From contig JAGWPW010000026.1 of NCBI GenBank assembly GCA_028870315.1, positions 1-44,887 of the forward strand: 44,887 nucleotides of DNA, read 5' to 3'. The DNA is from Sphingomonadales bacterium (lineage in GTDB: Bacteria > Pseudomonadota > Alphaproteobacteria > Sphingomonadales > Sphingomonadaceae). The notes beneath the pieces were generated by a model. It was not told where the DNA came from and did no database searches. It saw only the letters and a program-made list of their open reading frames with translations. Each line of letters begins with the position of its first letter. Position 1 is the first letter of the stretch. Both the position numbers and the translations under genes were made by a program. This document shows, piece by piece, positions 1 to 44,887 of the stretch.

Positions 1-255
1 GAGATGGCGGCCTTTGCCCGGCGCTGCGTCGCCACGCCGGCAAGCTGGTTCCAGCTTCCCGAGCTTGCCATGGGGCTCATCCCCGGCGCCGGTGGCTGCG
101 TTTCGCTTGCGCGCCGCATCGGCCGCCAGCGCACTGCGCTCATGGTGCTGTCGGGCAAGCGGATCGGCGCGCGCACCGCGCTAGGCTGGGGGCTGGTCGA
201 TGCGCTGGTGGACGATGCTGCCGCCGATGATCGTCAGCCGCACGTCGCCGGCTGA
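1..255 (+). CDS. Enoyl-CoA hydratase/isomerase family protein, C-terminal part, truncated at both ends
   Basis: The frame is open from base 1, so the 5' end lies outside the window. Residues visible include LPELAMGLIPGAGG, the crotonase motif that carries the second catalytic acid and the oxyanion-hole glycines, followed by the usual LSGKRIGARTALGWGLVD segment. Crotonases normally continue for another 50-60 residues (the C-terminal helices used in trimer packing) after 'GLVD'. Here the frame stops only 18 residues later, in sequence that is the antisense of the convergent amidohydrolase gene (75-bp overlap). The family assignment is firm. The protein is probably a 3'-truncated, non-functional or altered hydratase, created by a rearrangement close to base 205-215; that part is inference. 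Confidence 0.75.
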   Translation, partial: EMAAFARRCVATPASWFQLPELAMGLIPGAGGCVSLARRIGRQRTALMVLSGKRIGARTALGWGLVDALVDDAAADDRQPHVAG

Positions 256-1575
256 CAGCCGCGTGCGCGCCGCCGCCCACGGCCGCGCAAGCAGGCACAG
301 ATCGGCGTGCGCGCCCGCGCCAAGCCGGCGCTGGCTTTGCAGATCGAGCGGATCGGCGAGATAGAGGGAGAGCGCGGCTTCGGGGCCGAGCGCCTCGCCA
401 GCGCCGATCACCTGTCCGGCCGCGGTTGTCCGGCTCACCGCGGCGCGCATCGCCGCCCAGGGATCGTGCGATCCGAACGGCGCGTCGCTGCCCGCGGCAA
501 GCGCGATCCCCGCATCGGCGAGGCTGGCGAGGCGATAGAGGTTGCGATGATGGCGCGGCTCGACGTCGCGCAGATAGGCATCGCCGCGCTCGGCGATGAA
601 ATGCGGCTGGCTGGCGACCGCAAGGCCGAGCGCGGCGATCTGCCCGATATGGCCGGGATCGGCGATCCCGGCATGTTCGATGCGATCGCCGGTCAGCGCG
701 CCCGCCGCGGCGATCGCCGCGAGCGCGAAGACCAGCTCGACCTCGGTGGTGCAATGGACCGCGACCGGCCGGCCGTCGGCATGCGCGGCGCGGGTAAAGG
801 CGGTGGCCGCGGCAAAATCGGGGAGCGCCGCCTCGTGGAGGTGGAGCTTCGCCGGCCCCAGCGACCAGCCCTCGCGCGGGGCGTCGCGCAATGCGGGCGC
901 GCCGGCGAGCACCACGCGCTGGCGCAGCGCACCACAGGCCCGCTCGGCGGCGAAATGCGCGGCGATGCCCGTGTCATTGGCCGGCGACATGTCGGTCAGG
1001 CCGGTCACTCCCGTGCAGGCGAGCGCTGCCGAGACCGCGGCGAAGCCGGGCGGCGCGCCGGCGAGCGCCTTGCGCAGCCATGCGTCCTCGTCAAACAGAT
1101 GGCCGGTGTAGCGGCCGTCCCTGCGGCGCAGCCCCGGCGGCGGCGGGGCGAGCGCGAGCAGCGTTTCGAGCGCGCGCGAATTGAGCAGCCACAGCCGCCC
1201 CGAGCGATGTTGCAGGCGCAGCGGCCGATCGCACAGCAGCGCATCGAGCCGGCCCGCATCGGGCAGCCCCGCGACGCTTTCGTGATAGCCGATCCCGCGC
1301 AACCAGCCCGCGCCGGGCACGGCCCGCAGGCGCGCGGCAAGCGCGGCCTCGTCACGCACCTCGGGCGGGCCGCAGACCACCGATCCGGCGCGCGCGGCCA
1401 GTGCGGCAAGGTGGATGTGATGATCGTGAAGCCCGGGAAGCAGCGCGCCGCCGCGCGCATCGATCATCGCTTCGCCGGCCGCATGGGCAAGCGCGCCGAT
1501 CCCGGCGATGCGCCCGCCAACGATGCGCAGGTCGGCGCGGCCATGGCCCCAAATTTCGGCATCGCGGATCAGCAT
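181..1575 (-). CDS. Amidohydrolase family 3 (YtcJ-like) metal-dependent hydrolase
   Basis: 464 aa starting at MLIRDAEIWG. The open frame extends far upstream, but that part is low-complexity Arg/Ala antisense sequence. Visible metal-binding motifs in order are HDHHIHL after a GALLPG strand, HCTTE, EHAG and GSDAPFG, the usual His/His...His...Asp set of the amidohydrolase superfamily. N- and C-terminal strands (residues 1-50, and the terminal GADLCLL/RLTIIGG part) form the composite beta domain of N-substituted amide hydrolases. The start overlaps the end of the upstream CoA-transferase by 7 bp, so it is the last gene of the minus-strand operon. The final residues after IVH come from antisense hydratase sequence. 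The substrate is unknown; the operon context suggests amide or cyclic-amide hydrolysis feeding a CoA-dependent pathway. Confidence 0.85.
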   Translation of the reverse strand: MLIRDAEIWGHGRADLRIVGGRIAGIGALAHAAGEAMIDARGGALLPGLHDHHIHLAALAARAGSVVCGPPEVRDEAALAARLRAVPGAGWLRGIGYHESVAGLPDAGRLDALLCDRPLRLQHRSGRLWLLNSRALETLLALAPPPPGLRRRDGRYTGHLFDEDAWLRKALAGAPPGFAAVSAALACTGVTGLTDMSPANDTGIAAHFAAERACGALRQRVVLAGAPALRDAPREGWSLGPAKLHLHEAALPDFAAATAFTRAAHADGRPVAVHCTTEVELVFALAAIAAAGALTGDRIEHAGIADPGHIGQIAALGLAVASQPHFIAERGDAYLRDVEPRHHRNLYRLASLADAGIALAAGSDAPFGSHDPWAAMRAAVSRTTAAGQVIGAGEALGPEAALSLYLADPLDLQSQRRLGAGAHADLCLLARPWAAARTRLSAGDVRLTIIGGSIVHQRIDQPPA

Positions 1576-2768
1576 GGCCGCGCCATCGCGGTATCGGCGC
1601 CGAGCGCACGCAGCGGGGCGGAGACCGGTCGCGCCGGTGCCTGTGGAAATGGCGCACCGCGCGCCGCGCTCCATCGGCGCAAGGCGCGATCGAGCGCGGC
1701 GCCGTCGCGTGCCCGCTCCTCGGCCAGCGCTTGGGCAATGACCGCGCTCATCGCGATGCCGAGCCGGGCGCCGCACCCGCTGCGCCAATGGCGCCAGGCG
1801 CTTTCGGCGGCAAGGATTCCGGTCAGCGGGTCCGCCGGGGCATCGCCGGCAAAGCCGATGCCGCCGCCCGCGCCGCGCATCGCATCGCCGAGCCCGCCGG
1901 CGATCGCCGCATCGTCGCCCAGCGCGATCCAGCCGGCCGGCTCGCCGCTTGCGCCATGCCCGGTGATCGTCACCCAGACGAGCCCCGGCTGCGCCGCCAC
2001 CAGCCGGTCGGCATCGATGCCGAACTGGGCGAGCCCGCGCGGCCGGCCGGCCTCGATGACGATGTCGGCGCGGGCGATGAGACCGAGCAGCGCGCGGCGC
2101 CCGGCATCCTGCGCGATGTCGAGCGCGACGTTGGCCTTGCCCTGGTTGAGCAGCGCGAAAAATTCGGGGCTCGCCTCGCGCTGGGGATCGGGCCGCCGCG
2201 GGTTTTCGACCTTCACCACCGTCGCGCCCGCAAGCCAGAGAAGATGCGCCGCGAGCGGCCCCGCCCATAGCGGCGCAAGGTCGAGGACGAGCGGTGCGCG
2301 CGCGGGCGCCGGCGATCGCCCCGGCCCCGGCGCAAGCGCCTCGCAGGCCGGCGCGCGCGGCGCTTCGCCGTATCGCGCCACGGCCAGGCCGAGGAGGCGG
2401 CCGCGTTCGACCAGTGCCGGTGCCTCGCAGCGCGCCACCGCCGCGGCGATCGCGCGGTCATCGCCGCCAGGAAGCGCGGCATCGCCGAACAGCGCGGGCA
2501 GCATGGCGCGATCGTCGGCCCTCGGGAGCGCGAGCGCGACCCAGCCGTCGCGCGCGCGCAAAAGCTGGCAGCCGCCGCCCGCCGAGCGCCGGCCGGGGAT
2601 GGTGAAGCCGTGAAGGGTGGCGCGCTCGCCCATCAGCGCGCGGCCGGTGAGCGCGGCGATCGCGGCCGAGCCGGTGAGCCCGGCCAGCGCGCGCAACCGT
2701 CCTGCCGCCCAGCCTTCGAGCGGAATCGCCAGCGCTGTCTCAGGCGACGAAAAGCGCCTTGACCTCAC
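1569..2768 (-). CDS. CaiB/BaiF (family III) CoA-transferase, divergent
   Basis: 399 aa. The second half carries the family III CoA-transferase fold: VLDLAPLWAGPLAAHLLWLAGATVVKVENP, then LNQGKANVALDI, then ADIVIEAGRPRGL and PGLVWVTITGHG. These match the CoA-binding N-terminal motifs of CaiB/BaiF enzymes, but here they start near residue 160, after an unusual N-terminal domain; the C-terminal half is short. The order therefore looks permuted or like a fused half-domain. Family members move CoA between carboxylates without a phosphorylated intermediate. The ATG at 2768 overlaps the ligase upstream by 29 bp, and the gene overlaps the amidohydrolase start, which indicates co-transcription. An alternative start inside the N-terminal region is possible. 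Substrate unknown. Confidence 0.8.
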   Translation of the reverse strand: MRSRRFSSPETALAIPLEGWAAGRLRALAGLTGSAAIAALTGRALMGERATLHGFTIPGRRSAGGGCQLLRARDGWVALALPRADDRAMLPALFGDAALPGGDDRAIAAAVARCEAPALVERGRLLGLAVARYGEAPRAPACEALAPGPGRSPAPARAPLVLDLAPLWAGPLAAHLLWLAGATVVKVENPRRPDPQREASPEFFALLNQGKANVALDIAQDAGRRALLGLIARADIVIEAGRPRGLAQFGIDADRLVAAQPGLVWVTITGHGASGEPAGWIALGDDAAIAGGLGDAMRGAGGGIGFAGDAPADPLTGILAAESAWRHWRSGCGARLGIAMSAVIAQALAEERARDGAALDRALRRWSAARGAPFPQAPARPVSAPLRALGADTAMARPC

Positions 2769-4251
2769 GGCGCAGCAGCTTGCCCATCTCGTTATAGGGC
2801 AGCTCCTTCATCACCATCACCCGGTCGGGCACGCGCGAGGAGCGCAGCCGGGCGCGGATCAGGTCCTTCAGCGCCTCCTCGCTCGGGCAGCTGTGGCCCG
2901 CGCGCGCGACGACGGCGATGCCGATGCCTTCGCCCCATTCGGCCGACGGCACCGCCACCGCGCAGGCATCGGCGATCGCCGGATCGGACAGCAGCACGTC
3001 CTCGATCTCGCCGGGTGAGATATTCTCGCCGCCGCGCACGATGACATCGTCGGCGCGGCCCGAAAGGAACAGATAGCCGTCCGCGTCGAGATAGCCGGCA
3101 TCGCGGGTGGGAAACCAGCCCTCGGCGTCGAGCGCGCTTCGCTCCTTGTATTCGCCCGAGACCTGCTCGCCGCGCACATAGATTTCGCCGGCCACGCCCG
3201 CGGGCAGCACATGGCCTTCCTCGTCGCGGATCTGCAATTCTATCGTCGGCAGCGGCTTGCCGACCGAGCCAAGCCGCGCGCGCAGCGCCGGATCGCTGGC
3301 GCCATGCGCGGCGCGGTGATCCTCGGGCCCGAGCAGCGCCACCGTCGAGCTGGTCTCGGTTAGCCCATAGGCATTGGTGAAGCCGGCGTGCGGCATGAGG
3401 TCGAGCGCCCTCTGGATCAGCTCGATCGGCATCTTGCCGCCGCCATAGGCGACCGCGCGTAGCGACGGCAGGCCCGGGTGGTGCGCCGCGTCCATGACCT
3501 CGACGATGCGCGACAGCATCGTCGGCACGACGAAGGCGTTGGTGACCTGCTCCTTCGCGGCGAGCGTCAGCCAGGCCTCGGGCTGGAAGGCGGGCAGCAT
3601 GACGATCCGCCGCTGCGCGTAGATCGAGCTCATCAGCGCCGAGATGCCGGCGATGTGATAGGGCGGCACCGAGACCAGCGCCGCGTCCGCTTCGTCCGCC
3701 GAGGCGAATTCGACGGTGCCCAGGATATAGGACAGAAGGTTCGAATGGCGCAGGATCGCCGCCTTGGGCGCCGCGGTGGTGCCGCTGGTGAACAGCTGCA
3801 CCGCCACCCCGTCGCCGCCCGGATCGAATTCGCGGTCGCCCGAGGCAGGCGTGGTTTCCTGGACCTTCTGGGTGAATTCCTCGCGCGCATAGAATGTGTG
3901 GACGGCGCTGCCGACCGTGCCCGACAGGCGCAGCGCGCGTTCCTCGTCGCCGACGATCAGCGCGGGCGCGAGCCGGGCAAGCAGCGCGCCGAGATCGCGG
4001 TCGGGCAGGCGGTAATTGAGCGGGCAATAGGGCACGCCCGCGAGCGCCGCGCCGAACAGCGCGATGACCGAGGCCTCGCTCGATTCGTCGAGCAGCGCGA
4101 CATGGCTGCACCCCGACTGCTCGATCAGCTCGAAGGCGCCGCGCGCCGCTGACAGCAGCTCGCCATAGGTCCAGCGCTTGCCGTCGCAAACGAGGCCAAC
4201 GCGATCGGCGCCGGCTTCGGCGGCCATTTCGAGAAGCAGGGCGATATTCAT
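2740..4251 (-). CDS. AMP-dependent acyl-CoA synthetase/ligase (ANL superfamily)
   Basis: 503 aa starting at MNIALLLEMAAEAG; an upstream in-frame ATG at 4380 would overlap the preceding gene and adds no family sequence. ANL motifs are present in order: LFTSGTTAAPK (P-loop A3, about residue 155), YGLTETSS (A5), RDAGYLDADGYLFLSGRADD (A7/A8 hinge) and NEMGKLLRR with the catalytic Lys near the C terminus. It would activate a carboxylic acid as acyl-AMP and then the CoA thioester. It sits 10 bp after the small Cys protein and overlaps the next CoA-transferase gene, so it belongs to the 7083-to-181 operon. Substrate is not predictable from motifs. Confidence 0.92.
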   Translation of the reverse strand: MNIALLLEMAAEAGADRVGLVCDGKRWTYGELLSAARGAFELIEQSGCSHVALLDESSEASVIALFGAALAGVPYCPLNYRLPDRDLGALLARLAPALIVGDEERALRLSGTVGSAVHTFYAREEFTQKVQETTPASGDREFDPGGDGVAVQLFTSGTTAAPKAAILRHSNLLSYILGTVEFASADEADAALVSVPPYHIAGISALMSSIYAQRRIVMLPAFQPEAWLTLAAKEQVTNAFVVPTMLSRIVEVMDAAHHPGLPSLRAVAYGGGKMPIELIQRALDLMPHAGFTNAYGLTETSSTVALLGPEDHRAAHGASDPALRARLGSVGKPLPTIELQIRDEEGHVLPAGVAGEIYVRGEQVSGEYKERSALDAEGWFPTRDAGYLDADGYLFLSGRADDVIVRGGENISPGEIEDVLLSDPAIADACAVAVPSAEWGEGIGIAVVARAGHSCPSEEALKDLIRARLRSSRVPDRVMVMKELPYNEMGKLLRREVKALFVA

Positions 4252-4261
4252 CGGCGCGGCC

Positions 4262-4552
4262 TCAGTCCGAAGCGGGCAGGGGCTTTGCATCCTTGGTGGC
4301 GAGCTTAACCCCGTCGACCGCGAGCGAACCCTTGCCGGGCTTGACGCAGAGCAGTTCGAAGCTGTTCGCGGCATCGACATAGCGCTTGCCCATCAGCGTG
4401 CCGCCGGCGAAATCGGTGTCGAGGGGTGCCGCTTGCGCGGGCTTGGCCTCAGCCATCGGCGCGCCGCCGCATTCGATGGTGCCGGTGCCGGCGCGGATCA
4501 CCATTACTTCGGTGTCGCAGGCGGCGCTCTTGAGACGGGTGCCGGGTTTCAT
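4262..4552 (-). CDS. Small conserved Cys-containing protein, function unknown
   Basis: 96 aa. It has no signal peptide or membrane segment. The N-terminal half has a compact, probably beta-rich segment, TRLKSAACDTEVMVIRAG, followed 11 residues later by ECGGAPM; a third Cys follows in the LLCVKPGKG segment. The two early cysteines may bind metal, which is inference. An SD-like GAGGAC lies 7 bases before the ATG. It is embedded between two catabolic genes with gaps of 28 and 10 bp, so it is co-transcribed and likely acts with the CoA-transferases or the ligase. I do not recognise a named family. Confidence 0.7.
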   Translation of the reverse strand: MKPGTRLKSAACDTEVMVIRAGTGTIECGGAPMAEAKPAQAAPLDTDFAGGTLMGKRYVDAANSFELLCVKPGKGSLAVDGVKLATKDAKPLPASD

Positions 4553-4580
4553 CTGTCAGTCCTCGTTCTGGCTTGCGCCG

Positions 4581-5807
4581 TCAGGCGATCGTGCCTTCGG
4601 CCTTTAGGCGTTCGATCGCCTCCCATTCAAGGCCCAGTTCCAGCAGGATCGCCTCGGTGTGCTCGGCGGCTTGCGGCGCGCGGCAGGTTTCGACCGGGGC
4701 ATGGTCGAACTGCACCGGGCCGCGCGCGATCCGCAGATGCCCCGCCCCGTCGATCCGCTCGACCTCGAAGAACATGTCGTTGGCGAGCGCCTGCTCGTCC
4801 CCGCCGAGATCGACTAGGCTCTGCACCGCCGCCCATTGGCCCTTCATCGTCTTGAGGTGCTCGCGCCAGTAGTCGAAGCCGTGGCGCGCGAAGGCGGCGG
4901 CGATCGCCTCGCCGGCGGCAGCGGCATTCGCCATCAGCGCCTCGGCGGTCGAAAAGCGCGGGTCCTCGGCCATTCGCGCAAGCCCGAGATGGGTGAAGGT
5001 ATCGCGGATGTAAGGGCCGGGGACGAGGATGAAGAGGCTGATCACCCGCCCGTCGCCGGTTTTGTAATGGCCGAGGAACGGGCTGAACGCCGATCCGCCG
5101 GCGCGCGGCACCGAGACGCGCAACTGCTGCCCGCTTTCGACATAGGTATCGAGCACCTGCCCGCTCGCCCACCACGCCGAGCTCAGCAGCGAGACATCGA
5201 CCTCGCTCGGCGCGCCGCCTTGCGAGCGATGAAACAACGCTGCGGCGATGCCACCGGCCAGGTTCATCCCGGCGATCGAATCGCCGAAGCCGCCGATGCC
5301 CTGGGTCAGCGGAACGTCATACTCCTGCGGGGTGAAGGCATGGGCGATGCCGCTGTGGATCCAGAAGGCGGTCGAATCGAAGCCGCCGCGGTTCCGGTCC
5401 GGCCCCTTGTCGCCATAGGCGCTGCCGCGCGCATAGATGATCGCCGGATTGGCGGCGCGGATGTGTTCGACGTCGATCCCCAGCTTCTGCCGCGCCGCCG
5501 GCAGATAATTGGTGAGGAAGACATCGCAGTCCCTTGCCAGCGCATGGACGAGATCGCGGCCGGCGGGGGTGGCGATGTCGATGCCGATGCTGCGCTTGCC
5601 GCGGTTGGGGTGCTCCATCATCGGATTGACCCGCGGATCGAAGCGCACCCCGCCGATCGTCACCATCCCGCGCTGGGCATCGCCGCGCAGCGGATGCTCG
5701 ACCTTGATGACCTCGGCACCCCAATCGGCAAGGATGGCGCCGGCCGAAGGCACGAAGACGAACTGCGCGACTTCGAGCACGCGCACGCCCTTCAGGACCT
5801 GCGTCAT
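4581..5807 (-). CDS. CaiB/BaiF family CoA-transferase (second of a tandem pair)
   Basis: 408 aa from [13 protein letters not shown]; the in-frame ATG 12 codons upstream lies in Gly/Arg-rich non-family sequence. The family III signature is clear: [32 protein letters not shown] at the N terminus, [13 protein letters not shown], and a GGFDSTAFW segment that places an Asp near residue 155, where the catalytic Asp of the family lies. It is a close paralogue of the gene 49 bp upstream (same length, alignable throughout), a likely local duplication. The two may form a heteromer or act on sequential acids. It would transfer CoA from a donor thioester to a carboxylic acid in the cytoplasm. Confidence 0.92.
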
Positions 5808-5856
5808 CCGGCCGCGGCCCGCCGCGCCCGCCCCACCGGGCAAGGCGCGCCAATCG

Positions 5857-7083
5857 TCAAGCGATCGCGCCCGAAGCCTTCAGCGCCTCGATCCGTTCCC
5901 ACGCGATCCCGGCTTCCATCAGCACGATCTCGGTATGCTCGGAAGCCTGCGGTGCGCGGGTGGTCTCGACCGGCTCGCCGTCCCATTGCACCGGGTTGCG
6001 CACGAGCTTGATCGGCTTGCCGCCGTCGGGGGCATCGACCTCGATGATCGTGTCGTTGGCGAGCGCCTGCTCGTCGTTGGCGAGTTCGAGCAGCGTCAGG
6101 ATCGGCGCCCATTGGCCCTTCAGCGTCTTGAGGTGCTCGCGCCAATAGGCGAAGGGCTTCTTGCCGAATTCCTCGACGAGGATCGCGCTTGCCTCCTTCG
6201 CGTTCGCCATCAGGCTGAGGACGTCCTTGAAGCGCGGATCGCTTGCGCATTCGGGCCGGCCGATATGCGCGAACGTGTCCTCGATCAGCCCGGTCGGGCT
6301 GACCATGCACAGGTTGATCGTGCGGTGGTCCGAGGTCCAGAAATTGCCCATGAACGGGTTGGTGCCGACCCCGCCCGAGGATGGCATCGAATTCTTGGTG
6401 ATGATCCCGGTTTCCAGCGCCTGCGCGATGTTGGCGCCCGAGGCCCAGGCGGCGGTGCTCATCAGCGAGACATCCAGCACCTTCGCCTCGCCGGTGCGTT
6501 CGCGGTGGAACAGCGCCGCCGAAATGCCGCCGGCGATGAACATGCCGCCGATCGAATCGCCGAAGGCGGGCATGCCCTGCGACAGCGGTCCCGGCAGTTC
6601 GGCCGGGGTCATGCAATCGGCAATGCCGCTGCGCGACCAGAAGGCGGTGCCGTCGAAGCCGCCCTTCCCGCGCTCGGGGCCCTTGTTACCCCAGGCGCTG
6701 CCGCGGGCATAGATGATGTCGGGATTGACCGCGCGGATATGCTCGACGTCGAATTTGTTCTTCTGGCGCACCGAGGGCAGGTAATTGGTCAAAAAGACGT
6801 CGGCGGTCCTTGCCAGCTCGTAAAGCACCTCCTGGCCCTCGCGGGTCGAGGTGTCGATGCCGACGCTGCGCTTGCCACGGTTGGGATGCTCGATTAGCGT
6901 GTGGCGCAGCGGATCAAGCTTGACCCCGCCCATGTTGAGAAAGCCGCGCTGGGTATCGCCGCGCAGCGGATGCTCGACCTTGATCACGTCCGCGCCCCAG
7001 TCGGCGAGCACCGCGCCCGCCGCGGGCACGAAGGTGAACTGCGCCACTTCGAGGATACGGACCCCCTCCATCACCTTGCTCAT
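5857..7083 (-). CDS. CaiB/BaiF family CoA-transferase (first gene of operon)
   Basis: 408 aa from [16 protein letters not shown]. An ATG 23 codons upstream is rejected because paralogue similarity begins exactly here. Motifs shared with the downstream paralogue are [27 protein letters not shown], a GGFDGTAFW segment with the presumed catalytic Asp, GDSIGGM, and [13 protein letters not shown] near the C terminus. It heads a minus-strand operon of six genes, and the 234-bp region upstream is shared with a divergent secreted-protein gene. Role by family: CoA transfer onto a carboxylic substrate. Pairs of such enzymes occur in sterol-, carnitine- and aromatic-acid pathways, but none is demonstrated here. 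Confidence 0.92.
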
Positions 7084-7240
7084 GCGATTGCCTTTCATCC
7101 CGACCGCGGACTTTGCCGACCGCGGATTTTCCGCGCCATCTCCTGCGCGCATTGCGCGGGCGGATCAACCGCGCCGCCAATCGCGGCGACGATGGAAGCG
7201 GCAGATGCGCAAACCACCGCTTCAGTTGCAAAGAACGCAA

Positions 7241-7275
7241 TTGACAGCGCTCCGAAAATTACTTACCTAGGTTAG
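7241..7275 (+). promoter_or_regulatory. Candidate promoter with a TetR/MarR-like palindrome
   Basis: A consensus TTGACA lies at 7241-7246. Sixteen bases downstream, where a -10 box would lie, is the imperfect palindrome CTTACCTAGGTTAG (7262-7275; 6 of 7 base pairs). It sits between the divergent CoA-transferase operon and the small secreted protein, so a repressor bound here could control both. The -10 match is weak. Confidence 0.4.
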
Positions 7276-7317
7276 CAAGTCGCGAAACCGCGGCATCGAA
7301 TCGACAGGAGATTGCTC

Positions 7318-7599
7318 ATGAACAAGTTCGCTCCCTTCGCCGCGCTGGCGACCCTTGCCACCTTCGCGCTCGTCCCCGTCGCGGTCCACGCGCAGGACGG
7401 CGTGCCCGCCAAGGCCGCCGAAGGCAAGATGGTCTATGGCGCTAACGGCCAGCGCCTCGCCCCCGTCTATCGCGTCAACGGCGATGGTTCGGTGCAGCTG
7501 ATCATGGAAGGCCGGCTGGTCACCATCCCGGCCACCGTGCTCAGCGATGTCAATGGCAAGCTGACCTCTTCCGAGAACAAGGCCGAACTGCTGCGCTGA
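7318..7599 (+). CDS. Small secreted/periplasmic protein of unknown function
   Basis: 93 aa from the ATG at 7318, with a good AGGAG Shine-Dalgarno 7 bases upstream; a TTG two codons earlier is not needed. Residues 1-27 form a classical signal peptide (Lys3, a hydrophobic Ala/Leu/Val core, then VHA before Gln). The mature part of about 66 residues has no Cys and contains VYGANGQRLAPVYRVNGDG and a VTIPATVL segment, a pattern common in small exported sphingomonad proteins. A rho-independent terminator follows 27 bp after the stop, so it is monocistronic. Function unknown. Confidence 0.8.
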   Translation: MNKFAPFAALATLATFALVPVAVHAQDGVPAKAAEGKMVYGANGQRLAPVYRVNGDGSVQLIMEGRLVTIPATVLSDVNGKLTSSENKAELLR

Positions 7600-7625
7600 A
7601 CCGCAGCCGCTTGCCGGCCTGAACG

Positions 7626-7651
7626 GGGCGGGGCTTCGGCTCCGCCCTTTT
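7626..7651 (+). terminator. Rho-independent terminator
   Basis: Nine-base-pair GC-rich stem (GGGCGGGGC pairing with GCTCCGCCC, one G-U) closed by a TTCG tetraloop and followed by TTTT. It lies 27 bp after the secreted-protein stop codon. Confidence 0.85.
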
Positions 7652-7701
7652 CGTTTGCGGGAAAGGTCCGGCGGCCCTGCAACCCGCGCTTGCCGCCGGG
7701 T

Positions 7702-8118
7702 TCAGCAATCGGTTTGCGGCAGCGGCGGGGCGATGGCGCTGACATTGGCATAAAGCCGGTCGAGCACCTCCTCCGTCTGCTGCAACTGCGTTTCGCTGAT
7801 GCCGCGAAACCAGCGCTCCTCGCGCAGCCGCGCCAAAGCCCCCATGCGGTCGAGCAGCGGGTTTGCGGCTTCGGTGAGATAGACCGCGCGCGCGCGGCGG
7901 TCGCCTTCGCGCTCGCGGCGTTCGAGCATGCCGTCGGCTTCGAGCCGGTCCACCAGCCGCCCGGCGGAAGCTTCGGACATTTCGAGCAGTTCGGCGATCT
8001 CGCGCTGGGTCGATCCCGGGCGCCGCGCCGCGACCGCGATCAGCGCCCATTGCGAGCGGGTCAGCCCGACATTATCGACATTGCGGTCGAAGTCGCCGCG
8101 CAACAGCCGCGCCAACAC
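7702..8118 (-). CDS. MarR family transcriptional regulator
   Basis: 138 aa as drawn from a GTG. The winged-helix signature is plain: LTRSQWALIAVAARRPGSTQREIAELLEMSEASAGRLVDRLEADGMLERRE, then GDRRARAVYLTEA for the wing. Codons upstream of the GTG still read like MarR sequence (a DDLRRRISIRIN segment) but contain no ATG, GTG or TTG before a stop, so the true start is uncertain; a CTG or ATC start, or a frameshift, is possible. It lies 174 bp downstream of the thiolase on the same strand and probably regulates it. Confidence 0.82.
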   Translation of the reverse strand: MLARLLRGDFDRNVDNVGLTRSQWALIAVAARRPGSTQREIAELLEMSEASAGRLVDRLEADGMLERREREGDRRARAVYLTEAANPLLDRMGALARLREERWFRGISETQLQQTEEVLDRLYANVSAIAPPLPQTDC

Positions 8119-8264
8119 ATTGATGCGGATGGAAATCCTGCGGCGCAGATCGTCGGGCTCGCCGATGGCATCCTCCAGTCGTCATCCCGGCGGGGCCGGG
8201 TCGCTGCCTTGGGTGATAGCCTTAACGCAACCTGCGGAAAAATGCACCCGCGCGCAAAGCCATG

Positions 8265-8281
8265 CGTTTCGATCTGAAACG
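8265..8281. promoter_or_regulatory. Palindrome upstream of marR, candidate operator
   Basis: CGTTTC, five bases, GAAACG: a perfect inverted repeat with 6-bp arms in the 174-bp gap between the thiolase stop and marR. Position fits autoregulation by the MarR protein. Confidence 0.4.
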
Positions 8282-8292
8282 ATCCGCTCCGG

Positions 8293-9546
8293 TCAGACGC
8301 GCTCGATGATGATCGCCGGCGCCATCCCGCCCGCCGCGCACATGGTGATGAGCGCATAGCGGCCCTGTGTCCGCTCGAGCTCGTCGAGCGCGGTGCCGAT
8401 CAGCATCGGCCCCGTCGCCGCGATCGGATGACCGAGCGCGATCGACCCGCCATTGGGATTGACCTTCGCGCGATCGAGATCGAGATCGCGGATGAACTTC
8501 TCGGCGACGACGGCAAACGCCTCGTTGATCTCCCAGACGTCGATGTCCTCCTTCGAGAGGCCGGCCTTCGCCAGCACCTTCTTCGCCGCCGGCACCGGCG
8601 CGTTGAGCATCAGCGTCGGGCAGTCGCCGATCTCGGCCATGGCGACGATGCGCGCGCGCGGGCGCAAGCCGTGCTTCTCGGCGTAATCCTTCGAGGTCAG
8701 AAGGATCGCCGCCGCGCCATCGACCACGCCCGAGGAAATGCCGACATGGTGGATCGGCTCGATCCTTACCTCGGGATAGACCTTGTTGATGAGCTCGCCG
8801 AAGGTCTTGCCACCGGGCTCGGACGGCATGTCGCGGAACATGGCGAAGGCGGGCTTCAACTGCGCCAGCCCCTCGGCGGTGGTGTCGGGGCGCGGATATT
8901 CCTCATGGTCGAGAATGACGTTGCCGGCGTCGTCCTTCACCGTGATCACCGAACGCTTGAAGCGGCCCTGCCTGATCGCGACATCGGCGCGGCGCTGGCT
9001 CTCCACCCCGAACGCTTCCAGTTCGCCGCGCGAGATCCCCTCCATCGCCGCGATCGCATCGGCGCAGACCCCCTGGTTCGATTGCGGATGCTTTGCTTGG
9101 AGCCGCGGATTGCCCGTGCCCATGCCGCCGCCGCCAAGCCCGGCCTCGCGCATCTTCTGCCCGTAGTAGTTGGCGTAGGACAGCATTTCCGAGCCGCCGG
9201 CGACGACCACGTCATGCATCCCCGCCATGATCATCCCCGCGCCAAGATTGGTCGCGGTCAGCCCGCTGCCGCAGAAGCGGTTGAGCGTCACTCCGCCCGC
9301 CTTCACGTCATAGCCGGCATCGAGCGCGGCATTGCGCCCGATATCGCCCGCCTGGAGGCCCATCGCCGCCGACACGCCCCAGATCACGTCATCGACATCA
9401 GCGGTATTCAGATGGTTGCGATCGCGGATCGCGGCGAACACCGTGGCCGCCAGATGCTCGGGATGCATGGTGGACAGCGCCCCCTTGCCCATCTTGCCGA
9501 TGCTGCGCGGCGTGCGGACGGCGTCGATGATATAGGCTTCGGCCAC
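8293..9546 (-). CDS. Acetyl-CoA acetyltransferase / 3-ketoacyl-CoA thiolase
   Basis: 417 aa, full thiolase length. The nucleophile Cys92 is in NRFCGSGL. The NEAF motif, GHP His373 and CAAGGM Cys403 complete the catalytic set. Two positions differ from the commonest forms: GHPIAATG rather than GHPxGxSG, and CAAGGM rather than C-x-GGG, as seen in degradative fadA-like branches. It would cleave 3-ketoacyl-CoA with CoA, or run the reverse condensation, in the cytoplasm. A MarR gene lies downstream on the same strand, and a palindrome covering the SD region lies just upstream. Confidence 0.93.
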   Translation of the reverse strand: MAEAYIIDAVRTPRSIGKMGKGALSTMHPEHLAATVFAAIRDRNHLNTADVDDVIWGVSAAMGLQAGDIGRNAALDAGYDVKAGGVTLNRFCGSGLTATNLGAGMIMAGMHDVVVAGGSEMLSYANYYGQKMREAGLGGGGMGTGNPRLQAKHPQSNQGVCADAIAAMEGISRGELEAFGVESQRRADVAIRQGRFKRSVITVKDDAGNVILDHEEYPRPDTTAEGLAQLKPAFAMFRDMPSEPGGKTFGELINKVYPEVRIEPIHHVGISSGVVDGAAAILLTSKDYAEKHGLRPRARIVAMAEIGDCPTLMLNAPVPAAKKVLAKAGLSKEDIDVWEINEAFAVVAEKFIRDLDLDRAKVNPNGGSIALGHPIAATGPMLIGTALDELERTQGRYALITMCAAGGMAPAIIIERV

Positions 9547-9555
9547 GGGCAGGCT

Positions 9556-9573
9556 CCTTGAACGGGTTCAAGG
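9556..9573. promoter_or_regulatory. Palindrome overlapping the thiolase Shine-Dalgarno
   Basis: CCTTGAAC, two bases, GTTCAAGG: a perfect inverted repeat with 8-bp arms. On the minus strand the second arm runs into the AAGGAG ribosome-binding site 10 bases before the thiolase ATG. It could be an operator, or an RNA hairpin that limits ribosome access. Confidence 0.5.
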
Positions 9574-9740
9574 GCTAGATGGCGAGGGGTGGGGCGGTTT
9601 GCAATTGCCGCGCGCAGGGTGGCTATCGCCGCGGCGATTCCGGAAAGCGGGTTTCCCGGGGCCATGGCCCCCGCATTTCGCTTTCCCTCCCCGAAGCGCG
9701 AAGCATTGACGCGCCGCCTGCGCATCCGCAATCTCGCCCG

Positions 9741-11417
9741 ATGGGGAGCGAACCGGCCAAAGCGAGCGACAGCGCGAAAGCCGGCGCCTTTGCGCCGCTG
9801 GCCGAGCCGACCTTCCGGCGCATCTGGATTTCCAGCCTTTTCTCCAATTTCGGCCAGCTCATTCTCGGTGTCGGCGCGGCCTGGGAGATGACGCGGATGA
9901 CGCATGGCGCGCCCGGCATGGTGGCGCTGGTGCAGAGCGCGCTGATGCTGCCCTCGATGCTGGTGGCGGTGCCGGCGGGGGCGTTGGCGGACATGTTCGA
10001 CCGGCGGCGGATCGCCTTGACCGGGCTGGGCTTTGCCGCGCTGTCGGGGGCGGTGCTGACCGTGCTGGCGTCGCTGGCGCTGGTGACGCCCTGGGTGCTG
10101 CTGGGCTTTGTGGTGCTGATCGGCGGCGGGGTGGCGCTGTACAGCCCTTCGTGGCAGGCTTCGATCGGCGAGCAGGTATCGGACGCGCATCTCCCCGCGG
10201 CGATCAGCCTGGGTTCGATCAGCTATAATGTCGCGCGCAGTTTCGGGCCGGCGCTGGGCGGGGTGATCGTGATGGCGGCGGGCGCGAAGGTCGCCTTCGG
10301 GATCAATGCGGTCTTTTATCTGCCTTTGTGGATTGCCTTTTTCTTCTGGAGGCGGCGGCATGCGCCCTCGCGGCTGCCGCCCGAGCGGATCGCGCGGGCG
10401 ATCATCTCGGGGGCGCGTTATGCGCGGCATTCGCCGCCGATCCGCACCGTGCTGCTGCGCGCGCTCGCCTTTGGCCTCGCCAGCGCCACCTATACCGCGC
10501 TGGGCCCGCTGATCGCCAAGACGCTGCTGCATGGCGATGCCGCGACCTATGGCGTGCTGCTCGGCGCGACCGGGATCGGCGCGGTGTCGGGCGCGGTTTA
10601 CCTCACGAAGATGCGTCGCCTTATGTCGAACGAGGCGCTGGTGCGCATCTTCGTCTGCCTGACCGCGGGCTCGCTGCTGACGCTTTCGGTCAGCCGTTCG
10701 GTGTGGATTTCGGGGCTGGCGTTCTTCGTCATCGGCATCTCCAACATGCAGTGCGCATCGCTGTTCAACATCGGCGTGCAACTGACCGCGCCGCGCTGGG
10801 TGACGGCGCGCGCGCTTTCGCTCTACTCCTCGTTCCTCACCGGCGGCATCGCGATCGGCGCGTGGTTCTGGGGGACGATCGCGACGCATTTCGGGGTCGC
10901 GGTGGCGCTCGCCGCCTCGGGCTGCGTGGTGGCGGGCACCGCGCTGCTCGGGCTGGTGCTGCCGCTGCCGCGCGAGGAGGAGATCGATACCGATGCGGTG
11001 CACTTCGGGCGCGAACCCGAGGTCGAGCTGGCGTTGACCATGCGTTCCGGCCCGGTGGTGATCGAGGTCGAATATGACGTCGATCCGGCACAGGCGCGCG
11101 CCTTTTACGAGGCGGCGCAGCGCTTGCAGAAGCTGCGCCATCGCAACGGCGGCTTCGACTGGTCGCTGGCGCGCGATATCGCCGATCCCGCGCTGTGGAT
11201 CGAGCGCTGGCACTGCCCGACGTGGGGCGATTATCTGCGGATGCGCGATCGCTATACGCAGGGCGATCTCGACATCCAGGCGCTGGCCAACGGCTTCGAT
11301 CGCGTCGGACCGGGGCGCAAGGTGCGACGCTGGCTTGAGCGGCCCTATGGCTCGGTGCGGTGGAAGGCCGAGACGCCCGATCCGAAGACCGCGCCGGTGG
11401 GCTTTTTGGGGCCGTGA
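9741..11417 (+). CDS. MFS transporter of the MFS_3 type with C-terminal cytosolic domain
   Basis: 558 aa from the ATG at 9741 (MGSEPAKASDS); the open frame continues upstream in unlikely Arg-rich sequence. About 12 hydrophobic segments span residues 25-415, with the MFS loop motif LADMFDRRRIALTG after the second segment. The last 130 residues (from EEEIDTDAV) are soluble and contain an antibiotic-monooxygenase-like ferredoxin-like fold, as in the PF05977 'transmembrane secretion effector' family, whose full length is near 520 aa. Members resemble enterobactin exporter EntS and export small molecules. It is divergent from the thiolase. Substrate unknown. Confidence 0.85.
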   Translation: MGSEPAKASDSAKAGAFAPLAEPTFRRIWISSLFSNFGQLILGVGAAWEMTRMTHGAPGMVALVQSALMLPSMLVAVPAGALADMFDRRRIALTGLGFAALSGAVLTVLASLALVTPWVLLGFVVLIGGGVALYSPSWQASIGEQVSDAHLPAAISLGSISYNVARSFGPALGGVIVMAAGAKVAFGINAVFYLPLWIAFFFWRRRHAPSRLPPERIARAIISGARYARHSPPIRTVLLRALAFGLASATYTALGPLIAKTLLHGDAATYGVLLGATGIGAVSGAVYLTKMRRLMSNEALVRIFVCLTAGSLLTLSVSRSVWISGLAFFVIGISNMQCASLFNIGVQLTAPRWVTARALSLYSSFLTGGIAIGAWFWGTIATHFGVAVALAASGCVVAGTALLGLVLPLPREEEIDTDAVHFGREPEVELALTMRSGPVVIEVEYDVDPAQARAFYEAAQRLQKLRHRNGGFDWSLARDIADPALWIERWHCPTWGDYLRMRDRYTQGDLDIQALANGFDRVGPGRKVRRWLERPYGSVRWKAETPDPKTAPVGFLGP

Positions 11418-11500
11418 TCGCGGCGCGATGATCGCGGCGGCGGTTGCCATGCCGCGCGCTGTCTGACCACATGCGCGGCCATCGAAAAGGGGAGAAAGCC

Positions 11501-12544
11501 ATGGCCGCGCGGCAGACATACAAGGTCATCCAATGGGCGACGGGCAATGTCGGCAGCCGCGCGCTGAAGAAGGTGATCGAGCATCCCGATTGCGAACTCG
11601 TCGGGCTGTGGGTCAGTTCGCAAGCCAAGGAGGGCCGGGACGCGGGCGCGCTTTGCGGCTTGCCCGACACCGGGATCAGGGCGACGCGCGATGCGGCCGC
11701 GCTGATCGCGACGCCGGCCGATGTCGTGCTCTACATGCGCCAGGGCACCGATTTCGACGAGCTTTGCGCGATCCTCGCCTCGGGCAAGAACGTGGTGACG
11801 ACACGCGGTGACTTCCACCATCCGCGCACGATGGACGCAGCCGTGCGCGCGAGGATCGAGGCCGCCTGCGCCAAAGGCAACAGCTCGATCTATTCGACCG
11901 GCTCCAGCCCCGGCTTCATCACCGAGGCGCTGGCGATCCCGCTGTTGTCGCTGGCGCGCGAGCACGCCTGCGTGACCATCGACGAATATGCCGACATGAC
12001 CAGCCGCGATTCGCCCGACATGATCTTCAACATCATGGGCTTCGGGGTGCCGATGGGCGAATTCGACCAGCGCAAGGTCGAATATGTGAAGCATGATTTC
12101 GCCGCCTCGCTCGGCCAGCTCGCCGATGCGATCGGGCTGCCTTGCGAGGAGTTCGTGGCGAAGGGCGAGATGGCGGCGGCGCGCAATGACAAGCAGATTG
12201 CCGCCGGGCTCATCGCGAAGGGGACGGTGGGTGCGATGCGCATCACCATCGAGGGGCTGCACAAGGGCAAGCCCGTGCTGCGCTTCCGCGCCAACTGGTA
12301 TTGCACCGATGACATCGCCGAGGACTGGGGGCTGCGCGCCTCGGGCTGGAAGGTGCGCACCGAAGGCGACACGCCGGTCGAGGTCAACATCACCTTCCCG
12401 GTGAGCGAGGAGGATTATCCGCGCTTCACCCCCGGGCTGACCGCACACCGGCCGATCAACGCCATTCCGATGGTGGTCGCAGCGCCGCCGGGGATCAGGA
12501 CGACGGTCGATATGGCGCAGGTGATCCCGGTTTTCGGCGGCTGA
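11501..12544 (+). CDS. DapB-like NAD(P)-dependent oxidoreductase
   Basis: 347 aa from MAARQTYKVIQWATGNVG, preceded by an AAGGGGAGA ribosome-binding site. The glycine-rich IQWATGNVGSRALK opens a Rossmann fold like dihydrodipicolinate reductase. A TGSSPGFITEAL loop and TIDEYADM follow, typical of the '2,4-diaminopentanoate dehydrogenase-like' group often found in terpenoid or steroid acid clusters. It stands alone between the MFS gene (83 bp upstream) and the convergent citE-like gene. Specific substrate unknown; lysine-biosynthesis DapB is unlikely because the length and motifs differ. Confidence 0.85.
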   Translation: MAARQTYKVIQWATGNVGSRALKKVIEHPDCELVGLWVSSQAKEGRDAGALCGLPDTGIRATRDAAALIATPADVVLYMRQGTDFDELCAILASGKNVVTTRGDFHHPRTMDAAVRARIEAACAKGNSSIYSTGSSPGFITEALAIPLLSLAREHACVTIDEYADMTSRDSPDMIFNIMGFGVPMGEFDQRKVEYVKHDFAASLGQLADAIGLPCEEFVAKGEMAAARNDKQIAAGLIAKGTVGAMRITIEGLHKGKPVLRFRANWYCTDDIAEDWGLRASGWKVRTEGDTPVEVNITFPVSEEDYPRFTPGLTAHRPINAIPMVVAAPPGIRTTVDMAQVIPVFGG

Positions 12545-12569
12545 CATCTGCGCCCGGTCGGGGCGATGG

Positions 12570-13424
12570 TCAGAGGCGTCCGGCGATCGCCAGCAGTCTG
12601 CGCGCATCCTCCAGATGCAGAAGTTCGGCCATCGTGCCCTCGACCCGGATCGCGCCCTTGCCGGCGTTCTCGGGCTGGGCGAAGGCGTCGATGATCGCGC
12701 GCGCGCGGCGCAGTTCCTCCTCGCCGGGAGAGAACACCGCGTTGGTCGGCGCGATCTGGTCGGGATGGATCAGCGACTTGCCGTCGAAGCCGAACAGCCG
12801 GCCCTGCCCGGCCTCCTCGGTGAAGGCGGCAGAATCGCGAAATTCGTTGCACACGCCGTCGAGGATGACCAGCCCATGCGCCCGCGCCGCGCAGACCGCG
12901 AGGCTGAGCAGCGGCAGGAACGGCACGCGTCCGGGGAGCAGCCGCGCGCGCATTTCCTTGGCCAGGTCATTGGTTCCCATCACCCACAGCGACAGCCGCG
13001 TGCTTGATGCCATCGCGGCGATGGCTTCGAGCCGGGCGATCGCGCCGCAGGTCTCGATCATCGCCCACAGCTGCATCTGCGCGGCGCCGAGCGCTGCATC
13101 GTAGCGCGCCACGTCCCCGGCCGAGGAGACCTTGGGAACCAGCACCGCATCGACCGGCGCGGTCGCGATCGCCGCGAGATCGGCCGCGCCCCAGCGCGTA
13201 TCGAGCCCGTTGACGCGGATCGCCACCTCGCGCGCGCCGAAGCCGCCCTCGCGCACCGCGGCGATCGCGCCGGCGCGGGCTTCCTCCTTCGCCTCGGGCG
13301 CGACCGCATCCTCAAGATCGAGGATGATGATGTCCGCCGGCAGCGTGCGCGCCCTGGCGATAGCCCGGGCATTCGAGGCGGGCAGGAACAGCGCGCTGCG
13401 GCGCGGTCGGTCGGGGGCGATCAT
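12570..13424 (-). CDS. CitE-like HpcH/HpaI aldolase/citrate lyase family protein
   Basis: 284 aa. Family hallmarks are RSALFLPASNARAIARA at the N terminus, IILDLEDAVAP with acidic metal ligands, REVAIRVNG with the CoA/substrate Arg, LVPKVSS, and MIETCGAI with the second metal ligand Glu. The lid region GFDGKSLIHPDQI is intact. Such enzymes cleave malyl-, citramalyl- or 3-hydroxy-3-methylglutaryl-type CoA esters with Mg2+. The start overlaps the tetR stop by 4 bp (ATGA), so it is translationally coupled to the regulator. The exact CoA substrate cannot be read from the sequence. Confidence 0.9.
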   Translation of the reverse strand: MIAPDRPRRSALFLPASNARAIARARTLPADIIILDLEDAVAPEAKEEARAGAIAAVREGGFGAREVAIRVNGLDTRWGAADLAAIATAPVDAVLVPKVSSAGDVARYDAALGAAQMQLWAMIETCGAIARLEAIAAMASSTRLSLWVMGTNDLAKEMRARLLPGRVPFLPLLSLAVCAARAHGLVILDGVCNEFRDSAAFTEEAGQGRLFGFDGKSLIHPDQIAPTNAVFSPGEEELRRARAIIDAFAQPENAGKGAIRVEGTMAELLHLEDARRLLAIAGRL

Positions 13425-14068
13425 GGGCGGGGAAGGGCTCCGGCTAGAAACAGGCGAACGGCGTAGCGGATGCGGTCCTCGATTTCCTCGGGCGCATGGA
13501 TCATGCCGGCGACGATCAGCCGCACCGGGCCGCCGACGACCATGCTGGTGAAGACATTGGCGGCCATCATCGGCCGGTCGATCGCCAGCCGCCCGGCCGC
13601 GGTCTCGGCCTTCAGCCAGTCGGCGAGGAAGCGGATCACCGGCAGGGCGCCGAGTTCGAAGGACAGCGTGAAGATATCGGGAAAGCGATAGCTTTCGGTG
13701 TTGATGATCCGTTGCAGCTTCAGCCCGGTCGGGGTCGAGATCGGATCGACGCGCAGATGGGCGATATTGACTAGGGTCTGCTCGGCATCGGGCACCACCG
13801 CGGCCGCCATGCGCTCCGGCGTCACCGCGAGCAGTTCGATCGCCCGGCGCACCGCGGCGCGAAACAGCGCCACCTTCTCGGGATAGCGCGCATAGACGGT
13901 GCGCTTGGTCATGTTGACCGAGCCGGCGATCGCCTCGACCGTCGCGAGCTCGAAACCGCGGTCGAGAAAATGATCGAGCGCGGCATCGAGCAGCTCGGCA
14001 TGGCGGGCCTGGGCCTGCGCGCGCGTCGGGCGGCCCGCGCGGGGGCGTTGGGTGGCGATGGCGTCCAT
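13421..14068 (-). CDS. TetR/AcrR family transcriptional regulator
   Basis: 215 aa. The N-terminal helix-turn-helix is typical: ELLDAALDHFLDRGFELATVEAIAGSVNMTKRTVYARYPEKVALF at residues 24-70. The rest is an all-helical ligand domain with a TetR_C-like end. It is transcribed divergently from the first LuxE-type gene (151-bp gap) and coupled to the citE-like gene by an ATGA overlap. It is the best candidate regulator of both the lyase and the acyl-reductase genes; this is inferred from position. Confidence 0.9.
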   Translation of the reverse strand: MDAIATQRPRAGRPTRAQAQARHAELLDAALDHFLDRGFELATVEAIAGSVNMTKRTVYARYPEKVALFRAAVRRAIELLAVTPERMAAAVVPDAEQTLVNIAHLRVDPISTPTGLKLQRIINTESYRFPDIFTLSFELGALPVIRFLADWLKAETAAGRLAIDRPMMAANVFTSMVVGGPVRLIVAGMIHAPEEIEDRIRYAVRLFLAGALPRP

Positions 14069-14219
14069 GGCGAGTGTCCTAACAAGAATCGGCTTGCATG
14101 ACAGCGGGGAAAAGCAGACAAAGAAACGCGCGAGTATGCATTATTGGACGCGCATGGCCGGGATCGGGCCATTGGCCCCGTCGCAACCCGGTCCGGAACA
14201 GCAGCAGGGAGACAAAAGC

Positions 14220-15584
14220 ATGGGCGCAGCCGCCGACAGCCTTACCGCCCATGTCGATCGGGGTGGCGGCTACGACATCCCCCATGCGCAGATCCGCGAC
14301 ATCCAGATCGCGGCGATCGCCGAGCGCTTCGCGGAGCGCCGCCAGCGCATCCGCCTGCTCGCGCATCGCGCCGATGAGGCCGGGATCACCGACGTTCGCG
14401 AGCTTGCCGAGGCGGTGCCGCTGCTGTTTCCGCACACCGCCTACAAGAGCTATCCCGAAAGCTTCCTGTCCGAACAGCGCTGGGACCGGCTTGGCAAGTG
14501 GCTGGGCACGGTCTCGCCCTATCCGATCGCGCCGCATGCCGAACTGACGAAGCACGGCCCGATCGCCGGCATCGACGACTGGATCGAACGGCTGGAAGCG
14601 GCGGGCCATTACGTGTCCTGTTCGAGCGGGACCACCGGCAAATCGGCGATGCTGATCGGCTCGGCGGCCGACATGGACTTCGCCGGGCGCGAGGCGGTGC
14701 TCGCCTGCGCGTGGGGCGCCAATGTCGCGCCGGCGCAGGACCGGCTGGTCTTCGGCCTGGCGCCGATCGCGCAGGTGCCGCGCAACCACGCGGTCGGCTC
14801 GGCGCTCAAGGAGGCGTTCAGCCTGCCCGGTCGCGAGCGTTTTTCCTATCCGGTGCCGCCGATCACCATCGGCTCGATCACCGGCATGGTCGCGATGCGC
14901 CGCAAGATCGCCGACGCCACCGCATCGCCCGCCGAGATCGCCGAATATGAGGCGGTCTCGGCCGCGCGCGCGGCGGCGATGGACGCCGCGGTCGGGATCA
15001 GCGCCCGCGCGGTGATCGAGGCGCGGCACGAGAAGCTCTATGTCTCGGGGATGTGGGCGGCGCTGTACCAGGTCGCCGCGGCGGTGCGCGCGCTCGGCTA
15101 TTCGGGTGCCGACTTCCATCCCGAGAACACCTGCTACATCGGCGGCGGGCTCAAGGGCGCGCAACTGCCGCCCGATTACCGCAGCTTCGTGTTCGAGACC
15201 TTCAATATCGCGCCCGGGCGCGTCTATCAGATGTACGGCATGCAGGAGATCATCTCGAGCATGCCGCGCTGCCAGAAGGGCGGGCGCTATCACCTGCCCC
15301 CCTGGCTGGTGCCGCTGGTGCTGAACGAGGCCGGCGACGCGCTCGCCGGCCCGCATCGCGGCGAGATCGAAGGCCGCGCCGCCTTCTTCGATCTCGCGCT
15401 CGACGGGCGCTGGGGCGGGGTGATCTCGGGCGACAAGGTGGCGATCAGCTTCGACCCCTGCGCCTGCGGCACTGCCGGCCCCAGCGTGCGCGATGATATC
15501 GCGCGCTATTCCGAACTGACCGCGGGCGACGACAAGATCGCCTGCTCGGGGACAGTGGATGCCTATGTGCGCGGGGTGGTTTGA
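14220..15584 (+). CDS. LuxE-type acyl-protein synthetase (paralogue 1)
   Basis: 454 aa from MGAAADSLTAHV, with a GGGAG ribosome-binding site 7 bases upstream. ATP/AMP-site motif SSGTTGKSAM lies at residues 135-144, and LFPHTAYKSYPESFL at about 70. A cysteine 13th from the C terminus (Cys442, KIACSGTVDAYVRG) matches the position of the acyl-accepting Cys364 in the C-terminal arm of Vibrio LuxE. It also has a conserved PCACG segment. In the lux system LuxE makes acyl-AMP, takes the acyl group on that Cys and passes it to LuxC. A close paralogue lies 1.56 kb downstream, beside a LuxC homologue. No luciferase genes are present. Confidence 0.85.
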   Translation: MGAAADSLTAHVDRGGGYDIPHAQIRDIQIAAIAERFAERRQRIRLLAHRADEAGITDVRELAEAVPLLFPHTAYKSYPESFLSEQRWDRLGKWLGTVSPYPIAPHAELTKHGPIAGIDDWIERLEAAGHYVSCSSGTTGKSAMLIGSAADMDFAGREAVLACAWGANVAPAQDRLVFGLAPIAQVPRNHAVGSALKEAFSLPGRERFSYPVPPITIGSITGMVAMRRKIADATASPAEIAEYEAVSAARAAAMDAAVGISARAVIEARHEKLYVSGMWAALYQVAAAVRALGYSGADFHPENTCYIGGGLKGAQLPPDYRSFVFETFNIAPGRVYQMYGMQEIISSMPRCQKGGRYHLPPWLVPLVLNEAGDALAGPHRGEIEGRAAFFDLALDGRWGGVISGDKVAISFDPCACGTAGPSVRDDIARYSELTAGDDKIACSGTVDAYVRGVV

Positions 15585-15586
15585 GG

Positions 15587-15699
15587 GGATTACGGCGGGA
15601 TTACGGGATTACGGTGACACTCGGGATTACGGTGACACTGGGATTACGGTGACACTGCATTTAATTGACGGATTACGGTGACACTGCGTTTAATTGACG
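15587..15699. repeat. REP-like direct repeats (GGGATTACGGTGACACT units)
   Basis: Two short units, GGATTACGG at about 15587 and 15598, precede three full 17-base units at 15605-15621, 15623-15639 and 15640-15656, and a 16-base unit at 15670-15685. The last two are each followed by a 14-base tail, GC[A/G]TTTAATTGACG. The array begins 3 bp after the stop of the first luxE-like gene and leads into a REP-transposase remnant. Confidence 0.85.
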
Positions 15700-15728
15700 G
15701 CGGGCTTCGCGCATGAGAAGCTGCGGCC

Positions 15729-15814
15729 ATGGCGCGACTGGCTCGCACCACTATGTAATTCCCGGCATCCCCCACCATGTGGCGCAGCGTGGCAATGGGC
15801 GGCAACAGGGATAA
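15729..15814 (+). pseudogene. Remnant of a REP-associated tyrosine (Y1) transposase, N-terminus only
   Basis: Reading frame 1 from the ATG gives MARLAR then a stop at 15756. The +2 frame from 15755 continues as VIPGIPHHVAQRGNGRQQ, the conserved opening of REP-associated tyrosine transposases with the HH-x-x-QRGN metal-binding segment, then stops. So about 28 codons of the N terminus survive with one frameshift, and the catalytic Tyr part is absent. The flanking repeats are the expected substrate type. Confidence 0.75.
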
Positions 15815-15834
15815 GTGCAGCGTCAGCATAATCC

Positions 15835-15848
15835 GTCACCGTAATCCC
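15835..15848 (-). repeat. Inverted copy of the REP-like unit
   Basis: GTCACCGTAATCCC on the plus strand is the reverse complement of the unit in the 15.6-kb array. The two orientations bracket the transposase remnant. The copy overlaps the 3' end of the DUF1398 gene and supplies its stop codon. Confidence 0.8.
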
Positions 15849-16282
15849 AACCTCAAATCTGTGGCATGGGTGCTGACGGCGGACAGCGGGAACATCTCGA
15901 CATGGGTCTCGGCCGTGCGGCCATAATAGACAACACGGCGATCGGGAAATGAGACGAGATAGCCCGCGCAGCCTGCGGCCTTCACCCGCTCGCAGAAAGC
16001 GGCGTAGCTGTAGTCAGGAGCGTTGGCCTGCGCCCACCGTATGAGAGCCTGCACGGCGGCAGCGTCGAACACGGCGGCGACTGAGCCGGAATGATGGGGC
16101 ATGTCGAGGTCGGCACAATCGCCGTCGTGCAGGTAATAGGTTTGGCTGTTCCGGAGATAATCGACGGCGTAGCCGTCGAAGCCCGCAGAGATAAGCTTGC
16201 CGATGATTTCAGGAAAACTCAGACTCCCGTCGTGCGCACCGTCGAGGCACATTTTGGCAATGTCTGTCCGTTCCGCGTCCAT
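15836..16282 (-). CDS. DUF1398 family protein (E. coli YbcV-like)
   Basis: 148 aa, ATG at 16282 with AAAGGAA 7 bases upstream. The DUF1398 pattern is visible: SFPEIIGKLISAGFDGYAVDYLR, then TYYLHDG near residue 50, and FCERVKAAGCAGYLVSFPDRRVVYYGRTAETHVEMFP at the end. The family is cytoplasmic, of unknown function, and about 130 residues long. The last residues (LGLR) and the TGA are encoded by a REP-like repeat, so the natural C terminus was probably replaced. It lies 42 bp downstream of a MarR gene on the same strand and is likely its regulatory target. Confidence 0.8.
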   Translation of the reverse strand: MDAERTDIAKMCLDGAHDGSLSFPEIIGKLISAGFDGYAVDYLRNSQTYYLHDGDCADLDMPHHSGSVAAVFDAAAVQALIRWAQANAPDYSYAAFCERVKAAGCAGYLVSFPDRRVVYYGRTAETHVEMFPLSAVSTHATDLRLGLR

Positions 16283-16324
16283 GCGCAGTTCCTTTCGCCA
16301 GAGATGATTTCGAGGGGTCGGAGC

Positions 16325-16777
16325 CTAATCGACGGGCATGGTCGATAACCCGTGCCTGTCGATCAGCACTTGCAAGATGCCGCGGAGATGGCCCTGCTCC
16401 TGATTGCTCAGAACAGCAAAAAACGCTGCATCATTATTGTCGGCCAACCTCGCAAGGACCGGAACCTTCCTTGCACCCGCCGAAGACAGGCTGAGGCTGT
16501 GGCCGCGTTTGTCGTCCGGGTTGCCGGTACGTTCAATCAGGCCCTTTTTCGCCAGTCGTTCGGCCAGCTTGCTGATCGCTCCCTTGGTCATGCCCATCTT
16601 CAAGGCCAGGGCAGAGGGTGAAATCCCGTCGCTGCCATAGAGCGAGCGCAGCATGGCCCATTCCGCGACGGTCACGCCGTCGCCCGCCACTTTCCCCGCG
16701 AACTCCTGCGATACGGCGTTTGACACCATGCGCAGCAGATAGCCTGTATGGGCATTAAGGTCAGAGACAGCGGCCAT
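16325..16777 (-). CDS. MarR family transcriptional regulator
   Basis: 150 aa from MAAVSDLNAHTGYLLRM. This start has GGAG 6 bases upstream; the longer frame to 16831 would run through a palindromic operator and is rejected. Winged-helix motifs: VTVAEWAMLRSLYG, SPSALALKMGMTKGAISKLAERLAKKGLIERT, and the wing DDKRGHSLSLSSAG. It forms a two-gene unit with DUF1398 inside the insertion between the two luxE-like genes. Gene order and a nearby palindrome suggest autoregulation. Lower GC and different codon use from its neighbours suggest it arrived with the insertion. Confidence 0.88.
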   Translation of the reverse strand: MAAVSDLNAHTGYLLRMVSNAVSQEFAGKVAGDGVTVAEWAMLRSLYGSDGISPSALALKMGMTKGAISKLAERLAKKGLIERTGNPDDKRGHSLSLSSAGARKVPVLARLADNNDAAFFAVLSNQEQGHLRGILQVLIDRHGLSTMPVD

Positions 16778-16793
16778 TAACCACTCCGGTTCG

Positions 16794-16831
16794 TTAACCA
16801 GGAAACTACCGCGAATATGTTTCCTAGTCAA
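16794..16831. promoter_or_regulatory. Imperfect inverted repeat, probable MarR operator
   Basis: Arms TTAACCAGGAAAC (16794-16806) and GTTTCCTAGTCAA (16819-16831) match at 11 of 13 positions, separated by 12 bases. The site lies 17-54 bases upstream of the marR start, spanning the expected promoter. Confidence 0.65.
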
Positions 16832-17144
16832 CTATGATCGGGTCACCGGGTTGCCAAGGTTACGGTAACCGCGTGCTTGACCCCTGGGCGCCACCCCGCA
16901 CCAGCATCTCCGAACGCCACGTCGAGCAGGGGGGCGTGTCCCACGACGTGGTGCAGCAGGGTGCTGAGGTGGCGCGTGACAACGCCAGTGATGGGGTCTG
17001 GGGCTACTATGACCCCAGGAAAATCCTCTTTCTTCCTCCCCTTAAATCCAAAGCGCAGAAAGCGCAGAATGCGCTTGCGCAGTGGCGCTGTCCGTGCATA
17101 ATGATACGCAAGAGTAGCCATTGTGGCGAGTCGGAGAGGATGTC
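16832..17144 (+). other. Intergenic region with promoter candidate for the luxE2-luxC operon
   Basis: No convincing gene. It contains a perfect 13-base palindrome GGTTACGGTAACC (16858-16870), a CTGGGG/CCCCAG inverted repeat near 17000-17020, and nearly three tandem copies of AAAGCGCAG (17050-17074). A promoter candidate is TTGCGC at 17075-17080, a 16-base spacer, and CATAAT at 17097-17102, 42 bases before the luxE2 ATG. Short open frames here on both strands lack family features or ribosome-binding sites. Confidence 0.45.
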
Positions 17145-18515
17145 ATGGCGACAGTGGTGGAAGCAGGTGCGGTCGAAAAGCTCACAAGGCTGGTCGATGC
17201 GGCGGATCGGTTCGATTATTCGGCGGCGCAGCTGCGCGCGACGCAGGTGGCGGCGCTGGACGAGCGGTTTGCCGATCGGGTGAAGCGGATCAAGCTGCTC
17301 GGCCACCGCGCGGCGGAAGCCGGGATCGAACGGATCGGGGCGGTCGAGGACATCGTGCCGGTGCTGTTTCCGCACACCGCCTACAAGAGCTATCCGGAGA
17401 GTTTCCTGATCGAAGAGCGCTGGGACCGGCTGACGAAGTGGCTGGGCACGGTCTCGCCCTATCCGATCACCGGGGTCGATCTCGACGGCATCGCCGATAT
17501 CGACGACTGGATCGCGCGGCTTTCCGCGAAGGGCTATTTCATTTCCTGTTCGAGCGGGACGACGGGCAAGTCGGCGATGCTGATCGCCAGCCAGAAGGAC
17601 ATGGACTGGTCGAAGATCGACACGGTCAATGTCTTTGCCTGGGGTTCGGGGGTGAAGCCCGAGCGGAACCGCAAGATGATCGGCTGCGCGCCTGTTGCCA
17701 CCGTGCCCAAGAACACGACGATCGGCGAGGCGCAGCGCCAGGCTTTCGCCAATCCCGACTGGCCGCGGTTCAACTATCCGGTGCCGCCGATCACGGTGGG
17801 CTCGCTGACCAGGATGGTGGTGATGAGGAAGAAGATCGCCGATGGCACCGCCAGCCCGCAGGAGATTGCTGATTTCGAGGCGACCTCGAAGGAGCGCCAG
17901 GCCATTCTCGACGCGGCGATCGGCCTTGCCGCCGAGGAGATCATCGCCAATCGCGACAAGAAGCTGATGGTCTCGGGGCTGTGGAGCGGGCTTTACGCGG
18001 TGGCCAAGGCGGTGCGCGATCGCGGCTACAGCGCCAAGGACTTCGATCCCGACAATTGCGTCTATGTCGGCGGCGGGCTGAAGCGGGCGCTGCTGCCGCC
18101 CGATTATCAACAATTTGTCCACGAAACTTTCAACATCCCGGCGGGCCGGCATTTCCAGAACTATTCGATGCAGGAGCTCAATTCGGGCATGCCCAAATGC
18201 CGCGAGGGCGGGCGCTATCACGTGCCGCCGTGGATGGTGCCGATGATCCTCGACAAGGCGGGCGACGCGCTGCTGGCGCATGATGTCAGCGGCGGCGAGA
18301 TCGAGGGCCGCGCCGCCTTCTTCGACCTGTCGCTCGACGGGCGCTGGGGCGGGATCATCACCGGCGACAAGATTTCGCTCGACTACAGCCCCTGCGCCTG
18401 CGGCAGGAAGGGCGCCTCGGTGCGCGACAACATCGCCCGCTTCGCCGATCTCGAAGGCGACGACAAGATCGGCTGCGCGGGGACCATCGATGCCTATGTA
18501 AGAGGTGCAGCATGA
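17145..18515 (+). CDS. LuxE-type acyl-protein synthetase (paralogue 2)
   Basis: 456 aa; ATG at 17145 has GGAGAGGA four bases upstream. It aligns with the gene at 14220 along its whole length. Shared blocks are LFPHTAYKSYPESFL, WLGTVSPYPI, CSSGTTGKSAML, the PCACG segment and the C-terminal Cys444 followed by 12 residues. The stop overlaps the luxC-type start by 4 bp (ATGA), so synthetase and reductase are made together, as LuxE and LuxC are in a complex in luminous bacteria. Predicted role: ATP-dependent activation of a carboxylic acid, transfer to its own Cys and delivery to the reductase. The acid is unknown. Confidence 0.87.
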   Translation: MATVVEAGAVEKLTRLVDAADRFDYSAAQLRATQVAALDERFADRVKRIKLLGHRAAEAGIERIGAVEDIVPVLFPHTAYKSYPESFLIEERWDRLTKWLGTVSPYPITGVDLDGIADIDDWIARLSAKGYFISCSSGTTGKSAMLIASQKDMDWSKIDTVNVFAWGSGVKPERNRKMIGCAPVATVPKNTTIGEAQRQAFANPDWPRFNYPVPPITVGSLTRMVVMRKKIADGTASPQEIADFEATSKERQAILDAAIGLAAEEIIANRDKKLMVSGLWSGLYAVAKAVRDRGYSAKDFDPDNCVYVGGGLKRALLPPDYQQFVHETFNIPAGRHFQNYSMQELNSGMPKCREGGRYHVPPWMVPMILDKAGDALLAHDVSGGEIEGRAAFFDLSLDGRWGGIITGDKISLDYSPCACGRKGASVRDNIARFADLEGDDKIGCAGTIDAYVRGAA

Positions 18516-19948
18516 CCGTTCTTGAACCCATCATCGCCGGCGGCGCGCCATCCGATCAGGCCGAACCGGTGATTTCGGCGCCCTTCTTCATCCGCGGCGA
18601 GTTGATCGAGGGCCAGGGCGTCATCCAGCACTCGCGCGATCTTGGCGTCACCTTCGCGACGCCGCGCATCCCGATGGATCGCGTCGTCTTCCCGCGGACC
18701 GAGCTGCCGCCGCTGCTCAACGTGCCGCTGGCCGAGATCATCGACTTCCTGGTCGAGACCGGGCAGCGGATCATGGACCCGAAGAACGACATCATGCAGG
18801 AATGCATCGACCGGATGTGTTCGACGCATATACTGCCGCGCGAGGTGGTGGCGAATTCGGCGGTACATGCCGCGCGCTACCTCGACAAGCGCACGCTGAT
18901 GGCCGAGGTCGAGCAGAACTTCCCCGATCCGCGCGCGCTCGATGGCTGGATCGCGAAGCAGGATTACACCGGCCGCAAGAGCTTCGTGCGCGCCTTCGCG
19001 CCGCGGCTGATCCATGTGCTGCCGGGCAATTCGCCCGGGGTCGCGGTCAAGTCGATCGCGCAGGGGGCGATGGTCAAGGCGGTCAACCTGTTCAAGATGT
19101 CCTCGGCCGATCCCTTCACCATGACCGCGCTGCTGCGCACCATGGCGGCGATCGACCCCGACCATGCCATCGTCAAGTCGATGGCGGCGGTCTATTGGCG
19201 CGGCGGCGACGAGGCGGTCGAGCGCGTGCTCTATCGCCCGCAATATTTCGACAAGCTCGTCGCCTGGGGCGGCGGCGATGCGATCAACAATGTCATCAAA
19301 TATATCGGCCCCGGCTTTCAGCTGGTTTCCTTCGATCCCAAGACCTCGATCTCGATGGTCGGGCGCGAGGCGCTGGCGAGCGAGGCGGCGATGGACGAGG
19401 CGGCCGAGCTTGCCGCGACCGACATCATGATCCTCGGGCAGGAGGCCTGCGTGTGCAGCCGCTTCCAGTTCGTCGAGGGCGATGTCGCCGATGTCGATCG
19501 CTTCTGCGCCAGGCTGCATGCGCGCATCGCCGCCAAGGCTGCGGCTTCGGGCGATATCCGCGCGCTCGACATGCAGATGCGCGAGGAGATCGAGGCGCTG
19601 ATGATGATGGACGACGATTACCGCGTCTGGGGCAAGACCGACGGCAGGGGCCTCGTCATCCGCTCGGACGAGCCGGTCGATTTCCACCCGATCAACAAGG
19701 TCGCCAATGTCGTGCGGGTCGATCGCCTCGATGACGCGGTGCGCTACATCAATGTCGCAACGCAGACGGTGGGTTTCTATCCGTTCCACCGCATGCCCGA
19801 TTATCGCGACCGGCTGGCGAGCGGGGGTGCGCAGCGCATCGTCCATCTCGGCGAGGCGGGGCCGAGCACGATCGGCAATCCGCATGACGCGATGTATCCG
19901 CTGCACCGCTTCGTCCATTGGATGGCGCATGAGGACGGCATGGCCTGA
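18512..19948 (+). CDS. LuxC-type acyl-CoA/acyl-enzyme reductase
   Basis: 478 aa, the usual LuxC size (about 480). It shows the aldehyde-dehydrogenase-like fold of the LuxC family: HVLPGNSPGVAVKSIAQGAMVKAVNLFKMSSADPFT near residue 168 for cofactor and oxyanion binding, a VAWGGGDAI segment, and QEACVCSR with the probable catalytic Cys313. It would reduce an acyl group from the LuxE Cys, or an acyl-CoA, to an aldehyde using NADPH. Co-translated with the preceding LuxE-type gene. No luxA, luxB or luxD lies in the window, so the aldehyde is probably metabolic rather than for light; the following SDR is a candidate next enzyme. Confidence 0.9.
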   Translation: MTVLEPIIAGGAPSDQAEPVISAPFFIRGELIEGQGVIQHSRDLGVTFATPRIPMDRVVFPRTELPPLLNVPLAEIIDFLVETGQRIMDPKNDIMQECIDRMCSTHILPREVVANSAVHAARYLDKRTLMAEVEQNFPDPRALDGWIAKQDYTGRKSFVRAFAPRLIHVLPGNSPGVAVKSIAQGAMVKAVNLFKMSSADPFTMTALLRTMAAIDPDHAIVKSMAAVYWRGGDEAVERVLYRPQYFDKLVAWGGGDAINNVIKYIGPGFQLVSFDPKTSISMVGREALASEAAMDEAAELAATDIMILGQEACVCSRFQFVEGDVADVDRFCARLHARIAAKAAASGDIRALDMQMREEIEALMMMDDDYRVWGKTDGRGLVIRSDEPVDFHPINKVANVVRVDRLDDAVRYINVATQTVGFYPFHRMPDYRDRLASGGAQRIVHLGEAGPSTIGNPHDAMYPLHRFVHWMAHEDGMA

Positions 19949-20058
19949 CGCCCTGGCAGCCGCCGCGGGCCGCCGGGCGGGGTGCGCGGGCGCATTGACG
20001 GCCGCGGGCGGATGCGCCACAGCCCCGCGCTGAACACAAGGTCAGCAGGAGCGCAGGG

Positions 20059-20826
20059 GTGAGCGACAGGATCCGCATCGATCTTTCGGGCAAGGTGGCG
20101 CTGGTCACCGGCGCGTCCTCGGGCATCGGTGCGGCCACCGCCGAGGCGCTCGCCGGGGCGGGGGCGGCGGTCGCGGTCAACGGGCGGCGGGCCGACCGGC
20201 TCGATGCGCTGGTCGCGCGGATCACGGCGGCGGGCGGCAAGGCGCTGGCGATTGCCGGCGATGTCTCGCGCGAAGCCGACGCGTTCGGCGCGGTCGCGCA
20301 ATGCGTCGCAGGGCTTGGCGGGCTCGACGTGCTGATCAATTCGGCGGGGGTCAACGAGGCCGGCGGCATTACCAGCCTGCCGCTCGACAAGTGGCGCAAG
20401 GTCATCGACATCAATCTGATGGGGACGATCTACGCCTGCGCCGCCGCGGTGCCGCACATGCAGCAGGCGGGCGGCGGCGATATCGTCAACATCTCCTCGA
20501 CCGCGGGGCGCAAGGCGGGCGCGGCCTTCGCCTCCTATTCGACCAGCAAGTTCGGGCTGACCGGCTTCACCGAGAGCCTGCGCCAGGAGATGGGCACGCA
20601 GAATATCCGCGTCTGCATCGTCGAGCCCGGCGCGACCGGGACCGAGATCGCCGAATCGATCTCCGATCCCGCCTGGCGCGCCGCGATCCAGAGCCATGTC
20701 AGCAAGGACGGGGCGATGGGCGCCGACGACATCGCGGATGCGATCCTGTTCGCGCTGGCGTTGCCGCGCCGCGCCAATGTCTGCCAATTGCATCTGCGCC
20801 CGACGATCGACATCTCGCCGATGTGA
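20059..20826 (+). CDS. Short-chain dehydrogenase/reductase (SDR)
   Basis: 255 aa from a GTG preceded by AGGAG at 7-base spacing. Classical SDR motifs: VTGASSGIGAATA (cofactor loop, about residue 17), NSAGV, the catalytic Ser in NISSTAG, and YSTSKFG with the Tyr/Lys pair near 155-159. The Arg residues after strand 2 (NGRRADR) favour NADPH. It lies 110 bp after luxC and is followed 17 bp later by a DUF1330 gene. A role in reducing or oxidising the LuxC product is plausible but unproven. Confidence 0.92.
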   Translation: MSDRIRIDLSGKVALVTGASSGIGAATAEALAGAGAAVAVNGRRADRLDALVARITAAGGKALAIAGDVSREADAFGAVAQCVAGLGGLDVLINSAGVNEAGGITSLPLDKWRKVIDINLMGTIYACAAAVPHMQQAGGGDIVNISSTAGRKAGAAFASYSTSKFGLTGFTESLRQEMGTQNIRVCIVEPGATGTEIAESISDPAWRAAIQSHVSKDGAMGADDIADAILFALALPRRANVCQLHLRPTIDISPM

Positions 20827-20843
20827 CCGGGAAGGAGGAAACC

Positions 20844-21134
20844 ATGCCTGCCTATCTCGTGTTCCTGCGCGAAGGCCCGGTGGTCGATGAAGCGGCGATG
20901 GCCGCCTACAAGGCGGGCAACCGCGGCGGCGCGCCGGTGCCGGGAATCAAGCCGCTGGTCGTCTATGGCGCGATGGAGACGCTGGAGGGCGAGGGCGCCG
21001 AGGGCATGGTGATCCTGGAATTTCCGGACAAGGCCGCCGCCCGCGCGTGGTATGACAATCCCGAATATCAGGAGCGCGCGAAATTGCGGCAGCAGGCCGC
21101 ACCCTACCGCGCCTTCATGGTCGAAGGGTTCTGA
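20844..21134 (+). CDS. DUF1330 family protein
   Basis: 96 aa with a strong AAGGAGGAAACC ribosome-binding site. It has the dimeric alpha/beta-barrel pattern: AYLVFLREGPVVDEAAMAAYK at the start, VVYGAMETLEG, MVILEFPDKAAARAWYDNPEYQE (the family's most conserved block) and a final PYRAFMVEGF. Family function is unknown; the fold is shared with small monooxygenases and muconolactone isomerase. Co-oriented with the SDR and lipoyl genes and probably in one transcript. Confidence 0.88.
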   Translation: MPAYLVFLREGPVVDEAAMAAYKAGNRGGAPVPGIKPLVVYGAMETLEGEGAEGMVILEFPDKAAARAWYDNPEYQERAKLRQQAAPYRAFMVEGF

Positions 21135-21195
21135 TCTGGCGGCGCACGCCGGGCTGTGCCAGAGCGCGCAAGTCATTTTGCTTTAAGGACGGACC

Positions 21196-21426
21196 ATGGC
21201 TGTCGAAATCCTCCTCCCCAAGATCGGTTTCTCGATGAACGAAGGCCAGATCGCCGAATGGCTGGTCGCCGATGGCGCCGCGGTGAAGGAGGGCGATCCG
21301 CTGTTCTCGCTCGAAGCCGACAAATCGACCAACGAGGTCGAGGCGCCGGCGACGGGCACGCTGCGGATCGTTGCCCAGACGGGCGAGACCTATGAAGTCG
21401 GCACGGTGCTGGGCTATATCGAATAG
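21196..21426 (+). CDS. Free-standing lipoyl-domain protein
   Basis: 76 aa with AAGGA upstream of the ATG. It is a single biotinyl/lipoyl domain: ILLPKIGFSMNEGQIAEWLVADGAAVKEGD, then LEADKSTNEVEAPATGTL with the modified Lys43 at the hairpin tip (DKST resembles the E2 lipoyl site DKAT rather than biotin's MKM). No E2 catalytic domain, E1 or E3 is found in the window. It may serve as a carrier for a complex encoded elsewhere or for a pathway-specific enzyme. The next gene, an acyl-CoA ligase, starts 15 bp later. Confidence 0.88.
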   Translation: MAVEILLPKIGFSMNEGQIAEWLVADGAAVKEGDPLFSLEADKSTNEVEAPATGTLRIVAQTGETYEVGTVLGYIE

Positions 21427-21441
21427 GCGAGCGCGGCGGCG

Positions 21442-23013
21442 GTGCCTGGCTTTCATCCCAGCGTCCACGCCGCGATCCGGCCCGATCACCCGGCGCTGGT
21501 GCTGGCCGATACCGGCGAGGCGCTGAGCTATCGCGCGCTCGACGAAGGATCGAACCGCTTCGCGCAGTTGCTGCGCCGCGAGGGGCTGAAGCCGGGCGAT
21601 CGCATCGCGGTGATGCTGAGGAACGGGCTCAGCTTTCCGCAGGTCTATTGGGGGGCGACGCGCTGCGGGGTCTTCGTGGTGCTGCTCTCGACGCATCTCA
21701 AGCCCGCCGAGGCCGCCTACATCATCGGCGATGCCGGCGCGCGGCTGCTGGTGTTGTCGGCTTCGCTGGGCGAGACGCCGCGCGTGCTGGCGGCGCAGCG
21801 CGCGGGCCTGATCCCCGGGGTGGACCGCATCTTCCATGCCGGGGACACGCCGATCGCGGGCGCCGAGCCGCTGGATGCGGCGCTGGGCGCAATGCCGGCC
21901 GAGCGGGTGACCGACGAGATTGCCGGCTTTCACATGATCTATTCGAGCGGCACCACCGGCCGCCCCAAGGGCATCGTCCTGCCGTTCACCGCCGGGCCGA
22001 TCGATGAATTCCAATTGCTCGAAGGCGGCCAGATGCCGATCTATCACGAGACGCACCCGCTGGTGACCTTCAACGCCGGGCCGCTGTACCACGGTGCGCC
22101 GCTTTCGACGATGCTGGTTGCGCAGCGGCTGGGCGGCACCTTTGTCACCCAGCGCAAATTCGATGCCGAGGGCGTGCTGCGCGCGATCGCCGAATGGCGC
22201 GTCTCGGTTGCCCAATTCGTGCCGACGATGTTCGTGCGCATGCTCGCGCTGCCCGAGGCGGTGCGGCAGGCGTATGATCTTGCCTCGCTGCGCATGGTGA
22301 TCCATGCCGCCGCGCCCTGCCCGGTCGAGATCAAGCGGCGGATGATCGAGTGGCTGGGTCCGATCATCTATGAATATTACGGCAGCACCGAGGGCGTCGG
22401 CGCGACCGCGATCACCGCGGCGGAATGGCTCGAAAAGCCCGGCTCGGTGGGCAGAAGCTCGCTCGGTGCGATCCATATCTGCGACGAGGCGGGCGAGGAA
22501 CTGCCCGCGGGCGAAATCGGCACGATCTGGTTCGAGGTGCCGGCGGGGCGCGCGGTGCGCTATCTGAACGACGCAGCGAAGACCCGCGCCGCCGCCCATC
22601 CGCGCCATGCCGACTGGTTTGCGGTCGGCGATATCGGCCGGCTCGACGCGGACGGCTATCTGTTCCTCACCGATCGCAAGGATTTCATGATCATCTCGGG
22701 CGGGGTGAACATCTATCCGCAGGGAATCGAGGATTGCCTGATCGTCCACCCCAAGGTGCTCGACGCGGCGGTGATCGGGGTCGCCAACCCCGAGTTCGGC
22801 GAGGAGGTGAAGGCGATCGTCCAGCCCAAGGTCTGGGCCGATGCCGGGCCGGCGCTGGAGGCCGAACTGCGCGCCTGGTGCGCGGCGCGCATCTCGCATG
22901 TGACCTGCCCGAGAAGCTATGAATTCGTCGAAGAGCTTCCGCGCATCCCCTCGGGAAAGCTCGCGAAGCACGAATTGCGCAAGCTTTACGGCAATCCCGT
23001 CGCGGTGGGGTGA
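21442..23013 (+). CDS. AMP-dependent acyl-CoA ligase
   Basis: 523 aa from a GTG 15 bp after the lipoyl gene; the ribosome-binding site is weak. ANL motifs: IYSSGTTGRPKGI (about residue 170), EYYGSTEGVG, GDIGRLDADGYLFLTDRKDFM, GGVNIYPQ and the C-terminal PSGKLAKHEL with the catalytic Lys. The length and motifs fit fatty or aryl acid ligases close to CaiC/FadD3-like enzymes. It would supply the CoA ester for the kinase-ACAD module that follows a regulator 81 bp downstream. Substrate unknown. Confidence 0.93.
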   Translation: MPGFHPSVHAAIRPDHPALVLADTGEALSYRALDEGSNRFAQLLRREGLKPGDRIAVMLRNGLSFPQVYWGATRCGVFVVLLSTHLKPAEAAYIIGDAGARLLVLSASLGETPRVLAAQRAGLIPGVDRIFHAGDTPIAGAEPLDAALGAMPAERVTDEIAGFHMIYSSGTTGRPKGIVLPFTAGPIDEFQLLEGGQMPIYHETHPLVTFNAGPLYHGAPLSTMLVAQRLGGTFVTQRKFDAEGVLRAIAEWRVSVAQFVPTMFVRMLALPEAVRQAYDLASLRMVIHAAAPCPVEIKRRMIEWLGPIIYEYYGSTEGVGATAITAAEWLEKPGSVGRSSLGAIHICDEAGEELPAGEIGTIWFEVPAGRAVRYLNDAAKTRAAAHPRHADWFAVGDIGRLDADGYLFLTDRKDFMIISGGVNIYPQGIEDCLIVHPKVLDAAVIGVANPEFGEEVKAIVQPKVWADAGPALEAELRAWCAARISHVTCPRSYEFVEELPRIPSGKLAKHELRKLYGNPVAVG

Positions 23014-23048
23014 GCGCCCGCCGGGGGTAGCGGACCCGGAATATCTAT

Positions 23049-23077
23049 TCGTGTCAAATTGACACGATCGTGTCAAA
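23049..23077. promoter_or_regulatory. Perfect palindrome plus third half-site, probable MarR operator
   Basis: TCGTGTCAAATTGACACGA (23049-23067) is a perfect 19-base palindrome. The half-site TCGTGTCAAA repeats at 23068-23077. The right arm contains TTGACA, a -35 match. It lies 18-46 bases before the marR ATG. Confidence 0.75.
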
Positions 23078-23094
23078 GTGCCAGCTTGCGCTTC

Positions 23095-23556
23095 ATGCAT
23101 GGGCCTTTCGAGTCGCGGCATCCGCTGGTCGGGCTGATCGATGAGATCAGCCGGCTCAACGGGCGCCTCAAAAGCACCTTCGCGGTGGCGCGGCGCGCGG
23201 CCGGGCTCAACGATTCCGAAATGATGGTGCTCAATGCCGTGGTCGAGGCCGAGCGGCCGGTGACCGTGCCGCAGATCGGCCGGTCGCTGGGCAATCCACG
23301 CCAGATCGTCCAGCGCGCCGCGACCGCGCTGATCGCCGCCGGGCTGATCGAGCCGCTGGCCAACCCCGATCACAAGCGCGCGCCGCTGCTCACCGGGACC
23401 GCGGCGGGGATCGCGCTCAAGCGCCGCGCCGATGCCATCGCCGACGAGGCGGCGGCCGGGCTCGCGGCGGGGCTCGATCCGGCGGCGCTGCGCGCGGCCA
23501 CCATCGAATTGCGCGGGCTGCGCCGGCAGCTCGAAGACCGTTTGCGAAGAGGGTGA
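23095..23556 (+). CDS. MarR family transcriptional regulator
   Basis: 153 aa from the ATG at 23095; a longer frame would start inside the operator. Winged-helix pattern: LNDSEMMVLNAVVEAERPVTVPQIGRSLGNPRQIVQRAATALIAAGLIEPLANPDHKRAPLLTGT, with the wing at DHKRAPLL. It is the first gene of the operon with kinase, ACAD and SDR (stop overlaps the next start region) and is preceded by a perfect palindrome, so it probably represses its own operon until a pathway intermediate binds. Confidence 0.88.
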   Translation: MHGPFESRHPLVGLIDEISRLNGRLKSTFAVARRAAGLNDSEMMVLNAVVEAERPVTVPQIGRSLGNPRQIVQRAATALIAAGLIEPLANPDHKRAPLLTGTAAGIALKRRADAIADEAAAGLAAGLDPAALRAATIELRGLRRQLEDRLRRG

Positions 23557-23558
23557 TG

Positions 23559-24638
23559 ATGGCGGCCGTAACCCATGATCTCGACAGGCTGGCGCCGATC
23601 GGGCCGTTGACCGACTGGCTCGATGCGCATGTGCCGCAACTCGGCAAGGGGCCGCTGCGCACCGCGCTGCTTTCGGGCGGCACCTCGAACGTGGTGCTGA
23701 CGCTCGACCGCGGCGAGGGCGCGATGGTGATGCGCCGCCCGCCCGAAGTGCCGCCGCCGGGCGCCGAAAAGGGGGTGCTGCGCGAGGCGCGGGTGCTGAC
23801 CGCGCTCAATGCGACCGATGTCCCGCATCCCGTCTGCCACGGCGCCTGCGCCGATGAAGGCGTGGTCGGCGCGCCCTTCTATGTCATGGAAAAGGTCGAT
23901 GGCTGGGCGCCCAACCTGCGCGACGAGAAGATCCACAATGTGCCGCCCTTCGATTCCATGCCCTATGAATATATGATCCCCTTTGCGATCATCGACGGGC
24001 TGATCGCGCTCGCCAATGTCGATTACGTGGCCGTCGGGCTCGGCGATTTCGGCAAGCCGGGCAGGTTCCTCGAACGCCAGGTCGATCGCTGGGCGGGGCA
24101 GCTGCAAAGCTACAAGGCACGCTACGGCTATGCGGGCCGCCATCTCGAAGGCTATGCCGAAACCGAGGAATGGCTGCGCGGCAGCACGCTTCCGCAAGAG
24201 GTGCGCGGCATCATCCACGGCGATGTCGGCACCCCCAACATGATGTTCCGCCATGCCCCGCCGGCGCGGCTTGCGGCGATGATCGACTGGGAGCTTTCGA
24301 CGATCGGCGATCCGATGCTCGACCTTGGCTGGTTCACCGGCGGCATGCGCGACGAGGACAATCCCGGGCGCGTCTTCGTCAAGCCGCTCAACAATCCCGA
24401 GCATTTCCCGACACGGCAGGAGCTTGCCCGCTATTATTGCGCGGGCACCGGGCGCGACATCGGGGACTTTGCCTGGTTCTCGATCCTTGCGCGCTTCAAG
24501 TCGGGCTGCCTGCTCGAATACAAGGTGGCGCAGGCCGAGGCGGGCATTCTTTCCAGGGAAACCGGCCGGTTCTTCGCCGACATCGTCACCAATGTCTTCA
24601 AGGATACCGCCGAGCAGATCAAGAGGATGCAGCGATGA
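23559..24638 (+). CDS. APH-family kinase (ACAD10/11 N-domain or LvaA-like)
   Basis: 359 aa from the third of three overlapping starts (GTG 23553, ATG 23556, ATG 23559); the last has the best spacing to AGAGGG. Kinase motifs: LLSGGTSNVVLTLDRGEGAMVMRRPP (nucleotide loop and Lys region), YVMEKVDG hinge, IIHGDVGTPNMMF with the catalytic Asp, and MIDWELSTIGDPMLDLG with the metal-binding Asp. This is the subfamily fused to acyl-CoA dehydrogenase in ACAD10/11 and separate in LvaA, where it phosphorylates a 4-hydroxyacyl-CoA. The next gene, overlapping by 4 bp, is exactly such a dehydrogenase. Confidence 0.9.
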   Translation: MAAVTHDLDRLAPIGPLTDWLDAHVPQLGKGPLRTALLSGGTSNVVLTLDRGEGAMVMRRPPEVPPPGAEKGVLREARVLTALNATDVPHPVCHGACADEGVVGAPFYVMEKVDGWAPNLRDEKIHNVPPFDSMPYEYMIPFAIIDGLIALANVDYVAVGLGDFGKPGRFLERQVDRWAGQLQSYKARYGYAGRHLEGYAETEEWLRGSTLPQEVRGIIHGDVGTPNMMFRHAPPARLAAMIDWELSTIGDPMLDLGWFTGGMRDEDNPGRVFVKPLNNPEHFPTRQELARYYCAGTGRDIGDFAWFSILARFKSGCLLEYKVAQAEAGILSRETGRFFADIVTNVFKDTAEQIKRMQR

Positions 24639-25939
24639 TCGATTTCAGCGTGGAGCCCGAATTCCAGGCCAGGCTCGACTGGATGGACCAGTTCGTGCGC
24701 GAGGAATGCGAGACGATGGACCTGCTGTTTCCCGAACAGGGCGCGCAGTTCGATCCGAATTACACGGCGGCGCGCCGCCACCTCAAGCCCTTGCAGGAGC
24801 AGGTCAAGGCGCAGGGGCTGTGGGCCTGCCATCTGGGTCCGCATCTCGGCGGCCCGGGCTATGGCCAGGTGAGGCTGGCCCTGATGAACGAGATTCTCGG
24901 CCGCTCGGGCTGGGCGCCGGTGGTGTTCGGCACCGCCGCGCCCGATACCGGCAATGCCGAAATCCTCGCGATGTTCGGCACGCCCGCGCAGAAGCAGCGC
25001 TTCCTTGGCCCGCTGATGGCCGGTGACATCGTCTCGTGCTTCTCGATGACCGAGCCGCAGGGCGGCGCCGATCCCGGGGTTTTCACCTGCAAGGCGACGC
25101 GCGAGGGTGACGAATGGGTGATCGAGGGCGAGAAGTGGTTCTCCTCGAACGCCAAATTCGCCGCCTTCCTGCTCGTCCTTGCGGTCACCGACGCCGAGGC
25201 GCCGCTGACCGAACGGATGAGCATGTTCATCGTGCCCACCGAGACACCGGGGATCGAAATCCTGCGCAATGTCGCGCTGATCGGCGATCTCGATCCCGAA
25301 AACGGCCATCACGCGCATCTGCGCTACAACCAGGTGCGGATTCCCGCCGACCATCTGCTCGGGGAAGTCGGCGGCGGCTTCAGGGTGGCGCAGGCGCGGC
25401 TGGGCGGCGGGCGGGTCCATCACGCGATGCGGACCGTGGGGCTGTGCAACCGCGCGCTGGCGATGATGATGGAACGCGCGGTGTCGCGCGAGACGCGCGG
25501 CAGAAAGCTCGCCGATCACCAGCTGGTGCAGGCCAAGGTCGCCGATTCGATCGTCGAGCTCGAACAGTTCCGGCTGCTGGTGCTCAAGACCGCCTGGATC
25601 ATCGACGAGGTCGAGGCGGGGCGGATGCCGCATGGCAGCGCGCGCAACTGGATCGGGATGTGCAAGATCGGGCTGGTGAAACTATACCACGACGTCGTCG
25701 GGCGCGCGCTCGAAGTCCATGGCTCGCTCGGCATCTCGCTCGACCTGCCGCTGTCGCGCTGGTATGCGGGTCACATGGCGCTGGCCTTCGCCGACGGCCC
25801 GACCGAGGTTCACAAGAGCCAGCTCGCCCGCGCCTTTCTCAAGAAGGCGAAGCCGGCGCCCGGCCTGTTCCCCACCGAGCATATCCCCAGCCGCACCGCC
25901 GCCGCGCTCGCCCGCTATCCCGACGCGCGCCGGCCATGA
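24635..25939 (+). CDS. Acyl-CoA dehydrogenase (ACAD10/11- or LvaC-like)
   Basis: 434 aa, ATGA-coupled to the kinase. Family segments: CFSMTEPQGGADPGVF (FAD-binding strand), EKWFSSNAKFA, GGRVHHAMRTVGLCNRALAMMMERA (helix with the R/H signature of the ACAD10/11 group), then HGSLGISLDLPLSRWYAG and ADGPTEVHKSQLAR near the C terminus. In the Lva pathway the homologue removes phosphate from 4-phospho-acyl-CoA to give an enoyl-CoA rather than performing simple oxidation. Ordinary acyl-CoA oxidation cannot be excluded. Confidence 0.9.
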   Translation: MIDFSVEPEFQARLDWMDQFVREECETMDLLFPEQGAQFDPNYTAARRHLKPLQEQVKAQGLWACHLGPHLGGPGYGQVRLALMNEILGRSGWAPVVFGTAAPDTGNAEILAMFGTPAQKQRFLGPLMAGDIVSCFSMTEPQGGADPGVFTCKATREGDEWVIEGEKWFSSNAKFAAFLLVLAVTDAEAPLTERMSMFIVPTETPGIEILRNVALIGDLDPENGHHAHLRYNQVRIPADHLLGEVGGGFRVAQARLGGGRVHHAMRTVGLCNRALAMMMERAVSRETRGRKLADHQLVQAKVADSIVELEQFRLLVLKTAWIIDEVEAGRMPHGSARNWIGMCKIGLVKLYHDVVGRALEVHGSLGISLDLPLSRWYAGHMALAFADGPTEVHKSQLARAFLKKAKPAPGLFPTEHIPSRTAAALARYPDARRP

Positions 25940-26691
25940 TGGACCCGCTTTTCACCTTCACCGGCAAGGTGGTGCTGGTCACCGGCGGTTCGCGCGGGCT
26001 CGGCTATCAGATGGTGCGCGCCTTCGCCGAGCGCGGTGCCGATGTCATCATCGCCAGCCGCAAGCTGGAAAACTGCGAGAAGGTCGCCGGGGAATGCCGG
26101 GCGCTCGGCGTGCGCGCCGAGGCGATCGCCGCGCATGTCGGCCGCTGGGCGGAATGCGACCGGCTGGTCGAGGACGCGTATCGCGCCTTCGGGCGTGTGG
26201 ATATCCTTGTGAACAACGCCGGCATGAGCCCGCGCATGCCGAGCCACGAGGTCAGCGAGGCCTTGTTCGATTCGGTGGTGAACCTCAATTTCAAGGGCCC
26301 GTTCCGGCTGGCGAGCCAGATCGGCAAGCGGATGTATGACGCGGCCGGGCAGAATGGAGTCGGCTGCATCATCAACGTCACCTCCTCGGGTTCGCTGATG
26401 CCGCTGCCGCAGGTCGTGCCCTATGGCGCCTCGAAGGCGGCGCTCAACGCCATGTCGAAGAGCCTTGCCTGGGAATATGCGCCGCATGTGCGGGTCAATA
26501 CGCTTTCGCCCGGCGCCTTTCGCACCGACATCGTCGAGGCGTGGCCCGACAAGGGGCAGGGGCCGATCGCGATCCCGCGCGGCCATGCCGCCGACCCGCC
26601 CGACATCGTGACCGCCGCGCTGTTCCTCGCCAGCCCGGCCTCGGTGAACGTCACGGGAAGTCTGGTGCGGTGCGATGGTGGACAGCACTGA
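25936..26691 (+). CDS. Short-chain dehydrogenase/reductase (SDR)
   Basis: 251 aa; ATG overlaps the ACAD stop. Motifs: VTGGSRGLGYQM near residue 17, VNNAG, the Ser in NVTSSGS, and YGASKAALNAM with catalytic Tyr/Lys, ending in a GSLVRCDGG segment of the Rossmann fold. In the Lva-type arrangement an SDR reduces the keto-acyl-CoA to the 4-hydroxyacyl-CoA used by the kinase. Position in the operon fits, but a dehydrogenase acting on a later 3-hydroxyacyl-CoA is equally possible. Confidence 0.92.
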   Translation: MMDPLFTFTGKVVLVTGGSRGLGYQMVRAFAERGADVIIASRKLENCEKVAGECRALGVRAEAIAAHVGRWAECDRLVEDAYRAFGRVDILVNNAGMSPRMPSHEVSEALFDSVVNLNFKGPFRLASQIGKRMYDAAGQNGVGCIINVTSSGSLMPLPQVVPYGASKAALNAMSKSLAWEYAPHVRVNTLSPGAFRTDIVEAWPDKGQGPIAIPRGHAADPPDIVTAALFLASPASVNVTGSLVRCDGGQH

Positions 26692-26739
26692 GTGTGAATT
26701 CCGCCCCGGAAAGGGCGAGGATGTGATGGAGCTTCGACC

Positions 26740-27717
26740 ATGCCCAAAGCCATCATCGGCCATGCGTTCGGCCCGCCGGAAACTTACGCGCTCCACGACT
26801 TCGACCCCGGCCCTCCGGGCGAGGGACAGTTGCGCGTCGCGATCAAGGCCGCGGGCATTTCCTATGTCGATGTGCTGACCGCGCGCGGCGAATATCAGTT
26901 CAAGCCGCCGCTGCCCTTCATCCCCGGCAGCGAATATGCCGGCGTGATCGAGGCCATCGGGCCGGGGGTTGCCGGCTTTGCGATCGGCGAACGCGTCTAT
27001 GGCACCGGCATGGGCGGCATTCTGGCCGAGGTCGGCAATTTCGCCGCCGCCAACGTCAGCCGCGTGCCTGCGGGCATGAGCCTTGAAACCGCAGCGGTGT
27101 TCAGCGTCAACTACCTCACCGCCTGGCACGCGCTGGCCGATCGCGCGCGCGCCCGCGCCGGCGAGGTGCTGCTGGTGCTGGGCGCGGCGGGTGGCACCGG
27201 CTTTGCGGCGATCGAGGTCGGCAAGCATCTCGGGCTCAAGGTCATCGCCTCGGCGTCGAGCGCGGACAAGCGCGCGGTGGCGCTGGCGGGCGGCGCCGAT
27301 GCCGCCGTCGATTCGGGCGCGGCCGACTGGCGCGAGGCGGTCAAGGCGGCGAATGGCGGCAAGCCGATCGACATCGTCTTCGACGGCGTCGGCGGCGAGG
27401 CTACCGAACGCGCGTTTCGCACCCTGGGCTATGACGGCCGCCATCTCGTCGTCGGCTTTCCTGCCGGGATTCCGGCGCTCAAGACCAATCTCGCGCTCCT
27501 CAAGAGCGCGAGCCTCGTGGGCGTCCATGTCCGCCATGCGGGGATGGAACGGCCCGACCTTCTCGCCGAAGGCCGCAAGCGGATCGCCGAAATGGCGGAG
27601 AGCGGCCTCGTCCGCCCGGCGATCGCCGGGCGCTACGCCATGGCCGATTACGTCCGCGCGATGGACCAGGCCTTTTCGGGCAAGGCCGCGGGCCGCATCC
27701 TGATGGTGATGGGCTGA
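26740..27717 (+). CDS. NADPH:quinone oxidoreductase family (zinc-independent MDR)
   Basis: 325 aa. MDR fold: VAIKAAGISYVDVLTARGEYQF, IPGSEYAGVIEAIGPGV, then LLVLGAAGGTGFAAIEVGKHLGLKVIA for the cofactor domain, and FDGVGGEATERAF. It lacks the Cys/His catalytic-zinc ligands and the structural-zinc Cys lobe, so it is a QOR/enoyl-reductase type. It follows the SDR by 48 bp and is the last gene of the operon; it then meets trmB convergently. It could reduce an enoyl-CoA or a quinone. Confidence 0.9.
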   Translation: MPKAIIGHAFGPPETYALHDFDPGPPGEGQLRVAIKAAGISYVDVLTARGEYQFKPPLPFIPGSEYAGVIEAIGPGVAGFAIGERVYGTGMGGILAEVGNFAAANVSRVPAGMSLETAAVFSVNYLTAWHALADRARARAGEVLLVLGAAGGTGFAAIEVGKHLGLKVIASASSADKRAVALAGGADAAVDSGAADWREAVKAANGGKPIDIVFDGVGGEATERAFRTLGYDGRHLVVGFPAGIPALKTNLALLKSASLVGVHVRHAGMERPDLLAEGRKRIAEMAESGLVRPAIAGRYAMADYVRAMDQAFSGKAAGRILMVMG

Positions 27718-27766
27718 GCGGAAAACGGGGCGGGGCGCGGGCGGCAGCAAAGCCCTGGAGCGACGC

Positions 27767-28480
27767 TCAGCACCGCCTGAAACGGAAGTACCAGACCTCG
27801 TGGCCCTGCGCGCGGGCCTTGGCCTCGTAGCGCGTCTCGGGCCAGCCGCCGGGGCGGCGCTGGAAATCCTGCGGCCCGTCGCACAGCCAGGTGAAGGCGG
27901 CGCGGTGGCGGCGCATCACCATCAGCGCATGGCGCAGATAGGTGGGATGGTCGGTGCCGAAGCGGAACTCGCCGCCCGGCCCGAGCTTGGCGGCGATCAG
28001 CCGCAGCGGCCCGTCGTTCATCATCCGCCGCTTGGCGTGCCGCGCCTTGGGCCAGGGATCGGGGTGCAGCAGATAGACGAAGCGCAAGGCGCCGTCGGGC
28101 AGCCGCCGCAGCACGTCGAGCGCATCGCCGTGATGGATGCGGACATTGCCGAGCGGCGCGCGCTTGCCGCCATCGCCTGCGACATGCGCGAGCGCCTGGG
28201 CGACGCCATTGAGGAAGGGCTCGCAGCCGATGAAGCCGTGATCGGGCAGCATGTCGGCGCGCTGCGCCATATGCTCGCCGCCGCCGAAGCCGATCTCGAA
28301 ATGGAGCGGGCGGGCCTCGCCGAACAGGCGCATCGCGGTCACCTCGCCTTCGGCGGGCACGACGATGCGCGGCAGCAGCGTTTCGACCAGCCGCTGCTGG
28401 CCGTCGCGCAGCGGCCGGCCCTGGGCGCGGCCATAGAGGCGGTTGAGCGTGGTCGGATCGCCGGATTTATGCGCGGTCAT
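27767..28480 (-). CDS. trmB: tRNA (guanine-N7-)-methyltransferase TrmB
   Basis: 237 aa. TrmB motifs: HFEIGFGGGEHM (SAM loop, about residue 60), GCEPFLNGV, NVRIHHGDALDVL, LLHPDPWPKARHAKRRM (family signature, with LLH in place of the usual FxF start) and FGTDHPTYLRHAL. It modifies G46 of tRNA in the cytoplasm. It begins the conserved core block beside ctrA. Downstream it is convergent with the catabolic QOR gene. Confidence 0.95.
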   Translation of the reverse strand: MTAHKSGDPTTLNRLYGRAQGRPLRDGQQRLVETLLPRIVVPAEGEVTAMRLFGEARPLHFEIGFGGGEHMAQRADMLPDHGFIGCEPFLNGVAQALAHVAGDGGKRAPLGNVRIHHGDALDVLRRLPDGALRFVYLLHPDPWPKARHAKRRMMNDGPLRLIAAKLGPGGEFRFGTDHPTYLRHALMVMRRHRAAFTWLCDGPQDFQRRPGGWPETRYEAKARAQGHEVWYFRFRRC

Positions 28481-28542
28481 GGCGCGCCGCTAGCGGTCAA
28501 CCGCGCCCGGGGGAAGCCGGACGCGGCCGTTCGGTGCTGATT

Positions 28543-29238
28543 TCAGGCGGCCTCGGCCTTGTCCTGCGGGTCGCGCAGCACATAGCCGCGGCCCCAGACG
28601 GTCTCGATGTAATTCTCGCCGTCGCAGGCGTGGGCGAGCTTCTTCCTGAGCTTGCAGATGAAGACGTCGATGATCTTGAGCTCGGGCTCGTCCATGCCGC
28701 CATAGAGGTGGTTGAGGAACATTTCCTTGGTCAGCGTGGTGCCCTTGCGCAGCGAGAGCAGCTCGAGCATCGCATATTCCTTGCCGGTGAGATGCACGCG
28801 CGCGCTGTCCACCTCGACCGTCTTGGCATCGAGATTGACCGACAGCTTGCCAGTGCGGATCACCGATTGCGAATGGCCCTTGGATCTGCGGACGACCGCG
28901 TGGATCCGCGCCACCAGCTCGTCGCGGTGGAAGGGCTTGGTGACATAATCATCGGCGCCGAAGCCGAAGCTGCGCACCTTGGAATCCATTTCGGCGATGC
29001 CCGAAAGGATCAGTACCGGGGTCTGCACCTTGGCGACGCGCAGCTTCTTGAGCACATCATAGCCGTGCATGTCGGGCAGGTTGAGATCGAGAAGGATGAT
29101 GTCGTAATCGTAAAGCTTTCCAAGATCGAGGCCTTCTTCGCCAAGATCGGTCGAATAGACGTTGAACCCTTCGCTGGTCAGCATCAGTTCAATGGCCCGG
29201 GCCGTGGTCGGCTCGTCTTCGATCAGCAATACGCGCAT
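28543..29238 (-). CDS. ctrA: Cell-cycle response regulator CtrA
   Basis: 231 aa from [10 protein letters not shown]; a longer frame to 29322 runs through promoter sequence. Receiver domain with phospho-acceptor Asp51 ([17 protein letters not shown]), Lys in [10 protein letters not shown], then an OmpR-type winged helix with [52 protein letters not shown], the highly conserved CtrA DNA-recognition region. The C-terminal YVLRDP and short acidic tail are normal. It controls division, motility and DNA replication in alphaproteobacteria. TTAA elements upstream suggest autoregulation. Confidence 0.97.
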
Positions 29239-29299
29239 GGGTATCCCCCTTTGCCCAGAAAACGCGAACACATTCCCGGATAGTGGACTATGTGCGCCA

Positions 29300-29332
29300 T
29301 TAACCATAGGACCAATGAACATTAAAGGTTAA
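29300..29332 (-). promoter_or_regulatory. TTAA elements upstream of ctrA
   Basis: TTAACCAT (29300-29307) and two further TTAA at 29322-29325 and 29329-29332 lie 62-94 bases upstream of the ctrA start. CtrA binds TTAA-N7-TTAA or TTAACCAT-like half-sites. None has the exact N7 spacing, so this is a candidate only. Confidence 0.45.
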
Positions 29333-29514
29333 TTTTGCGTGAAGACGGCGCGATCGGGCCGGAACAGGGGCGCGGCGTCACGCGGCGTGCGCAGACGGGC
29401 GAGGGGACAGGCCGGCGGCGCGGCAGCGGCGGTATCGTGGCAAAGGGGTGCGCGCCTGCGGTGTCGAAGCGCGAAGCAGGCCTGGAGGGGCGTCAGCCGC
29501 TCGGCGAGCAGGTT

Positions 29515-29892
29515 TCAGACGTTGCGCAACGCCTTGGGGTTGGGATGGCCGCGCATGGCCTGCGGTCGCCGGATCATCGGCGCTTCGTCGGGGACCGACG
29601 GCGCGGCGCGCACGATCCTTGCGTCGATGTCCTCGTCGAAGGCGATGCCGAAGCGATCGTCCTGCACCCAGACGACCCGGCCCTTGACCCAGCCGGCGTT
29701 GCGGATTTCGATGATCACCGCCTGGCCGGGGGTGACGCGGCATCGCCCTTCACCCATCACGCCGCCGGGAGACAGGTTGCGGATGCGCACCCTGCGGTCG
29801 CTCGCCTCGCCATCGAGGCGCAGCGTTGCAAGCACGAAAAGACTGTCGCGCGAGAGATGACGATGCTCGCCTTCGACCGTTCTCATCGCCAT
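29515..29892 (-). CDS. PilZ domain protein (c-di-GMP receptor)
   Basis: 125 aa from the ATG at 29892, which has AAGGGG four bases upstream; an upstream start in the frame lies in non-family sequence. PilZ motif RHLSR (R-x-x-x-R) at about residues 10-14 and NLSPGGVMGEG (N-x-S-x-x-G) 30 residues later, the two c-di-GMP-contacting elements, followed by the beta-barrel FGIAFDED strand. Single-domain and cytoplasmic. It lies between ctrA and dksA on the same strand, linking second-messenger and cell-cycle or stress genes. Target unknown. Confidence 0.88.
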   Translation of the reverse strand: MAMRTVEGEHRHLSRDSLFVLATLRLDGEASDRRVRIRNLSPGGVMGEGRCRVTPGQAVIIEIRNAGWVKGRVVWVQDDRFGIAFDEDIDARIVRAAPSVPDEAPMIRRPQAMRGHPNPKALRNV

Positions 29893-30056
29893 CGAACCCC
29901 TTTTGCCCCCCATCATCAGTCGCCGGGCAAACACGGCATTGCTTGTCGCCCGCCCCGATCGGAGCCAGGCCTGCGCAATTCTATTCAACCGGAATGGCGA
30001 AAATTCGGTTAACGAGACCCGCCGATTCGCATCGCGGATACCCCGGCGCTGTCGAT

Positions 30057-30515
30057 TCAATCGTCGCGAGAGATCTTCTCGCGGCGTTCATGCGCTTCCT
30101 GCGCCTCGACGGTCATCGTTGCGATCGGCCGCGCGACAAGCCGGCCGAGCCCGATCGGCTCGCCCGTGACCTCGCAATAGCCGTATTCGCCTTCCTCGAT
30201 CCGGCGCAGCGCCGAATCGATCTTGGAGATGAGCTTGCGCTGCCGGTCGCGCGTGCGCAGTTCGATCCCCCAGTCGGTTTCGCTCGATGCGCGATCGTTG
30301 AGATCGGGCTCGCGCATCGGGCCGTCCTGCAATTGCTGCAGCGTATCGGCCGACGAGGCGAGGATCGACTTCTTCCATTCGAGCAGCAGGCGGCGGAAAT
30401 AATCCTGCTGCGCCTCGCTCATGTAGGCTTCGTCGCCGGAAGGAAGGTAGTCACCGGCAATGGTCCGTTTCGCCTTGGCCAGAATGTCGATGTCATCGGT
30501 CAGGGTCGTTGCCAC
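30057..30515 (-). CDS. dksA: RNA polymerase-binding transcription factor DksA (Cys-poor type)
   Basis: 152 aa from a GTG with GGAGG five bases upstream (the longer ATG frame has no family match). Coiled-coil core with EAYMSEAQQDYFRRLLLEWKKSIL, then ERDWGIELRTRDR-like tip region (SSETDWGIELRTRDRQRKL) and the zinc-finger fold region EGEYGYCEVTGEPIGLGRLVARP. Only one of the four zinc Cys is present (C-E-V-T; the later pair is replaced), so it probably lacks zinc, as in many alphaproteobacterial DksA. It binds the secondary channel of RNA polymerase and acts with ppGpp in the stringent response. Confidence 0.92.
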   Translation of the reverse strand: MATTLTDDIDILAKAKRTIAGDYLPSGDEAYMSEAQQDYFRRLLLEWKKSILASSADTLQQLQDGPMREPDLNDRASSETDWGIELRTRDRQRKLISKIDSALRRIEEGEYGYCEVTGEPIGLGRLVARPIATMTVEAQEAHERREKISRDD

Positions 30516-30726
30516 ACATGCCTCCAACCAGGGGCAAAGCCACGAAAACGCTGGCTTTCGCATTTACCACCGGGAGCCCGCCAGGGGCGGGCGTCGTTCG
30601 AGCGGGCCTATAGGGGCGCGCCGATGGGCGCACAAGCCTCAACACCGCACCGATGCGGCGGTGTGGTGCGCTTTTCCGCCGGGCGATGGGTGCTGCGCGA
30701 TTGCACGCGATTTTCCGGCGCCATCG

Positions 30727-30741
30727 TTAACCATTTGTTGA
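30727..30741 (+). promoter_or_regulatory. CtrA-like site TTAA-N7-TTGA
   Basis: TTAACCATTTGTTGA matches the CtrA consensus TTAA-N7-TTAA with one mismatch and contains TTAACCAT. It lies 64-78 bases upstream of the Sel1-repeat gene, in the divergent region with dksA. Confidence 0.5.
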
Positions 30742-30804
30742 CCACGATCGGCGAGCTTGCTCCTGCCACCCGATCATCCGGGAGGCGCGACGGGGGTGCA
30801 AACC

Positions 30805-31155
30805 ATGGACATGCAAAGGATCAAGGGGGCCAATCCGGGCAGCTTCGCGGCACCCGTCGGCGCGATCGACATCACCGAGGCGAACCGGCTGGTCGCGCAA
30901 TGCCTGGCCGCCGCGCAGTTCGGCGACGCCAGCGCCTATTTCGACCTCGGCGTTGCCTATTCGACCGGCAGTCACGGGGTCGAATGCGATCTCATCGAGG
31001 CGCATAAATGGTTCAACCTCGCCGCGGTCGGCGGCCATGAGGAGGCCAAGACCTGCCGCGCCGACATCGCCGAGGACATGACCGCGCGCGAGATCGCCGA
31101 GGCGCAGCGGCGCGCGCGCGTGTGGATCGCGGCGACCAGCCGCCGCGCGGCCTAG
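30805..31155 (+). CDS. Sel1-repeat small protein
   Basis: 116 aa from the ATG at 30805 (MDMQRIKGAN); a second ATG two codons later is also possible. It contains one Sel1-like repeat: ASAYFDLGVAYSTGSHGVECDLIEAHKWFNLAAVGGHEEAK, followed by a helical tail that ends in a Trp/Ala-rich stretch. No signal peptide or membrane segment. Sel1 repeats mediate protein contacts; the partner is unknown. A CtrA-like site upstream suggests cell-cycle control. A large inverted repeat begins at the stop codon. Confidence 0.8.
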   Translation: MDMQRIKGANPGSFAAPVGAIDITEANRLVAQCLAAAQFGDASAYFDLGVAYSTGSHGVECDLIEAHKWFNLAAVGGHEEAKTCRADIAEDMTAREIAEAQRRARVWIAATSRRAA

Positions 31156-31222
31156 TGGTCCGATTCTGACATTTGCATCCGCCATCGCCCGGGTAGTGTG
31201 CAAATGACAGAATCAATCCACT
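31154..31222. repeat. 24-base-arm inverted repeat, MITE-like or terminator hairpin
   Basis: Left arm 31154-31177 and right arm 31199-31222 match at 20 of 24 positions (GATTCTG and CATTTGCA are perfect), with a 21-base loop. It begins one base after the first base of the Sel1-gene TAG. There is no long T-run, so it is better explained as a small mobile repeat that may also stop transcription. Confidence 0.7.
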
Positions 31223-31328
31223 GGAGGCGCGGGCGCGCCGGTCAGCGAGCGCGGGGGCGATGGTCGGCGCGCCTCGCCTCTGCTAGGGGCTGGCTTCTGT
31301 TCGCAGCGATAGCGCAAGGAGCGTTCCC

Positions 31329-33059
31329 ATGTCGGATCATGCCGTTGTCTGGCCGCGCGCCGAAAGGCGCCTCAAGACGCGCAAGCTCGCGCGCCGGCTC
31401 GACACGCTCAAGGGCAAGACCATCGCCCAGCTGTGGGATTATCTCTTTGCCGGCGACGAGGTGTTCCTCGCGCTCGAAAAGAAGCTCGCCGAAACCTATC
31501 CCGACATCAGGTGGATCAGCTGGCGCGAGTTCGGCTCGACGCATGCGGTGAACGAGAAGGAGCTGCTCGCCTCGCTGCCGCAGCGCTTCAAGGAACTGGG
31601 AGTCGATGCCGCCATATCCTGCATGGCGTGCTGAGGGTCTTGCACGCCCGCCGTGCTGCGGGCGAGCGAGGCTTGTGAACGGGCCGGTTTTCCCACCAGC
31701 TCACTGACCTGCGAAGGCTTTCTGGGGCAGGCTGCGGCAACCGCGGTGGGGCTGGGCATGCCCAATCTGCCGGTGGCGATGATCGTCGGCCATCCCGGCG
31801 CGCAAAGCGTCGAGGAAATCCACGCCAACGCCACCGCCGTCACCGCCGCGCAGGTGATCGAGAATTTGACCGTGCAGCCGCCCGAGGCGGTGCTCGAACC
31901 CGAGCCGGGATCTAAGGACATCGTCTTTTCGGGCAGCTTCGAGCAAGTGAACGCGCATTTCTATGAGAACGAGTGGAGCGACGGCCTGCCCTTCGTCCCG
32001 CCGACCATGGAAAAGATCGCCGAATTCCTCCGCTTCACCCCGCGCCGGCCCGACGAGACGCTGGGCATCGTCCTTCCCGCCAGCCGCGCGGTCACCATCT
32101 GGTCGATCGCGGTCAACGGCGTGATGGCCGGCTGCCGGCCCGAATACATGCCGGTGCTGGTCGCGCTGGGCGAGGCGATGGCCGATCCCATCTATGGCGT
32201 CGAACACAGCGGCAATACCCCCGGCGCCGATACGCTGATCGTGCTCAACGGCCCGATCATCAAGCAGCTCGGCTTCAATTACGAGCAGGGCGCGCTGCGC
32301 GACGGCTTCCAGGCGAACAGCAGCGTCGGCCGCTTCTGGCGGCTCGCCTTGCGCAACATCGCCGGCTTCCTGCCGCACAAGACCGACAAGGGCACCTTCG
32401 GCAACACGTGGCGGGTGGTGCTGGCCGAGAACGAGGATGCGCTGGCGCGCATCGGCTGGCCGTCGAACGCCGCCGACATGGGCTTTGCCACCGGCGACAA
32501 CACCGTCACCATCACCCGCATGACCGGGGGCGATGTCATGCCCTCGGTCACCGGCGCGACGCCGCAGGCGATACTGCCCTATCTTGCCGACGGGCTCGCC
32601 AAGGAAACCGGCTGGGAGATCGCCTTCACCGTGGGCGGGCTGACCTTCGGCACCTCGCGCCCGGCGCTGGTGCTCAGCCCGATCCTTGCCGAGACCATCG
32701 CCAGGGCCGGCTGGAGCAAGGCCGACCTCAAGCGCGCGCTTTATGCCGAGGCGCGCATGCCCGCGCGCCGGGTCGAGACGATGATGAACGTCTGGACCGA
32801 GTTCAAGATCAACAGCCTCAAGCACCAGGTCAACCTCGGCCGCCTGCCGCGCGCCTTTGCCGAAAGCGACGATCCCGAACGGCTGGTGCCGATCGTCGTC
32901 GATCCCGAGGATTTCATGGTGCTGGTCTCGGGCGATCCGCTGCGGACCAACGCCTATGCCTTCGCGCATAACGGCTATCTGGGCTTCCCGGTGGCCAGGC
33001 GCATCGCGCTGCCGGACGATTGGGAGACGCGGATCGCGGAGATGAAAGGGCGCAAGTGA
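31329..33059 (+). CDS. UGSC-family selenoprotein, TGA at 31632-31634 read as selenocysteine
   Basis: 576 residues if the in-frame TGA (codon 102) is decoded as Sec; otherwise it breaks into 101- and 468-codon pieces in the same frame. The junction reads CMAC-U-GSC (Cys98, Cys101, Sec102, Cys105), the UGSC signature of a known (seleno)protein family that also has Cys forms. Sequence after the TGA continues the domain without break (FPTSSLTCEGF, NLPVAMIVGHPGAQS), and the GTG at 31653 that could restart has no ribosome-binding site. A good AAGGAG site serves the upstream ATG. From about residue 212 a second domain follows (FYENEWSDGLPFVPPT ... GVEHSGNTPGADTLIVLNG). Predicted redox or thiol chemistry; substrate unknown. 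A MaoC-like hydratase follows. Confidence 0.85.
31632..31674 (+). promoter_or_regulatory. Candidate bacterial SECIS element
   Basis: UGA is followed directly by a stem-loop: nine pairs (31635-31643 with 31666-31674, four of them G-U), an A-A mismatch, seven GC pairs (CGCCCGC with GCGGGCG) and the loop CGUGCU (31652-31657). Seventeen bases separate UGA and loop, and G is the second loop base; both fit published bacterial SECIS rules (16-37 bases; G in the first two). Confidence 0.75.
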
Positions 33060-33071
33060 CCGGCGTCCGGC

Positions 33072-33179
33072 GTGTTCGACCGGACGGTCGGCGGGCGGGC
33101 CAAGGAAGCGCTGGCCGCGCTGCTCGGGCTGGGCGCTGGAGGAAGCAGCCGGCTCGATGATGAAGGACAGGTGGCATGA
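33072..33179 (+). CDS. Possible small ORF, or remnant, between selenoprotein and hydratase
   Basis: 35 codons from a GTG, TGA overlapping the next ATG (ATGA). The translation (VGGRAKEALAALLGLGAGG) looks helical and protein-like, but no ribosome-binding site precedes it. It could be a coupled microprotein or a gene tail left by a deletion. I recognise no family. Confidence 0.25.
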   Translation: MFDRTVGGRAKEALAALLGLGAGGSSRLDDEGQVA

Positions 33180-34009
33180 GCGGATTTGACGAACATGCGC
33201 TTGCCGAATGGCAGGCGGCGATCGGCAGGCAGGAAAAGCTGGAACAGCGGCTCGAAGTCCAGAGTCTGCGCCGTTTCGCGCTGGCGACCGGCAGCAGTCC
33301 GGACGTCGAGAAGGCAATGCCCGCGCTCGGGCACTGGGCCTTCTTCCTGCCCGACGCGGGCGATGGCGCGCTCGGCGAGGATGGGCATCCGCGGCGCGGC
33401 GGCTTTCTCCCCGCGATCACGCTGCCGCGCCGCATGTTCGCCGCCGCCGACATCCGCTTCGAGGCGCCGTTGCTCCTGGGCGAGGTCGCCGAACAGGTCA
33501 GCACGATCACCTCGGTCACGCCCAAGAGCGGCCGGTCGGGCGATCTCGTCTTCGTCGAGGTCGAACGCCGGCTTGGACAGCAGGGCCGCACGCGCATCGT
33601 CGAGACGCAAAGCTACGTCTATCGCGACGATGGTCCACCCACGCCGATGCCCGAACCGGCTGGCCCGGACGCGGCGAGCCGGACCCATGGCGAGGTGTGG
33701 CAGCCGGGGCCGGTCAATCTGTTCCGCTTTTCGGCGGCGACCTTCAACAGCCACCGTATCCATTATGACAGCGATTATGCGACCCGGGTCGAAGGCTATC
33801 CCGCGCTCGTCGTCCACGGCCCGTTCACCGCGGCCAGGCTGGCGGGATTTGCCGAACGCCGGGGCGCGCTCGCCCGCTTCGCCTTCCGCGCGCAGGTGCC
33901 GCTGTTCCTCGGCCAGCCGATCCACCTTCAGGACGGCGATGAGGGGGAAGTCCGCGCGGTGCGCTGCGATGGCGCGACCGCCATGACCGCAAAGCTGTCC
34001 TACGCATGA
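33176..34009 (+). CDS. MaoC-like/FAS1-type dehydratase (mesaconyl-CoA hydratase-like)
   Basis: 277 aa, the usual length for the double-hotdog mesaconyl-C4-CoA hydratase/HTD2 group. The N-terminal domain has FLPAITLPRRMFAAADIRFEAPLLLGE, and the C-terminal has FSAATFNSHRIHYDSDYATRVEGYPALVVHGPFTAARL, with the Asp/His catalytic hydratase element. It would add water to, or remove it from, an enoyl-CoA. It lies 116 bp after the selenoprotein gene on the same strand, so the two are probably co-transcribed. Specific substrate not predictable. Confidence 0.9.
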   Translation: MSGFDEHALAEWQAAIGRQEKLEQRLEVQSLRRFALATGSSPDVEKAMPALGHWAFFLPDAGDGALGEDGHPRRGGFLPAITLPRRMFAAADIRFEAPLLLGEVAEQVSTITSVTPKSGRSGDLVFVEVERRLGQQGRTRIVETQSYVYRDDGPPTPMPEPAGPDAASRTHGEVWQPGPVNLFRFSAATFNSHRIHYDSDYATRVEGYPALVVHGPFTAARLAGFAERRGALARFAFRAQVPLFLGQPIHLQDGDEGEVRAVRCDGATAMTAKLSYA

Positions 34010-34027
34010 TCGAGCCGGTCCCGGTTG

Positions 34028-34160
34028 GGCTCTGACGCAATTTTGATGATCGTCATGATGTCGCGCCGATCAGCCATGCTTCGAGCAGATCGAGTTTTGC
34101 CCGGTCGTACATTTGGCGTTTGACGAGGTTGAGCTTGGTGATTTGTCGAGTTCTTCCTGC
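34028..34160 (-). pseudogene. Remnant of an ISL3-like transposase C-terminus
   Basis: On the minus strand, codons from about 34151 to a stop at 34053 give ITKLNLVKRQMYDRAKLDLLEAW, matching the LK-x-x-KRQMYGRA-x-x-x-LL ending of ISL3-family transposases. The rest of the gene is absent. GGCTCTGACGCAA at 34028-34040 resembles the GGCTCT start of ISL3 terminal repeats. It is a scar, not an active element. Confidence 0.6.
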
Positions 34161-34485
34161 CGAACATCGATCTGCAACGGGGCGGCGGCGATGGCGCCAC
34201 CAAGGCGGGCTACCGCGCTGGCGGGTGAGAAGCCTGCTATTGAAATGGCCCGACCTCGAAGGCGAGGGTGTGCCGCGCACCCTGCGCAAGGTGCTGGTGC
34301 CATCGCCGATGCGCGCTCGCGAACTGATGAAGGGCAAGGGCATACAGCCCGGTCGGCGATGCCGCCTGCGCGCCCAAGGCGTGCTCTTTCGCGCGTTTTG
34401 AACCGGACCGGGCGGCGGCGCACCGCGCTTCGCCAGCGGCCCTGCCTGACGCAATCACGGTGATCCGATAGGGCTGGACATCACC
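34161..34485. other. Degenerate region between IS remnant and aldo/keto reductase
   Basis: No supported gene. The plus frame at 34120-34401 has a plausible short stretch (LLKWPDLEGEGVPRTLRK) but no recognised family and no start context. Probably debris of the element represented by the adjacent transposase scar. Confidence 0.4.
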
Positions 34486-35427
34486 CTAGGGCAAAGGTGC
34501 GCCGCGCGCGGCGGCGAGCACCGCGTACCATTCGCTCCGGGTCCAGCTCACCATGAGCGCATTGCGCGCACGCAGGATGCGTTCGGGCGATTGCGAGCCG
34601 ATGATCGGCACGATCCGCGCCGGATGCGCCATCACCCAGGACAGCGCGGCGGCGGCGGGATCGGCGCCGAAGCGCGCGCCCTGTTCGGCGAAAAGCACCG
34701 CGGCCGGGTGATCGCCCCCGACCAGCCGGCCCCCGCCGAGCGGCGACCACGCGAGCACCGCCATCGCGCGCGCCATCGCCTGGTCGAGCGTGCCATCATG
34801 AAGCGGCGCATGGTGGAGCGCCGAGAATTCGGGCTGGGTGGCGACCAGCGGCACCGGCAGGAAGGCCTGCAACGCCTCGACCTCGGCGGGGCTGTGGTTC
34901 GAGACGCCGAGATGGCGGACCTTGCCCGCCGCGACCATGGCGGCGAGGCAATCGGCGAGTTCGCGCGGATGGGTGAGGAAGTCGCGGCGATGAATCTGGT
35001 AAAGGTCGATGTGGTCGAGCCCGAGCCGGCGCAACGAGGCGTCCAGCGCCTCGGCCAGATAGGCGGGCGATGAATCATAGGGCCAGCCGCGCCGGATCCC
35101 GCCCTTGGTCGCGACGATCATCCGCGCGCGCAACTCGGGCCGCCGCGCCAGCGCCCCGCCGAACAGCGCCTCGGCGCCGCCGAAACCGACAGGTTCGCCC
35201 GCGCCATAGATGTCGGCGGTATCGAACAGGGTGATGCCGGCCTCGAGCGCCGCCTCGATCCGGGCGATCACCGCGCCGATATCGTCGCGGCCGTCGCGAT
35301 CGGCGAGCCGCCACATGCCCCAGGCGATCGGGAACACGGCGACGCCGCTCGCGCCGAGCGGAACGTGTTCAGGCGATGGTTTCAGCGACATGTCCGGTTT
35401 CCCATGCAAGTGGATCGATTTCGACAT
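34486..35427 (-). CDS. Aldo/keto reductase
   Basis: 313 aa. The ATG at 35427 has GAGG 7 bases upstream; an ATG 12 codons later is an alternative. AKR motifs: FDTADIYGAG (catalytic Asp and Tyr), MIVATKGG (Lys), IDLYQIHRRD (His), LGVSNHSPAEVE, and NADPH-binding PIIGSQSPERI. The core matches the YdhF-like monomeric AKR group. The gene stands alone between a transposase scar and a gene-free stretch, on the same strand as the esterase-MFS pair. Substrate unknown. Confidence 0.9.
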   Translation of the reverse strand: MSKSIHLHGKPDMSLKPSPEHVPLGASGVAVFPIAWGMWRLADRDGRDDIGAVIARIEAALEAGITLFDTADIYGAGEPVGFGGAEALFGGALARRPELRARMIVATKGGIRRGWPYDSSPAYLAEALDASLRRLGLDHIDLYQIHRRDFLTHPRELADCLAAMVAAGKVRHLGVSNHSPAEVEALQAFLPVPLVATQPEFSALHHAPLHDGTLDQAMARAMAVLAWSPLGGGRLVGGDHPAAVLFAEQGARFGADPAAAALSWVMAHPARIVPIIGSQSPERILRARNALMVSWTRSEWYAVLAAARGAPLP

Positions 35428-35777
35428 TTGCTTGCCTCAGCCGGACCTGATTTCCCATGATTTTCTGATTTCAGAGTGCGCAGAGCATGCGCGAGCCCCG
35501 GCGCAGCAGGCTCAGGGGGAACGATCTTTGCGGTAGAAGCAGGCGCGAGCCTGCGTGCGCCCAACGGCGCTACCTATGCCTTCACCGCCAACGACGATAG
35601 CGTGCTGATCCGGGGGCTGGGGCGCGGACATTCTCAACGCAGGCTCGTTGACGATGCCGTGCGGGTATCCCATCCGGCCGCGCTCGCCTGTGGCGCGCGC
35701 GGCCGTGGCTGCGGGTGATGTTGGGGGCGGTCCGAAAGTGGCGGCCAAATTCGACCATTCGAACCTGCGCATTCCCG
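35428..35777. other. Gene-free stretch of 350 bp
   Basis: No convincing gene. A perfect 6-bp stem with a GCGA tetraloop (GCAGGC-GCGA-GCCTGC) lies at 35539-35554, without a T-run. Open frames at 35476-35718 (plus) and 35512-35823 (minus) have no family features or ribosome-binding sites. Confidence 0.4.
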
Positions 35778-36833
35778 TCAATGATGGAGCGTGGTGTGCG
35801 CTTTCAGGAAGCGCGCCATGCATTCGTTCGCCTCGCGGGTTTCAGGGATGTCCATATAGGCCCAGAAGGCGTGCGGCAGCCCGTCGAAAACAATCAGGCG
35901 TGTATCGACGCCCTTGGCTTCGAGCGCGCGGCCGAAGATCGCGGTTCCGCTCAACAGGATGTCGCGGGTGCTGCTGACGAGGAGTGTCGGTGGAAATTTC
36001 GCAAGCGCGCTATGCAGCGGCGACAGCAGCGGGTCGTTCGCCGGCGTTTTCCCGACATAGCCGGCCATGCCTTCGGCCAGCGTCCTGCTCGCGTTGGGCA
36101 GCGGCTGCCAGCTCTCGCTGTCGCCGGGCGTGGCGAAATCGGCCATGCCTGAAAAGAAGCCGAGGGCCTGGGGCAGCGGCTGGTGCTGGGCGATCAGGCG
36201 CGCGACCAATTGCGCGCTCAACCCCGCGCCGGCGGAGGTGCCGTAGACCGCGATCGGGCGTCCCGGGTGATCGCGGCGCAGCGCCGTGTAGACCGCCAGC
36301 GCATCATCGACCGCCGCCGGGAACGCGTGCTCGGGCGCGAGGCGGTAAAGCACCGCGACCACCGGGATGCCGGTCAATGCCGCGATCGGGATGGTTTCGG
36401 TCAGCGAGCCCGAATCGAGCGTGAAGCCGCCGCCATGCAGATTGAGCAGCAACGGCCCGCTGCCGAGCGCGGAAACGCCCTTCGGCAGGACGATGCGCAC
36501 GGGCACGCCTGCGATTTCCGACGTCCTGACCTCGACCGCATAGCGCTTGCTCAGGGTCTTGCCGAAGGACGCCTGGACCGCGTCCGCAAAGCGGCGCTGG
36601 TCAACGAGCGGCGGGAGCGGGTCGGGAACCGGCGCCCGGGCCATCATCGTCGTCAGCGCGCGACCCTGCGGGCTGACCGTCTCGGGCATCGGCCAGCGCA
36701 GGATGTTGGGCTGGCTGCCCGGCGCTGGTGGCGGCGGTGTCTGCGCGAGCGCCGGCACGGTCGTGACCGCGAGCATCGCGAGACGCAGCACCCTGACGCG
36801 AATGACGGCGATTCTATCGGACCAACTGCTCAT
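35778..36833 (-). CDS. Secreted HSL-type alpha/beta hydrolase (esterase)
   Basis: 351 aa from the ATG at 36833, overlapping the MFS stop by 4 bp. Residues 10-31 (VIRVRVLRLAMLAVTTVPALAQ) look like a signal peptide, then a Pro-rich stretch. HGGGF oxyanion motif, YRLAPEHAFPAAVDD, the nucleophile in GTSAGAG, and an Asp in SSTRDIL with His in LPHAFW complete the triad. HSL-family esterases hydrolyse short acyl esters. With the co-transcribed permease and the nearby trehalase and receptor, it may deacylate an imported ester; that is inference. Confidence 0.88.
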   Translation of the reverse strand: MSSWSDRIAVIRVRVLRLAMLAVTTVPALAQTPPPPAPGSQPNILRWPMPETVSPQGRALTTMMARAPVPDPLPPLVDQRRFADAVQASFGKTLSKRYAVEVRTSEIAGVPVRIVLPKGVSALGSGPLLLNLHGGGFTLDSGSLTETIPIAALTGIPVVAVLYRLAPEHAFPAAVDDALAVYTALRRDHPGRPIAVYGTSAGAGLSAQLVARLIAQHQPLPQALGFFSGMADFATPGDSESWQPLPNASRTLAEGMAGYVGKTPANDPLLSPLHSALAKFPPTLLVSSTRDILLSGTAIFGRALEAKGVDTRLIVFDGLPHAFWAYMDIPETREANECMARFLKAHTTLHH

Positions 36834-38062
36834 TGTGCTTGCGCTCCGTCTGGAAGGATTTTCTCGTCGCGGCCGGCCGCGCGCCACGCGGTCCAGGCGA
36901 AAAGCGCGCCGAGCGCTGCCAACCCGGCCATGGCGAGGTAGGAGATCGCCGGGCCCTGCGACCACAGCAGCCCCGATCCGGCGGTCGAAACCGCCAGCAC
37001 CGCGCCGAACAGCACGGCGTTGAGCCCCTGCGCGGCGGCGCTGAGATTGCTGGTCACCCGCGCCGCGATCACCAGCATGATGCCAAGAATCGTGCCGGTG
37101 GCGCTGACCCCGTTGAGCAGTTGCGCGCCGACCAGTACCGCGATGCCCGGTCGCGTCGCCATGATCAGCCAGCGCGCCATCGCCGCCAGCGCGCCGAGCG
37201 CGATCAGCAGGCAGGGATCGCGGCCCCCGAGCAGCCTGGCGCCGAACCAGAAGGCGAGGATCTCGGCGCTGACCGCAAGCGCCTGAAGCAGGCCGATGAC
37301 CCCCGTCGCCAGCCCCTGCGCCGCCCACTGGATCGCGGCGAAGCTGTTGAGCACGCCATGGCTGCCCATCACCAGCGAGGCGGCGGCCATCGCCAGCAGC
37401 AGCGCGCGATCGCCCAGCACATCGCGCCAGCGCCCGGGCCGCGCCTCCTCGACCGGCGCCAGGCCGCGATCATCGGGAAGCAGCGGCACCACGGCGACCG
37501 GCAGCAGCAGCAGCGCCGCGACCATCGCCGGCAGCCAGCCGATGCCGGCAAGCCCGATCGCCGAGCCGGCCGCGACGTTGGAGACGACCACGCCGATCGA
37601 GCCCCACACCCGCAGCCGTCCGAAATCGAGCGCGTGGCTCCGCGTCGCGATCACCGCATAGGCATCGGTCAGCACCGGGATCTGGTCCCAGATGACCGAG
37701 AACAGGAGAAAGATCGCCGCCCGCGCGACATGCCCCGGTCCGCCGAGCAGCAGCAGGATCACCGCGGCCGAGCCCAGCGCGGTTGCGGCGATGGCGTCGC
37801 GCACCCGCGCGCGTCGCCCGGCCCAGGCGGAAAACGGCGCCACGGTGAGCAGGCGCAGGACCAGCGGAATCGCGGCGAGAAGCCCGATCTCGCCGGGCGG
37901 CGCGCCGCTTGCTTTCAACCACAGCGGCAGGAAGGCAAAAAAGCCGAAGTGCAGATAGAGCGCGAGGTAGAGCCCCGACACCTCGAATGCGAGCCGGGCG
38001 CGCGCCGGCGGGTTCGCGCCACCGCGCGTCACCGGCAACCGCAACGGTCCGATCACATCCAC
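36830..38062 (-). CDS. MFS permease (MFS_1_like, phenylpropionate/nucleoside-transporter type)
   Basis: 410 aa if started at the GTG at 38062, which has GGGGAG six bases upstream. ATGs at 38104 and 38113 lie inside the LacI-type operator and the presumed promoter, so they are unlikely. About 12 hydrophobic segments run from LYLALYLHFGFFAFLPLW to AMAGLAALGALFAWTA. SALDFGRLRVWGSIG resembles the motif of HcaT-like MFS_1_like permeases. It is coupled to the esterase gene at its 3' end and divergent from a second esterase. Substrate unknown. Confidence 0.85.
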   Translation of the reverse strand: MDVIGPLRLPVTRGGANPPARARLAFEVSGLYLALYLHFGFFAFLPLWLKASGAPPGEIGLLAAIPLVLRLLTVAPFSAWAGRRARVRDAIAATALGSAAVILLLLGGPGHVARAAIFLLFSVIWDQIPVLTDAYAVIATRSHALDFGRLRVWGSIGVVVSNVAAGSAIGLAGIGWLPAMVAALLLLPVAVVPLLPDDRGLAPVEEARPGRWRDVLGDRALLLAMAAASLVMGSHGVLNSFAAIQWAAQGLATGVIGLLQALAVSAEILAFWFGARLLGGRDPCLLIALGALAAMARWLIMATRPGIAVLVGAQLLNGVSATGTILGIMLVIAARVTSNLSAAAQGLNAVLFGAVLAVSTAGSGLLWSQGPAISYLAMAGLAALGALFAWTAWRAAGRDEKILPDGAQAQ

Positions 38063-38098
38063 ATCCGTCTCCCCAGCGACTCGCGCTATAGGGGCGAT

Positions 38099-38112
38099 TG
38101 ACATCGATGTCA
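38099..38112. promoter_or_regulatory. LacI-type operator TGACATCGATGTCA (site 1)
   Basis: A perfect 14-base palindrome between the divergent permease and esterase genes. On the plus strand it overlaps TTGACA (38098-38103). On the minus strand ATGACA is followed by 17 bases and TATAGC, so bound repressor would block the permease promoter. Confidence 0.8.
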
Positions 38113-38132
38113 TTCGAAACCAGAACCAACCT

Positions 38133-39062
38133 ATGCTCGATCCCGACATCGCCGCATTGCTCGGCCCTGCCGCACCCCCGCCCGCGCTTTCGCCCGATTC
38201 GATCGCGGACATGCGAGCGGGCATGCGCGCAATGGGCGGGGCGCTGACGGGCGCGAAACTGCCAGTGGTTCAGGACCATAGCGCCGATGGTGTCGCGGTC
38301 CGGCTCTATCGCCCTTCGGCCGCGCACGATCTGCCGCTGCTGGTCTTCCTCCATGGTGGCGGCTGGTTTCTTGGCGATCTTGATACGCACGACGCGATGC
38401 ATCGCCAGCTCGCGCGGCAGGCGGGCTGCGCGGTGCTGGCGGTCGCCTATCGGCTCGCGCCCGAGCACCGCTTTCCCGCCGGGCTCGACGACGCGCTGGC
38501 CGCGCTGCGCTGGGCGAGGCGCGAGGCGGCGAGGCTCGGCTGCGACGTGGCGCGCATCGCTCTGGGCGGAGAGAGCGCCGGGGCCAATCTGGCGGCAGCG
38601 GTCACGCTGCGGCTGCGCACCGCGGGCGAGGCGCAGCCGCTGTTCCAGTTGCTGGTGCATCCGGTGACCGACATGCGCTTCGCGCTGCCTTCGATCGGCG
38701 CGGTCGCGGCACCGGGGCTGGAGCGCCGCTATCTCGAAGCGTGCCGGGCGCTGTACCTCGGCGCTGCCGACCCCGACGATCCGCTGGTCTCGCCGCTGCG
38801 GGCCGGATCGCATGCCGGTCTGGCGCCGGCGATCGTCCTCACCGCCGAGGAAGATCCGTTGCGTGACGATGGCGAGTTCTACGCAGCCGCGTTGGTGCGG
38901 GCGGGGGTCGAGACGCTGGCCTGCCGGCTGCCGTCGCTGCCGCACGGCTTCTTGTTCCTGCCGGTCGCCATTCCCGCGGTCGCAAACGCCTATGCGTGTA
39001 TCGCGCGGTTGATCCTGCGCCATTTTTCGCGTGACAGCGGCGCGCTTCTCGACAACGGCTGA
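38133..39062 (+). CDS. HSL-type alpha/beta hydrolase (esterase)
   Basis: 309 aa, cytoplasmic (no signal peptide). FLHGGGWFLGD oxyanion motif, YRLAPEHRFPAG, GGESAGANLAA with the Ser nucleophile, EDPLRDDG with the acid, and SLPHGFLF with the His. The start lacks a good ribosome-binding site and the leader is short (about 20-30 bases after TTGACA), so translation may be weak or leaderless. It is 3 bp from the lacI gene and under site 1 of the operator set. Confidence 0.9.
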   Translation: MLDPDIAALLGPAAPPPALSPDSIADMRAGMRAMGGALTGAKLPVVQDHSADGVAVRLYRPSAAHDLPLLVFLHGGGWFLGDLDTHDAMHRQLARQAGCAVLAVAYRLAPEHRFPAGLDDALAALRWARREAARLGCDVARIALGGESAGANLAAAVTLRLRTAGEAQPLFQLLVHPVTDMRFALPSIGAVAAPGLERRYLEACRALYLGAADPDDPLVSPLRAGSHAGLAPAIVLTAEEDPLRDDGEFYAAALVRAGVETLACRLPSLPHGFLFLPVAIPAVANAYACIARLILRHFSRDSGALLDNG

Positions 39063-39065
39063 GCG

Positions 39066-40070
39066 ATGACCAGGGGCAGATCCGGCGGCGAGCGGCCGAC
39101 GATGGAAATGGTCGCGCAGCGTGCCGGCGTGTCCAAGATCACCGTGTCGCGGGCGCTGCGCGGCAGCGCGCTGGTGCGCCCCGAGCTGCGCGAGAAAATC
39201 GCCGAGGCGGCGAAGCAGGCGGGCTACCGGATGAATGTCGCGGCGCGCACGCTGCGCACGCGGCGCTCGCACACCATCGCCGTGGTCGTCGAGCAGCTTT
39301 CGCGCGGCGACCGCCCGATCGCCGATCCGCTGCTGCTGTCGATCATCGGTGGCCTGCTCGAAGCGTTAACCCCGCTGGGCTATGCGCTGATCCTGACGAC
39401 GCAGGCGCATTTCCTCACCTCCAACGCGATGGGCGCCGACGGCATCGTCGCCATCGGCGAGGGCGAGGGCGGCGCGGGCCTGCGCGAAATGGTCGGTTTC
39501 GACCTGCCGCTCATCGCCTGGGGCGAGCCGATCCTGGGCCTCGACATCAAGGTCATCGGCAGCGACAACCGCCAGGGGGGCAAGGTCGCCGCCGAGCATC
39601 TCGTCGCCGCCGGGCGCAGGCGGCTGCTGTTCCTCGGTGACGCCGAGCATCCCGAGGTCGCGGCGCGGCTCGAAGGCGTGCGCGAGGTGCTGGCAGCGAG
39701 CGAGGCGGTGCTCGCCGGAGTGCTGCCGTGCCCCTTCACCATCGAGGGCGGTGCGGCGGCACTTGCGGGCGCGCTCGATATGTCGCTGGCTTTCGACGCC
39801 GTCGTCGCGGCGAGCGACTTCATCGCCGCCGGTGCCTGCGACGCGCTGGTCGCGCGTGGCGTGACGGTGCCGCGCGAGGTGGCGATCGTCGGCTTCGACG
39901 ACACGCCGATCGCCGCCGCGCATCGCCCGCCGCTGTCCTCCATCCGCCAGGACGGCCTCGGCGCCGGCCAGGCGCTGGGCCGCGCCATCGTCGCGCTCAT
40001 CGAAAATACCCCCGGGCTTGCGCTCAAGCCGCTGCCGGTCGAGCTGGTCGTCCGCGCCAGCAGTTCATGA
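39066..40070 (+). CDS. LacI family transcriptional regulator
   Basis: 334 aa, three bases after the esterase. HTH at residues 12-31 (TMEMVAQRAGVSKITVSRALRGS), hinge helix near AARTLRTRRS, then a periplasmic-binding-protein-like effector domain with SDNRQGGKVAAEHL and VGFDDTPIA. Full family length. It probably binds the TGACATCGAT-type palindromes at 38099, 41037 and 41102 and responds to a sugar. Its stop overlaps the convergent esterase stop by 6 bp. Confidence 0.93.
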   Translation: MTRGRSGGERPTMEMVAQRAGVSKITVSRALRGSALVRPELREKIAEAAKQAGYRMNVAARTLRTRRSHTIAVVVEQLSRGDRPIADPLLLSIIGGLLEALTPLGYALILTTQAHFLTSNAMGADGIVAIGEGEGGAGLREMVGFDLPLIAWGEPILGLDIKVIGSDNRQGGKVAAEHLVAAGRRRLLFLGDAEHPEVAARLEGVREVLAASEAVLAGVLPCPFTIEGGAAALAGALDMSLAFDAVVAASDFIAAGACDALVARGVTVPREVAIVGFDDTPIAAAHRPPLSSIRQDGLGAGQALGRAIVALIENTPGLALKPLPVELVVRASSS

Positions 40071-41015
40071 CCGCAACGCCTCGGGTTGTTCCAGCACTCT
40101 TGCGAAAAAGCGCGCCAGCGCGGCGAAGGTCTCGCGCGATTCGGGCAGCGTCGTTGCCATATGATGCGCATGCCCCATGCCGTCGAACAGCATGAACTCC
40201 GCCTCCACCCCCGCCGCCAGCAACCGCCGGTGCATGACCGAGACCGAGCTGGCCGCGAAATCGCGCGTGGCGGTGACAAGAAGCGCCGGGGGAAAGTGCC
40301 GCAGCAGGTCGGGGTGATTGCCCGGCATCGCGAGGGGGTCGTCGGGTGTCGTCGAAGAAAAATAGGGCATCGTCGCGAAGCTTGGTGCCGCTGTTGCGGG
40401 CGACGGCTGGAACAGCGGCGCGGTCATCGCCGAATCGCCGGCCAGTTCGAGCCCCGCCGCGTGCAGCATGGCGATGCCGCCGGGCACCGGGAGCCTGTCG
40501 CGGATCATCCGCGCGACGGCCTGCGCGGTGAGCGCGGCCCCGGCCGAGCAGCCGTAGATCCCGAGGCGCGCGGCGCTGCCGTCGGCAAGCAGGTGCCGGT
40601 AGACCGCGACGACGTCCTCGACGGCCGCGGGAAAGCAATGCTCGGGTGCGAGCCGGTACTCGACCGCAATCACCCGCATGCCGCTCACCGCGGCGACGGG
40701 AACCGCTTCGAGCAGCGCCCCGGCGCCGGCGCCCCACATGAAGGCGCCGCCGTGCAGGCAGATCAGCTGGCCCGCGTGGCGCGCGCCTCCGGCCGGCTCG
40801 ACGAGGTGGCAAGGCACACCAGCGCGCTCGACCTCGGCAATCGCGACCGGATAGGCTGTGCGCGACTGTGCCAGCCTGTGCTCGCAGAAGCGGCCGTAAT
40901 GCTGGCGGAGAACCTCGATCGAGGCGCCCGGCGGCGGCACCGTCGAATCACCCGCGAGTGCTTCCCTGGCTTCGCCGCTCACCCAGTCGGCGAAACGATG
41001 GGGGTCGATCGTCAT
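40065..41015 (-). CDS. HSL-type alpha/beta hydrolase (esterase)
   Basis: 316 aa from the ATG at 41015, with GGGAG six bases upstream; the longer open frame is not supported. CLHGGAFMWGAG oxyanion loop, EYRLAPEHCFPAAVEDV, nucleophile in GCSAGAAL, acid in TATRDFAAS and His in GMGHAHHM. It has no signal peptide. This third esterase of the locus is transcribed towards lacI. A copy of the LacI-type palindrome lies 22 bases upstream of the start. Confidence 0.9.
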   Translation of the reverse strand: MTIDPHRFADWVSGEAREALAGDSTVPPPGASIEVLRQHYGRFCEHRLAQSRTAYPVAIAEVERAGVPCHLVEPAGGARHAGQLICLHGGAFMWGAGAGALLEAVPVAAVSGMRVIAVEYRLAPEHCFPAAVEDVVAVYRHLLADGSAARLGIYGCSAGAALTAQAVARMIRDRLPVPGGIAMLHAAGLELAGDSAMTAPLFQPSPATAAPSFATMPYFSSTTPDDPLAMPGNHPDLLRHFPPALLVTATRDFAASSVSVMHRRLLAAGVEAEFMLFDGMGHAHHMATTLPESRETFAALARFFARVLEQPEALRS

Positions 41016-41036
41016 GCCATTCTCCCGGCCGCGGCC

Positions 41037-41050
41037 TGACATCGATAGCA
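41037..41050. promoter_or_regulatory. LacI-type operator TGACATCGATAGCA (site 2)
   Basis: Same 10-base core TGACATCGAT as sites 1 and 3, degenerate second half. It lies 22-35 bases upstream of the third esterase start. Confidence 0.6.
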
Positions 41051-41101
41051 GAACAGAAACTTCATACATAGCAGCATAGCGCTCTATCCTGAAATATGCA
41101 T

Positions 41102-41115
41102 TGACATCGATATCA
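41102..41115. promoter_or_regulatory. LacI-type operator TGACATCGATATCA (site 3)
   Basis: One mismatch from a perfect palindrome. It overlaps TTGACA at 41101-41106 and lies 52-65 bases before the receptor start codon. Confidence 0.75.
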
Positions 41116-41166
41116 TTTCGCGGCAATCCGGCCAGACCAAGAATGAACGATAAAGGGAGAGCGTCC

Positions 41167-43440
41167 ATGTCACCTGCCCGCAAGGCTGTCGTCCTGCTGT
41201 TCGGAACCGGCCTTGCCGGCATGGCACCGGCTGCGATCGCGCAAACCGCGCCCGCGGCGCCGGCGCCCTCGGACGCCACCGCTTCTGCTGACCCCGCCAA
41301 CAGCCTTGGCGACATCGTCGTGACGGCGCGACGCCGGGCCGAGAACCTGCAGGCGGTGCCGATCGCGGTGACAGCCTATTCCTCGCAGCAGCTCGAAGCC
41401 AGGGCGATCACCGATCGCACCTCGCTCGCCGACAACACCCCCTCGCTGTTCACGATCAACGGCGGCTATCCGCGTGAATTCGCCTTCTTCGCGCTGCGCG
41501 GCCAGGGGCCGGCGTTCGGTTCCGTGCCCGGAGTGATCAATTATTTCGCCGAGGTGCCCAACAGCCTCAACATCGATGGCCGCGTCGGCAGCTATTATGA
41601 TCTCGCCAGCGTCCAGGTGCTGGCGGGGCCGCAGGGCACGCTGTTCGGCAAGAACGCCACCGGCGGCAACATCCTGTTCGAACCGGTCAAGCCGCAGGAC
41701 GATTTCGACGGCTATGTCCGCGGCGAATACGGCAATTACAACGACCGCCGGCTCGAAGGCGCGATCAATGTCCCGATCGTCACCGACAAGGTGCTGCTGC
41801 GCGTGGCGGGGGAGATCGGCCGTCGCGACGGCTACACCAGGGATGTCGGCCCCAATTTCCCCGGAAAGGGCTACGACAATCTCGACTACCAGAGCCTGCG
41901 CGCCGGCCTTACCATCCGGCCGGCGGCGGGGGTCGAGATCTACACGCTCGCGCGCTGGTACTATTCCAATAACAACGGCGGCGGAACCGTGCTCGCCGCG
42001 CTCAACCCGGCCGACGCGGCGCTGATCGCCACCGTCTATCCCGGCGTCGCCACCTATCTGGCGCAGCAGCAGGCGATGGGCCCGCGCAATGTCGCCTACG
42101 ACCTCAACCAGTTCTCCAAGACCACCTACTGGCAGGTGATCAACCAGGCCTCGGTCGAACTGACCGACACGCTCAAGCTCAAAAACATCGTCAGCTATTC
42201 CGAGCTGCGCACGCGCTACGGATATGACTACGACGCGACGCCGTTCCCGATCGCCGGCCAGACCGGGCCGATCCCGACCACCGCGCCCAATTACTTCACC
42301 GAGGAACTGCAGTTTCAGGGCAAGACCGCCGATCACGCGCTCGACTATGCGATCGGCGGCTATCTCGACAATCAGGGCTGGAGCGATCCCGCCGGGATCA
42401 GCCAGTACACCTCCTTCCCGATCGGGACGCTGATTCCGCCGATCGCGTTCTACCAGACGCTTAAGAACCGCAGCCGCGCCGTATTCGGCCAGGCGACGCT
42501 CGACATCGGCAAGCTCGCCCCGGCGCTGACCGGGCTCAGCGTTACCGGCGGGCTGCGCTACACCTGGGAGCGCAGCTACGTCTCGACGACGCTGATCGCG
42601 CCACCCGCAGTCACCGGCACCGCCAACAGCCATTACCCCAGCTATACCGCGACGCTCGATTACGATGTGACGCAAGGCGTCCACACCTATATCACCGCGC
42701 GCGACGCCTATAAGTCGGGCGGCGTCAATGGGCCGGTGCCCGCCGATTCCTCGTTCCGCACCTTCCCGCCGGAAAAGCTGTCCGACATCGAGATCGGCCT
42801 GAAATCGCAGTTCTCGCTCGGCGACACGCAGGTCCGCGCCGATGTCGCCGCCTATCGCGGGCTTTATCGCAACATCCAGCGCACCGTCCCCGAAACCGTC
42901 GACAACGTCGTCCTCAACGTCACCCGCAGCGCGGCGAAGGCGACGATCAAGGGCATCGAATTCAACGGCGCAATCCTGCCCTTCCGCGGGCTGACGCTCA
43001 ATGTCAGCTATTCCTATATAGACGCGCATTATACCGAGGTCAGCGACGCCAGTGTCGGCGCATTGCTGGCGGGAGCGCCGTTCCCCTACACGCCGAAGAA
43101 CAAGGTCTCGGTCGGCGGCAGCTACGAGGTGCCGCTCGAAGGCGTCGGCACGCTCGCGGTGTCGGCGAATTACGTCCACCAGAGCAGCGTATCGACCGTC
43201 CAGACCAACCAGTCCTACTATACGTACCTGCCGGGCTACGGGCTGCTCAACGCCAACCTCGACCTGCGCAACATCGGCGGCCGACAGCTTGACGTCGGGC
43301 TGTTCGCGACCAATCTCACCAACGTCACCAAGCCCGTCGGCGTGCTCGACCAGTATTACACCGGGCCCGGCTTCGTCGGCTTGACCTATACCGAGCCGCG
43401 CATGTTCGGCATCCGCGCCTCGTACCATTTTGGCCATTGA
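41167..43440 (+). CDS. TonB-dependent outer-membrane receptor
   Basis: 757 aa from the ATG at 41167, with AAAGGGAGA 7 bases upstream; an ATG 8 codons earlier is less well placed. Residues 1-26 are a signal peptide (KAVVLLFGTGLAGMAPAAIAQ). The TonB box/plug start is GDIVVTARRRAENLQAVPIAV; the plug domain has VQVLAGPQGTLFGKNATGGN, a hallmark of these receptors. The barrel ends in SYHFGH, with one extra His after the usual terminal aromatic. It is the likely outer-membrane gate for the sugar or glycoside used by this locus. Confidence 0.95.
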   Translation: MSPARKAVVLLFGTGLAGMAPAAIAQTAPAAPAPSDATASADPANSLGDIVVTARRRAENLQAVPIAVTAYSSQQLEARAITDRTSLADNTPSLFTINGGYPREFAFFALRGQGPAFGSVPGVINYFAEVPNSLNIDGRVGSYYDLASVQVLAGPQGTLFGKNATGGNILFEPVKPQDDFDGYVRGEYGNYNDRRLEGAINVPIVTDKVLLRVAGEIGRRDGYTRDVGPNFPGKGYDNLDYQSLRAGLTIRPAAGVEIYTLARWYYSNNNGGGTVLAALNPADAALIATVYPGVATYLAQQQAMGPRNVAYDLNQFSKTTYWQVINQASVELTDTLKLKNIVSYSELRTRYGYDYDATPFPIAGQTGPIPTTAPNYFTEELQFQGKTADHALDYAIGGYLDNQGWSDPAGISQYTSFPIGTLIPPIAFYQTLKNRSRAVFGQATLDIGKLAPALTGLSVTGGLRYTWERSYVSTTLIAPPAVTGTANSHYPSYTATLDYDVTQGVHTYITARDAYKSGGVNGPVPADSSFRTFPPEKLSDIEIGLKSQFSLGDTQVRADVAAYRGLYRNIQRTVPETVDNVVLNVTRSAAKATIKGIEFNGAILPFRGLTLNVSYSYIDAHYTEVSDASVGALLAGAPFPYTPKNKVSVGGSYEVPLEGVGTLAVSANYVHQSSVSTVQTNQSYYTYLPGYGLLNANLDLRNIGGRQLDVGLFATNLTNVTKPVGVLDQYYTGPGFVGLTYTEPRMFGIRASYHFGH

Positions 43441-43462
43441 TGGCGGGGCTTGTCGCGGCAGG

Positions 43463-44887
43463 ATGAGCGTGAACCGGGCGATGCCTGACGCGCAGCCACC
43501 CGCCGAGCTGTTCGGCACGCTGTTCGCCGCAGTCCAGGAACGCGGTTTGTTCGCTGACAGCAAGAGCTTCGCAGACGCGACCCCGAAGCGCGCGATCGAG
43601 GCGATCATGGCCGACTTCGCGTCGCTTCGCGACGATGACGATGCGCTGCGGCGCTTCGTCAGCGCCAATTTCGATCTGCCGCCGACGATTGCGCCAGCCC
43701 CGTCGGGGCAGCCCGCACAACCGCTGCGCGATTATATCCGCGCGACCTGGGCGAGCCTCGCGCGCGCGCCGGAGCCGGCAACACCAGGCGGCTCGGCGCT
43801 GGCGGTCGGCCATCGCCATATCGTTCCGGGCGGGCGCTTTCGCGAACTCTATTACTGGGACAGCTATTTCACGCTTCTTGGTCTCCTCCGCGACGGCGAA
43901 CGGGTGCTGGCCGAAGGCATCGTCGATGCCATGACCGAACTCATCGAAACCTATGGCTATGTGCCCAACGGTACGCGCAGCTATTATCTCGGCCGCTCGC
44001 AACCGCCGCTCTATCACCGGATGGTGGCCCTGCTCGATGATCGGCGGCCGGCGGTGGCGGCGCGGCGGCTCGCGACGATGAAGCGCGAATATGGCTGGTG
44101 GATGCGCGGCGCCGGGACGCTGGCGCCCGGTGGCGAGACGCGGCGCGTGGTCATGCTCGCCGATGGCAGCGTGCTCAATCGCTACTGGGATCCCAGCGAG
44201 ACGCCGCGCGACGAAAGCTGGCGCGAGGACCGCGCCACCGCGCGCGCGGGCGATCGGCCGCCCGGCGACGTCTGGCGCGAACTTCGTGCCGGCGCCGAAA
44301 GCGGCTGGGATTTCTCATCGCGCTGGCTCGTGAGTGCCGACCTCGCCTCGATCCGGACCACGCGAATCGTGCCGATCGATCTCAACGCCCTGCTGTTCGG
44401 GCTCGAAACCGCGCTCGGCAACAGCGGCGAAGGCGATGCGCGCGACTTTGCCGCAAGGGCCGAGCGGCGACGCGTGGCGATGACACGGCACCTGTGGAAC
44501 GAGGCCGCAGGCTTTTTCTGTGATTTCGACCTCGATTCCGGCGCGCTGCGCACCGCGCCGACGGCAGCGGCTTTCGCGCCTCTGTTCACCGGCGCCGCGA
44601 CGAAGGCGCAGGCCGATGCGACCGCCCGGCTCACCCGTGACCGCTTCCTCGCGCCGGGCGGCTTGCGCACCTCGCTGCTGCGCAGCGGCCAGCAATGGGA
44701 CAGTCCCAACGGCTGGGCGCCGCTGCACTGGATCGCGGTGAGCGGGTTACAGAAATACGGCCATGGCGCGCTTGCCGCCGAGATCGCCCGGCGTTGGATC
44801 ACGACGGTCGATCTCGCCTATCGAAGCACCGGGCTCGTCCATGAAAAATACGATATAGAGACGCAGAGCGTGGGAGAGGGAGGCGAA
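43463..44887 (+). CDS. Alpha,alpha-trehalase (GH37), 3' part outside window
   Basis: 475 codons, open to the last base. Both trehalase signatures are present: PGGRFRELYYWDSYF and QWDSPNGWAPLHW. The first 20 residues lack an obvious signal peptide, so this copy may be cytoplasmic, or the true start may differ (ATG at 43481 is an alternative). It follows the receptor by 22 bp and is probably co-transcribed. It hydrolyses trehalose to two glucose units. Confidence 0.93.
   Translation, partial: MSVNRAMPDAQPPAELFGTLFAAVQERGLFADSKSFADATPKRAIEAIMADFASLRDDDDALRRFVSANFDLPPTIAPAPSGQPAQPLRDYIRATWASLARAPEPATPGGSALAVGHRHIVPGGRFRELYYWDSYFTLLGLLRDGERVLAEGIVDAMTELIETYGYVPNGTRSYYLGRSQPPLYHRMVALLDDRRPAVAARRLATMKREYGWWMRGAGTLAPGGETRRVVMLADGSVLNRYWDPSETPRDESWREDRATARAGDRPPGDVWRELRAGAESGWDFSSRWLVSADLASIRTTRIVPIDLNALLFGLETALGNSGEGDARDFAARAERRRVAMTRHLWNEAAGFFCDFDLDSGALRTAPTAAAFAPLFTGAATKAQADATARLTRDRFLAPGGLRTSLLRSGQQWDSPNGWAPLHWIAVSGLQKYGHGALAAEIARRWITTVDLAYRSTGLVHEKYDIETQSVGEGGE

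Follow-up and report, generated by a model that had tools for sequence, protein, structure and literature searches.

A predicted two-domain selenoprotein of the UGSC family in a probable sphingomonad

The stretch of 44,887 nucleotides analysed here (the window) carries on its forward strand a gene which, on the best overall explanation, very probably codes for one two-domain selenoprotein, with the UGA of codon 102 read as selenocysteine (Sec) by the SelB and tRNA-Sec of the cell itself and the residue serving a redox mechanism. We infer from the sequence, with near certainty, that Sec is inserted at this codon. The assembly containing the window is 3.13 Mb long and 99.6% complete, and the proposed sphingomonad host agrees with the named close relatives (77-86% identical), which come from Sphingomonadales, Sphingomonadaceae or Novosphingobium. 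The features of the gene are as follows.

31316..31321, + strand: Shine-Dalgarno-like AAGGAG, 7 bases before ATG 31329 (from the sequence)
31329..33059, + strand: predicted UGSC-family selenoprotein gene, 576 codons with one internal TGA (from translation, PF24696 and relatives)
31404..31886, + strand: N-terminal UGSC domain, residues 26-186 (from the AlphaFold model, on a structural second look)
31632..31634, + strand: in-frame TGA, codon 102, predicted selenocysteine (from the recurrence of TGA in relatives)
31635..31673, + strand: SECIS-like hairpin, core stem 31646-31651 with 31658-31663, loop 31652-31657
31653..31655, + strand: GTG codon 109 in the hairpin loop, start of the truncated protein in databases (from the homologue list)
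31890..33056, + strand: C-terminal partner domain, residues 188-576 (from alignment A1 and the model)
33057-33059, + strand: stop codon TGA, near the ends of relatives

If TGA is translated as Sec, the product has 576 residues and U102 lies in SCMACUGSCTPAV. The original prediction described two frames of the same phase split by exactly one TGA, and this is what the sequence holds: a single internal TGA at 31632-31634, after which the frame is open to 33059, with GC3 of 0.85 before the TGA and 0.88 after it. It also held that the second half has no ribosome-binding site. The first downstream start is GTG 31653, and the sole Shine-Dalgarno-like letters upstream of it, GAGGG at 31633-31637, are badly placed for this role because they lie 15 bases away. 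Frames of this kind are common in the window, whose GC content is 67.8%: if 100 codons or more are required before the TGA and 300 or more after it, there are 10 including the UGSC gene, so the case for this gene rests on other evidence than the frame pattern. The other nine (for example at 8275, 18281 and 37470) are plausibly the product of chance at 68% GC.

The absence of SelB and tRNA-Sec from the genome had been named as grounds for abandoning the selenoprotein reading. A genome search for selA, selB, selC (tRNA-Sec) and selD found all four clustered on one contig, C164.

17723-19033, opposite to selB: selA, 557 bits, over cut-off
19099-20028, opposite to selB: selD, 420 bits, over cut-off
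20407-22284, the other strand: selB, 370 bits, over cut-off
22738-22830: tRNA-Sec, 69 bits against a cut-off of 47

The same tRNA-Sec is also called by ARAGORN, with a TCA anticodon, and on contig C88 the tRNA-Sec model matches once more (52.2 bits, above the cut-off of 47).

It is useful to follow the gene and this machinery across other genomes. In a sample of 249 genomes of the host's family, selA is present in three, and it is in the same three (that of the window, G172 and G066) that codon 102 of a UGSC gene is TGA. The remaining UGSC genes observed in this sample carry Cys, as read by codon in L047, L048, L053 and L054 and by motif in L050-L052 and L055; none of their genomes has a selA match in this sample, save that of the window itself (L055). 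Among 385 genomes of the host's class (Alphaproteobacteria, provided that the host is a sphingomonad), of which 56 have selA, a fused UGSC gene with TGA occurs in 15 (the window, L056-L068 and L085, all confirmed at codon 102), and 15 of 15 have selA (Fisher p 4.6e-14, a value that overstates independence given the shared ancestry of the genomes). When all matches at E 1e-20 are counted, including the C-terminal domain alone, selA accompanies them in 35 of 38 genomes, the exceptions being G259, G570 and G607. The gene of G607 is a Cys form (L070). G259 has a split UGSC gene with TGA (L072) and no selA match, in a genome that is 77% complete; it counts against the link with selA. In G066, which belongs to another genus of the family, the genes for UGSC, a selD-like protein with AIRS domains, a thioredoxin reductase (TrxR)-like protein, SelA, SelB and tRNA-Sec follow one another in this order on one strand, with UGSC at the head. 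Its UGSC protein is a divergent variant (about 30% identity, motif LUSTC) with the TGA at the equivalent place.

By sequence folding, the window has a stem-loop directly downstream of the UGA, which is the criterion for a bacterial SECIS (bSECIS). The 44 bases from the TGA onwards (31632-31675) fold at -27.5 kcal/mol with a z of -4.0, and none of 200 shuffles was as stable; likewise, when the 39 bases that follow the TGA were recoded synonymously 500 times, none of the variants folded equally well. The core CCCGC-CGUGNU-GCGGG is kept across 35 aligned TGA sequences and is missing in all six Cys relatives that were folded (L037, L047, L048, L053, L054 and L070). With the outer pair included, 96.7% of the cells of the core pair; sliding the partner lowers this to 53.9% at most. 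In the 30 distinct rows this outer (sixth) pair is GC 13 times, AU 8 times and GU 3 times, and 6 rows leave it unpaired; GC/AU changes that affect both sides are seen in 8 rows. The other five core pairs are uninformative because they are invariant. The core is partly dictated by the protein sequence. The recoding test is strong (at most 10 of 500) in 10 of 23 TGA sequences, while in the remaining 13 (L019, L020, L026-L031, L034-L036, L038 and L049) from 13 to 155 of 500 recodings fold equally well, which overlaps the range of the Cys sequences (76 to 478 of 500). The distant TGA forms L085 and L086 are without a stem of the window type, and the Rfam SECIS models gave no match. The hairpin right after the UGA is likely to direct Sec insertion.

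How far does the protein belong to the UGSC family, as was originally claimed? The Pfam profile PF24696 (UGSC) matches residues 6-181 with 93.1 bits (cut-off 25), so that the domain sequence runs through the TGA as predicted. The NCBIfam equivalog NF041046 (UGSC_fam) scores 40.9 bits, below its cut-off of 125, and for this reason we file the gene in the wider Pfam family rather than in the equivalog. The family motif, Sec or Cys followed by G-x-C, is present as U102-G-S-C105, and relatives have U or C at 102. The longer signature CxxC-U-GSC stood in part: CMAC-U-GSC is there in the window, but the upstream CxxC is not conserved, C98 being Ser or Gly in most relatives read and C101 absent in some. 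U-G-x-C itself is retained in most of them, and L049 has U-S-T-C. The AlphaFold model, made with Cys at 102 (pLDDT 90.7), predicts for this domain a Rossmann/flavodoxin-like fold of the (beta-alpha)5 type, in which residue 102 follows strand 94-100 and precedes helix 105-118. The order of strands and helices in this model would point away from the thioredoxin fold, in a comparison that covers Foldseek's own list only.

The C-terminal partner domain gave no Pfam or NCBIfam match in profile searches. In alignment A1 it has invariant N263, N330, R335 and E367-N368-E369, with C269 nearly invariant; modelled alone it reaches pLDDT 88.8, and the structural fold matches of the predicted model are weak. 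It is found both fused to the UGSC domain and separate from it. For example, in L048, L050-L053, L055 and L071 the two are neighbouring separate genes. Among 13 split loci of the host's class (L072-L084), 12 (L072-L076, L078-L084) have an adjoining UGSC gene with its own TGA, placed downstream of the C-domain gene, with the motif ..LAD-U-GSCT.. or similar; for L077 no adjacent UGSC gene with TGA was found. No UGSC domain was seen in L069, which lies at a contig edge. The genome of the window has a second UGSC gene, a Cys form with the motif ANCGSCT (contig C9, L055 782-2484), which overlaps the start of a separate C-domain gene.

The pair also occurs on plasmids, where the UGSC domain lies beside the C-domain in all five regions opened, out of 24 matching records. 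Its codon is TGA in L106 and L109 and Cys in L107 (a haloarchaeon), L108 and L110. L106 lies on the conjugative IncP plasmid p2-T1 of Acidovorax sp. T1 and has transposase genes within a few kb of its TGA-type UGSC gene. To make use of this gene, the host would need Sec machinery encoded elsewhere. Genes for organic acids or CoA stand near the pair in all four annotated plasmid regions, the fifth being without annotation: tripartite tricarboxylate binding proteins in L106 and L108, a CoA transferase, a CoA ester lyase and a TRAP binding protein in L107, and malonyl-CoA decarboxylase and synthase in L110. They are a weak hint at organic-acid metabolism, because such genes are common.

A frequent neighbour is a TrxR-like gene. 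Of 24 loci tested, 18 have it nearby, a count that includes L017, from which the query was taken; the other six loci have none within the stretch examined, which in L030 ends 1.35 kb after the gene. The Pyr_redox_2 domain of this neighbour scores 128.8 bits in L022 and 111.5 bits in L017. A copy 64% identical, with the motif CATCD, is present in the genome of the window on contig C165 (37856-38779), where it does not adjoin the UGSC gene. Six loci (L026, L028, L029, L031, L036 and L038) have a DctM-like permease, named by reading alone, and the P450, SDR and aminotransferase genes among the neighbours searched in L018, a locus recorded for Novosphingobium strain MW5, do not narrow the substrate. 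The downstream neighbour of the window gene has a FAS1-type dehydratase domain.

Two further observations concern the DNA just upstream. Positions 30757-31155 code for a Sel1-repeat-like protein that scores 22.9 bits, below the Pfam cut-off of 30.7; Sel1-like proteins are mentioned in a figure legend on alphaproteobacterial sel clusters in a 2021 paper. Between 31151 and 31225 lies a long palindrome, made of GATTCTGACATTTGCA and a near-exact inverse copy whose start is 37 bases from its own. With at most one mismatch, this half-site has 37 copies across the genome and its reversed control 0, and many of the copies are paired, which indicates a dispersed repeat family.

Could the TGA be a sequencing error or a fresh nonsense mutation, with TGC or TGT as the true codon or the gene a pseudogene? 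A single base change would turn TGA into a Cys codon, and some relatives do have Cys (for example L037, L054 and P0015). However, 22 loci were found in named genomes (best-segment identity to the window protein 41-81%), and codon 102 is TGA in 20 of the 21 that can be read there, L033 not reaching it and L037 having TGC; the 15 genomes of the class sample, that of the window included, share it, there is no other break in the frame, and the genome has the Sec machinery. An error or mutation is therefore scarcely credible. The expectation that homologues should have U or C at position 102 was borne out, as each one read has TGA or a Cys codon, and together with the Sec machinery this supports the predicted selenoprotein. 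A reading of the UGA without SelB and tRNA-Sec, for instance as Trp by a suppressor, has likewise a negligible probability: the TGA gene follows the distribution of selA, Cys takes the place of this residue in relatives, and the gene itself ends on a TGA, as noted above, near the ends of its relatives.

Translation could also stop at the UGA and restart at GTG 31653, giving two products of 101 and 468 residues. This would suit the databases, since 119 of the best 120 homologues (from a list of 4513) have 431-470 residues and 111 of the 120 start at residue 109 (13 checked by alignment); moreover, the C-domain is a separate gene in other lineages, and the GAGGG before the GTG is a candidate ribosome site, though a poor and badly spaced one. 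Yet the restart point lies within the UGSC domain, which the Pfam match spans and the model forms as one fold, the UGSC genes of the split loci still have their own TGA (all but one) apart from the C-domain gene, and the Cys relatives P0015, L037, L047 and L054 read straight through. We consider two separate products very unlikely. With one continuous selenoprotein, the short entries would have another cause: databases hold mostly headless fragments because gene callers take the GUG of the hairpin loop as a start. The truncated annotation foreseen in the original prediction is thus found in 119 of these best 120 homologues, the single full-length one being the Cys form P0015, and a systematic annotation loss is explained, by which 119 of the 120 are without the half that bears the active site.

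What might such a protein do? In the mechanism we propose, U102 and C105 of the UGSC motif would act as a selenenylsulfide/selenol pair where the Rossmann-like domain has its mouth, the C-terminal domain would bind a small substrate, probably an organic acid, and act on it, and the oxidised selenenylsulfide would be re-reduced by the TrxR-like flavoprotein through its CATC/CAAC-type active site. Motif, fold and neighbours argue, with slightly better than even probability, for a reductase recycled by the TrxR-like flavoprotein; from the same evidence an organic-acid substrate is suggested tentatively. The protein may instead be an ordinary thiol-redox stress protein, thioredoxin-like or of peroxidase type, with the C-domain as a mere scaffold. 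A 2026 review places UGSC beside proteins of the thioredoxin fold, and a TrxR-like neighbour would fit this role as well; we hold it to be rather unlikely.

The UGSC selenoprotein family and a fusion form of it are already known: the 2008 GOS selenoproteome (PMC2398784) describes the family and a protein in which UGSC is fused to the conserved domain 'Unknown_1', and later literature also mentions UGSC selenoproteins. The window protein shares with that family (PF24696; NF041046) the UGSC motif, Sec or Cys at the equivalent site and the Pfam match. It differs in being a long two-domain form below the NF041046 cut-off, with a model that appears Rossmann-like rather than Trx-like. Its C-terminal domain is a likely candidate for 'Unknown_1'. 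The separate pairs of L055, L048, L053 and the haloarchaeal L107 resemble it in having both domains adjacent on the same strand, whereas they consist of two genes with Cys in place of Sec; other pairs (L072-L076, L078-L084) have TGA. According to a statement in a 2016 paper (PMC4741004), selenoproteins are absent from all sequenced sphingomonads, and against this statement our finding indicates that sphingomonads can use selenocysteine. One database entry (P0020) is already named 'UGSC family (seleno)protein [Novosphingobium sp.]'. What is added here is Sec use in probable sphingomonads, the conserved partner domain, the frequent TrxR-like neighbour and the cause of the database truncation. 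A poorly understood selenoprotein family thereby gains a testable three-part setting of Sec domain, partner enzyme domain and TrxR-like donor.

The TrxR-like neighbour itself has as its best NCBIfam match the bacterial thioredoxin reductase TIGR01292, in both copies scanned, and shares the CxxCD motif; its scores of 233 and 246 bits are below the equivalog cut-off of 343, which suggests that it is perhaps a distinct, dedicated branch. GrdB and PrdB, the selenoprotein B of glycine and proline reductase, are selenol enzymes that are fed by thioredoxin reductase and act on a small acid. By analogy, the window protein may resemble them as a TrxR-fed selenol enzyme acting on a small acid; a search of eight UGSC or C-domain proteins, run to E 10 with HMMER filters that drop most matches above 0.1, reported no match to their profile PF07355. 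It is conceivable, though still doubtful, that UGSC and the C-domain together make up a single undescribed selenoenzyme system, whose two halves occur split or fused in Alphaproteobacteria, plasmids of Betaproteobacteria and haloarchaea. With a dedicated TrxR-like donor, such a system would reduce or cleave a small organic acid, as an aerobic functional counterpart of glycine reductase.
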